Part shown: piece after piece, positions 1 to 44,224 of the stretch
Layout of the letters: every line of letters starts with the position of its first letter
How positions within the stretch are numbered: position 1 is the first letter of the stretch
From: Streptomyces sp. MS191
GTDB taxonomy: Bacteria; Actinomycetota; Actinomycetes; Streptomycetales; Streptomycetaceae
Direction: 5' to 3'
Assembly: GCF_008042125.1 (NCBI RefSeq)
Contig: NZ_RDBI01000054.1
Span: 232,662 to 276,885, forward strand
DNA: 44,224 bases
Notes under the pieces: model-generated
What the model saw: only the letters and a program-made list of their open reading frames with translations
Database searches by the model: none
What the model was told of the DNA's origin: nothing
Made by a program: the position numbers and the translations under genes

Positions 1-184
1 CCTCGCCCGCGCCATCAACACCCTCCCCGAACGGGAGAAGACCGTCGTCACGCTCTACTACTACGAGGGCCTCACCCTCGCCGAGATCGGCCACGTCCTC
101 GGCGTCACCGAGAGCCGCGTCAGCCAGATCCACACCAAGTCCGTCCTGCAGCTCCGCGCCAAGCTGGCCGATGTAGGGCGCTGA
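1..184 (+). pseudogene. whiG: 3' end of a second whiG copy, cut by the window edge
   Basis: This encodes the last 60 residues of the WhiG sigma factor (region 4, from [10 protein letters not shown] to KLADVGR) followed by TGA at 182-184. It is the exact inverted match of the 3' end of the complete whiG on the minus strand (823-1659). Only the tail is visible because the window starts inside it. It may be the original chromosomal copy in its native orientation, with the minus-strand copy an inverted duplicate, or the reverse. It converges on the tetR gene that follows. The assignment is certain from sequence identity; whether two copies exist in the cell is not. Confidence 0.85.
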
Positions 185-196
185 GTCCGGAGGGCC
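1..196. repeat. Left arm of inverted repeat (whiG tail)
   Basis: Positions 1-196 are the reverse complement of 811-1006 with no mismatch in the parts I compared. The arm ends in CCGGAGGGCC, after which the two sides diverge. The left arm is open-ended because it meets the window edge. The 614-base spacer contains only the tetR gene. The arm is coding sequence, not a transposon end. Confidence 0.9.
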
Positions 197-211
197 CCCG
201 GAAGCGTGTGG

Positions 212-793
212 TCAGCCGCGGACGCCGCGGAGCGCCATCGCGACCGCTGCCTCGGTGATCCGTTCCGGGTCCTCGGCGGCGCCGAGCTCGATGCGGCGCA
301 CGGCCGCGTCGACGACGCCCTGGAGGAGCATCGCGCCGAGGCGGGGCTGCTCCTGGCCGAGGCCGCCGAGGGCTTCGACGATCATGGTGACGAGTCCGCC
401 GTGCGCGGCGCGGATCTTCTCGCGGGCTCCGTCGTCCAGCTCGCTCACGGAGATCGCGACGACGGCCCGGTGGCGGCGGTCCCCGACGAGCTCCAGCTGC
501 TTGCGGACGTAGGCCTCGACCTTGCCCTCGGAGGTCGCGGCGCCGGCCATGGCGGCTTCGACCTCCGCCGCCCAGACGGGGAAGTCGACGGCGCACAGCT
601 CCTCGACGACGGCGGCGCGGGAGCGGAAGTACTCGTACACCGAGGACCGGGCGAGGCCCGTGCGCTCGGCGAGGGCGGGGAAGGTCAGCGCCTCCGTACC
701 GCCTTCGGACAGCAGGGATCGCGCGGCGTCCAGCAGGGCGCCGCGCTGCATCGTCCGGTGCTCGGCCACACTGGCCGCTCGAATCCTGGGCAC
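212..793 (-). CDS. TetR/AcrR-family transcriptional regulator
   Basis: A 193-residue DNA-binding repressor of the TetR family, expected to act as a dimer on a small-molecule-responsive operator. The N-terminal helix-turn-helix lies at about residues 38-57 (FPALAERTGLARSSVYEYF), typical of the family, followed by an all-helical ligand domain ending GVRG. The GTG at 793 is chosen because it leaves about 15 residues before the first helix; the ATG at 751 is an alternative. It starts 29 bases after the whiG stop, yet its upstream region is cut at 810 by the inverted whiG copy, so its natural promoter may be missing here. A CGGTCGTACAG stretch just upstream could be part of an operator. The ligand and targets cannot be told from sequence. 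Confidence 0.85.
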   Translation of the reverse strand: MPRIRAASVAEHRTMQRGALLDAARSLLSEGGTEALTFPALAERTGLARSSVYEYFRSRAAVVEELCAVDFPVWAAEVEAAMAGAATSEGKVEAYVRKQLELVGDRRHRAVVAISVSELDDGAREKIRAAHGGLVTMIVEALGGLGQEQPRLGAMLLQGVVDAAVRRIELGAAEDPERITEAAVAMALRGVRG

Positions 794-810
794 GGCTCCA
801 CTGTACGACC

Positions 811-1006
811 GGCCCTCCGGACTCAGCGCCCTACATCGGCCAGCTTGGCGCGGAGCTGCAGGACGGACTTGGTGTGGATCTGGCTGACGCGGCTCTCGGT
901 GACGCCGAGGACGTGGCCGATCTCGGCGAGGGTGAGGCCCTCGTAGTAGTAGAGCGTGACGACGGTCTTCTCCCGTTCGGGGAGGGTGTTGATGGCGCGG
1001 GCGAGG
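811..1006. repeat. Right arm of inverted repeat (whiG tail)
   Basis: Reverse complement of 1-196. It covers the final 184 bases of the complete whiG (823-1659) plus 12 bases downstream, ending at 811 within GGCCCTCCGG. Beyond 810 the sequence is the tetR upstream region, with no homology to what follows position 196. Confidence 0.9.
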
Positions 1007-1659
1007 AGTCTTCGCAGTTCGCGGTCCTCGGCGACCTCGACCGGGTTGTCGGCGGCGGTGTCCTCGAGGGTGTCCATGAGGGACAGGCGGTCGCCGCCCT
1101 CGCCGCCGACGTGCAGGAGCTCTTCGAGGGCGACGACGTTCGCCAGGGACAACTGGCTGAAAACGGTGTGCAGTTCCTCGAGGGTGATCTCCATCTCCGC
1201 GGCGACCTCGCTCTCGGAGGGTGTGCGGCGGAGCTGGGCTTCGAGGGTGGCGTAGGCGCGCTCCACGTTGCGGGCCTTCTGGCGTACGGAGCGCGGGATC
1301 CAGTCGAGGGCGCGCAGTTCGTCGATCATCGCGCCGCGGATGCGGGTGATGGCGTAGGTCTCGAACTTGATCGCGCGTTCGACGTCGAACTTCTCGATGG
1401 CGTCGATGAGTCCGAAGACTCCGGAGGACACGAAGTCGGCCTGTTCGACGTTGGACGGCAGACCGACGCTGACCCGGCCGGCGACGTACTTGACGAGGGG
1501 CGAGTAGTGCAGGATCAGCTGTTCGCGCAGTCGCTCGTCGCCCGTGTCCTTGTACGACCGCCACAGCTCGTCGAGCGATGTCGGTGCGGGCGGTCGCACG
1601 ATGCCCCGGGCTGCTGGGGGCACCGCAGCGCGGTCAGACCCGGAGGTGTGCTGGGGCAT
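823..1659 (-). CDS. whiG: RNA polymerase sigma factor WhiG
   Basis: A 278-residue sigma factor of the FliA/WhiG group. In Streptomyces it commits aerial hyphae to sporulation by transcribing whiH and whiI, and it is held by the anti-sigma factor RsiG with c-di-GMP. The N-terminal MPQHTSGSD sequence is the usual WhiG start and fixes the ATG at 1659. Region 2 contains [20 protein letters not shown], and region 4 ends with the helix-turn-helix [20 protein letters not shown] weak AAGG lies upstream of the start. The 239 bases between it and the dprA remnant (1660-1898) presumably hold its promoter; I see half of a BldD-like box there (GCGTGA) but not a full site. The product is full length and intact. 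Its 3' end is duplicated in inverted orientation at 1-184. Confidence 0.97.
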
Positions 1660-1898
1660 GCGTTGCCTTGAGCCGTTCTGCCGTGGAGTGAGTCTGGCTG
1701 TGTGTCCGGTAGGGAATCCTGGTGAGCGTAGCGTGACTGGACTGTTGCGGTGAGCGAACCTCTGCGGATCGCACCGGTCCGGGGGGACGTGCTCGCCCAC
1801 ATCTTCGAACCCGGGCCGTGGCGCGTGTCGGCCCCTCGGGTGCGGCCGAGAGAACTCGTTTGTTCATCGGCATCACCTTTTCACCCGAATGCTCCAGG

Positions 1899-2939
1899 TC
1901 AAGTACCGCCTCGCCGGGCGTTCGGCCGCTGTATGGCGCGGGTCGTCAACTTCCAGTCGTCCGTGTGCCGTTCGACGAACCCGAGGGAGTGGAGTTCGTA
2001 CAGCCGGGCGAGGGTGTCGTCGGGTGAGGTGCCGGCTCGGCGGGCGATCTCGGCGGCGGGGATGGCGTGGCGGGCGGGGAGGGCTTCGAGGACACGGGTG
2101 CAGCCGGGGTCGAGGAGGTCTCTGGGGACGACGGGGCCGCGTCGTTCGGGGGCGAGTTCGCCCATGTCGCCGATGAGTTCGACGATGTCGTCGACGTCGG
2201 TGACGAGGGTGGCGTCGGTGCGCAGGAGTTCGTGGACGCCTGCGGAGAGGCCGCTGCTGACGGGGCCCGGGACGCCCATGGTGTGGCGGCCGAGGCGTCG
2301 GGCGGCGCGGGCGGTGACGAGGGAGCCGCTGCGGTGTTCGGCTTCGACGACGACGGTGCCGCGGGTGAGGGCGGCGATGACCCGGTTGCGGAGGATGAAG
2401 CGGCTGGGGGTGGGGTGGCTGCCGGGCGGGAGTTCGCCGATGACCAGGCCCTGTTCGGTGATGCGTCGGATGAGGCCGGCGTGGCCGCGAGGGTAGGGGG
2501 TGTCGACGCCGCAGGCGAGGACGGCGACGGTGGCTCCCCGGGCGGCGAGTGCTCCTCGGTGGGCGGCGCCGTCGATGCCGTAGGCGGCTCCGGAGACGAC
2601 GACCCAGCCGCGTTCGGCGAGGTCGGACGCGAGGGTGGTGGCGGTGTGGGCTCCGTAGGGCGTGCAGGCGCGGGCGCCGACGAGGGCGACGGAGCGCAGG
2701 GCCCAGGTGCGGAGGTCGGCTCTACCGTGGATCCAGAGGCCGATGGGCCGGGTGTCGCCGAGGTCGTCGAGTTGCCGGGGCCATTCGGTGTCGCCGGGGA
2801 TGACGAGTCGGCCGCCGTGGGCGTGGATGGCGTCGAGGTCGTGTTCGGGTCGGGTGTCGGCGGCGCGTCGTCGCCAGCCGTCGAGGCGTCTGTCGCTGGT
2901 GCCGGGGAACGGTGTCGCGCCGGTGGCCGGGGGCGGATC
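1899..2939 (-). pseudogene. dprA: DprA (DNA processing protein A), 5'-truncated
   Basis: The reading frame encodes about 345 residues of DprA, the protein that loads RecA on incoming single-stranded DNA. The Rossmann-like core is present: VALVGARACTPYG, the VSGAAYGIDGAAHRGAL nucleotide-site motif, VIGELPPG and RFILRNRVIAAL, then the C-terminal winged-helix-like domain ending at the TGA at 1899. The N-terminal domain of about 50 residues is absent. Near 2930-2948 the sequence passes, out of frame, into an M23 peptidase gene. In Streptomyces dprA normally lies directly upstream of whiG on the same strand, as here. Without its start and N-terminal domain it is probably not expressed correctly. 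The deletion may be real or a chimeric join. Confidence 0.85.
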
Positions 2940-3376
2940 GGGGGCCGCTGGAGGAGGAGCAGGGGGTTCAGGTAGGTGTCGCCTCTCAGCAGGCCCCAGT
3001 GCAGGCAGGACCGCGGGCAGTGCGGTGCGGTGTCCGGGAGTGGGGTGGCGACCGTGGCCACCACCTGGCCGCGGGTGACGGTGTCGCCGCGGGTGACGAG
3101 GGGCGACACCGGTCCGTAGGTGGTGCGCAGGGGTGGGTCGCCGCTGCCGGGCAGGGTGATCGTGAGGACGCCGCGGCCGGCGACGGGGCCCGCGAACGTG
3201 ACCAGGCCGGGCGTCGTCGCGCGGACGTCGGTGCCCGGGGGTGCGGCGAGGTCGACGCCGCGGTGGCCCGGGGCGTACGGCCCGGCGGGTGGTTCCCAGC
3301 CGTGGAGGACGTCCGGGGGTGCGGGGCCGACGGGCCACGTGAGGGCGAGGGTGAGGATCCATGTCGTGAGGTGCAT
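2940..3376 (-). pseudogene. Secreted M23-family metallopeptidase, 3' end joined to dprA
   Basis: The first 143 or so residues are a secreted zinc peptidase of the LytM/M23 type, which cuts peptidoglycan cross-bridges. A signal peptide ([19 protein letters not shown]) leads into GHRGVDL (zinc ligands H38 and D42) and SCLHWG (H126 with W127), the core of a compact M23 domain. The recognisable sequence ends at LNPLLLLQ near 2948. The frame then stays open as nonsense over the dprA region, so the annotated 476-residue frame is a chimera. The gene is divergent from rpsB, its usual place in Streptomyces. The catalytic domain looks essentially complete; only the last residues and the natural stop are lost. 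Confidence 0.8.
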
Positions 3377-3629
3377 GGGGAAACGGTCTCGCGGCGGGGG
3401 GATTCGTGGGGATCATGGCGGATATCTGTGGACTACCGGCCGGCTGTGGACAGTGCCGTCACCCGGGACGCCCGGGGTCCCGTACACTTCCTATGGCGAC
3501 CCGGGTCACCGGGTCGACTTCGCACGCCCCGCCTCCACCTTCACCGGTCGTGGCAGCGCCTTTCGGTCCTTCGTGGCACGGCGCGTCGGGGCGTCAGGAC
3601 ATAACCGAGAAACCCAAGGAGATACGGCC

Positions 3630-4529
3630 ATGGCCGTCGTCACGATGCGGGAGCTGCTGGAGAGCGGCGTCCACTTCGGTCACCAGACCCGTCGCTGGAA
3701 CCCGAAGATGAAGCGCTTCATCTTCACCGAGCGCAACGGCATCTACATCATCGACCTGCTCCAGTCGCTGTCGTACATCGACCGCGCCTACGAGTTCGTC
3801 AAGGAGACCGTCGCGCACGGCGGCTCCATCATGTTCGTGGGTACGAAGAAGCAGGCCCAGGAGGCCATCGCCGAGCAGGCGACGCGCGTCGGCATGCCGT
3901 ACGTCAACCAGCGTTGGCTCGGTGGCATGCTCACCAACTTCTCCACCGTCTACAAGCGTCTGCAGCGCCTCAAGGAGCTCGAGCAGATCGACTTCGAGGA
4001 TGTGGCCGCGTCCGGCCTCACCAAGAAGGAGCTCCTGGTCCTCTCCCGCGAGAAGGCCAAGCTGGAGAAGACCCTCGGTGGTATCCGCGAGATGCAGAAG
4101 GTGCCGAGCGCCGTCTGGATCGTCGACACCAAGAAGGAGCACATCGCCGTCGGTGAGGCGCGCAAGCTCCACATCCCGGTCGTCGCGATCCTCGACACCA
4201 ACTGCGACCCCGACGAGGTCGACTACAAGATCCCGGGCAACGACGACGCGATCCGCTCCGTCACCCTGCTCACCCGCGTGATCGCCGACGCCGTCGCCGA
4301 GGGCCTCATCGCCCGTTCCGGCGCCGCGACCGGCGACTCGAAGCCGGGCGAGAAGGCCGCCGGCGAGCCGCTCGCCGAGTGGGAGCGCGACCTGCTCGAG
4401 GGCGAGAAGAAGGCCGACTCGGACGAGTCCGCCGAGAAGCCGGCCGAGGCTCCGGCCGCTGCCGAGGCTCCGGCCGCCGAGGCGCCCGCCGCCGAGGAGG
4501 CCCCGGCCGCCGAGGGCGAGCAGGCCTGA
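3630..4529 (+). CDS. rpsB: 30S ribosomal protein S2
   Basis: A 299-residue ribosomal protein of the small subunit, which binds near the 16S rRNA head-body junction and helps recruit S1. The start [27 protein letters not shown] is the classic S2 N-terminus, preceded by AAGGAGA about eight bases upstream of the [16 protein letters not shown] and VGTKKQAQ-type motifs follow. The C-terminus carries an acidic Ala/Pro/Glu-rich tail of about 60 residues, usual in Streptomyces and absent in short S2 proteins. It is first in the rpsB-tsf block. The 253 bases upstream are shared with the divergent peptidase gene and should hold the promoter, although I see no convincing -35/-10 pair. Confidence 0.99.
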
Positions 4530-4570
4530 CCCACGGCCTGACCTTCACAGGTCCGGTTGTTTCGGATGTC

Positions 4571-4599
4571 GACGGCGGGGGCGTGTCGCCCCCGCCGTC
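4571..4599 (+). terminator. Intercistronic hairpin between rpsB and tsf
   Basis: A perfect 13-bp stem (GACGGCGGGGGCG at 4571-4583 paired with CGCCCCCGCCGTC at 4587-4599) closes on a TGT loop. There is no long T tract, as is common in actinobacteria. It may partly end transcription after rpsB, or protect the rpsB 3' end and set the lower level of tsf. Confidence 0.7.
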
Positions 4600-4641
4600 C
4601 ACCCGTAGATCTTTCAGACTTCGAGAGAGAAACTCAGACTC

Positions 4642-5478
4642 ATGGCGAACTACACCGCCGCTGACGTCAAGAAGCTCCGTGAGCTCACCGGCGCCGGCAT
4701 GATGGACTGCAAGAAGGCGCTGGACGAGGCCGAGGGCAACGTCGACAAGGCCGTCGAGGCCCTGCGCATCAAGGGCCAGAAGGGCGTCGCCAAGCGCGAG
4801 GGCCGTTCCGCCGAGAACGGCGCGGTCGTCTCCCTCATCGCCGACGACAACACCTCCGGTGTCCTCGTCGAGCTGAAGTGCGAGACGGACTTCGTCGCCA
4901 AGGGTGACAAGTTCCAGGCCGTCGCCAACGCGCTCGCCGCGCACGTCGCCGCCACCTCCCCGGCCGACCTCGAGGCGCTTCTCGCGTCCGAGATCGAGCC
5001 CGGCAAGACCGTCCAGGCTTACGTCGACGAGGCCAACGCCAACCTCGGCGAGAAGATCGTCCTGGACCGCTTCGCGCAGTACGCCGACGGCTTCGTCTCG
5101 GCCTACATGCACCGCACCATGCCCGACCTCCCGCCGCAGATCGGTGTCCTCGTCGAGTTCGACAAGGAGAACGCCGAGATCGCCAAGGGTGTCGCGCAGC
5201 ACATCGCCGCCTTCGCGCCGAAGTACCTCACCCGTGAGGACGTCCCGGCCGAGGTCGTCGAGACCGAGCGTCGCGTCGCCGAGGAGACCACCCGCGCCGA
5301 GGGCAAGCCCGAGGCCGCGCTCCCGAAGATCGTCGAGGGTCGCGTCAACGGCTTCTTCAAGGACGCCACGCTGCTCGGCCAGCCGTACGCGCTGGACAAC
5401 AAGAAGTCCGTCCAGCAGATCCTGGACGAGGCCGGTGTCACCCTGAAGCGCTTCACGCGCATCAAGGTCGGCATCTGA
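4642..5478 (+). CDS. tsf: Elongation factor Ts
   Basis: A 278-residue guanine-nucleotide exchange factor that regenerates EF-Tu-GTP during translation. The N-terminal UBA-like domain reads [27 protein letters not shown]. The core signature [12 protein letters not shown], which contacts the EF-Tu magnesium site, lies near residue 80. Length matches other Streptomyces EF-Ts. It follows rpsB by 112 bases containing a strong hairpin. Two short hairpins directly after the stop (5479-5495 and 5500-5514) may end or slow transcription before the pyrH leader. Confidence 0.99.
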
Positions 5479-5555
5479 GTCCGTACGCAACGGACGCCGG
5501 ACCCCGGTAGGGTCTGAAGCGGTTGTCCGCGTTCGCGTAGGACGATCGCAGATCT

Positions 5556-5614
5556 GACGAGGAGGCCATTGCCGTAGGGGAAACCGCAAGGACCCACCGG
5601 CAATGGCCTTCGTC
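5556..5614 (+). promoter_or_regulatory. Candidate structured RNA leader of pyrH
   Basis: A long nested hairpin lies 22 bases before the pyrH ATG. The outer helix GACGA/TCGTC (5556-5560 with 5610-5614) is followed by a two-base GG bulge and a perfect 12-bp helix, AGGCCATTGCCG (5563-5574) with CGGCAATGGCCT (5598-5609). Inside, GGG (5578-5580) can pair with CCC (5593-5595). After an AAA/A internal loop, CC-GCAA-GG forms a GNRA-capped tip (5584-5591). There is no T tract after it, so a simple terminator is unlikely. The left arm also contains a GAGGAGG resembling the real ribosome site at 5625-5630. I do not recognise it as a named riboswitch. Confidence 0.6.
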
Positions 5615-5636
5615 GTATGTGCACGAGGAGATCTCC

Positions 5637-6401
5637 ATGAACCAGGGCGCCGCACAGGGCGACGACATCCACGGCAAAAAGGCCGGACGCTTCATGCTGA
5701 AGCTGTCCGGTGAGGCATTCGCCGGCGGCGGCGCACTCGGCGTCGACCCCGACGTCGTGCACAAAATCGCGCGCGAGATCGCCGCGGTCGTCCGCGACGG
5801 TGCGGAGATCGCGGTCGTGATCGGCGGCGGAAACTTCTTCCGCGGCGCAGAGCTGCAGGTGCGCGGCATGGACCGGGCGCGCTCCGACTACATGGGCATG
5901 CTCGGCACCGTCATGAACTGCCTCGCCCTCCAGGACTTCCTGGAGAAGGAAGGCATCGACTCCCGCGTCCAGACCGCCATCACCATGGGCCAGGTCGCGG
6001 AGCCTTACATCCCGCTGCGTGCCGTGCGCCACCTGGAGAAGGGCCGTGTGGTCATCTTCGGTGCGGGCATGGGCATGCCGTACTTCTCCACCGACACCAC
6101 GGCCGCCCAGCGTGCCCTGGAGATCGACGCCGAGGCCCTGCTGATGGGCAAGAACGGTGTCGACGGGGTCTACGACTCCGACCCGAAGACCAACCCCGAC
6201 GCGGTCAAGTTCGACGCGCTGGAGTACGGCGAGGTGCTCTCCCGCGACCTCAAGGTCGCCGACGCCACCGCCATCACCCTGTGCCGTGACAACACCCTGC
6301 CGATCCTCGTCTTCGAACTGCTCGCCGAGGGCAATATCGCGCGCGCGGTGAAGGGTGAGAAGATCGGCACTCTCGTGAGCGACCAGGGCACCCGGGCCTG
6401 A
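5637..6401 (+). CDS. pyrH: Uridylate kinase (UMP kinase)
   Basis: A 254-residue cytoplasmic hexameric enzyme that phosphorylates UMP to UDP with ATP, feeding UTP and CTP synthesis; bacterial PyrH is usually activated by GTP and inhibited by UTP. It belongs to the amino-acid kinase fold: [10 protein letters not shown] at the N-terminus, [11 protein letters not shown] for phosphate binding, and [18 protein letters not shown] near residue 175. The ATG at 5637 is preferred over an upstream GTG (5619) because GAGGAG sits six bases before it. It is preceded by a strongly folded leader and followed by frr after 94 bases, the standard actinobacterial order. Confidence 0.98.
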
Positions 6402-6495
6402 GCCTGAACCGGGTACCGCCCCGCGAGGGGATGGACAGAGCCCTGCCGGTCGTACACCGTGCAGGACAAGACGCGACGACACGCAGGAGCAAGTG

Positions 6496-7053
6496 GTGAT
6501 CGAAGAGACCCTCCTCGAGGCCGAGGAGAAGATGGAGAAGGCCGTCGTGGTCGCCAAGGAGGACTTCGCCGCGATCCGCACCGGCCGTGCGCACCCGGCG
6601 ATGTTCAACAAGATCGTGGCCGACTACTACGGTGCGATCACGCCGATCAATCAGCTGGCGTCGTTCTCGGTGCCCGAGCCGCGCATGGCCGTGGTGACCC
6701 CGTTCGACAAGAGCGCGCTGCGCAACATCGAGCAGGCGATCCGCGACTCGGACCTCGGCGTCAACCCGAGCAACGACGGCAACATCATCCGTGTGGTGTT
6801 CCCCGAGCTGACCGAGGAGCGCCGCCGCGAGTACATCAAGGTCGCCAAGGGCAAGGCCGAGGACTCGAAGATCTCGATCCGTTCCGTGCGCCGCAAGGCG
6901 AAGGAGACCATCGACAAGCTGGTCAAGGACGGCGAGGTCGGCGAGGACGAGGGCCGTCGCGGCGAGAAGGAGCTCGACGACACCACCGCGAAGTACGTCT
7001 CGCAGGTGGACGAGCTGCTCAAGCACAAGGAAGCCGAGCTGCTCGAGGTCTGA
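6496..7053 (+). CDS. frr: Ribosome recycling factor
   Basis: A 185-residue factor that, with EF-G, splits the post-termination ribosome. The protein has the full RRF form: a long three-helix bundle ([17 protein letters not shown], then the C-terminal [18 protein letters not shown] helices) around a small domain with the RTGRAHP motif near residue 30. Two adjacent GTG codons occur (6493 and 6496); the second gives the usual N-terminus and lies about eight bases after GGAG. Its stop overlaps the cdsA start (TGATG), so the two are co-transcribed and probably translationally coupled. Confidence 0.98.
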
Positions 7054-8156
7054 TGAACGACTCTTCCTGGGGGGCCCCGGCCGGCACCACCGGCTACTGG
7101 GGACCCGACCAGGGACCCCATCCGGCGGGTCCCCTCTTCGATGGGCAGAACGCAGCGCAGACTCGGCCCATGCCCATCGTGCCCGACGTTCCGGCCGCCG
7201 GAGACCAGGATGACGACCGGGGGGCCGCTCGCCTGAGCGGTCCCCTGTTCCGTGACGAGAACCCGTCCCGTGACGAGAAGCCGCAGGAGCCCATGCCCAC
7301 CCCGCACCAGCCTGCTACGGCTCCGCAGCCCCCGCAGAAGAAGAGCGCGGGGCGAGACCTGGGTGCGGCCATAGGGGTCGGCGTCGGGCTCGGCGCCGTC
7401 ATCATCGCGTCGCTGTTCATCTGGAAGGCCGCGTTCGTCGGCGTCATAACGGTCGCCGTCGTCGTCGGACTGTGGGAGCTCACCTCCCGTCTCCAGGAGC
7501 GCAAGGGCATCAAGGCGCCGCTCGTACCGCTCGCGGTCGGCGGCGCGGCGATGGTCGTGGCCGGGTACGTGCGGGGGCCGGAGGGTGCCTGGGTCGCCAT
7601 GGCCCTGACGGCTCTCGCGGTGCTCGTGTGGCGGATGACGGAGCCCCCCGAGGGTTACCTGAAGGACGTCACCGCGGGTGTCTTCGCGGCGTTCTACGTG
7701 CCGTTCCTGGCGACGTTCGTGGCGTTGATGCTCACCGCCGACGACGGTCCGCAGCGGGTGCTGACGTTCCTGGTCCTGACGGTCGTCAGCGACACGGGGG
7801 CGTACGCGATCGGCTGGCGCTTCGGCAAGCACAAGCTGGCGCCGAGGATCAGTCCCGGGAAGACCCGTGAGGGTCTGTTCGGGGCGGTGGCGTTCGCGAT
7901 GGCGGCCGGTGCGCTGTGCATGGAGTTCATGATCGACGGCGGTGCCTGGTGGCAGGGCCTGCTGATGGGTCTCGCGGTGGCGGCGAGCGCGACGCTCGGC
8001 GACCTCGGTGAGTCGATGATCAAGCGGGACCTCGGCATCAAGGACATGGGCACCCTGCTGCCGGGGCACGGCGGGATCATGGACCGGCTGGACTCGCTGC
8101 TGCCGACGGCCCCGGTCGTGTGGCTGCTGTTCGTGATCTTCGTCGGGTCGGCCTGA
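7053..8156 (+). CDS. cdsA: Phosphatidate cytidylyltransferase
   Basis: A 367-residue membrane enzyme that makes CDP-diacylglycerol from phosphatidate and CTP, the entry point to phospholipid synthesis. About 100 hydrophilic, Pro/Asp-rich residues come first, with two GPLF repeats (near residues 28 and 65); this long cytoplasmic N-terminus is typical of actinobacterial CdsA. About eight transmembrane helices follow. The family signature, SMIKRDLGIKDMG then LLPGHGGIMDRLD, lies near the C-terminus. The ATG overlaps the frr stop. A strong terminator follows at 8173-8210, closing the rpsB-cdsA block. Confidence 0.97.
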   Translation: MNDSSWGAPAGTTGYWGPDQGPHPAGPLFDGQNAAQTRPMPIVPDVPAAGDQDDDRGAARLSGPLFRDENPSRDEKPQEPMPTPHQPATAPQPPQKKSAGRDLGAAIGVGVGLGAVIIASLFIWKAAFVGVITVAVVVGLWELTSRLQERKGIKAPLVPLAVGGAAMVVAGYVRGPEGAWVAMALTALAVLVWRMTEPPEGYLKDVTAGVFAAFYVPFLATFVALMLTADDGPQRVLTFLVLTVVSDTGAYAIGWRFGKHKLAPRISPGKTREGLFGAVAFAMAAGALCMEFMIDGGAWWQGLLMGLAVAASATLGDLGESMIKRDLGIKDMGTLLPGHGGIMDRLDSLLPTAPVVWLLFVIFVGSA

Positions 8157-8172
8157 GCGTTACCCGTGTGGC

Positions 8173-8210
8173 CGAAGGGCCCGTCGTCCTCCGGGGCGGC
8201 GGGCCCTTCG
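8173..8210 (+). terminator. Terminator hairpin after cdsA
   Basis: A perfect 11-bp stem, CGAAGGGCCCG (8173-8183) with CGGGCCCTTCG (8200-8210), separated by 16 bases, lies 17 bases after the cdsA stop. It ends the core block before the MFS transporter gene. Confidence 0.8.
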
Positions 8211-8321
8211 CACGTCCTCCGCGCCTCGCGGCCGGTCCCGGGGCGCGGGCGCCGGAGCGGGCCGGTCGCGGGGGAGTGCGGTCGCCGAGCCGAAACCCGG
8301 GCGTGTGGGGACAATACGGTC

Positions 8322-9807
8322 ATGGCATCCAAGGCAGGCGCCGGCGGCGCACCCGCGGGGGCCCGTCTCGTCCTGCTGACGCTAGCGGCGGGCCAGTTCC
8401 TGATGGCGCTCGACAGCTCCGTCATGAACGTCTCGATCGCGACCGTGGCCGAGGACGTGGGCACGACGGTGACCGGGATCCAGGGCGCCATCACCGCGTA
8501 CACGCTGGTGATGGCGATGTTCATGATCCCCGGTGGCAAGGTCGGCGTGCTGATCGGCCGCAGACGCGCCTTCATGATCGGCTGCTTCGTCTACGGCTGC
8601 GGTTCGCTCACCACGGCGCTCGCGCCGAACCTCACCGTGCTGCTGCTCGGCTGGGCGCTCCTCGAAGGACTCGGGGCGGCACTCATCCTGCCCTCGATCG
8701 TGGCGCTGGTGGCCGGCAACTTCACCACCGAACGGCGGGCCGCCGCGTACGGCATCGTGGCGGCGGCGGGCGCCGTGGCCATCGCGCTCGGCCCGCTGAT
8801 CGGCGGCGTCGCCACGACGTACTTCTCCTGGCGCTGGGTCTTCGCCGGCGAGGTCCTGGTGGTGCTCGTCATCCTGGTGTTCGCCCGCCGCATCGCCGAC
8901 GCCGTCGACGACACCCACCCGCGGATCGACCTCGTCGGTGCCCTGCTGTCCGCCCTGGGGCTCGGGATCTTCGTCTACGGCGTGCTGCGCTCCGACGAAT
9001 GGGGCTGGGTCCAGCCCAAGCCCGACGCCCCCGCCTGGCTCGGTGTGTCCATGGTCGTATGGCTGATGATGGCGGGCCTGCTGCTGGTGTACCTGTTCCT
9101 GCGCTGGGAGACCAGGCTCGTCGAGGGCGGCCGGGAGCCCCTCGTCGACCCGGCCATGCTGCGGAACAGGCAGCTCACCGGCGGCCTGACGATGTTCTTC
9201 TTCCAGTACCTGGTGCAGATGGGCGTCTTCTTCGTCGTCCCGCTCTACCTGTCCGTGGCCCTCGGCCTGTCCGCGCTGCAGACCGGCGCGCGGATCCTGC
9301 CGCTGTCGCTCACGCTGCTGGCCGCCGCGGTCCTGATCCCGCGCTTCCTCCCCGACGTGTCGCCCCGGCGGGTGGTCCGCCTCGGCGTACTCGCGCTGTT
9401 CGCCGGCGCGGTCGTCCTGATGGTGGCGCTGGACGCGGACGCCGGCGCGGAGATCGTCACGATCCCGCTGCTGCTGATCGGGCTCGGGATGGGCGCCCTG
9501 GCGTCCCAGCTCGGGTCGGTCACGGTGTCCGCGGTGCCGGACCGGCAGAGCGCGGAGGTCGGCGGGATCCAGAACGCGGTCACCAACCTCGGCGCCTCGA
9601 TCGGCACGGCGCTGGCCGGCTCCCTGATGATCGCCGCCCTCACCTCCTCGTTCCTCGGCTCGGTGGAGCAGAACGAGGAGATCCCGGAGCAGGTCAAGAG
9701 CCAGGCCGTCGTCGAGCTGCAGAGCGGCGTCCCGTTCCTCTCCGACGCCCAGCTGACCGCGGCCCTCGACGAGGCCGGCACCAGCCCGGAGGTGTCCCAG
9801 GCGGCCC
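8322..9807 (+). pseudogene. DHA2-type MFS drug exporter, 3' end lost at a junction
   Basis: About 495 residues of a 14-helix MFS exporter of the EmrB/QacA group, proton-driven pumps for drugs and own antibiotics. The N-terminus AAGQFLMALDSSVMNVSIATVAEDV carries the family motif around helix 1. GGKVGVLIGRRRAF is motif A, and ALGPLIGGVATTYFSWRWVF is motif C. The match ends at TSPEVSQAAL near 9807, where a normal protein would continue into helix 14. From there the sequence belongs to another MFS gene in a different frame, so the frame that stays open to 10463 ends in nonsense. It starts at ATG 8322 and is alone on its strand after the cdsA terminator. It is probably non-functional as written, or a chimeric join. 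Confidence 0.8.
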
Positions 9808-10350
9808 TTCCTCCTGCTCACGCTCGCGTTCACGCTGTCGGCGTTCGCGATGTACGCCGTCGTCGTCACCCTCGTCCCGCTCCTGATCGAACGCGGCTGC
9901 ACCACCGCCCAGGCCGCCTGGGCCCTCGGCCTCGGCGGCGCCGGCCAGACGCTCGGCCGCGCCCTCTACGCCCCGCTCGCCCGCCACACCGGAACGACCA
10001 CCCGCACCGTCGTCCTCATCGCCCTCGGCGCCCTGACCACCGCGGCCCTCGCCGCCGTCCCCGGGCCCTACGGCCTGCTCGTCGCCGCGTCGGTCGCGGC
10101 AGGCGTGGTCCGCGGCAACCTCACCCTCCTGCAGGCCACCGCCGTCACCGACCGCTGGGGGACGCAGCACTACGGGCGGCTCTCCGCGGTCCTCGGCGCA
10201 CCCGCCATGACCGCCTCCGCCCTCGCCCCCTTCGCCGCCGCCGTCATCGCCCCGCACCTCGGCGGCCTCCCTCAGCTCTTCCACCTGCTCGCCGCCCTCG
10301 CCCTGGCGGCCGCCCTCGTGGCCGCCGGCACCGCCCGGGGCCGGGGCTGA
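9807..10350 (+). pseudogene. MFS transporter, C-terminal half only
   Basis: The frame encodes the last six helices of a 12-helix MFS permease, beginning FLLLTLAFTLSAFAMYAVVV and running through GGAGQTLGRALYAPLARHTG (the motif between helices 8 and 9) to the stop at 10350. The N-terminal half and start are missing; the 5' side is the truncated DHA2 exporter. An ATG at 9850 could start a 166-residue remnant, but six helices are unlikely to transport alone. Similar 12-helix MFS genes often sit beside ArsR genes in Streptomyces. That would fit the arsenic module downstream, but the substrate is unknown. Confidence 0.75.
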
Positions 10351-10500
10351 TCCAGGGAGCGGGTGCGACGCACACGCCGGTCGGCCCGGGCCGCCCTCGG
10401 ATCGGGTCACCCTCGGACCGGACCGACGATCCGCCGGTCGGCGCGAGCCCCGACCTCGCATAATCGACACACCATCAGCAGCAGGTCAGGGGGACGAGCC

Positions 10501-11601
10501 GTGCCGATCACCAGAGTCTTGGCCAGGACTCACCCGAGCGTCGCCCGGGCCCTGGCACGCGAACGTCTTCAGGAGCGGCGCTCCTGCCGCGCAGCGAGCG
10601 GGCAGGCGCTCACGAACCTTGATCACGCCGTCACGTGCCTGGGGCTCACCACGGACGGCCTGCCGCACACCCGCACCGGGCTCGCCGCCTGGTACTCGGT
10701 CCCCGGCCACCGCGGAGTCCGCACCCTTGCGGCGGGCGCCTTCGCCGGCTTGCTCACGGCCGCACTGCTCACGCAGTGGTTGTTCCCTCTGGAGATCGAC
10801 GCCCTGCGCCCGGTCGTCTCCGCCGAGTTCGCCGACCAGGCGCTCCTCGCATTGGAATACCAGAGCGTGTCCGACCTCCTGCAACACCCCGGCGCGCCCC
10901 TCGCCCCCGTCGTGACGGCCCTCGTGATCATGCTGGCCACCCTGGTCGCCCTCCTCACGGCCCTCGGCTACCCGCTCGTCGCACAGTTCCGCCGTCGCCG
11001 CCCCGACTTCCCCTACGCACTCCTCGGCAACACGGCGCGCGCCCTCAGCCTGTGCGCCGTCCTCTACCACTCAGCCCCCGCTGACCGGCACCGGACGATG
11101 CGTGAGCTCGACAGCCGCTCCCGCCGGATCGAGGAGAACGTGCTCAGCGCCTACCGCGACTCCCGCCTCATCCCCCGCCGATCACACCGCATCGCACCCG
11201 CCCGGCAGCACGGCCGGCACGTCGCCGCAGCGCTCAGGCAACAGCTCGCCCGCATCGACGTCGATCCCCGCCAGGGAGCCCACGACTACGCCGCGATGGT
11301 CGCCGAGATCGGGGAACGCTACGCCCAGGGCAAGGTGGGCGGCCTCCTGCCCGAGGAACAGCTCGCCCACGTCACGCCACCCTCCCCGGCCCTGACCGCC
11401 GTCCGCGAGACACTCCACATCGCCGGCGGCATCGCCGCAGCGGTCATGGCCGCCATCGCCACCGCGGCGCTCCTGCCTCGACTCGGCTTCATCCCCGAGG
11501 ACCTCCGCCCCTGGCTGGTCGCCGGCGTCGCCGCCGTCGCCGGGATCCTTACCGCGGGATGGCACCGAGTGGCCCGCCTCGTACCGCTTTTCGGACCCTG
11601 A
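10501..11601 (+). CDS. Unknown four-helix membrane protein
   Basis: A 366-residue protein I do not recognise. The start GTG at 10501 follows GGGGGA by about six bases. Four hydrophobic segments are visible: two in the first half (LAAGAFAGLLTAALLTQWLF near residue 80 and PVVTALVIMLATLVALLTAL near 145) and two at the C-terminus (LHIAGGIAAAVMAAIATAAL and WLVAGVAAVAGILTAGW). The central 130 residues are hydrophilic and Arg-rich (SRSRRIEENVLSAYRDSRL), predicted cytoplasmic. This paired-helices, soluble-middle layout resembles small integral proteins seen beside toxin or stress genes, but no catalytic motif is present. It stands alone, between the MFS remnant and arsR. Confidence 0.7.
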   Translation: MPITRVLARTHPSVARALARERLQERRSCRAASGQALTNLDHAVTCLGLTTDGLPHTRTGLAAWYSVPGHRGVRTLAAGAFAGLLTAALLTQWLFPLEIDALRPVVSAEFADQALLALEYQSVSDLLQHPGAPLAPVVTALVIMLATLVALLTALGYPLVAQFRRRRPDFPYALLGNTARALSLCAVLYHSAPADRHRTMRELDSRSRRIEENVLSAYRDSRLIPRRSHRIAPARQHGRHVAAALRQQLARIDVDPRQGAHDYAAMVAEIGERYAQGKVGGLLPEEQLAHVTPPSPALTAVRETLHIAGGIAAAVMAAIATAALLPRLGFIPEDLRPWLVAGVAAVAGILTAGWHRVARLVPLFGP

Positions 11602-11795
11602 GACTGGGCAGGTCCGGATCGACTGTGGTGGAGGCCTGGCGCAGGCCGCCCTCACGATGCCCGCGAAGCCTCCAGCTCAGGGGGGCTCCACCTTCGGCGG
11701 CGGCACCGCCGACGAGCTCCCCGCCCGCGCGGTCCGTGGTCCGCGGTCCGGGGCCGGGATCCGGGGTCCGGGGGTGCCGCGCCCTGGGCGCTTGG

Positions 11796-11827
11796 TTCGA
11801 CATGTGTCAACATAGACGTATGTCGAA
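11796..11827. promoter_or_regulatory. Probable ArsR operator
   Basis: A perfect 8-bp inverted repeat, TTCGACAT (11796-11803) and ATGTCGAA (11820-11827), spans the start codon of the first arsR gene with a 16-base spacer. A GACATGTGTC core adds further symmetry. The position over the start fits autorepression by the winged-helix dimer. Confidence 0.6.
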
Positions 11828-12182
11828 TGTGAAGGTGCTGCCGCTGCTGGAGCCCGAGGTCGAGCCCTGCTGCCCGCCGCTGGACGAGCGCCCGCTGACG
11901 GCGGAGGAGGCCGAGCGGACCGCGGTCATGTTCAAGGCGCTGGGTGATCCCGTCCGGCTGCGGCTCTTCTCCGCGGTCGCCTCGCACGAGGGCGGCGAGG
12001 CCTGCGTCTGCGACATCTCCGACGTCGGCGTCTCCCAGCCCACGGTGTCCCACCACCTGAAGAAGCTGAAGGAGGCCGGCCTGCTCTCCTCCGAGCGGCG
12101 CGGGACCTGGGTCTACTACCGCGTCGAGCCCGCCGTACTCGCCGCGATGGGGCAGTTGCTCACCAAGGCCGCCAAGGCCTGA
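11820..12182 (+). CDS. arsR: ArsR-family arsenite-responsive repressor
   Basis: A 120-residue winged-helix repressor that leaves DNA when As(III) or Sb(III) binds cysteines. The core MFKALGDPVRLRLF and VSQPTVSHHLKKLKEAGLL recognition helix are standard. The metal site is ACVCDIS (C62 and C64), matching the ELCVCDL box of classical ArsR; an extra C17-C18 pair sits in the N-terminal arm. The ATG at 11820 lies inside an inverted repeat likely to be its operator. It converges on the aquaporin gene with a 41-base gap. The CVCD motif makes arsenite sensing likely rather than zinc or cadmium. Confidence 0.9.
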   Translation: MSNVKVLPLLEPEVEPCCPPLDERPLTAEEAERTAVMFKALGDPVRLRLFSAVASHEGGEACVCDISDVGVSQPTVSHHLKKLKEAGLLSSERRGTWVYYRVEPAVLAAMGQLLTKAAKA

Positions 12183-12223
12183 GATCCCGGACCTGCCCGC
12201 GCTTCACCGGCAAGGAGAGCGTG

Positions 12224-12997
12224 TCAGTCGGTGCCGGCGCCCGTGGTGCCGCGTACGAAGACGATCGCGACCAGGGCCAGGCCCACGGCGGCGCCGACCA
12301 GTTGCGCGCCGATGAAGGCGGGGACGGAGCCGGGGGTGATGCCGGCGAAGGTGTCGGTGAAGGCGCGGCCGATCGTCACCGCGGGGTTCGCGAAGGACGT
12401 GGACGACGTGAACCAGTAGGCGGCGCCGATGTACGAGGCGACCGCGACGGGGGCGAAGCGGAGCCGGTCGGTACGGGCCAGGCCGAAGATCAGGAGGATC
12501 AGGCCGGCCGTCGCCACGACCTCGCCGAGCAGCAGGTTCCCTGCCGAGCGGTCGTGGGTGGACCACTTCACGAGCGGCTCGCCGAACATGGCGTCCGCCA
12601 GCACCGCGCCCGCGATCGCGCCGACGGTCTGGGCGGGGACGTAGACGGCGAGCTCGCGCACGCCGACCCCGGTGCCGCCGCGGCGGGCGGTCCACCACTC
12701 GGCCAGGGTGACGGCCGGATTGAAGTGGGCGCCGGAGACCGGCCCGAACAGGGCGATCAGGACGCCGAGGCCGAAGACGGTGGCGGTGGAGTTCGCGAGC
12801 AGCTGCAGCGCGACGTCGTCGGTGAGCCGGGTGGCCTGGATGCCGGAACCGACGACGACCGCGACGAGGGCCGCGGTGCCGACGAGCTCGGCGGCGCCGC
12901 GGGCGGCGAGCGGCACGGGCGAGGTGGCGCCCGGCGCCGGCCGCGGCGACGTGTCGGTAACTGCGGCATCGCTCACGGCGGGCTCGGTGGCGGTCAC
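12224..12997 (-). CDS. Aquaporin/aquaglyceroporin, probable arsenite channel
   Basis: A 257-residue six-helix MIP-family channel. Both half-helix motifs are present: SGAHFNPAVT near residue 90 and SFANPAVTIGRAF near residue 205. The N-terminus has about 30 soluble residues. The start GTG at 12997 follows GAGGAGA by about ten bases. It is transcribed after an arsR gene 33 bases upstream and faces arsC across the same regulatory region. This matches the arsR-aqpS-arsC arrangement known from Sinorhizobium meliloti, where AqpS lets arsenite leave the cell passively after arsenate is reduced. No ArsB or ACR3 pump is visible in the window. The function is inferred from context; water or glycerol transport is the alternative. 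Confidence 0.85.
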   Translation of the reverse strand: MTATEPAVSDAAVTDTSPRPAPGATSPVPLAARGAAELVGTAALVAVVVGSGIQATRLTDDVALQLLANSTATVFGLGVLIALFGPVSGAHFNPAVTLAEWWTARRGGTGVGVRELAVYVPAQTVGAIAGAVLADAMFGEPLVKWSTHDRSAGNLLLGEVVATAGLILLIFGLARTDRLRFAPVAVASYIGAAYWFTSSTSFANPAVTIGRAFTDTFAGITPGSVPAFIGAQLVGAAVGLALVAIVFVRGTTGAGTD

Positions 12998-13030
12998 GTG
13001 CGGGGTCTCCTCGGCAGGTGGGGCGAGAGG

Positions 13031-13339
13031 CTACGGGCAGGCTCTCTTGGTGTCGGCGTGGGTGCGCGCGGTCTCGGCGAGGGCGGCGAACCGCCCGGCC
13101 AGGTTTTCGATGACGTCCGGCCTGAGCCGGTAGTAGGTGAACCGGCCGCAGGGCTCCGTCTCGACGACCCCGGCCTCGCGCAGCACCTTCAGATGGTTGG
13201 AGAGGTTGGTCTGCCGGGCGCCGGTCTCCTCCACGAGATGGGTCGTGCACAGCGTCTCGCGTGCCAGCAGGGTCACGATCTGGAGGCGCAGGGGGTCGGC
13301 CAGAACACGGATCAGATCAGTATCGACTGACGTCAGCAT
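13031..13339 (-). CDS. arsR: Second ArsR-family metalloregulator
   Basis: A 102-residue winged-helix repressor: DLIRVLADPLRLQIVTLL, then the recognition region ARQTNLSNHLKVLREAGVV and the beta-wing GRFTYYRL. Cysteines occur at TLCTTH, EPCGRF and the C-terminal RACP end, so metal binding differs from the CVCD type of the first arsR and resembles the spaced cysteines of CmtR-like or actinobacterial ArsR sensors. The ATG at 13339 lies within a CAGTATC/GATACTG inverted repeat. It leads the arsR-aquaporin transcription unit and is divergent from arsC, so it probably controls both. Confidence 0.88.
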   Translation of the reverse strand: MLTSVDTDLIRVLADPLRLQIVTLLARETLCTTHLVEETGARQTNLSNHLKVLREAGVVETEPCGRFTYYRLRPDVIENLAGRFAALAETARTHADTKRACP

Positions 13340-13351
13340 GGGCTGATACTG
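13318..13351. promoter_or_regulatory. Probable operator between arsR2 and arsC
   Basis: CAGTATC (13318-13324) and GATACTG (13345-13351) form a perfect 7-bp inverted repeat with a 20-base spacer, covering the ATG of the second arsR. Inside it, TGACGTCA is a further palindrome. It lies between divergent genes and can serve both. Confidence 0.55.
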
Positions 13352-13447
13352 TCACATCACTTGGGGCTGATGCCAGACCTGGCTGATCTCTTTGCCTGCC
13401 CGGTCGGCACTCCCCGCCGCGACCGCGCCGTCCCCGAGGATGAACCG

Positions 13448-13864
13448 ATGACTGCTCCGCTCGCCTCCGTCCTCTTCGTCTGCGTCCACAACGCCGGCCG
13501 CTCCCAGATGGCCGCCGGCTTCCTGGACCACCTCGCCGGAGACCGGATCGAGGTCCGGTCCGCCGGTTCGATCCCGGGCGACCAGGTCAACCCGGCCGCC
13601 GTCGAGGCCATGGCCGAGGTGGGCGTCGACATCTCCGACCGGAAGCCGAAGGTCCTCACCACCGAGGCGGTCCGGGCGTCCGACTACGTCATCACCATGG
13701 GCTGCGGCGACGCCTGCCCGGTCTTCCCCGGCAAGAAGTACCTCGACTGGGCCCTGGAAGACCCGGCCGGCCAGGGCGTCGACGCCGTCCGCCCCATCCG
13801 CGACGAGATCAGGACCCTCATCGAGGGCCTCGTCGCCGAGATCGACGCGCAGCGCAGGGCCTGA
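13448..13864 (+). CDS. arsC: Thioredoxin-type arsenate reductase
   Basis: A 138-residue low-molecular-weight-phosphatase-fold enzyme reducing As(V) to As(III). The catalytic P-loop CVHNAGRS (C12, R18) follows the first strand. Two further cysteines in [11 protein letters not shown] (C86 and C90) form the redox relay that thioredoxin recycles, as in S. aureus ArsC. The ATG at 13448 gives the normal N-terminus; an in-frame ATG at 13361 would add 29 unrelated residues. The gene is divergent from the arsR2-aquaporin unit, and the product, arsenite, would leave through the channel. No thioredoxin gene is adjacent. Confidence 0.93.
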
Positions 13865-14018
13865 CCACCGGGGCCGCCCGACCGGGCCCCGCCACCGCCG
13901 CCGCACAGCCGCCGGCGGTGCGGGCGACCCTGCCGCACACCCCGGACGACCTGCGACGACCACCACCCCCCGCTTCCGCCCCAGGCCACCGGCTTCCGTC
14001 TGCGACACTGGTAGCACC

Positions 14019-15125
14019 ATGCCCAAGCCCGGAGAACTCACTTTCGTCGCCCCGCGCGGAGCCAAGAAGCCGCCGCGGCACCTCGCCGACCTCACGCCCG
14101 CCGAGCGCAAGGAAGCCGTCGCCGCGATCGGTGAGAAGCCGTTTCGCGCCAAGCAGCTGTCCACGCACTACTTCGCGCGGTACGCCCACGACCCCGCCGA
14201 GTGGACCGACATCCCCGCCGCCTCCCGCGAGAAGCTGCAGGGGGAGCTGCTGCCCGACCTGATGTCCGTGGTCCGGCACATCTCGTGCGACGACGACACC
14301 ACCCGCAAGACGCTGTGGCGGCTGCACGACGGCACCCTCGTCGAGTCCGTGCTCATGCGCTACCCGGACCGGGTCACCATGTGCATCTCCTCGCAGGCCG
14401 GGTGCGGGATGAACTGCCCGTTCTGCGCGACCGGACAGGCCGGCCTCGACCGGAACCTGTCGACCGCCGAGATCGTGCACCAGATCGTCGACGGCATGCG
14501 CGCGCTGCGTGACGGCGAGGTGCCCGGCGGCCCCGCGCGGCTGTCCAACATCGTCTTCATGGGCATGGGCGAGCCGCTCGCGAACTACAAGCGCGTCGTC
14601 GGCTCCATCCGCCGCCTCACCGACCCCGAGCCGGACGGCCTCGGGCTCTCGCAGCGCGGCATCACCGTCTCCACCGTCGGCCTCGTGCCCGCGATGCTGC
14701 GGTTCGCCGACGAGGGCTTCAAGTGCCGTCTCGCCGTCTCGCTGCACGCCCCCGACGACGAGCTGCGCGACACCCTGGTCCCCGTCAACACCCGCTGGAA
14801 GGTCCGCGAGGTCCTCGACGCCGCCTGGGAGTACGCGGAGAAGTCCGGCCGCCGGATCTCCATCGAGTACGCCCTCATCCGGGACATCAACGACCAGGCA
14901 TGGCGGGGCGACCTGCTCGGCCGGCTCCTCAAGGGCAAGCGGGTGCACGTCAACCTCATCCCGCTGAACCCGACGCCCGGATCCAAGTGGACCGCGTCCC
15001 GCCCCGAGGACGAGAAGGCGTTCGTCGAGGCCATCGCCTCCCACGGCGTCCCCGTCACCGTCCGTGACACCCGCGGTCAGGAGATCGACGGTGCCTGTGG
15101 ACAGCTTGCGGCGGCGGAGCGCTGA
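14019..15125 (+). CDS. rlmN: Dual-specificity 23S rRNA A2503/tRNA A37 C2-methyltransferase
   Basis: A 368-residue radical SAM enzyme that methylates C2 of A2503 in 23S rRNA and A37 in some tRNAs. The [4Fe-4S] motif CGMNCPFC gives C129, C133 and C136. [12 protein letters not shown] is the SAM-binding GEP motif, and the catalytic cysteine lies in the C-terminal DGACGQL. The N-terminal helical domain is complete. There is little room for a leader: the gene starts at ATG 14019 without a clear ribosome site, 154 bases after arsC. In many Streptomyces rlmN follows cdsA closely, so the 5.9 kb between them here looks like an accessory insertion. Confidence 0.97.
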
Positions 15126-15127
15126 CC

Positions 15128-15157
15128 TTGTAGCCTGGGCTCGAACATTTGCATATT
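15128..15157 (+). promoter_or_regulatory. Promoter of the thiamine transport operon
   Basis: TTGTAG (15128-15133) and CATATT (15152-15157) are separated by 18 bases and sit directly before the riboswitch. This is one of the few near-consensus sigma-70-type promoters visible in the window. Transcription would begin at about 15163, within the aptamer's first stem. Confidence 0.55.
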
Positions 15158-15252
15158 CCGACAGGGGAGCGCCACAGCGCTGAGAGTGCGGCACCGTCAG
15201 GCCGCAGACCCTCTGAACCTTGCCCAGGTCATTCTGGGTAGGAAGTTCGGTC
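15158..15252 (+). promoter_or_regulatory. TPP riboswitch (THI element)
   Basis: The conserved blocks are in order: ACAGGGGAGC, then CTGAGAGTGCGG, then GACCCTCTGAACCT, then CCAGGTCATTCTGGGTAGG and GAAGTTCGGT. These form the pyrimidine-sensing CUGAGA loop, the ACCU-GAACCUG junction and the pyrophosphate-sensing arm of the thiamine pyrophosphate aptamer. It lies just before a thiamine-type ABC transporter, so high TPP should switch the operon off. Confidence 0.96.
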
Positions 15253-15269
15253 GATACTCGAGCTGTTGC

Positions 15270-15315
15270 GCCCTGCCCGCGCGGCCATGGACCTCCATGG
15301 CCGCGCGGGCAGGGC
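15270..15315 (+). terminator. 21-bp perfect hairpin downstream of the TPP aptamer
   Basis: The left arm 15270-15290 (starting GCCCTGCCCGCGCGG) pairs without mismatch with the right arm 15295-15315, leaving a four-base ACCT loop. A pyrimidine-rich run, TCTCTTCCT, follows. It is probably an intrinsic terminator acting with the riboswitch. The loop plus adjoining stem bases read CCTCC, complementary to the GGAGG ribosome site at 15340-15344, so a loop-mRNA interaction is also possible. Confidence 0.7.
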
Positions 15316-15324
15316 CGCGTCTCT

Positions 15325-15342
15325 TCCTGGTCACACCCAGGA
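15325..15342 (+). promoter_or_regulatory. Hairpin covering part of the thiB ribosome site
   Basis: TCCTGG (15325-15330) pairs with CCAGGA (15337-15342) around a six-base loop, hiding the first half of the AGGAGG Shine-Dalgarno sequence at 15339-15344. This is the typical last layer of a translational TPP riboswitch. Confidence 0.55.
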
Positions 15343-15351
15343 GGAAATCCA

Positions 15352-16434
15352 GTGAGCACCAAGAAGATGGCCGCCGCGGCGCTCGCCGCCGCGCTCGGCG
15401 TCAGCACCCTCGCCGCCTGCGGCGGGTCCGACGGCAAGGACACCGCGGGCGCCGCGCCCAAGACGGTGAAGCTCGTCAGCCACGACTCCTTCAACGCCTC
15501 CAAGGAGGTCCTGGCGGAGTTCACCCGCCAGACCGGCCTCAAGGTCGAGGTCCTCAAGAGCGGCGACGCCGGCGAGGCCGTCAACAAGGAGATCCTCACC
15601 AAGGGAAGCCCGCAGGGCGACGTCTTCTTCGGCGTCGACAACACCCTGCTGTCCCGCGCCCTCGACAACGGCATCTTCGTCCCCTACGAGGCGAAGGGCC
15701 TGGACCGGGTCCCGGCCGCGCTCCGGCTCGACAAGGAGAACCGGGTCACCCCGATCGACTCCGGCGACATCTGCGTCAACTACGACAAGAAGTACTTCGC
15801 CGACAAGAAGCTCGCGCCCCCGCAGACCTTCGACGACCTGGCGAAGCCCGCCTACAAGGACTTGCTCGTCGTCGAGAACCCCGAGCGGTCCTCCCCGGGC
15901 CTCGGCTTCCTGCTCGGCACCGCCGCCCAGTACGGCGACCAGGGCTGGCAGGACTACTGGACCAGGCTGAAGGCCAACGGCGTCAAGACCGTCGACAGCT
16001 GGGAGCTCGCCTACAACCAGGAGTTCTCCGGCTCCGCGGGCGGCCGGAAGGCCAAGGGGGACCGGCCGCTGGTCGTCTCCTACGCCTCCAGCCCGCCCGT
16101 CGAGGTGCTGTACTCCGAGCCGCAGCCGGAGACCGCCCCCACCGGCGTCTCCACCGGCACCTGCTTCCGGCAGACCGAGTTCGCCGGCCTGCTCGACGGG
16201 GCCGGGAACCCCGAGGGCGGCAAGCTGCTGATCGACTTCCTGATCTCCAAGAAGTTCCAGGACGACATGCCGCTGCAGATGTTCGTCAACCCGGTCGCCC
16301 GGGACGCCACCCTGCCCGAGCTCTTCACGAAGCACGGCGTGGTCGTCGACAAGCCGCAGACCATGGCCCCCGAGAAGATCGCGGAGAACCGTGACGAGTG
16401 GATCAAGTCGTGGTCCTCGCTCGTTCTGAAGTAG
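15352..16434 (+). CDS. thiB: Thiamine ABC transporter substrate-binding lipoprotein
   Basis: A 360-residue extracytoplasmic binding protein for thiamine or its phosphates. A lipoprotein signal precedes the lipobox LAAC (C23). The mature part has VKLVSHDSFNASKEVLAEF and QGDVFFGVDNTLLSRAL, typical of the ThiB/TbpA family. The GTG at 15352 follows AGGAGG by seven bases. It is the first gene of the riboswitch-controlled operon, and its end overlaps the permease start by 37 bases. The family match and the riboswitch agree, so thiamine is a strong prediction. Confidence 0.93.
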   Translation: MSTKKMAAAALAAALGVSTLAACGGSDGKDTAGAAPKTVKLVSHDSFNASKEVLAEFTRQTGLKVEVLKSGDAGEAVNKEILTKGSPQGDVFFGVDNTLLSRALDNGIFVPYEAKGLDRVPAALRLDKENRVTPIDSGDICVNYDKKYFADKKLAPPQTFDDLAKPAYKDLLVVENPERSSPGLGFLLGTAAQYGDQGWQDYWTRLKANGVKTVDSWELAYNQEFSGSAGGRKAKGDRPLVVSYASSPPVEVLYSEPQPETAPTGVSTGTCFRQTEFAGLLDGAGNPEGGKLLIDFLISKKFQDDMPLQMFVNPVARDATLPELFTKHGVVVDKPQTMAPEKIAENRDEWIKSWSSLVLK

Positions 16435-18100
16435 AACGCGAAGCCCGGCGACGGGACGTGCGCGGGAGCGCGGCGCGGCTCGGCCTGATGGCCGTGCCCG
16501 TCGCGTTCTTCGGGCTGTTCTTCGCCTGGCCCGTCGCCTCCATCGTCGAGCGCGGGCTCGGCGCCGACGGCGGCCTGCGGTTCGACGGCTTCGCGCGGAC
16601 CCTGGGCCGGCCGGAGATCCTCGACGTGCTGTGGTTCACGCTCTGGCAGGCGCTCGCCTCCACCGCGCTGACCCTGCTGATCGCGCTGCCCGGCGCGTAC
16701 GTCTTCGCCCGCTTCGACTTCCCCGGCAAGGGCGTCCTGCGCGCCGTCGTCACCGTCCCCTTCGTGCTGCCCACCGTCATGGTCGGCACGGCCTTCCTGG
16801 CGCTCGTCGGCCGCCGCGGGCTCCTCGACGAGCTGTGGGGCGTCCGCCTGGACACCGGCGTCTGGGCGATCCTCCTGGCCCACGTCTTCTTCAACTACGC
16901 CGTCGTCGTCCGGACCGTCGGCGGGCTCTGGGCCCAACTCGACCCGCGTCAGGAGGAGGCGGCCCGGGTCCTCGGCGCCTCCCGCTGGACCGCCTGGCGG
17001 AAGGTGACCCTGCCGGCCCTCGTCCCGGCCGTCGGCGCCGCCGCCCTCATGGTGTTCCTCTTCACCGCCGGGTCCTTCGCCGTCGTCCAGATCCTCGGCG
17101 GACCGACGTACTCCACCCTGGAGACGGAGATCTACCGGCAGACGGTCGACCGGTTCGACCTCGGCACGGCCGCCGTGCTCACGATCGTCCAGTTCGTCGC
17201 CGTCGGGGCGATCCTCGCCGTGCACGCCCGGACGGTCCGGCGACGGGAGACCGCGCTGCGACTCGTCGCCCCCGAGCGGACCGCGCGACGCCCCCGGGGC
17301 CTCGGCCAGTGGACGCTGTTCGGGGCCGTCCTGCTCTCGATCGCCCTGCTGCTCGTCCTCCCGCTCGCGGTCCTCGTCGAACGGTCCCTCGACACCCCGC
17401 AGGGGTACGGGTTCGGCTACTACCGGGCGCTGCAGGAGGTCGACGCCTCCGGCACCTTCCTCGTCCCGCTGACCGACACCCTCGCGAACTCCCTCCAGTA
17501 CGCCGTCGTCGCCACCGCCATCGCCGTCGTCATCGGCGGACTGGCCGCGGCGGCGCTGACCCGGCGGGCCGGTCGCTTCGTCCGGGGCTTCGACGCCCTG
17601 CTGATGCTGCCGCTCGGGGTCTCCGCCGTCACCGTCGGCTTCGGCTTCCTGATCACCCTCGACGAGCCGCCGTTCGACCTGCGGGCCAGCTGGATCCTCG
17701 TCCCGCTCGCCCAGGCGCTCGTCGGCGTCCCCTTCGTCGTCCGCACGATGCTGCCCGTGCTGCGCGCGGTGGACGACCGGCTCCGCGAGGCGGCGGCCGT
17801 GCTCGGCGCCTCGCCCCTGCGCGCCTGGCGCGAGGTGGACCTGCCGCTGGTGCGCCGCGCCCTGCTCATCGCGGCCGGCTTCGCGTTCGCCGTCTCCCTC
17901 GGCGAGTTCGGCGCGACCGTCTTCATCGCCCGCCCCGACCGACCCACGCTGCCGGTCGCGGTGGCGCGGCTGCTCGGCCGGCCCGGTGAGCTGAACTACG
18001 GCCAGGCCATGGCCCTCTCGACGATTCTGATGGTGGTGTGCGCGGTGTCCCTGCTCCTGCTCGAACGGCTGCGCACCGACCGCACCTCCGGGGAGTTCTG

Positions 18101-18101
<1 letters not shown>
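16398..18101 (+). CDS. thiP: Thiamine ABC transporter permease, two domains fused
   Basis: A 567-residue inner-membrane protein with about 12 helices, made of two homologous permease halves. Each half has the EAA loop that docks the ATPase: EEAARVLGASRWTAWRKVTLP in the first and REAAAVLGASPLRAWREVDLP in the second. This matches ThiP, which is a fused dimer. The longest start (GTG 16398) overlaps thiB by 37 bases; GTG 16410 is also possible, as neither has a strong ribosome site, and translational coupling is likely. The stop overlaps the ATPase start (TGATG). Confidence 0.92.
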
Positions 18102-19132
<1,031 letters not shown>

Positions 19133-19136
19133 CCGC

Positions 19137-19167
19137 GCGCCCGGGCCGTGCACCGGGGGCCGGGCGC
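19137..19167. terminator. Terminator between convergent thiQ and DMT gene
   Basis: GCGCCCGG (19137-19144) pairs perfectly with CCGGGCGC (19160-19167) across 15 bases, in the 76-base gap between two convergent genes. It could serve both strands. Confidence 0.6.
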
Positions 19168-19208
19168 ACGGGGGAGTGGCCCGGCGGCCTCCGGTGGTGC
19201 GGCCGCGG

Positions 19209-20156
19209 TCACGGAGTCGCGGCGGGCTCCCGGGCCGCGGGCGCGGTGCCGTCGCCCCGGCGGGCGTCCGGCACCGGTGCACCGGCCGCCGGCTCGCCCT
19301 CCGGCGACCCGAACCAGGCCACCGCCACCGCGCCGGCCACCGCCAGGACGAACCCCGCCACGGCGAGCCAGGCGAACCCGGGGCGCGAGGCGTCGCCCAG
19401 CCACCAGACGCCGATCATGCCGGGGAGCACGGTCTCGCCGACCACCAGCGCCGCCGTCGCCCCGTTCACCGAACCGATCTGCAACGCGACCGTGTGCAGG
19501 TACATGCCGCCGGCACCGGCCACGAGGATCGCGTACAGCGCCGGATCGGCCAGCAGCGCGACCGGGTCGAAGGGGTCGACGCCGTTCAGCACCCGGACCC
19601 CGACGCCCAGCGCGCCGAAGCCGAGACCCGAGAGGAGACCCGCCAGGACCGCAGCGCGGGCGCCGAGCCGGCGGACGAGAACGGTGCCGCCCGCCATCAG
19701 CAGGACGGAGACCGCGAGCAGCCACCCGTGCGTGGCGAGGGACGTGTGCCCGCTGCCCTCGGGGCCCGCGGCGCTCGCCAGCAGCACCAGCGCCGAGCAG
19801 ACCACCCCGATCGAGGTCCACTCCGGGCGGGTGAGGCGGATGCCGAGGAGCCGGATGCTCAGGACCGCCGTGATCACCAGATTGGCGCTGATCACGGTCT
19901 GCGAGAGGAACAGCGGCAGCATCCGGGCGGCCAGGGCCCCGAGACCGAAGCCGACGAAGTCCAGGATCGTGCCGACGATGAACTCCCAGGTCATCGCCGC
20001 CTTGGCGGTCGAGGACAGGCTCGGCCCGCCGTGCCGGCTGAGCTGTCCGGCCGCCGCCTCACGGCGGGCGGACCTGCGGGAGCCGACCGCCTGCAGGACC
20101 GAACCCGTGCCGTAGCAGAGCGAGGCGGCGACCGCGGTGAGCAGTCCTGTGAGCAC
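19209..20156 (-). CDS. DMT-superfamily (EamA-like) membrane transporter
   Basis: A 315-residue protein with about nine or ten transmembrane helices. The first helix reads MLTGLLTAVAASLCYGTGSVLQA. SQTVISANLVITAVLS and TAALVVGETVLPGMIGVWWLGD are the two repeat halves that characterise drug/metabolite-type transporters. The last 40 residues are a soluble Pro/Ala-rich tail. The start is GTG 20156; the 196 bases upstream show no clear promoter. It lies alone on the minus strand between the thiamine operon and an ABC exporter. The substrate cannot be inferred. Confidence 0.8.
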   Translation of the reverse strand: MLTGLLTAVAASLCYGTGSVLQAVGSRRSARREAAAGQLSRHGGPSLSSTAKAAMTWEFIVGTILDFVGFGLGALAARMLPLFLSQTVISANLVITAVLSIRLLGIRLTRPEWTSIGVVCSALVLLASAAGPEGSGHTSLATHGWLLAVSVLLMAGGTVLVRRLGARAAVLAGLLSGLGFGALGVGVRVLNGVDPFDPVALLADPALYAILVAGAGGMYLHTVALQIGSVNGATAALVVGETVLPGMIGVWWLGDASRPGFAWLAVAGFVLAVAGAVAVAWFGSPEGEPAAGAPVPDARRGDGTAPAAREPAATP

Positions 20157-20352
20157 TGGGGGCTCCGTTCCCGTCGTACGGCATTCCCGCCGTGTGCCGT
20201 TCCTGTGTCGTCCCCGGGACAGACGGGATACCGGGCGCCGAAGTTGCCTCCGGCCGCCGGACGGGACGGGCGGGAGCCGGGCGGTCCGGGGCGTCGGCCC
20301 CCGGTCGTCGCCGTCGGGCGGCGGGCGCCGGGAGCCGGGATCGCGCGGCCGG

Positions 20353-21495
20353 TCAGCCGCCCAGCGGGACGGCCGCGAGCGCTCCGACCAGCCAGGTCAG
20401 GGGCAGGAAGACCACCAGCAGGGCGCCCGCCCGCAGCAGCGCGGCGGTGCGCAGCACCGTGGGCGGGGCGCCCAGGCGCAGCAGCGCCTCGGTGGTGTGG
20501 GCGCGGCACTGCTTCGATTCGAGGGTCGCCGTCAGCAGCGTCGCCGTCGTGCAGGACATCACCAGCGCCGCGCCCAGGCCGGTCAGCGGGCCGAAGTCGC
20601 CCGTCCCGGACCCGTACAGGGTGACCGCGGCCACCGCCCCGGACGCCACCGCGCACACCACGCCCAGGGGGCGGCCGATGCGGCGGGACTCGTCCATCAG
20701 GACGCGGCCGGCCAGCAGCCGGACCGCGCCGGGCCGGACCGCCTGCAGGAGGCGTCCGCACCAGTGGGTCAGGCCGGGTCCGGCCATCGCGAGACCGACG
20801 GCCGTGAGGACCCAGCCGGCGAGGACGCCTCCCGGGCTGGCCTCGAAGCGGCCCGGCAGCGGGAAGTCGCCGTTCCCGCCGCCCTGGCCGGCGTACGTCT
20901 CCACGGCCAGCCCCACGGCGAGCAGCGCGACGCCCCAGGGCAGTCCCGACGGGACCGTCCGCTCCGCGCCCTCGGGCGCGGCGGGCTTCCGCGGCCGCAG
21001 GGCGAGCCCGGCGGCCGTCGAGGCGACCACCGGCAGGATCGCGAGCAGGGTGAGCGCGGCGGCCAGCGGGAGGGGCTGGTCGGCGGCGAGCAGCTCGGCC
21101 GCGGCGCCGTCGAAGGGCAGGCCGGTGATGTCGCCGCGCAGGTGCAGGTAGAACAGCAGGGCGAGCATCGAGCCCAGCGTGCAGGAGACCGCCGTCGACG
21201 CGGCGGCGAGCGCCGTCAGCCGGGCCGGGCCGAGCCCGATCGCCGAGAGCCCCGGCCGCGGCCGGGTGCTGGGGTCCGTACGGGCCACCGCCACCGCGAA
21301 GTGCGCGGTCGCGGCCAGCGGGATCGCGCACCACAGCAGTCGCAGCACGGACGCGGCCGACCGGTCCGGATGGCCCACGGCGTACCCCAGCGTGCACAGC
21401 AGAAGGAAGCCGACCCCCGCCGCGGCCGTGGCGACCAGGAGCCGCCGCAGCAGGACGAGGGGATGGGTGCCGCGGACTAGACGGAGAGCGAGCAC
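20353..21495 (-). CDS. ABC transporter permease, membrane part of a two-gene exporter
   Basis: A 380-residue membrane protein with about eight helices: LLVATAAAGVGFLLLCTLGY near the start, RLTALAAASTAVSCTLGSMLALL, and LGAALVMSCTTATLLTATL in the C-terminal half. Its FtsX-like half-permease layout, with long outside loops, resembles MacB/FtsX-type exporters. The GTG at 21495 lies inside the end of the ATPase gene (19-base overlap), so the two are translationally coupled. The substrate is unknown. Confidence 0.8.
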   Translation of the reverse strand: MLALRLVRGTHPLVLLRRLLVATAAAGVGFLLLCTLGYAVGHPDRSAASVLRLLWCAIPLAATAHFAVAVARTDPSTRPRPGLSAIGLGPARLTALAAASTAVSCTLGSMLALLFYLHLRGDITGLPFDGAAAELLAADQPLPLAAALTLLAILPVVASTAAGLALRPRKPAAPEGAERTVPSGLPWGVALLAVGLAVETYAGQGGGNGDFPLPGRFEASPGGVLAGWVLTAVGLAMAGPGLTHWCGRLLQAVRPGAVRLLAGRVLMDESRRIGRPLGVVCAVASGAVAAVTLYGSGTGDFGPLTGLGAALVMSCTTATLLTATLESKQCRAHTTEALLRLGAPPTVLRTAALLRAGALLVVFLPLTWLVGALAAVPLGG

Positions 21496-22211
21496 GCGGC
21501 GACGCCCTCCGCCCCGTTCGTCGGCGGCAGGGAGCCGGCACTCACGCGGCGCCCGTCCAGCAGGCCGACCGCGCGGTCGGCGAGGGTGGCCACCTCGGCG
21601 TCGTGGGTGGCGAGCAGCACCGTGATGCGGTGCGAGCGGGCCGCGGCGGTGAGGGTGCGCAGCACCTGCGCGCCGTCGGCGCTGTGCAGGGAGGCGGTGG
21701 GTTCGTCGGCGAAGAGCACGGTCGGGGTGGTGACCAGGGCGCGGGCGATCGCGATCCGCTGCCGCTGCGACTGGTTGAGGGCGTGCGGGCGCCGGCGCGC
21801 GCACATGCCGATGTCGAGCCGCTCCAGCCACTCGACGGCGGCGGCCTTGGCGCTCCGGTGCGACACCCCGCGCAACAGGAGCGGCAGGGCGGCGTTCTCC
21901 CAGGTGGTCAGCTCCGGCACGAGTCCCGGCTCGGGGTCGATCCAGCCGAACCGGTCCCTGCGGAGCCGCTCGCGCTGGGGCCCGGTCATGGTGTGCACGG
22001 GACTGCTGTTGAACCAGACCTCGCCCTGCTGGGCGACGGCCTGGCCGGACAGGCACTGCATCAGCGCGGTCTTGCCGCTGCCGCGCGGGCCGACCAGGGC
22101 GAGGATCTCGCCTTCGCGGACCCCGAGGGAGACCCCGCTCAGCGCGGTCGATCCCCCCAGGGAGTAGTGCAGGGAACGCGCCCAGAGCACGTCGTTGTCC
22201 GGTGGGGCCAT
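21477..22211 (-). CDS. ABC transporter ATP-binding protein with a degenerate signature motif
   Basis: A 244-residue ATPase of the LolD/MacB type. Walker A is GPRGSGKT, Walker B is TVLFADEPTASL, and the H-loop is ATHDAEV. The C-loop, normally LSGGQ, reads LNQSQRQRIAIARAL, so the conserved serine-glycine-glycine is replaced. Such a site could bind ATP yet hydrolyse it poorly; if the protein works as a homodimer both sites are affected. ATG 22211 is chosen over GTG 22220 because GAGGTG lies seven bases before it. It is paired with the permease gene by overlap. Confidence 0.85.
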   Translation of the reverse strand: MAPPDNDVLWARSLHYSLGGSTALSGVSLGVREGEILALVGPRGSGKTALMQCLSGQAVAQQGEVWFNSSPVHTMTGPQRERLRRDRFGWIDPEPGLVPELTTWENAALPLLLRGVSHRSAKAAAVEWLERLDIGMCARRRPHALNQSQRQRIAIARALVTTPTVLFADEPTASLHSADGAQVLRTLTAAARSHRITVLLATHDAEVATLADRAVGLLDGRRVSAGSLPPTNGAEGVAACSLSV

Positions 22212-22278
22212 CGCGTACACCTCGAAGTCGGATCGAGTCGGATCGGAGGAGGGTCGGATCTGGTGTGGTCCCCCGTGC

Positions 22279-22296
22279 TTCCCCCGTCCGGGGGAA
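22279..22296. terminator. Short GC hairpin upstream of the ABC genes
   Basis: TTCCCCCG (22279-22286) and CGGGGGAA (22289-22296) are perfectly complementary around a TC centre. On the minus strand it lies between the aminotransferase stop and the ABC ATPase start, so it probably ends the aminotransferase transcript. Nearby, GTCGGATC occurs three times in 22227-22260. Confidence 0.5.
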
Positions 22297-22446
22297 CGAA
22301 GAGACGGTCCTGTCGGTCACTGGGCACCGTAAGGATTCGGATCCGCCGGTACGGACAGCACGCGGCCCGGGCACCCCGTCATCCACTCGGATGGCGGCAT
22401 GCCCGGGCCGTTCACGCCGTGAGGGCGGCGTGGGTCGCGAGGCGCC

Positions 22447-23817
22447 CTACAGCTTCGTCCAGGCCTCCGTGAGGGTCTCGCGGAGGATCCGCTCGATCTC
22501 GTCGAAGGTGGACTGGTCGGAGATCAGCGGCGGGGCCAGCTGGATGACCGGGTCGCCACGGTCGTCGGCGCGGCAGTACAGGCCGTTCTCGAAGAGCGCC
22601 TTCGACAGGAAGCCGTACAGGACGCGCTCGGTCTCCTCGTCGTTGAAGGACTCCTTGGTGACCTTGTCCTTGACGAGCTCGATGCCGTAGAAGAAGCCGT
22701 TGCCGCGGACGTCGCCGACGATCGGCAGGTCGTGCAGCTTCTGCAGGGTCGACAGGAAGTTGCCCTCGTTGTCGAGCACGTGCTGGTTCAGCTTCTCCTT
22801 CTCGAACAGGTCGAGGTTGGCGAGGCCGACGGCCGCGGAGACCGGGTGGCCGCCGAAGGTGTAGCCGTGCAGGAAGGTGTTGTCGCCCTTGTAGAACGGC
22901 TCCGCGAGCCGGTCGGAGACGATGCACGCGCCGATCGGGGAGTAGCCCGAGGTCATGCCCTTCGCGCAGGTGATCATGTCCGGCACGTAGCCGAACTTGT
23001 CGCAGGCGAAGGTGGTGCCGAGGCGGCCGAAGGCGCAGATGACCTCGTCGGAGACGAGCAGCACGTCGTACTGGTCGCAGATCTCGCGGACCCGCTGGAA
23101 GTACCCGGGCGGCGGCGGGAAGCAGCCGCCGGCGTTCTGCACCGGCTCCAGGAAGACGGCGGCGACGGTGTCGGGGCCCTCGAAGAGGATCTCCTGCTCG
23201 ATCTGGTCGGCGGCCCAGCGGCCGAAGGCCTCGGGGTCGTCGCCGAAGAGCGGGGCGCGGTAGATGTTCGTGTTCGGCACCTTGTGCGCGCCGGGCACCA
23301 GCGGCTCGAAGGGGGCCTTCAGGCCGGGCAGGCCGGTGATCGACAGGGCGCCCTGCGGGGTGCCGTGGTAGGCGACCGCGCGGGAGATGACCTTGTACTT
23401 GGTGGGCTTGCCGACCAGCTTGAAGTACTGCTTGGCCAGCTTCCAGGCCGTCTCGACGGCCTCTCCGCCACCGGTGGTGAAGAAGACCTTGTTGAGGTCG
23501 CCCGGGGCCTCGTGGGCGAGGCGCTCGGCCAGTTCGACGGCCTTGGGGTGGGCGTAGGACCACACCGGGAAGAAGGCGAGCTCCTTGGCCTGGCGGGCGG
23601 CGGTCTCGGCGAGCTCCGTGCGGCCGTGGCCGGCCTGGACCACGAACAGGCCGGCGAGGCCGTCGAGGTACTTCCTGCCCTTGTCGTCGTAGATGTAGGT
23701 GCCCTCACCGCGGACGATGGTGGGGACGGGGTTGTTCTCGTACGACGACATGCGGGTGAAGTGCATCCACAGGTGGTCGTAGGCGGACTTGGAGAGATCG
23801 CTGCGGGAGTTGCTCAC
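22447..23817 (-). CDS. Class III aminotransferase, probably polyamine:pyruvate/2-oxoglutarate
   Basis: A 456-residue PLP enzyme of the omega-aminotransferase group. TTGGGEAVETAWKLA binds the PLP phosphate, VSDEVICAFGRLG contains D257, and the Schiff-base lysine is K286 in TCAKGMTSGYSP. Relatives remove the terminal amino group of putrescine, cadaverine or GABA; SpuC-type enzymes feed the aldehyde to an aldehyde dehydrogenase, which here lies divergently just upstream. The GTG at 23817 starts two bases after the regulator stop, so the pair is co-transcribed. From memory it corresponds to S. coelicolor SCO5655, linked to polyamine use. The exact amine is not decided by sequence. Confidence 0.88.
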   Translation of the reverse strand: MSNSRSDLSKSAYDHLWMHFTRMSSYENNPVPTIVRGEGTYIYDDKGRKYLDGLAGLFVVQAGHGRTELAETAARQAKELAFFPVWSYAHPKAVELAERLAHEAPGDLNKVFFTTGGGEAVETAWKLAKQYFKLVGKPTKYKVISRAVAYHGTPQGALSITGLPGLKAPFEPLVPGAHKVPNTNIYRAPLFGDDPEAFGRWAADQIEQEILFEGPDTVAAVFLEPVQNAGGCFPPPPGYFQRVREICDQYDVLLVSDEVICAFGRLGTTFACDKFGYVPDMITCAKGMTSGYSPIGACIVSDRLAEPFYKGDNTFLHGYTFGGHPVSAAVGLANLDLFEKEKLNQHVLDNEGNFLSTLQKLHDLPIVGDVRGNGFFYGIELVKDKVTKESFNDEETERVLYGFLSKALFENGLYCRADDRGDPVIQLAPPLISDQSTFDEIERILRETLTEAWTKL

Positions 23818-23819
23818 GG

Positions 23820-24326
23820 CTATCGGGTTCCCCACATATAGGTCTGCTTCTTGAGCTTGAGGTAGACGAAGCTCTCGGTGGAGCGCACGCCGGGGAGGGT
23901 GCGGATGCGCTTGTTGATCACATCCAGCAGGTGGTCGTCGTCCTCGCAGACGACCTCCACCATCAGGTCGAAGGAGCCCGCGGTCATCACCACGTACTCG
24001 CACTCGGCCATGGCCGTCAGCGCGTCCGCCACCGGGTCCAGGTCGCCCTCGACGTTGATGCCCACCATCGCCTGCCGCCGGAAGCCCACGGTGAGCGGGT
24101 CGGTGACGGCGACGATCTGCATGACGCCCTGGTCGAGCAGCTTCTGGACGCGCTGCCGCACGGCGGCTTCGGACAGGCCGACGGCCTTGCCTATCGCCGC
24201 GTAGGGACGGCGACCGTCCTCCTGTAGCTGCTCGATGATCGCCAGGGAGACGGCATCGATCGTCGGGGACGAACCGGATCCGGTCCTGGAGTTAGCGCTT
24301 TGACTGGCCACGACCTCACTGTGCAC
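23820..24326 (-). CDS. Lrp/AsnC-family transcriptional regulator
   Basis: A 168-residue regulator with an N-terminal helix-turn-helix (IGKAVGLSEAAVRQRVQKL, near residues 45-65) and a C-terminal RAM ligand domain (ECEYVVMTAGSFDLMVEVVCEDDDHLLDVI). Such proteins form octamers and sense amino acids or amines. The GTG at 24326 is chosen; TTG 24347 and GTG 24311 are alternatives. It precedes the aminotransferase by two bases and is divergent from aldehyde dehydrogenase 1, so local control of both is likely. In S. coelicolor the regulator at this place has been reported to act in polyamine use (EpuRI, from memory). Confidence 0.88.
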   Translation of the reverse strand: MHSEVVASQSANSRTGSGSSPTIDAVSLAIIEQLQEDGRRPYAAIGKAVGLSEAAVRQRVQKLLDQGVMQIVAVTDPLTVGFRRQAMVGINVEGDLDPVADALTAMAECEYVVMTAGSFDLMVEVVCEDDDHLLDVINKRIRTLPGVRSTESFVYLKLKKQTYMWGTR

Positions 24327-24358
24327 CGGGACTCGTCTGTCTGGCAAGCCCGGAGCGA

Positions 24359-24375
24359 TGAAATTCGTTGTTTCA
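24359..24375. promoter_or_regulatory. Candidate AsnC-type operator in divergent promoter region
   Basis: TGAAA-N7-TTTCA (24359-24375) is a small perfect inverted repeat in an AT-rich patch that stands out from the GC-rich surroundings, between the divergent regulator and aldehyde dehydrogenase genes. Confidence 0.4.
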
Positions 24376-24504
24376 GCTCCATCATCTCACCGAATCCGAA
24401 GTTGGGGGCTGTCGGGCCTGTCGAAAGCGTCCGCCGAGCGACTACTGTGGGGGTGTCTCACCCATCGGGACAGAATGAACTCTGAACGACAGGAGGGGTG
24501 GCAA

Positions 24505-25941
24505 GTGACCACCGAGCTGCGCCGGCTGCGTAACTACATCAACGGGGAGTTCCGGGACGCCGCCGACGGGCGGACCATCGATGTGGTCAACCCGGCCACG
24601 GGCGAGGTCTTCGCCACGTCTCCGCTCTCCGGCCAGAGCGACGTCGACGCCGCCATGGACGCCGCCGCCGCGGCGTTCCCGGCCTGGCGCGACACCACGC
24701 CGGCCGAACGCCAGAAGGTCCTCCTCAAGATCGCGGACGCGTTCGAGGAGCGGGCCGAGGACCTGATCGCCGCCGAGGTCGAGAACACCGGCAAGCCGGT
24801 CGCCCTCACCGCGAGCGAGGAGATCCCGCCCATGGTGGACCAGATCCGCTTCTTCGCGGGTGCCGCCCGGCTGCTCGAGGGCCGCTCGGCCGGCGAGTAC
24901 ATGGAGGGCATGACCTCGATCGTCCGCCGCGAGCCGGTGGGTGTCTGCGCCCAGGTCGCGCCGTGGAACTACCCGATGATGATGGCCGTGTGGAAGTTCG
25001 CCCCGGCGCTCGCCGCGGGCAACACGGTCGTCCTCAAGCCCTCGGACACCACCCCCGCCTCGACCGTCCTGATCGCCGAGATCATCGGGCAGATCGTCCC
25101 CAAGGGCGTCTTCAACGTCATCTGCGGTGACCGGGAGACCGGCAAGGCGATGGTCGAGCACCCGACCCCGGCGATGGCCTCCATCACCGGCTCGGTACGC
25201 GCCGGCATGCAGGTCGCCGAGTCGGCGGCCAAGGACGTCAAGCGCGTCCACCTGGAGCTCGGCGGCAAGGCCCCGGTCGTCGTCTTCGAGGACACCGACA
25301 TCGCCAAAGCCGTCGAGGACATCTCGGTGGCGGGCTTCTTCAACGCCGGCCAGGACTGTACGGCCGCCACCCGCGTGCTCGTCCACGAGTCCATCCACGA
25401 CGAGTTCGTGGCCCAGCTCGCCAAGGCCGCCACCGACACGAAGACCGGCCAGCCGGACGACGAGGACGTGCTCTACGGCCCGCTGAACAACGCCAACCAG
25501 CTCGCGCAGGTCAGCGGCTTCATCGAGCGCCTCCCGGCCCACGCCAAGGTCGAGTCCGGCGGTCACCGCGTCGGCGACAAGGGCTACTTCTACGCCCCGA
25601 CCGTCGTCTCGGGCCTGAAGCAGGACGACGAGATCGTCCAGAACGAGGTCTTCGGCCCGGTCATCACGGTGCAGTCGTTCCGTGACGAGGGCCAGGCCCT
25701 GGAGTTCGCCAACGGCGTGGAGTTCGCCCTCGCCTCCTCGGTCTGGACGAAGGACCACGCCCGCGCGATGCGCATGTCGAAGGCCCTCGACTTCGGCTGC
25801 GTCTGGATCAACACCCACATCCCGCTCGTCGCGGAGATGCCGCACGGCGGCTACAAGAAGTCCGGCTACGGCAAGGACCTCTCGGCGTACGGCTTCGAGG
25901 ACTACACGCGCATCAAGCACGTGATGACGTCCCTGGGCTGA
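24505..25941 (+). CDS. Aldehyde dehydrogenase 1, probable 4-aminobutanal dehydrogenase
   Basis: A 478-residue NAD(P)-dependent ALDH. VAPWNYPMMM is the cofactor-fold entry, LELGGKAP carries the general base E251, and FFNAGQDCTAATR the catalytic C285. EMPHGGYKKSGYGKD and FEDYTRIKHVM close the protein, as in gamma-aminobutyraldehyde dehydrogenases (PatD/PuuC group). The GTG at 24505 follows AGGAGG by about eight bases. It would oxidise the aldehyde made by the neighbouring aminotransferase from putrescine, yielding GABA. A perfect terminator hairpin follows. Confidence 0.9.
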   Translation: MTTELRRLRNYINGEFRDAADGRTIDVVNPATGEVFATSPLSGQSDVDAAMDAAAAAFPAWRDTTPAERQKVLLKIADAFEERAEDLIAAEVENTGKPVALTASEEIPPMVDQIRFFAGAARLLEGRSAGEYMEGMTSIVRREPVGVCAQVAPWNYPMMMAVWKFAPALAAGNTVVLKPSDTTPASTVLIAEIIGQIVPKGVFNVICGDRETGKAMVEHPTPAMASITGSVRAGMQVAESAAKDVKRVHLELGGKAPVVVFEDTDIAKAVEDISVAGFFNAGQDCTAATRVLVHESIHDEFVAQLAKAATDTKTGQPDDEDVLYGPLNNANQLAQVSGFIERLPAHAKVESGGHRVGDKGYFYAPTVVSGLKQDDEIVQNEVFGPVITVQSFRDEGQALEFANGVEFALASSVWTKDHARAMRMSKALDFGCVWINTHIPLVAEMPHGGYKKSGYGKDLSAYGFEDYTRIKHVMTSLG

Positions 25942-25953
25942 ACCCCCTGAACA

Positions 25954-25991
25954 CGGACGGGCGGTCGGGTTCCTCCCCGGCCGCCCGTCCG
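25954..25991 (+). terminator. Terminator after aldehyde dehydrogenase 1
   Basis: CGGACGGGCGG (25954-25964) pairs perfectly with CCGCCCGTCCG (25981-25991) across 16 bases, starting 12 bases after the stop. This separates the dehydrogenase from the next binding-protein gene. Confidence 0.8.
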
Positions 25992-26157
25992 CGCGTCCGG
26001 ACCGGACGGAACGGGCGTCGGCCAGGGCGCACCACCTGCGTCGCCCGGTGATCGACAAGGTGTCGGGGCAGGGGCCGCGGGGGAGACGGAGCGTCCATTG
26101 CCCCGGTGCGCGGCGCGGGGGGAGGCTGCTCGGGTGAGAGCGACAGCGAGGAACACC

Positions 26158-27318
26158 ATGTCCCGCCGGACCCTGCTGCGCGGACTCGGCGGCGCCGCGG
26201 CCCTGACGGCGACGGCCGCCTGCGGGGTGCCCGCCGCCTATGTGGAGCCCGGCCGCCGGTCCGGTCGCGACCTGTCCGCACGCGACCGGGTCCTCGACTT
26301 CGCCAACTGGCCCCTCTACATCGACACCGACGACGACACGTCCAAGCGCCCCACGCTCGACGCCTTCGCCGAGCGGACCGGGATCTCCGTCCGGTACACC
26401 GAGGAGATCAACGACAACGACGAGTTCTTCGGCAAGGTGAGCCCCGCGCTGATGAACCACCAGGAGACCGGCCGGGACCTGATCGTCGTCAGCGACTGGA
26501 TGGCCGCGCGCTTCGTGCGGCTCGGCTGGGTGCAGGAGATGGACCGCTCCCGGCAGCCGAACATCACCCGGCACCTCGATCCGCAGCTGCGCGGCCCCGC
26601 CTTCGACGAGGGCCGGCTGCACAGCGTGCCCTGGCAGTCCGGGATCACCGGCATCGCCTACAACCGCCGGAAGCTGGGCCGGGAGATCCGCTCGACCACG
26701 GACCTCTGGGCCGGCGACCTGCGCGGCCGGGTCACCCTGCTGTCCGGGCTCGACGAGTCCTTCGCCCTGCTGATGCAGGGCAACGGCGTGGACGTGACCC
26801 GCTGGACCGGCGACGACTTCCACGCGCTGTGCGAACAGGTCGAGGGGCTCGTACGGCGCAGGCACATCCGCCGCTTCACCGGGAACGACTACATCAAGGA
26901 CCTCTCCACCGGTGACGTCCTGGCCTGTCAGGCCTACTCCGGTGACGTCATCCAGCTCCAGGCCGACAACCCCGACATCGAGTTCGTGGTCCCCGAGGAG
27001 GGGGCCGAGCTGTGGGCCGAGTCGCTGATGATCCCCAACCTCGCCTCGCACAAGGCCAACGCCGAGGCCCTGGTCGACTACTACTACGAGCCCGAGGTGG
27101 CCGCCGAGCTGGCCGCCTGGGTCAACTACGTCTGCCCGGTGCCCGCCGCCCGCGACGTCCTCGCCGACTCCGGCGACGAGGAGCTGGCCGGGCTCGCCGA
27201 GGACCCGTTGATCTTCCCGGACGACGCGATGCGCCGCCGGCTCGCCATCGCCCGGGACATCACCTCCGAGGAGCGCGCGGAGTTCGCCAGGAGGTGGAAC
27301 TCGATCGTCGGGCTGTGA
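26158..27318 (+). CDS. PotD-like polyamine-binding lipoprotein, Tat-exported, without adjacent permease
   Basis: A 386-residue extracellular binding protein. SRRTLLRGLGG is a twin-arginine signal followed by a lipobox (ATAAC). NWPLYIDTDDDT, YTEEINDNDEFFGKV and SDWMAARFVRLGW are PotD-family motifs and closely parallel the second binding protein in this window (36581-37828). No permease or ATPase follows, so it probably delivers ligand to the PotABC system about 11 kb away or acts as a sensor. The ATG at 26158 puts the arginines at residues 3-4; GTG 26134 with a better ribosome site would add eight residues and fit a Tat signal well. It overlaps the HXXEE gene. Confidence 0.88.
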   Translation: MSRRTLLRGLGGAAALTATAACGVPAAYVEPGRRSGRDLSARDRVLDFANWPLYIDTDDDTSKRPTLDAFAERTGISVRYTEEINDNDEFFGKVSPALMNHQETGRDLIVVSDWMAARFVRLGWVQEMDRSRQPNITRHLDPQLRGPAFDEGRLHSVPWQSGITGIAYNRRKLGREIRSTTDLWAGDLRGRVTLLSGLDESFALLMQGNGVDVTRWTGDDFHALCEQVEGLVRRRHIRRFTGNDYIKDLSTGDVLACQAYSGDVIQLQADNPDIEFVVPEEGAELWAESLMIPNLASHKANAEALVDYYYEPEVAAELAAWVNYVCPVPAARDVLADSGDEELAGLAEDPLIFPDDAMRRRLAIARDITSEERAEFARRWNSIVGL

Positions 27319-27845
27319 GTTCTCCCCTCGTGAACACGACTGTGACGTACGGCCTGTTCGTGGCCTGGGCGCTGCACGACGCCGAGGAGCTCGCGCGCGG
27401 ACCGCGCTGGGTCCGGGAGCGGCTGCCGGAGCTGCGCGAGCGGTTCCCCGAGGTGCCGGAGGCCGTCTGGACGGCCATGGAGGGTGTGGACGAGCGGGAG
27501 TTCGCGACCGCCGTCGCCGTGATGGGCGCCGTGGTCGCCGCCGCGGCCGTCGCGGGAGCGCGCTCGCAGGGGCGGTCCGCCTTCTTCCAGGCCGCGTTGA
27601 ACGGCTTCGGGCTGCACGGGCTCGTCCACCTCGCCCAGGCCGCCGTGGTCCGCGGCTACACGCCCGGCTCGGTCACCTCGCCGCTGCTCGTCGTTCCCTT
27701 CACGCTCTGGGCCAGGGGGCGGCTGAAGCGGGCGGGGGTCCTGCGGCCGGCCCGGGCGAGGGACGCCGTGACGGGACTCGCGGTGGCCGCGGGTGCCACC
27801 GTCGCCGCGCACGCGGTGGCGCGGCGGGTGACCCGGCGCGGGTGA
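27315..27845 (+). CDS. HXXEE-domain membrane protein
   Basis: A 176-residue protein of the HXXEE family, whose role is unknown. The defining motif is LHDAEE near residues 20-25 (H21, E24, E25), followed by three or four hydrophobic segments (AVAVMGAVVAAAAVAG, FGLHGLVHLAQAAVV, GLAVAAGATVAAHAVA). A second histidine-rich segment, GLHGLVHLAQ, could complete a metal site with the motif; this is inference. The GTG overlaps the TGA of the binding-protein gene (GTGA), so translation is coupled, an odd pairing for a transport lipoprotein. GTG 27330 is an alternative start. Confidence 0.75.
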   Translation: MSSPLVNTTVTYGLFVAWALHDAEELARGPRWVRERLPELRERFPEVPEAVWTAMEGVDEREFATAVAVMGAVVAAAAVAGARSQGRSAFFQAALNGFGLHGLVHLAQAAVVRGYTPGSVTSPLLVVPFTLWARGRLKRAGVLRPARARDAVTGLAVAAGATVAAHAVARRVTRRG

Positions 27846-27847
27846 GC

Positions 27848-27889
27848 GGCCGGGCGATCGCGGGGGCGGAGGCCGGGCGATCGCGGGGG
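27848..27889. repeat. Two tandem copies of a 19-bp unit
   Basis: GGCCGGGCGATCGCGGGGG occurs at 27848-27866 and again at 27871-27889, separated by four bases, directly after the HXXEE stop. Each copy contains GCGATCGC-like symmetry (CGATCG). It may be a slippage product or a protein-binding site. Confidence 0.8.
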
Positions 27890-27918
27890 TGGGCGGAGCC
27901 ATGGCCCCACCCGGTTTT

Positions 27919-27930
27919 TGAACACGTTCA
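27919..27930. promoter_or_regulatory. TGAAC-N2-GTTCA palindrome before a membrane protein gene
   Basis: TGAACACGTTCA lies 21 bases before the ATG at 27952, preceded by a T-run. The two perfect 5-bp half sites with a two-base centre look like the operator of a dimeric repressor, such as a TetR protein. No candidate regulator is adjacent. Confidence 0.5.
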
Positions 27931-27951
27931 TGAGGGGCGTAGGGTGCTGCC

Positions 27952-28500
27952 ATGAGCGACACGAACGGGCCGAGAGCCCTCCTCAAGCGCATCCGCGTCT
28001 GGCTGGTCGTCTTCATCGTCTGCCTGGTGCTCAGCGGCCTCACCGCCTTCCCGCTGGTCACCGAACTCCACCTGGCCGAGAGCGCGCTGACGTCCTGGGC
28101 GAGCCCCGTCGCCGACCTCTTCCCCGGACTCCTCGACTGGATCCGGCGGGTGCGCGACGGCCTCGACACCGCCGACGCGGAGTACCCCTTCGTGCTGTAC
28201 GGCACCGACTGGCTGGCCTTCGCCCACCTCGTCATCGCCGTCGCGTTCGTCGGGCCCTACCGCGACCCGGTCCGCAACATCTGGGTCGTCGAGTTCGGCA
28301 TGATCGCCTGCGCCGGCATCATCCCGCTCGCCCTGATCTGCGGACCGATCCGGGACATCCCCTTCTGGTGGTCGGTCATCGACATGTCGTTCGGTGTCTT
28401 CGGCGTGGTCCCGCTGCTCGTCGTCCGGAGGATGATCAAGCGCCTGGAGGCCCTGACGGACGCCCCGCCGACCGCGCGGCCCGCGGCCGCGGTCTCCTGA
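27952..28500 (+). CDS. Unknown integral membrane protein
   Basis: A 182-residue protein I cannot assign to a characterised family. Four hydrophobic segments are visible: VWLVVFIVCLVLSGLTAFPLV near residue 20, WLAFAHLVIAVAFVGPY near 85, VEFGMIACAGIIPLALICGPI near 115 and MSFGVFGVVPLLVV near 150. Conserved-looking polar features inside the membrane part are FALYGTDWL-type residues (VLYGTDWLAFAH) and RDPVRNIWVVE. A TGAAC-N2-GTTCA palindrome lies just upstream. The gene converges on the serine hydrolase. A short CGGTGG/CCACCG hairpin (28530-28543) sits between their ends. Confidence 0.7.
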   Translation: MSDTNGPRALLKRIRVWLVVFIVCLVLSGLTAFPLVTELHLAESALTSWASPVADLFPGLLDWIRRVRDGLDTADAEYPFVLYGTDWLAFAHLVIAVAFVGPYRDPVRNIWVVEFGMIACAGIIPLALICGPIRDIPFWWSVIDMSFGVFGVVPLLVVRRMIKRLEALTDAPPTARPAAAVS

Positions 28501-28564
28501 GCCGGTGACGGAGAGGCGGCGGCACCGGCCGGTGGTTCCACCGCCGCGCCGGGGCCGCCGGCCG

Positions 28565-29740
28565 TCAGGCGGAGGGCGGGCCGTAGGCCGCCACCATGAC
28601 GTTCAGCGCGACCCTGTTCACGTCCTGGCCCTTGGCGTCCGTGGAGTTGACGCTGTACACGAGGGTGCGCGAGCCGTCGCGGGTCGAGGCGATCGCCGCG
28701 TTGTAGCCCCACCGGCCGCCCGTCTTGCCCCACACCTCGCGGCCGCCCAGCTTCTTCATCGACAGCCCCACCGAGTAGGCCGCCGGGGCGCCGGTCCTCA
28801 GGTCCGCGACCCTCGGCAGCGTGAACATCTCCTCCAGGAGCGGGCCGCGCACCACGTCGCCCCGGAACAGGGCCCGCGTGAAACGCTCCAGATCGGCCGT
28901 GGTGGAGACGATGTCCCCGGCCGCCCAGCCGTCCGTCGTCCCCCACACCGTCACGTCCCGCAGCCCCGTCGTCCCGTCGGCCAGCCGCATCGTCTGGTAA
29001 CCGTGGTTGTGGCGGCCGGCGATGTGCGGGTCGGCCCCCGGGAAGGACGTGTCCCGCAGACCCAGCGGCCTGAGGACGCGGGTGGTGACCTGGTGCTCGT
29101 AGGAGTCGCCCGTCACGCGCTCGATCAGCAGGCCGGCGACCGTGTAGCCGATGTTGAGGTAGTGCTGCCTCGTCCCGGGCGCGAACTCCGGCTCCTTCGC
29201 CGTCGCCGAGCGCACCATGTCCCGGGGGTCGTGGACGTCGAAGCGGTGCGCGTACCACTCCTCGACCGTCTCGCCCGGGAAGTCCGCGGCCGGGATGCCG
29301 TGGGTGTGGTCGAGCAGCTGGCGGACGGTGACCGCGCCGTAGCGGGCGGGGACCAGGTCCGGCAGGTACGAGCGGGCCGTCCGGTCGAGGTCCAGCCTTC
29401 CCTCGGCGGCCAGTTGCAGGGCGACCGCCGCCGTGAAGACCTTCGTCACCGAACCGGCCCGGAAGCGGGCGCCGGGGTCGGCCGGTCGGCCGGTCCGCAG
29501 GTCGTGCACGCCCGAACTGCCCCGCCAGACGCCTTCGGTGCCGCCGACCCGGACCAGCGCCGCCGTCGCGTCGGCCGTCGGCAGCCCGGCGATCGCCGCC
29601 TCCAGGGCCGGGCCGAGCGGCGGGGCGGTCGCCGCGGTGGCGGTCTCCGGGCCGGCGGCCACCGCCGGGACGACCGCCGGACCCGCGGCGACCCCGAGGG
29701 CCAGGGTGGCGGCGAGCAGGATGCGGGTGGTGCGCTGCAT
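28565..29740 (-). CDS. Secreted serine hydrolase, beta-lactamase/DD-peptidase family (S12)
   Basis: A 391-residue exported enzyme of the class C beta-lactamase/D-Ala-D-Ala carboxypeptidase fold. A signal peptide (RILLAATLALGVAAGPAVVPAVA) is followed by the SxxK motif SVTK (S97, K100), the tyrosine motif YLN in QHYLNIGYTVAGLL, and KTG in GKTGGRWG. Streptomyces R61-type DD-peptidases share this arrangement. ATG 29740 follows GGAG by seven bases. It lies 95 bases downstream of a two-component pair on the same strand, so the pair may control it in response to cell-wall stress. The substrate, whether peptidoglycan stem peptide or beta-lactam, is undecided. Confidence 0.88.
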   Translation of the reverse strand: MQRTTRILLAATLALGVAAGPAVVPAVAAGPETATAATAPPLGPALEAAIAGLPTADATAALVRVGGTEGVWRGSSGVHDLRTGRPADPGARFRAGSVTKVFTAAVALQLAAEGRLDLDRTARSYLPDLVPARYGAVTVRQLLDHTHGIPAADFPGETVEEWYAHRFDVHDPRDMVRSATAKEPEFAPGTRQHYLNIGYTVAGLLIERVTGDSYEHQVTTRVLRPLGLRDTSFPGADPHIAGRHNHGYQTMRLADGTTGLRDVTVWGTTDGWAAGDIVSTTADLERFTRALFRGDVVRGPLLEEMFTLPRVADLRTGAPAAYSVGLSMKKLGGREVWGKTGGRWGYNAAIASTRDGSRTLVYSVNSTDAKGQDVNRVALNVMVAAYGPPSA

Positions 29741-29835
29741 GGTCAACTCCGTGGTGTGAGCCGTTGTTCTCGATGGCTCCATCCTGCTGACCTGCGACGT
29801 CGGGCGGATCGCCCGCACCGGGGGTCTTCCCCGGG

Positions 29836-30552
29836 TCAGGTCCTCGCCGACGCGGGGGAGCCCGCGCCCGCCCCGCCTCCCCCGGCCGGGGGAGCGGCCG
29901 CGCCCGCCGCGACCAGTCCCGTCTCGTACGCGCAGATCACCGCCTGGATCCGGTCGCGCAGCCCCAGCTTGGCGAGCACGTTCCCGACGTGCGTCTTGAC
30001 CGTGTGGTCGCTGACCACCAGCTCCGCCGCGATCTCGGCGTTCGACAGGCCGCGCGCGAGCAGCAGCAGCGTCTCCCGCTCCCGCCCGGTCAGCGCGTCC
30101 AGGGCCGGATCGGTCCGGCGCGGCCGGGCCGCGGGGCGGGTGTACTGCTCCACCAGCCGCCGCGCCACCGACGGCGCGAGCAGCGAGTCGCCCCGCGCCA
30201 CCACCCGCACCGCGTGCACCAGGTCGTCGCGGCGCACGTCCTTCAGCAGGAAGCCGCTGGCACCCGCGTGCAGCGCCTCGTACACGTACTCGTCGGAGTC
30301 GAAGGTCGTCAGCATCACCGTCCGGCAGTCGCTCCGCTCGCTGATCGCCCGGCAGGCCTCGATGCCGTCGGTCCGCGGCATCCGGATGTCGAGCAGCGCC
30401 ACGTCCGGCGCGAGCCGGAGCACGGCCTCCACCGCCTCGGCGCCGTCGCCCGCCTCGGCGACGACCTCGATGTCCGGCTGGACGTCCAGGATCATCGCGA
30501 AGCCGCTGCGGACCAGTTCCTGGTCGTCCGCCACCACCACACGGATCGTCAA
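29836..30552 (-). CDS. NarL/LuxR-type response regulator
   Basis: A 238-residue regulator with a receiver domain (acidic pair D9-D10, phosphorylation site D55 in ALLDIRMPRTDG, K in GFLLKDV) and a C-terminal LuxR helix-turn-helix (LTGRERETLLLLARGLSNAEIAAELVVSDHTVKTHVGNVLAKLGL). The last 20 residues are a Gly/Ala-rich tail. The TTG start overlaps the kinase stop (TTGA), so they are coupled and form a pair. The first 63 codons are duplicated in inverted orientation at 31650-31837. Confidence 0.92.
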   Translation of the reverse strand: MTIRVVVADDQELVRSGFAMILDVQPDIEVVAEAGDGAEAVEAVLRLAPDVALLDIRMPRTDGIEACRAISERSDCRTVMLTTFDSDEYVYEALHAGASGFLLKDVRRDDLVHAVRVVARGDSLLAPSVARRLVEQYTRPAARPRRTDPALDALTGRERETLLLLARGLSNAEIAAELVVSDHTVKTHVGNVLAKLGLRDRIQAVICAYETGLVAAGAAAPPAGGGGAGAGSPASART

Positions 30553-30621
30553 CTCCCCACCTCCGCACCCGAGGTTACGGGGATTACGGGGATCTCCACC
30601 CGCACCTCGAAGCCCCGGCCG
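30365..30621. repeat. Inverted repeat arm, kinase/regulator boundary
   Basis: This 257-bp segment, covering the last 24 kinase codons and the first 63 regulator codons, recurs as an exact reverse complement at 31581-31837. The spacer of 959 bases holds the rest of the kinase. No mismatch was seen where I compared them. Confidence 0.88.
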
Positions 30622-31580
30622 TCCGGACCCGGACCGGTGACCGCCGTGCCGCCGTGGGCCGCCGCGCGTTCCCGTATGCCCACGAGTCCGTGCCCGGCCG
30701 ACCCCGGCTGGGCCCCGCGCCCGTCGTCCGACACCACGATCCCCACGACACCCTCCGCGTACCTCAGCCGGACCGAGGCGCTGCGCGCGTGCGCGTGCCG
30801 GACCACGTTCGTCAGCGCCTCCTGCACGATCCGGTAGACGGTCGCCCCGGTCGCCGCGGACAGCGTCCGCACCCCGCCGGACGTCTCGTACCCGACGTCG
30901 AGCCCGCTGGCCCGCACCCGCTCCACCAGCTCGTGGAGCGCCGCGATGTCCGGCTGCGGAGCACGCGGGGACTCACCGGGACCGTCGCCCTCCCGCAGGA
31001 CCCCCAGCATCCGGCGCAGCTGCGCCATCGCGTCCCGGCCGGTCTCGGAGATCGCGTCGAACGCGGCCTCCGCCCGTTCCGGAGCCGTCCGGACCGCGAC
31101 CGGCCCGGCCTCCGCCTGCACGATCATCAGGCTCACCGCGTGCGACAGGATGTCGTGCATCTCCCGGGCGATCCGGGCCCGTTCGCGCGCCGCGGCCTGC
31201 TCGGCCTCGACCCGGTCCGCCCGCCGGCGGGTGACGGTCAGCCGGCCGAACACGTAGGCCGCGGCGAAGACGAAGAGGGAGAAGGTCAGTTCGCGGGCCG
31301 ACTGGGTGTTGAGCCAGACGGACCACGGGACGGCGACGGCCATCAGCAGCGCGGTCACGAGCCGCTGCCACGGCGGGGCGAGCATGGCGATCGTGTAGAC
31401 GATGACGAGCCCGGTGTAGGGCAGCGGCTGCCCCGGGCCCTCCACGGCCACCCGGTACAGGCCGCTGGTGGCCAGGATCGCGAGCAGCACGGTCAGCGGC
31501 GCACGGCGCCGCCAGACCAGCGGGACCACCGTCAGCGTCGTCAGCCCGTACGCCGGCCAGGTCGCCGGCTCCAGCTCGGC
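30549..31580 (-). pseudogene. Sensor histidine kinase, N-terminus lost at an inverted junction
   Basis: About 344 residues of a NarX/DesK-type kinase. Three or so membrane helices remain (TVLLAILATSGLYRVAVEGPG, YTGLVIVYTIAMLAPPW, LFVFAAAYVFGRL). The HisKA_3 phosphorylation motif is ARIAREMHDILSHAVSLM, and the ATPase domain is marked by VQEALTNVVRHAHA and DDGRGAQPGSAGHGLVGIRERA. Upstream of about residue AELEPATW the natural start and first helix are replaced, at 31581, by an inverted copy of this gene's own 3' end and the next gene's start. The frame remains open through that junk into the phosphodiesterase start at 32372, but a working 607-residue fusion is implausible. The catalytic core looks intact. 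Confidence 0.82.
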
Positions 31581-31837
31581 CGGCCGGGGCTTCGAGGTGC
31601 GGGTGGAGATCCCCGTAATCCCCGTAACCTCGGGTGCGGAGGTGGGGAGTTGACGATCCGTGTGGTGGTGGCGGACGACCAGGAACTGGTCCGCAGCGGC
31701 TTCGCGATGATCCTGGACGTCCAGCCGGACATCGAGGTCGTCGCCGAGGCGGGCGACGGCGCCGAGGCGGTGGAGGCCGTGCTCCGGCTCGCGCCGGACG
31801 TGGCGCTGCTCGACATCCGGATGCCGCGGACCGACGG
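31581..31837. repeat. Inverted repeat arm, second copy
   Basis: Reverse complement of 30365-30621. It begins at CGGCCGGGGC and ends at CCGACGG. At its right edge it meets a fragment of an unrelated phosphodiesterase gene at ACGTACGACGG, with no transposon-like end. Confidence 0.88.
31650..31837 (+). pseudogene. Response regulator 5' fragment, inverted duplicate
   Basis: The first 63 codons (TTG start to MPRTDG) of the response regulator at 29836-30552, in the opposite orientation and identical in translation. It ends within the receiver domain, just after the phosphorylation-site strand. It then runs in frame into the phosphodiesterase fragment as RTYDGVPTLRE. It has no independent function. 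Confidence 0.85.
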
Positions 31838-32099
31838 ACGTACGACGGTGTCCCCACCCTGCGCGAGGGCGACCTGACGTACGACGGTGTCCGGCTGATG
31901 ATCGACCTGCCGGGCGGCGACGAGAGCTCCGTCCGCACCGTCGTCGGCATCGTCCGCGAGTGCGGCGCGTCCGAGCGGGTCGTCTACTGCGCGGGAGGTG
32001 TCGCCATGCTCCACGTGCGGGCCGCGGACCCGTCCGCCGAGATCGCGCTGACGTGGACGTCGCTCGCCCCGCCGCGGGCCGCGCTGCTCGGAGCGGACC
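31838..32099 (+). pseudogene. Glycerophosphodiester phosphodiesterase, middle fragment (inverted)
   Basis: The plus-strand frame encodes TYDGVPTLRE, then a repeated GDLTYDGV, then RLMIDLPGGDESSVRTVVGI, and on through VVYCAGGVAMLHVRAADP to TWTSLAPPRAALLGADRP. This is the central part of a GDPD enzyme, which hydrolyses glycerophosphodiesters to sn-glycerol-3-phosphate. Its N-terminal part lies on the opposite strand at 32100-32372, and its C-terminal third is absent. A 16-mer (ACGTACGACGGTGTCC) appears here twice (31838-31853, 31877-31892) and once inverted in the N-terminal part (32129-32144), marking two template jumps. Confidence 0.8.
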
Positions 32100-32372
32100 G
32101 GCCGCGATCAGCGCCTCGCGCAGGGTGGGGACACCGTCGTACGTCAGGTCGCGGACCTGCTCCAGGGTGAGGTCGGACAGCGCGAGGTCGTGGCCCCACA
32201 GCCGTTTCAGCCCGTCGTCGTGGAGCAGGACGGGCACGCCGTCCTCGGTGAGCCGTACATCGATCTCGACGGTGTCCGCGCCCCCCTCGATCGCCGAGAC
32301 GATCGAGGGGACGGTGTTCTCCCGCACGCGGTACGGGTCGCCGCGGTGGCCTACGACAGTGACGTGGTCCAT
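32100..32372 (-). pseudogene. Glycerophosphodiester phosphodiesterase, N-terminal fragment
   Basis: About 91 residues beginning MDHVTVVGHRGDPYRVRENT and containing the GDPD catalytic elements: HRG with RENT for metal and substrate binding, EIDVRLTEDG for metal binding, and the HDD strand. The sequence breaks after LREALIAAG near 32098, where it meets the inverted middle part of the same gene. The gene begins 79 bases after the adenosine-deaminase-like gene on the same strand. As written the enzyme cannot be made, since the barrel's second half is missing or reversed. Confidence 0.8.
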
Positions 32373-32451
32373 GGGGCCATTGTCACGGCATCCCCGGCCC
32401 GGCGTCCGGATCCGGCGGGGTGCGCGCGGCGGCCGGCGCCCTCCCGGAGGG

Positions 32452-33477
32452 TCAGCGGGACAGCCACTTCTCGGTGTAGTCGTCGATCTCCGCGGCGAGC
32501 CGGGCCTTGCCCGCCGGGTCGAGGAAGGAGGCCTCGACCGCGTTCTTGGCGAGGGCCGCCAGGCCCCGCTCGTCGAGCTCCAGCAGACGGGCGGCGACCG
32601 CGTACTCGTTGTTGAGGTCCGAACCGAACATCGGCGGGTCGTCGCTGTTGATCGTCACCAGGACCCCGGCCTTCACCATCTCCTTGACCGGGTGCTCGTC
32701 CAGGTCCAGGACCGCCCGGGTGGCGATGTTCGAGGTCGGGCAGACCTCCAGCGGGATCCGGTGCTCGGCCAGGTACTTCAGCAGCTCGGGGTCCTGCACG
32801 GCGCTGGTGCCGTGGCCGATGCGCTCGGCGCCCAGCTCGTTCAGCGCGTCCCAGATGGTCTCGGGGCCGGTCGTCTCGCCGGCGTGCGGGACCGAGTGGA
32901 GGCCGGCCGCGATCGCCCGGTCGAAGTAGGGCTTGAACTGCGGGCGCGGGACGCCGATCTCCGGGCCGCCGAGCCCGAAGGCGACGAGACCCTCGGGGTG
33001 CAGGTCGACGGCGAGGCGGGCGGTCTCCTCGGCGGCCTCCAGGCCGGCCTCGCCGGGGATGTCGAAGCACCAGCGCAGCACGACGCCCAGCTCGGCCTCG
33101 GCGGCCCTGCGGGCGTCCTCGATGGCGTCCATGAAGGCGCGCTCGTCGATGCCCCGGCGGGTCGAGCTGTACGGGGTGATCGTCAGCTCGGCGTACCGGA
33201 TGTTCTGGCGGGCCATGTCACGGGCGACCTCGTAGGTCAGCAGCCGGACGTCCTCCGGGGTGCGGATCAGGTCCACGACGGACAGGTAGACGTCGATGAA
33301 GTGGGCGAAGTCGGTGAACACGAAGTAGTCGACGAGGGCCTCGGGGTCCGTGGGGACCTTGGAGTCCGGGTGGCGCGCGGCCAGCTCGGCGACGATCCGG
33401 GGGGAGGCGGAGCCGACGTGGTGGACGTGCAGCTCTGCCTTGGGAAGCCCCGCGATGAAGGGGTGGAGATCGGTCAT
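32452..33477 (-). CDS. Adenosine-deaminase-family protein, probable 6-aminodeoxyfutalosine deaminase
   Basis: A 341-residue TIM-barrel zinc deaminase. Zinc ligands appear as H17 and H19 in ELHVHHVGS, the histidine of HAGETTGPE (whose Glu is the proton shuttle), and the DD pair in INSDDPPMF; GAERIGHGTS supplies the catalytic histidine. True adenosine deaminases usually read HVHLDG, while HVHHVGS is the form in a branch that includes the S. coelicolor protein SCO5662, reported (from memory) to deaminate 6-aminodeoxyfutalosine in the futalosine route to menaquinone. ATG 33477 is divergent from the DUF4190 gene by 75 bases. Adenosine deaminase remains the alternative. Confidence 0.88.
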   Translation of the reverse strand: MTDLHPFIAGLPKAELHVHHVGSASPRIVAELAARHPDSKVPTDPEALVDYFVFTDFAHFIDVYLSVVDLIRTPEDVRLLTYEVARDMARQNIRYAELTITPYSSTRRGIDERAFMDAIEDARRAAEAELGVVLRWCFDIPGEAGLEAAEETARLAVDLHPEGLVAFGLGGPEIGVPRPQFKPYFDRAIAAGLHSVPHAGETTGPETIWDALNELGAERIGHGTSAVQDPELLKYLAEHRIPLEVCPTSNIATRAVLDLDEHPVKEMVKAGVLVTINSDDPPMFGSDLNNEYAVAARLLELDERGLAALAKNAVEASFLDPAGKARLAAEIDDYTEKWLSR

Positions 33478-33552
33478 CGGGTCATCGTAGGCCGGGCCGT
33501 TCGCCTGTCGGAGGGAGGTCGTAGCATGGCGTGACCACGATGGGGGAGGCCC

Positions 33553-34185
33553 ATGTCTGACAACAGCGACCAGCCGCAGGGCGGGTACGACCCGGCGGAC
33601 CCGTGGGCTCCGCCGAACCGCGACGGTGTGGAACTGAGCAAGCCGTCGCCCTCGCCTGCGACACCGCCGGTGCCGCAGGTGCACGACCAGCCGACGATGA
33701 CGTCGATGCCGACCGGGGAGGTGCCGCCGCCTCCGGTCGCTCCGGGCGGCTACGGCTACCCCACGGCGCCGACCCCGCCGGTGGCCCCGGCCTCGTCCGG
33801 GTACGGATACCCCGGCTACCCCTCCTACGGCGGCGGGGGCTACGCCGGCCAGCCGGGCTGGCAGCAGCAGCCGTCGAACGGCATGGGCACGGCCTCGATG
33901 GTGCTCGGCATCATCGCGACCGCGGGCTTCTGCCTGTACGGCCTGGGGGCGATCCTCGGCATCCTGGCGCTGATCTTCGGCGTCATCGGCCTCAAGAAGG
34001 CGGGCCGGGGCGAGGCGACGAACCGGGGGATGGCCATCGCGGGCATCGTGCTCGGCGCGATCGGCACGCTCGTCAGCGCCGTGTTCCTCGGCTTCATCAT
34101 CTGGGCGATAGCCCAGGACTCCTCGTCCTTCGACGACGAGGACGACCCGTTCGCGACGCACCTGGTCGTGGAGACGCGCCGGTAG
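33553..34185 (+). CDS. DUF4190-domain membrane protein with Pro/Tyr/Gly-rich N-terminus
   Basis: A 210-residue protein. The first 110 residues are disordered and rich in Pro, Gly and Tyr (GGYGYPTAPTPP, GYGYPGYPSYGGGGYAG), possibly able to self-associate. Two membrane helices follow (ASMVLGIIATAGFCLYGLGAILGILALIFG and MAIAGIVLGAIGTLVSAVFLGFIIW), linked by GLKKAGRGEATNRG, the DUF4190 pattern. The last 20 residues are acidic. Function is unknown; actinobacteria carry many such proteins. A strong convergent terminator follows. Confidence 0.85.
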   Translation: MSDNSDQPQGGYDPADPWAPPNRDGVELSKPSPSPATPPVPQVHDQPTMTSMPTGEVPPPPVAPGGYGYPTAPTPPVAPASSGYGYPGYPSYGGGGYAGQPGWQQQPSNGMGTASMVLGIIATAGFCLYGLGAILGILALIFGVIGLKKAGRGEATNRGMAIAGIVLGAIGTLVSAVFLGFIIWAIAQDSSSFDDEDDPFATHLVVETRR

Positions 34186-34213
34186 GGCGTGTCCCGGGCG
34201 AGTCCGGAACGAG

Positions 34214-34240
34214 GGGCGCGTGATCACCGATCACGCGCCC
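34214..34240. terminator. Bidirectional terminator between DUF4190 and NADAR genes
   Basis: GGGCGCGTGATC (34214-34225) and GATCACGCGCCC (34229-34240) form a perfect 12-bp stem with an ACC loop in the gap between two convergent genes. Confidence 0.85.
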
Positions 34241-34288
34241 TCGGCATGTGCGGCGGCCCCCGTCACGGCCGCGTCCGCACGGTCCCGG

Positions 34289-34840
34289 TCACGCCCCCGT
34301 GCGCAGGCGCTCCCGGGCCTCCATCAGGGCGAAGCCCAGCAGGTTCAGGCCGCGCCAGCGGGCCGGGTCCTTGGCCCGGGCGTCGTCCGCCGCCAGGCCG
34401 ATGCCCCAGATGCGGTCCAGCGGGCTCGCCTCCACCAGGACCCGGCCGCCCGTGCCGAGGAGGTATCCGCGCAGCGCCTCGTCCGACGAGAACTTGTGGA
34501 CGCTGCCCGCCACCACGATCCCGAAGCGCTCCCGCTCCCAGACCGCGTTGTCGAAGCCGCGCACCAGCCGCCCCGCGTTCTTCGCCTGCGCGGGCGTCGC
34601 GGCGTCCAGCGCCGCCCGCTCGGCCTCCGCGTCCCCGAAGAGCCGCGCCTTCGACGCCATCATCCAGTGCTCCGCCGTCGCGTACCGCACGCCCTCGACT
34701 TCGAAGGGTGACGGCCACCACTGGCTCAGACAGCTCGCCGAGAGCCTGCCGTCCGGCATCGGCCGGTGCCCCCAGAAGAGCAGCCACTTCACGCGTTCAC
34801 CCCGGCTGACCTGCTCCGTCAGCTGTTCCAGATTCCCCAT
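34289..34840 (-). CDS. NADAR-family (YbiA-like) protein
   Basis: A 183-residue member of the NADAR family. The N-terminal WLLFWGH, the CLSQWWPSPFEVEGVRYATAEHWMMASKARLFGD block (quoted in part) and NLLGFALMEARERL are family marks. YbiA homologues are N-glycosidases that remove damaged riboflavin intermediates, and some NADAR proteins reverse ADP-ribosylation of DNA guanine. ATG 34840 is chosen because MGNLEQL begins typical homologues; GTG 34870 lacks support. No toxin partner (DarT-like) is adjacent, so a riboflavin-repair role is more likely than antitoxin. Confidence 0.85.
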   Translation of the reverse strand: MGNLEQLTEQVSRGERVKWLLFWGHRPMPDGRLSASCLSQWWPSPFEVEGVRYATAEHWMMASKARLFGDAEAERAALDAATPAQAKNAGRLVRGFDNAVWERERFGIVVAGSVHKFSSDEALRGYLLGTGGRVLVEASPLDRIWGIGLAADDARAKDPARWRGLNLLGFALMEARERLRTGA

Positions 34841-34912
34841 GCACGCGAGTCTGACAGCCGCCACGGACACTCCGTACGCTGAAGTGACCGACCCCTCGAC
34901 ACTTGGTCGACC

Positions 34913-34965
34913 GATTCCGTCGCGTAACCAAAAGGCAACAACGGAATCACTTGTTGGACGGTTAT
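34913..34965. promoter_or_regulatory. Overlapping inverted repeats upstream of aldehyde dehydrogenase 2
   Basis: An AT-rich leader contains GATTCCGT (34913-34920) with ACGGAATC (34941-34948), and nearly concentric pairs CAACAA (34936-34941) with TTGTTG (34951-34956) and TAACC (34925-34929) with GGTTA (34960-34964). Overlapping dyads of this sort fit a repressor operator over the promoter of the uptake operon. Confidence 0.5.
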
Positions 34966-35015
34966 CCCTCTGTCAGGATCGGCACTCAATTCGAGCTGGA
35001 ACAACGGAGAGCGTC

Positions 35016-36530
35016 ATGGGCAACCGCTTCCAGGCAACGGACCGCTTCGCGGACGGCGCGCAGTACATCGGCGGGCGTCTGCGACCCGGAACCTCAGGTC
35101 AGGAGCACAGCGTCGTCGACCCGGCGACGGGCGAGCGCGTGCTCACCTACGAACTCGCGTCCACCGCGGACGTGGACGCCGCCGTGGCCGCCGCGCGGGA
35201 CGCCTTCCCCGGCTGGTCCGGGGCGACCCCGGGCGAGCGCTCGGACGCCCTGCACCGGTTCGCCGGCGTCCTGGCCGAGCAGGCCGACGACCTCGCCCGC
35301 GCCGAGTCGCTCCAGTGCGGCAAGCCCGTCAAGCTCACCACCGAGTTCGACGTCCCCGGCACCGTCGACAACACGGCCTTCTTCGCGGGGGCGGCCCGCC
35401 ACCTCCAGGGCCAGTCGGCCGGCGAGTACAGCGGCGACCACACCTCGTACGTACGGCGTGAGGCGATCGGCGTCGTCGGATCCATCGCCCCCTGGAACTA
35501 CCCGCTCCAGATGGCCGCCTGGAAGGTCCTGCCGGCCATCGCCGCCGGCAACACGATCGTCCTCAAGCCGGCCGAACTCACCCCCCTGACCTCGCTGATG
35601 TTCGCCCAGGCGGCCACCGAGGCCGGGATCCCCGACGGCGTCGTCAACATCGTCACCGGCGCCGGCCGCACCACCGGCGAGCACCTCGTCGGCCACCCCG
35701 ACGTGGCCATGACCTCGTTCACCGGCTCCACCCCGGTCGGCCGGCGCGTGGCCGAGATCGCCACGGCCACCGTCAAGCGCCTCCACCTCGAACTCGGGGG
35801 CAAGGCGCCCTTCGTGGTCTTCGACGACGCCGACCTGGAGGCCGCCGCCCACGGCGCCGTCGCCGCCTCGCTCATCAACAGCGGCCAGGACTGCACCGCC
35901 GCCACCCGCGCCTACGTCCAGCGTCCGCTGTTCGACGCCTTCGTCGCGCGCGTCGCCGAGCTGATGGAGACCGTCCGGCTCGGCGACCCCTTCGACCCCG
36001 CCACCGACCTCGGCCCGCTGGTCAGCCACGTCCACCGCGACCGCGTCGCCGCGTTCGTCGACCGCGCCCGCGGCTACGCCACCGTCGTCACCGGCGGCGA
36101 AGCGCCGGGCGGTGACCTCAAGGACGGCGCGTACTATCGTCCGACCCTGATCACCGGCGCCGCGCAGGACAGCGAGGTCGTGCAGTCGGAGATCTTCGGC
36201 CCGGTCCTGGTGGCCCTGCCCTTCGACGGCGACGACGAGGGCCTCCGGCTCGCCAACGACACCCCGTACGGCCTCGCCGCCTCCGCCTGGAGCCGCGACG
36301 TCTTCCGGGCGAACCGCGCCACCCGCGAGCTCAGGGCGGGCTGCGTGTGGATCAACGACCACATCCCGATCATCAGCGAGATGCCGCACGGCGGCTACAA
36401 GGCCTCCGGGTTCGGAAAGGACATGTCGTCGTACTCCTTCGAGGAGTACACGCAGGTCAAGCACGTGATGTACGACAACACGGCGGTCGCCGCGAAGGAC
36501 TGGCACCGCACGATCTTCGGGGACCGATAG
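35016..36530 (+). CDS. Aldehyde dehydrogenase 2, head of the polyamine uptake operon
   Basis: A 504-residue ALDH related to, but distinct from, the first one in this window. APWNYPLQMAAWKVLPA binds cofactor, HLELGGKAPF carries E259, and LINSGQDCTAATR the catalytic C293. The end, SEMPHGGYKASGFGKDMSSYSFEEYTQVKHVM, is the aminobutanal or gamma-glutamyl-aminobutanal dehydrogenase pattern. It starts at ATG 35016 after an AT-rich leader with nested inverted repeats and precedes potD by 50 bases. With the PuuB-like oxidase at the operon end, a gamma-glutamyl-gamma-aminobutyraldehyde role (PuuC) is plausible. Confidence 0.88.
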   Translation: MGNRFQATDRFADGAQYIGGRLRPGTSGQEHSVVDPATGERVLTYELASTADVDAAVAAARDAFPGWSGATPGERSDALHRFAGVLAEQADDLARAESLQCGKPVKLTTEFDVPGTVDNTAFFAGAARHLQGQSAGEYSGDHTSYVRREAIGVVGSIAPWNYPLQMAAWKVLPAIAAGNTIVLKPAELTPLTSLMFAQAATEAGIPDGVVNIVTGAGRTTGEHLVGHPDVAMTSFTGSTPVGRRVAEIATATVKRLHLELGGKAPFVVFDDADLEAAAHGAVAASLINSGQDCTAATRAYVQRPLFDAFVARVAELMETVRLGDPFDPATDLGPLVSHVHRDRVAAFVDRARGYATVVTGGEAPGGDLKDGAYYRPTLITGAAQDSEVVQSEIFGPVLVALPFDGDDEGLRLANDTPYGLAASAWSRDVFRANRATRELRAGCVWINDHIPIISEMPHGGYKASGFGKDMSSYSFEEYTQVKHVMYDNTAVAAKDWHRTIFGDR

Positions 36531-36580
36531 CAGCCCGTCGCCCGACCAGCGGCGAACACCATCCCGAAAGGGCACAGCGC

Positions 36581-37828
36581 ATGGAGCAGTACGAGCCCGA
36601 CAGCCTGTCCGCGGCGCAGCTGGCCGCGATGCGGCGCAGCCTCACCAGCGGCCGGGGCGCCCTCAGCCGCCGTTCGATGCTGCGCGCCGGCGGTGTCGGT
36701 GCGCTCACCATCGGCTCACTGGCCGGTCTGAGCGCCTGCGGCATCCCGCCGGCGAAGCGGGAGGGCCAGGGGCCCGCCTCCACGGACTTCTCGGCCAAGG
36801 AGAGGCAGGTCGCCTTCTCCAACTGGACCGAGTACATGGACGTCAGCGAGGACGAGAAGTCCCGTCCGACCCTGGAGGCCTTCGCCAAGCGCACCGGGAT
36901 CAAGGTCAAGTACACCGAGGACATCAACGACAACGTCGAGTTCTTCGGCAAGATCAAGCCGCAGCTCGCGGCGGGCCAGGACACCGGCCGTGACCTGATA
37001 TGCGTCACGGACTGGCTCGCGGCCCGGATCATCCGGCTCGGCTGGGCGCAGAAGCTGGACCCGGCCAACCTGCCCAACGCCTACGCGAACCTGTCCGCGC
37101 AGTTCCGGCGCCCCGACTGGGACCCGGGCCGCTCGTACTCGTACCCGTGGACCGGCATCTCCACGGTCATCGCGTACAACGCGAAGGCGACCGGCGGGAA
37201 GAAGGTCGACTCCGTCACCCAGCTGCTGGACGACCCGTCCCTCAAGGGCCGGGTCGGCTTCCTCACCGAGATGCGCGACTCGGTCGGCATGACCCTGCTC
37301 GACATGGGCAAGGACCCGGGCGCGTTCACCGACGCCGACTACGACGCGGCGATCGGGCGGCTCCAGAAGGGCGTCGACAAGAAGCAGATCCGCCGCTTCA
37401 CCGGCAACGACTACACCTCCGACCTGGACAAGGGCGACATCGCCGCCTGTCTCGCCTGGGCCGGCGACATCATCCAGCTGCAGGCCGACAACCCGGACAT
37501 CAAGTTCTCCATCCCGTCGGCCGGCTACATCACCTCCAGCGACAACCTGCTGGTCCCCGCCCAGTCGCGGCACAAGACCAACGCCGAGAAGCTCATCGAC
37601 TACTACTACGAGCTTCCGGTCGCCGCCCAACTGGCCGCCTACATCAACTACGTCTGCCCGGTCGACGGGGTGAAGGACGAGCTCGCCAAGATCGACCCGG
37701 AGCTCGCCGCCAACACGCTGATCCTCCCCGACAAGGCCATGGCCGCGAAGTCGCACGCCTTCCGCTCGCTCACCAGCGCGGAGGAGACGGCGTACGAAGA
37801 GAAGTTCGCCAAGCTCATCGGCGCCTGA
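36581..37828 (+). CDS. potD: Spermidine/putrescine-binding lipoprotein (PotD-like)
   Basis: A 415-residue ligand receptor for the importer. It has a long cytoplasmic lead (MEQYEPDSLSAAQLAAMRRS), then the twin-arginine signal LSRRSMLRAGG and the lipobox LSAC, so it is likely exported folded by Tat and lipidated. VAFSNWTEYMDV, YTEDINDNVEFFGKI and DIIQLQADNPDIKFSIP are PotD-family segments. It closely matches the orphan receptor at 26158-27318, sharing the long DIIQLQADNPDI-type motif. It sits in order ALDH2-potD-potA-potB-potC. Confidence 0.93.
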   Translation: MEQYEPDSLSAAQLAAMRRSLTSGRGALSRRSMLRAGGVGALTIGSLAGLSACGIPPAKREGQGPASTDFSAKERQVAFSNWTEYMDVSEDEKSRPTLEAFAKRTGIKVKYTEDINDNVEFFGKIKPQLAAGQDTGRDLICVTDWLAARIIRLGWAQKLDPANLPNAYANLSAQFRRPDWDPGRSYSYPWTGISTVIAYNAKATGGKKVDSVTQLLDDPSLKGRVGFLTEMRDSVGMTLLDMGKDPGAFTDADYDAAIGRLQKGVDKKQIRRFTGNDYTSDLDKGDIAACLAWAGDIIQLQADNPDIKFSIPSAGYITSSDNLLVPAQSRHKTNAEKLIDYYYELPVAAQLAAYINYVCPVDGVKDELAKIDPELAANTLILPDKAMAAKSHAFRSLTSAEETAYEEKFAKLIGA

Positions 37829-37908
37829 GCACGGGCGCCGAGCCCGGCGCCCGTACCCGCAGGCCATGTACGCCGTCCACTCCTCACCACGACCTGGGAC
37901 CGCAACCC

Positions 37909-39060
37909 ATGACTGACACGAACACCGGCGGCGATGTCCGTCTCACCGGGATCAGCAAGACCTACGGCTCCTTCCACGCCGTCCGGCCGCTCGACCTGAC
38001 CGTCCCGCAGGGCTCGTTCTTCGCCCTCCTCGGCGCCTCCGGCTGCGGCAAGACCACCACCCTGCGGATGATCGCCGGCCTGGAGGACCCCACCACCGGC
38101 ACGGTCTTCCTCGGCGACAAGGACGTCACCGACCTGCCGCCGTACAAGCGGCCGGTCAACACCGTCTTCCAGTCCTACGCGCTCTTCCCGCACCTGGACA
38201 TCCAGGAGAACATCGCCTTCGGTCTGCGCCGGCGCGGCGTCAAGTCGGTGAAGAAGCAGGTCTCCGACATGCTCGACCTCGTCCAGCTCGGCGACAAGGC
38301 CCGGCACAAGCCGCACCAGCTGTCCGGCGGTCAGCAGCAGCGCGTCGCCGTGGCCCGCGCACTCATCAACCACCCGCAGGTGCTGCTCCTCGACGAGCCG
38401 CTCGGCGCCCTCGACCTCAAGCTGCGCCGCCAGATGCAGCTGGAGCTCAAGCGGATCCAGACCGAGGTCGGCATCACCTTCATCCACGTCACCCACGACC
38501 AGGAGGAGGCCATGACCATGGCCGACCAGGTCGCGGTGATGAACGGCGGCCTGGTCGAGCAGCTCGGCGCCCCCGCGGACCTGTACGAGAACCCGCGGAC
38601 CACGTTCGTCGCGAACTTCCTCGGCACCTCCAACCTGATCGAGGCCGAGGTCGCCGAGAGCGGCGGCGCGGACCTCGTCGTCACGGCGGGCGGGGGCAAG
38701 CTCCGGCTGCCCGCCGACCGCTGTTCCGCGACGGTCCGCACCGGCGGCAAGGTCCTCGTGGGCGTCCGCCCCGAGAAGATCTCGCTCGCCCACGCCGACG
38801 ACGCGGGGCGGATAGCCGACGGCCGCAACAAGGTCACCGGCCGGATCGTCGACTCCTCCTTCATCGGCGTCTCCACCCAGTACGTGGTGAACTCGCCGGC
38901 GGGCGCCGAACTCCAGGTCTACGAGCAGAACATCGAGCGCGACGCGCGCCTCGTCCCCGGGGCCGAGGTCGTCCTGCACTGGAACCCGGCGCACACCTTC
39001 GGGCTCGACGCCGATCAGGACATCGACGCGGGCGTGGAGACGGTGGAGGACGCCGGATGA
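37909..39060 (+). CDS. potA: Spermidine/putrescine ABC transporter ATPase
   Basis: A 383-residue ATPase: Walker A GASGCGKTT (residues 42-50), Q-loop in VFQSYALFPHL, signature LSGGQQQRVAVARAL, Walker B VLLLDEPLGALDLKLR and H-loop VTHDQEEAMTMAD. A C-terminal TOBE domain (VLVGVRPEKISL) follows. Sequence and neighbours agree on PotA. It begins 80 bases after potD; its stop overlaps the potB start (ATGA). Confidence 0.95.
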   Translation: MTDTNTGGDVRLTGISKTYGSFHAVRPLDLTVPQGSFFALLGASGCGKTTTLRMIAGLEDPTTGTVFLGDKDVTDLPPYKRPVNTVFQSYALFPHLDIQENIAFGLRRRGVKSVKKQVSDMLDLVQLGDKARHKPHQLSGGQQQRVAVARALINHPQVLLLDEPLGALDLKLRRQMQLELKRIQTEVGITFIHVTHDQEEAMTMADQVAVMNGGLVEQLGAPADLYENPRTTFVANFLGTSNLIEAEVAESGGADLVVTAGGGKLRLPADRCSATVRTGGKVLVGVRPEKISLAHADDAGRIADGRNKVTGRIVDSSFIGVSTQYVVNSPAGAELQVYEQNIERDARLVPGAEVVLHWNPAHTFGLDADQDIDAGVETVEDAG

Positions 39061-39992
39061 GCACGACGACCCTCACCAAGGAGGACGCGGCGCCGCCCGT
39101 GGCGGAGCTTCCGGTGCGCAAGGCCTCCACCCGCAAGCGGCTCGTCCCGTACTGGCTGCTGCTGCCCGGCATCGTCTGGCTGCTCGTCTTCTTCGCGCTG
39201 CCGATGGTCTACCAGGCGTCGACCTCGGTGCAGACCGGCTCGCTGGAGAAGGGCTTCGAGGTCACCTGGCACTTCCAGACCTACTGGGACGCCTTCCAGG
39301 AGTACTGGCCGCAGTTCGTCCGCTCCCTGCTCTACGCCGGCACGGCCACGCTGCTCTGCCTGCTCCTCGGCTACCCGCTGGCGTATCTGATCGCCTTCAA
39401 GGCCGGCCGCTGGCGGAACCTGCTGCTGGTCCTGGTGATCGCCCCGTTCTTCACCAGCTTCCTCATCCGCACGCTGGCCTGGAAGACGATCCTGGCCGAC
39501 GACAGCATCGTGGTCGACGCGCTGAACGCCCTGCACGTCCTGGACGTGACCAGCTGGCTCGGCTGGACCGAGGGCGACCGGGTCCTCGCCACCCCGATGG
39601 CGGTCGTCTGCGGTCTGACGTACAACTTCCTGCCGTTCATGATCCTGCCGCTCTACACCTCGCTGGAGCGGATCGACGGCCGGCTCCACGAGGCCGCCCA
39701 GGACCTGTACGCCTCTCCCGCGACGACCTTCCGGAAGGTGACGTTCCCGCTCTCCACGCCGGGCGTCGTCTCGGGCACCCTGCTCACCTTCATCCCGGCG
39801 AGCGGCGACTACGTCAACGCCGAACTGCTGGGCTCCACCGACACCAAGATGGTGGGCAACGTCATCCAGTCGCAGTTCCTCCGGGTGCTCGACTACCCGA
39901 CGGCGGCCGCGCTGTCCTTCATCCTCATGGCGATCGTGCTGGTCATGGTCACCGTCTACATCCGCCGCGCCGGAACGGAGGATCTGGTCTGA
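39057..39992 (+). CDS. potB: Spermidine/putrescine ABC transporter permease 1
   Basis: A 311-residue permease with six helices; the first is YWLLLPGIVWLLVFFALPMVY. The coupling loop that docks PotA is HEAAQDLYASPATTFRKVTFP. It pairs with PotC to form the channel. ATG 39057 overlaps the potA stop, and its own stop overlaps the potC start (TGATG), giving equal subunit synthesis. The N-terminal 30 residues are basic and cytoplasmic. Confidence 0.94.
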   Translation: MSTTTLTKEDAAPPVAELPVRKASTRKRLVPYWLLLPGIVWLLVFFALPMVYQASTSVQTGSLEKGFEVTWHFQTYWDAFQEYWPQFVRSLLYAGTATLLCLLLGYPLAYLIAFKAGRWRNLLLVLVIAPFFTSFLIRTLAWKTILADDSIVVDALNALHVLDVTSWLGWTEGDRVLATPMAVVCGLTYNFLPFMILPLYTSLERIDGRLHEAAQDLYASPATTFRKVTFPLSTPGVVSGTLLTFIPASGDYVNAELLGSTDTKMVGNVIQSQFLRVLDYPTAAALSFILMAIVLVMVTVYIRRAGTEDLV

Positions 39993-40786
39993 TGCGCTGG
40001 ATACGACAGCACCTGGTCGTCATCGCGGGTCTGCTGACGCTCGCGTACATGATCCTGCCGAACATCGTCGTCATGGTGTTCTCGTTCAACAAGCCGAACG
40101 GGCGCTTCAACTACGCCTGGCAGAAGTTCTCGCTGGACGCCTGGAAGGACCCGTGCGGCGTCGCCGACATGTGCGGCTCGCTCTCCCTGTCGCTCCAGCT
40201 GGCCGCCTGGGCGACGCTGGGCGCCACCGTCCTCGGCACGATGATCGCCTTCGCGCTGGTCCGCTACCGCTTCCGGGCGCGCGGCGCGATCAACTCGCTG
40301 ATCTTCCTGCCGATGGCGATGCCCGAGGTCGTCATGGCCGCCTCGCTGCTCACGCTCTTCCTCAACATGGGCGCCGAGCTGGGCTTCTGGACGGTCCTGA
40401 TCGCCCACATCATGTTCTGCCTGTCCTTCGTCGTCACCGCCGTCAAGGCCCGCGTGATGTCGATGGACCCGCGCCTGGAGGAGGCCGCCCGCGACCTCTA
40501 CGCCGGCCCGGTGCAGACCTTCGTCCGGGTGACGCTGCCGATCGCCGCCCCCGGCATCGCGGCCGGCGCGCTGCTCGCCTTCGCGCTCTCGTTCGACGAC
40601 TTCATCATCACCAACTTCAACGCGGGCTCCACCGTCACGTTCCCCATGTTCGTCTGGGGTTCGGCGCAGCGCGGCACGCCCGTCCAGATCAACGTCATCG
40701 GCACGGCGATGTTCATCATTGCCGTACTGGTGGTGGTATCCGGTCAGATCGTCACGAACCGGCGCCGTAAAGCGGCAGCACAGTGA
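39992..40786 (+). CDS. potC: Spermidine/putrescine ABC transporter permease 2
   Basis: A 264-residue permease with six helices, starting QHLVVIAGLLTLAYMILPNIVVMVFSFN as in PotC. The docking loop is LEEAARDLYAGPVQTFVRVTLP, and FDDFIITNFNAG is the conserved C-terminal segment. It forms the heterodimer with PotB. The next gene starts 37 bases later with its own AAGGAG, so the FAD enzyme is in the same transcript. Confidence 0.94.
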   Translation: MRWIRQHLVVIAGLLTLAYMILPNIVVMVFSFNKPNGRFNYAWQKFSLDAWKDPCGVADMCGSLSLSLQLAAWATLGATVLGTMIAFALVRYRFRARGAINSLIFLPMAMPEVVMAASLLTLFLNMGAELGFWTVLIAHIMFCLSFVVTAVKARVMSMDPRLEEAARDLYAGPVQTFVRVTLPIAAPGIAAGALLAFALSFDDFIITNFNAGSTVTFPMFVWGSAQRGTPVQINVIGTAMFIIAVLVVVSGQIVTNRRRKAAAQ

Positions 40787-40823
40787 GCACGACCCCGAGC
40801 ACGCCCTGAAGGAGTTGGAAACC

Positions 40824-42242
40824 ATGGCCCCAGTCGCCATGCGTATCGCTGCACAATCTCTCTCGGACGCCCAGCCCGTCCCCTTCTGGCTGGAAGACCC
40901 CGGCAAGCCCGGCGCCCTCCCCGCCCTCACCGGCACGGAGAACTGCGACCTCCTGGTGGTCGGCGGCGGCTACAGCGGCCTGTGGACCGCGCTCCTCGCC
41001 AAGGAGCGGGAGCCGGAGCGGGACGTCGTCCTGATCGAGGGGCGCGAGGTGGGCTGGGCCGCCTCGGGTCGCAACGGCGGCTTCTGCGCCGCTTCCCTCA
41101 CCCACGGGTTCGGCAACGGGCTCGCCCGCTGGCCGGACGAGCTGGCCACGCTGGAGGGGCTCGGCGAGCGCAACCTCGACGCCATCGAGGAGGCGGTCGC
41201 CCGCTACTCCCTCGACTGCGACTTCGAGCGCACCGGCGAGATCGACGTCGCCACCGAGCCGCACCAGGTCGAGGAGCTCGCCGAGGTCCACGAGACGGCC
41301 CGCCGGCTCGGTCTGGGCGACGGACTGGAACTCCTCGACCGGGACGCGGTCCGCGCGGAGGTCGACTCCCCGACGTTCCTCGGCGGCCTCTGGGACCGCC
41401 GCGGAGTCGCCATGCTCAACCCGGCGAAGCTCGCCTGGGGGCTGAAGCGGGCGTGCCTGGAGCTGGGCGTACGGATCTTCGAGAACACGCCCGGCCTGGA
41501 ACTGGTCCCCGTCGGCGCCGGCATGGGCGTGCGCACCCCCTACGGCCGGATCGTCGCCCGCCGGGTCGCGCTGGGCACGAACGTCTTCCCGTCGCTGGTC
41601 AAGCGGGTCCGGCCCTACACCGTCCCGGTCTACGACTACGCCCTGACGACCGAGCCGCTCAGCCCCGGACAGCTCGCCTCCATCGGCTGGAAGAACCGCC
41701 AGGGGCTCGGGGACAGCGCCAACCAGTTCCACTACTTCCGCATCACCGCCGACAACCGGATCCTGTGGGGCGGCTACGACGCGGTCTACCCCTTCGGCGG
41801 GCGGATGAGCGCGGAGATGGACCACCGTCCCGAGACGTACCTCAAGCTCGCCGAGCACTTCTTCCAGTGCTTCCCGCAGCTGGAGGGGCTCCGCTTCAGC
41901 CACGCCTGGGGCGGCGCGATCGACACCTGCTCGCGCTTCTCGGCGTTCTTCGGCACCGCCCACCGCGGCAAGGTCGCCTACGCGGCCGGGTTCACCGGCC
42001 TCGGCGTCGGCGCGACGCGGTTCGGCGCCGACGTGATGCTCGACCTCCTCGCGGGGGAGCGCACGGAGCGGACGGAGCTGGAGATGGTGCGCTCCAAGCC
42101 GCTGCCGTTCCCGCCCGAGCCGATCGCCTGGGCGGGCATCGGCATCACCAAGTGGTCGCTGGCCCGCGCCGACGAGAACGGCGGCCGGCGCAACCTGTGG
42201 CTGAAGGCGATGGACCGCCTGGGACTCGGCTTCGACAGCTAG
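40824..42242 (+). CDS. FAD-dependent oxidoreductase, PuuB-like (gamma-glutamylputrescine oxidase family)
   Basis: A 472-residue flavoprotein of the DAO family. The FAD dinucleotide motif LLVVGGGYSGLWTALLAKE lies at residues 43-60, followed by GREVGWAASGRNGGFCAASLTHG, the flavin contact typical of PuuB and OrdL. The C-terminal FTGLGVGATRFGADVMLDLL closes the FAD site. ATG 40824 follows AAGGAG by nine bases. Being last in the polyamine uptake operon, it probably oxidises gamma-glutamyl-putrescine or a free diamine to the aldehyde used by ALDH2. No gamma-glutamylpolyamine synthetase (GlnA3/PuuA type) is in this window, so the first step must be coded elsewhere. Confidence 0.88.
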   Translation: MAPVAMRIAAQSLSDAQPVPFWLEDPGKPGALPALTGTENCDLLVVGGGYSGLWTALLAKEREPERDVVLIEGREVGWAASGRNGGFCAASLTHGFGNGLARWPDELATLEGLGERNLDAIEEAVARYSLDCDFERTGEIDVATEPHQVEELAEVHETARRLGLGDGLELLDRDAVRAEVDSPTFLGGLWDRRGVAMLNPAKLAWGLKRACLELGVRIFENTPGLELVPVGAGMGVRTPYGRIVARRVALGTNVFPSLVKRVRPYTVPVYDYALTTEPLSPGQLASIGWKNRQGLGDSANQFHYFRITADNRILWGGYDAVYPFGGRMSAEMDHRPETYLKLAEHFFQCFPQLEGLRFSHAWGGAIDTCSRFSAFFGTAHRGKVAYAAGFTGLGVGATRFGADVMLDLLAGERTERTELEMVRSKPLPFPPEPIAWAGIGITKWSLARADENGGRRNLWLKAMDRLGLGFDS

Positions 42243-42292
42243 GGGGCGTCCTGTCGGGCCCCGTCCGCCCGGACCGGGCCCGGGTTCCACCA

Positions 42293-42328
42293 CCCGAGGG
42301 GACACCGCGTGCGAGGTGTCCCCCCGGG
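42293..42328. terminator. Bidirectional terminator between FAD enzyme and MMPL genes
   Basis: CCCG, a mismatched A, then GGGGACACC (42293-42306) pair with GGTGTCCCC, a C, then CGGG (42315-42328) around an eight-base loop: 13 pairs with one mismatch, in a convergent gap. Confidence 0.8.
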
Positions 42329-42339
42329 TCCCGCCGGAG

Positions 42340-44224
42340 TCACGGCGCGGGCCGCGGCCCCGTCCCGCTCGCGGCGGCCAGCTCGCCCTCGCCCTCGGTG
42401 TCCACGTGCGGCAGGATCCGGTCCAGCCAACGGGGGGTCCACCAGGCCCATTCGCCGAGCAGCGTCATCACGGCGGGCACCAGCAGCAGGCGCGCGATCG
42501 TCGCGTCGATCAGCACGCTCGCGGCGAGGCCGAGCCCCATCATCTTGATCACGATGTTGTCGCTCACGATGAACGCGGCGAAGACGCTGACCATGATGAG
42601 CGCCGCGCAGGTGATGACGCGGGCCGTGATCTCCAGGGCGTGCGCCACGCTCGCCTTGGCGTCGCCGGTGCGCAGCCAGGCCTCGTGCACGCGGGACAGC
42701 AGGAAGATCTCGTAGTCCATGCTCAGGCCGAAGACGATGGCGAACATCATCATCGGCACGTAGCTCTCGATGGGGACGTCGCCGGACACCCCGAGCGCGG
42801 GGCCTCCCCAGCCCCACTGGAAGACGGCGACGACGACGCCGTACGAGGCGGCGATGGACAGCAGGTTCAGGACCGCGGCCTTCAGGGCGACGAGCGGCCC
42901 CCGGAAGACCACCAGGATGACCAGGAACGCCAGGCCCACGACCACGACGATGATGATCGGCAGGCGGCTGGAGACGATGTCGAGGAAGTCGATCTGGGCG
43001 GCCGTGGTCCCGGTGACGTAGGTGGCGGCGGTCGTGCCGCTGACCGCCTGCGGGAGGACGTCCTCGGAGAGGTGGTTGGTGAGCGACGTGGTGAGCTCGT
43101 CCTGCGGTGCGGCCACCGAGTAGGCCGTGGCGATCAGGACGTCGCCGTCCGAGGTCGGGGTGAGCGGGGTGATCAGGGCGGCGTTCGGGACCCCGGTGAG
43201 CGCCTTCTGCGCCTGGCTCGCCAGCGCGGACCGGTCGGCCGCCGGAACCGAGGTCTGGTCGATGACCAGGGTCAGCGGTCCGTTGGAGCCCGGTCCGAAG
43301 GCCGTGGACATCAGGTCGAACGCCCGCCGGTCGGTGAACGACTTCGGATCCGCTCCGTCGCCGATGTGTCCGAGCTGGATGAAGAAGAGCGGGATGGAGA
43401 GCACGGCGAGGACGACGACGCCCGCGGTCAGGAACCACCAGGGGCGGCGCTCCACGCGCAGGGCGTAGCGGTGCCAGGTGCCGTGGGCCTCGTCGGTGCC
43501 GGGTTCGGTCTCGGCCACCGGCTTGCGCAGGTGGAGCCGGTCGATGTGACGACCGATCAGGCCGAGCATCGCCGGCACGAGGGTGAGGGCTCCGATGACC
43601 GCCGTGACCACGGTCGAGGTCGCGGCCAGACCGAGCAGGCCGATGAAGCTCAGCCCGGACACCCACAGCCCGCACAGGGCGATGACGACCGTGCAGCCCG
43701 AGACGAGGACGGCCCGGCCGCTGGTCGCGGTGGCCACCCCGGCGGCGGACACCGGGTCCATGCCGTTCATCAGGAGTTGCCGGTGCCGGGTGATCAGGAA
43801 GAGGGCGTAGTCGATGCCGACGCCGATGCCGATCATCGTGGCCAGCGTGGGGGAGACGGTGGCGAAGGTCCACACGGCGGCGAGGAGGCCGAGCACGGAG
43901 AGGCCGCAGAGGGCCGCGACCAGCGCGGTGACCAGGGGCAGTACGGCGGCGATCAGGCTGCCGAAGCCGATGATGAGCACGACGATGGCGACCGCGAAGC
44001 CGATCGTCTCGCTGACGCGGTCGTCGGGCTCGGGCCGGGCCAGCTCGCCGAGCGAGCCGCCGTACTCGACCTCGACACCGGCGGAGCGCAGCGGCTGCAC
44101 GGCGGCGTCCACCCCGGCCAGGTAGCCGTCCCCGAGGGTGCCGGGCTGGACGTCGAAGCGGACGGTGATGTACCCGGTCTTGCCGTGGACGTCGAAGCGG
44201 ACGGTGATGTACCCGGTCTTGCCG
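42340..44224 (-). CDS. MMPL/RND-superfamily exporter, N-terminus beyond window
   Basis: At least 628 residues of an MmpL-type exporter, cut at its 5' end by the window edge. Two six-helix sets are visible. The first begins around [24 protein letters not shown] and includes [21 protein letters not shown] with the proton-relay acid. The second includes [26 protein letters not shown]. The large outside domain lies between them ([14 protein letters not shown] to FLDIVSSRL). Streptomyces members export lipids, siderophores or drugs, often beside a TetR gene; none is visible here. The last 26 residues at the edge are a perfect in-frame duplication of 13 residues ([13 protein letters not shown]), likely artificial. 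Confidence 0.9.
44147..44224. repeat. Two perfect 39-bp tandem copies ending at the window edge
   Basis: The unit starts TGGACGTCGAAGCGG and ends GGTCTTGCCG; copies are 44147-44185 and 44186-44224. The second ends exactly at the last base. It keeps frame within the MMPL gene (13 residues). Confidence 0.95.

Follow-up and report, generated by a model that had tools for sequence, protein, structure and literature searches.

The question raised by this locus is what an elaborate folded element is doing immediately upstream of pyrH, the gene for UMP kinase, in a strain where neither the Shine–Dalgarno (SD) sequence nor the start codon of that gene lies inside it. The window (the whole stretch analysed, 44,224 nucleotides of Streptomyces sp. 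MS191) carries the gene block rpsB-tsf-pyrH-frr on the + strand, with rpsB from 3630, tsf at 4642-5478 and pyrH, encoding a UMP kinase of 254 aa, at 5637..6401 from an ATG at 5637; the gene names are taken from the first-pass annotation and from similarity. In the 158-nt gap that separates tsf from pyrH, a hairpin of 59 nt in all (5556-5614, + strand) ends 22 nt before the ATG and consists of a 5' arm GACGAGGAGGCCATTGCCG (5556..5574), a loop (5575..5597) and a pyrimidine-rich 3' arm CGGCAATGGCCTTCGTC (5598..5614) that forms an anti-SD strand. The 5' arm contains an SD-like GAGGAGG (5559..5565), and the ACGAGGAG within this arm is repeated downstream as the pyrH SD (5623..5630, + strand). Both this SD and the ATG are outside the stem, and the hairpin of this strain thus does not enclose them. 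The first-pass annotation had described the extension GACGA/TCGTC (5556-5560 with 5610-5614), the perfect 12-bp helix (5563-5574 with 5598-5609), the inner GGG/CCC pairs and CC-GCAA-GG tip, the length and spacing of the element and the SD-like motif in its left arm, all of which are found in the sequence. The GNRA-like upper part is present but its length is not conserved across Streptomyces-type hairpins (loop 18-27 nt), and the small hairpins upstream, previously counted as two, are three in the predicted fold of the 158-nt gap.

The hairpin has a predicted minimum free energy of -38.3 kcal/mol, compared with -20.5 +/- 2.8 for 200 shuffles, none of which was as good (0/200, z -6.28), and its predicted stem has 18 pairs with a one-base bulge; the fold of the whole tsf-pyrH gap has a z of -4.75. 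In a MAFFT alignment of 35 actinobacterial sequences, 10 of the 15 stem pairs are changed on both sides, with 50 both-side-change cells as against 15.5 in shuffles, and 92.9% of cells are paired, as against at most 63.3% and at most 7 pairs for slid versions of the arms, a level matched by 0 of 500 shuffles. Very similar values were obtained from 71 matches (67 distinct) to a model of the hairpin, where again 10/15 pairs are changed on both sides (110 cells, 92.2% paired), although this alignment was fitted to the model and is not independent of it. RNAalifold, run on the family alignment, predicts 11 of the 15 stem pairs, 6 of them with double changes; all such covariation cells are counts of sequences and not of independent events. 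The compensatory changes across actinobacteria that the first-pass annotation had proposed to look for are thus present, the pairing is conserved, and its maintenance through double changes in both alignments supports the view that the folded element is under selection. No Rfam family matched at gathering score in the window or in seven further pyrH loci, and lowering the threshold to E<=5 in the region returned only two unrelated weak matches. The suggestion of an unrecognised regulatory RNA consequently stands as regards a conserved structure that Rfam does not match, its regulatory effect being the part that we infer. Judged from sequence, the pyrH hairpin is a real covarying RNA family, seen here only in the class to which the window belongs.

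The association of this family with pyrH is close. Scored with a model derived from those 35 sequences (the seed), the hairpin reaches 70 bits in its own genome, where other distinct sites reach at most 24.9 bits and the opposite strand of the hairpin site 28.1 bits; the 15-base arm pattern has 1 exact place in this genome and 84 with 1-2 mismatches (85 together, compared with 35 for a reversed control). Some match at E<=0.01 was found in 140 of 394 genomes of the class. At E<=1e-5 there are 82 genomes with one match each, of which 81 lie directly before pyrH, which bears out the proposed tie to this gene; the only exception is in genome G214. The placement of 62 of the 81 comes from coordinates and that of the other 19 from fetched loci, which were accepted on a pyrH match and their position then read. 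Forty of these 81 matches are in the genus and 41 outside it, 29 of the latter not being in the seed (one of these, from G441, scores like the seed locus L108). A sense match at E<=1e-6 was obtained in 19 of the 79 pyrH loci sampled from beyond the genus, 17 of these 19 belonging to the seed, and a few more loci have weak matches (e.g. L157 and L210). Most of the sampled outside-genus loci therefore lack the element, which suggests that it is scattered and is not required for pyrH as such. A search beyond the class, in 198 genomes of the phylum, gave matches outside the genus in 5, and tblastn detected pyrH in none of these loci. Three genomes of one genus, g5, have a second, distant UMP kinase match (G044, 47%; G047, 45%; G045, 29% and weak), and in three genomes of family f20 (G216, G263 and G294) the best UMP kinase match is of only 48-49% identity, unlike in their relatives.

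The position of the hairpin in other families of the class points to what it may do. Their tsf-pyrH gaps hold the same hairpin in different letters, the stem varying by family (for example GCCGCCG/CGGCGGC, GCCGGTGCC/GGCACCGGC, GCCCCG/CGGGGC and GGCCGGCACC/GGTGCCGGCC) and the complement changing along with it. The 5' arm in these families is GAGGAGGCC or CAGGAGGCC plus a spacer, followed by the GTG at which an N-terminally extended pyrH begins; codons of the extension make up the 3' arm. The motif corresponding to GAGGAGG of the window is thus pyrH's own SD in the hairpin loci outside Streptomyces, and the place of their GTG start is taken by GTA in the window (5574-5576). Since the 5' arm is the SD, the GTG comes next and the 3' arm is coding, the stem is expected to hide the pyrH ribosome-binding site. 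For 51 loci outside Streptomyces, hand-picked as hairpin carriers with near-duplicates included (e.g. L108/L271 and L278/L280), a script located an in-frame start in 48 (47 GTG and 1 ATG), at 9-18 nt past the first G of GGAGG. The exceptions are L300, which was scored as start-less because the script took another GGAGGCC and which does have the hairpin SD and GTG, and L233 and L101, which have the start elsewhere or a CTG.

Predicted accessibility agrees with this arrangement. For the arm's GGAGG, the predicted probability of being unpaired has a median of 0.17 over the 51 loci and does not exceed 0.25 in 49 of them; the SD is predicted to be more open in the other two, L212 (0.57) and L152 (0.39). 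When scripted starts were used, the SD was unpaired at <=0.25 in 46/50 hairpin loci compared with 9/57 other loci (medians 0.13 and 0.41); the script chose another start in a few hairpin loci (e.g. L106, L159 and L166), and a rerun used the arm's own GGAGG. In these related loci the SD and start of the gene are both contained in the hairpin, and it is because the hairpin embraces them in most other-actinobacterial carriers that control of translation initiation is the leading candidate function. A separate case is locus L194 (genome G189, family f13), where the pyrH SD and GTG are buried in a differently shaped hairpin (GACCGAGGAGGCGACGTGACC / GGGCACGTCGCCTCGTTGGTC), possibly an independent analogue.

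Within Streptomyces the element is kept almost without exception. A blastn search with this region matched 36/36 other genomes of the genus and 0/24 more distant genomes. In a set of 80 named loci collected via PyrH similarity and extended with loci from further genomes, a script found the hairpin in 148 of 149 loci (L001-L149, some genomes being counted twice), the sole locus without it being that of a metagenome-assembled actinomycete (L110). Across 106 distinct Streptomyces-type hairpins, 10 of the 13 columns of the 5' arm from GGAGG to GCC are invariant and only 4 cells deviate in total, compared with 50 deviating cells in the 13 matching columns of the 3' arm, nearly all of which still form G-U, G-C or A-U pairs. 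A near-frozen 5' strand facing a freer 3' strand suggests that the former is constrained beyond pairing. The loop, in contrast to the 5' arm, ranges from 18 to 27 nt and falls into all three frames (57, 27 and 22 hairpins), which argues that no reading frame is conserved across it. A conserved peptide in Streptomyces, judged by GTG, was accordingly rejected, a GTG following the arm in 1 of the 106. A TTG does occur within the arm in 142 of 148 Streptomycetaceae-type loci; in the window, reading it as a start would give CCG and then a stop.

How the hairpin came to be separated from the start codon can be followed in part within Streptomycetaceae. In most carriers, including Yinghuangia (L106), the GTG inside the hairpin is fused to pyrH. 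In Streptacidiphilus (L101 and L104), the frame is open from a CTG of the hairpin into pyrH, and an ATG further downstream, preceded by a good SD, may be the real start. All three Kitasatospora-type loci (L100, L102 and L107; 3/3) have a separate upstream ORF of 26-32 codons, VQ(D/E)TVPVPAAVASSRV..., which stops before the conserved part of pyrH and is out of the pyrH frame, and Wenjunlia (L099) has an out-of-frame ORF. In the Streptomyces type, the GTG is absent from that place in 105/106 hairpins. These arrangements suggest a series from fused extension through upstream ORF to non-coding leader, with the order of steps inferred from sequence comparison. That the hairpin was kept once the start codon had gone argues that RNA, and not a peptide, is under selection in Streptomyces. 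A second lineage with the hairpin detached from the start is represented by L233 (genome G269), in which perfect arms GACGAGGAGGCCGC/GCGGCCTCCTCGTC lie well upstream of the likely pyrH start and a TAGGGT box follows the hairpin.

Taken with the structure, covariation, link to pyrH and position of SD and start described above, we consider it probable (roughly 0.6) that the hairpin defines a cis-acting RNA family in actinobacterial pyrH mRNAs by which initiation of UMP kinase translation is controlled, and whose start codon has migrated out of the structure in Streptomycetaceae; the effect and its direction are presumed. Outside Streptomyces, the 5' arm of most carriers consists of the pyrH SD and its spacer, with the start codon atop the stem, so that the folded hairpin would shut the ribosome-binding site and translation would require the stem to be kept open. 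With predicted stem energies of about -36 to -51 kcal/mol (eight examples folded), opening by itself is unlikely and either loading on nascent RNA or a factor appears to be needed. A ribosome might bind the emerging RNA ahead of transcription of the 3' arm, or a trans factor might open or hold the stem. In Streptomycetaceae, the frame in the hairpin would have been cut off from pyrH, which would start at the second SD just downstream. In Streptomyces, a closed hairpin would keep the anti-SD strand occupied and leave the new pyrH SD partly open, and a ribosome or protein on the near-invariant 5' arm would release the 3' arm, which would then mask the SD of pyrH.

Folding of 114 distinct Streptomyces-type leaders is consistent with such an exchange. 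With the 5' arm masked, the mean probability of pairing between SD and 3' arm is 0.69 and exceeds 0.5 in 91/114 leaders, and the probability of the pyrH SD being unpaired falls from 0.54 in the native leaders to 0.18 (0.42 with the 3' arm shuffled). Closure of the SD upon masking suggests a route by which events on the 5' arm could close the SD downstream. Neither the window's own strain (P 0.00) nor its nearest relative (0.02) shows the alternative pairing, apparently owing to a U-to-G change, and 11/114 leaders in all are below 0.1. Moreover, any strand complementary to an SD tends to pair with another SD, and the alternative pairing may thus be a by-product. A more elaborate proposal, which we put forward tentatively and hold to be unlikely as a whole, is that of a new RNA family, distributed across many families of the class, in which ribosome loading on the nascent SD races hairpin folding, so that the speed of RNA polymerase, and hence UTP/CTP supply, would be read without a ligand pocket; in Streptomycetaceae this would have been rewired to a detached switch, the 3' arm being contested by the hairpin SD and the downstream pyrH SD. 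Hairpin comparisons revealed no fixed loop motif or ligand pocket.

The same comparisons bear on the possibility that the hairpin is a binding site for a trans-acting protein exerting feedback control, such as S2, EF-Ts, UMP kinase itself or another. Its location within the rpsB-tsf-pyrH-frr block and the fixation of the 5' arm at sequence level in Streptomyces would suit such a site, but the stem sequence changes between families and the loop has no fixed motif, which speaks against one conserved sequence-specific binder. As a replacement for control of initiation by the hairpin itself we regard a protein site as unlikely, although such a protein could also be the trigger within that explanation.

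Features at the presumed start of the pyrH transcript are relevant to a further explanation. A TAGGGT box (5508..5513, + strand), placed within the middle one of the small upstream hairpins, could be the -10-like element of a pyrH promoter. Of 148 loci, 134 have TAGGGT and 7 have TAAGGT, and in these 141 the box ends 23-110 nt before GGAGG. Both forms fit the Streptomyces -10 consensus TANNNT, as given in a passage of PMC8780764, but a simple scan for a sigma-70-type promoter at tsf-pyrH found none, and the promoter is therefore a presumed one. The box is upstream of the hairpin and not inside it, where a promoter had been named by the first-pass annotation as an argument against the element; the hairpin would thus be transcribed. 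Right after the box, at the presumed 5' end of the transcript, is a hairpin P1 of GUCGUCC/GGACGAC type (5519..5549, + strand), for which 10 pairs, 2 showing double changes, are predicted by RNAalifold from 35 sequences. Its pairing is kept in Streptomyces, and the few double changes give it weaker support than the main hairpin.

Alternatively, the hairpin could act in RNA stability or processing, its long GC-rich stem at the head of the pyrH message being cut by RNase III or blocking an exonuclease. Such a role would account for the 18-pair stem with its one-base bulge, for a second hairpin at the presumed 5' end and for persistence in Streptomyces after the start codon had left. It leaves unexplained, however, the placement of the stem over the SD and start in 48/51 other loci and the contrast between a near-invariant 5' strand and a freer 3' strand, and a literature search found no outside support joining pyrH, Streptomyces and RNase III. 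We therefore consider a stability element quite unlikely as the main function.

That the element attenuates transcription or weakly terminates it between tsf and pyrH is very unlikely. Many Streptomyces do have a stretch partly rich in T (TTCTTCGT) after the strong stem, but the stem in the window has no T tract and a + strand scan of 5380-5720 found no terminator-like site, in line with the earlier view that this is not a plain terminator; in other families the gaps with the hairpin have a 3' arm that is part of the coding sequence, and no run of T was observed behind it. Similarly, a near-perfect inverted repeat of almost fixed sequence in Streptomyces might be taken for a DNA operator bound by a transcription factor, but spacing between half-sites that varies over 18-27 bp would break helical phasing, G-U-tolerant and compensatory changes indicate RNA, and the hairpin lies downstream of the -10-like box, all of which make an operator highly improbable.

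PyrR represses translation of actinobacterial pyr operons. The pyrH hairpin is like these systems in concerning a pyrimidine gene and lying next to an SD, the genome encodes a PyrR (234 bits, above cut-off), and the leader of its pyrR gene (L311, G000:C197) has a stretch including the SD, CCCGTGAGGCGGAGAAGGAGG, which resembles the PyrR-site consensus. A PyrR-type site for UMP-responsive repression of pyrH translation is nevertheless most improbable, since the PyrR model in Rfam gives no match even at E<=5, the PyrR-like string present in the pyrR leader occurs in 0/186 pyrH loci, in agreement with the initial remark that the element did not fit known PyrR sites, and the hairpin model in turn finds nothing in the pyrR leader, the best matches in that locus (22.6 bits) being elsewhere.

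Control of translation initiation by the hairpin, which remains our preferred reading, has known counterparts. SD-sequestering leader hairpins of bacterial mRNAs include RNA thermometers and ribosomal-protein leaders. The pyrH hairpin is like these in that, outside Streptomyces, most carriers have the SD and start of pyrH base-paired within a conserved stem, but unlike them in that the Streptomyces hairpin contains neither the pyrH SD nor the start, and no Rfam family matches it. Among candidate cis-regulatory RNA structures of actinobacteria are the mraW and msiK motifs, presented as such in a section of PMC2864571, and the actino-pnp motif, in a section of PMC8780764. As characterised there, they resemble the pyrH hairpin in being actinobacterial candidates named after one gene, but they belong to other genes, and the Rfam scans at pyrH loci gave no match to them. 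Literature searches on pyrH leader or RNA control and on Streptomyces transcript maps, with supplementary tables outside their scope, returned no account of the hairpin, and pyrH has 0 occurrences in the main texts of PMC2864571, PMC8269248, PMC6742748, PMC8780764 and PMC8914203. The family is undescribed in the sense that it was not found in these searches and is unmatched in Rfam 15.

UMP kinase supplies the pyrimidine nucleotide pool, and a hairpin over its ribosome-binding site would be a concrete point of control; the enzyme is called an attractive antibacterial target in the abstract of PMC12847342. The proposed series from extension through upstream ORF to non-coding leader would also show plainly how a regulatory RNA can persist after loss of the reading frame that it once formed part of. 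Elsewhere in the same gene block, the rpsB-tsf gap of the window contains a 13-bp GC-rich inverted repeat with a 3-base loop (4571-4599) and no T run after it, which may be another leader or processing hairpin.
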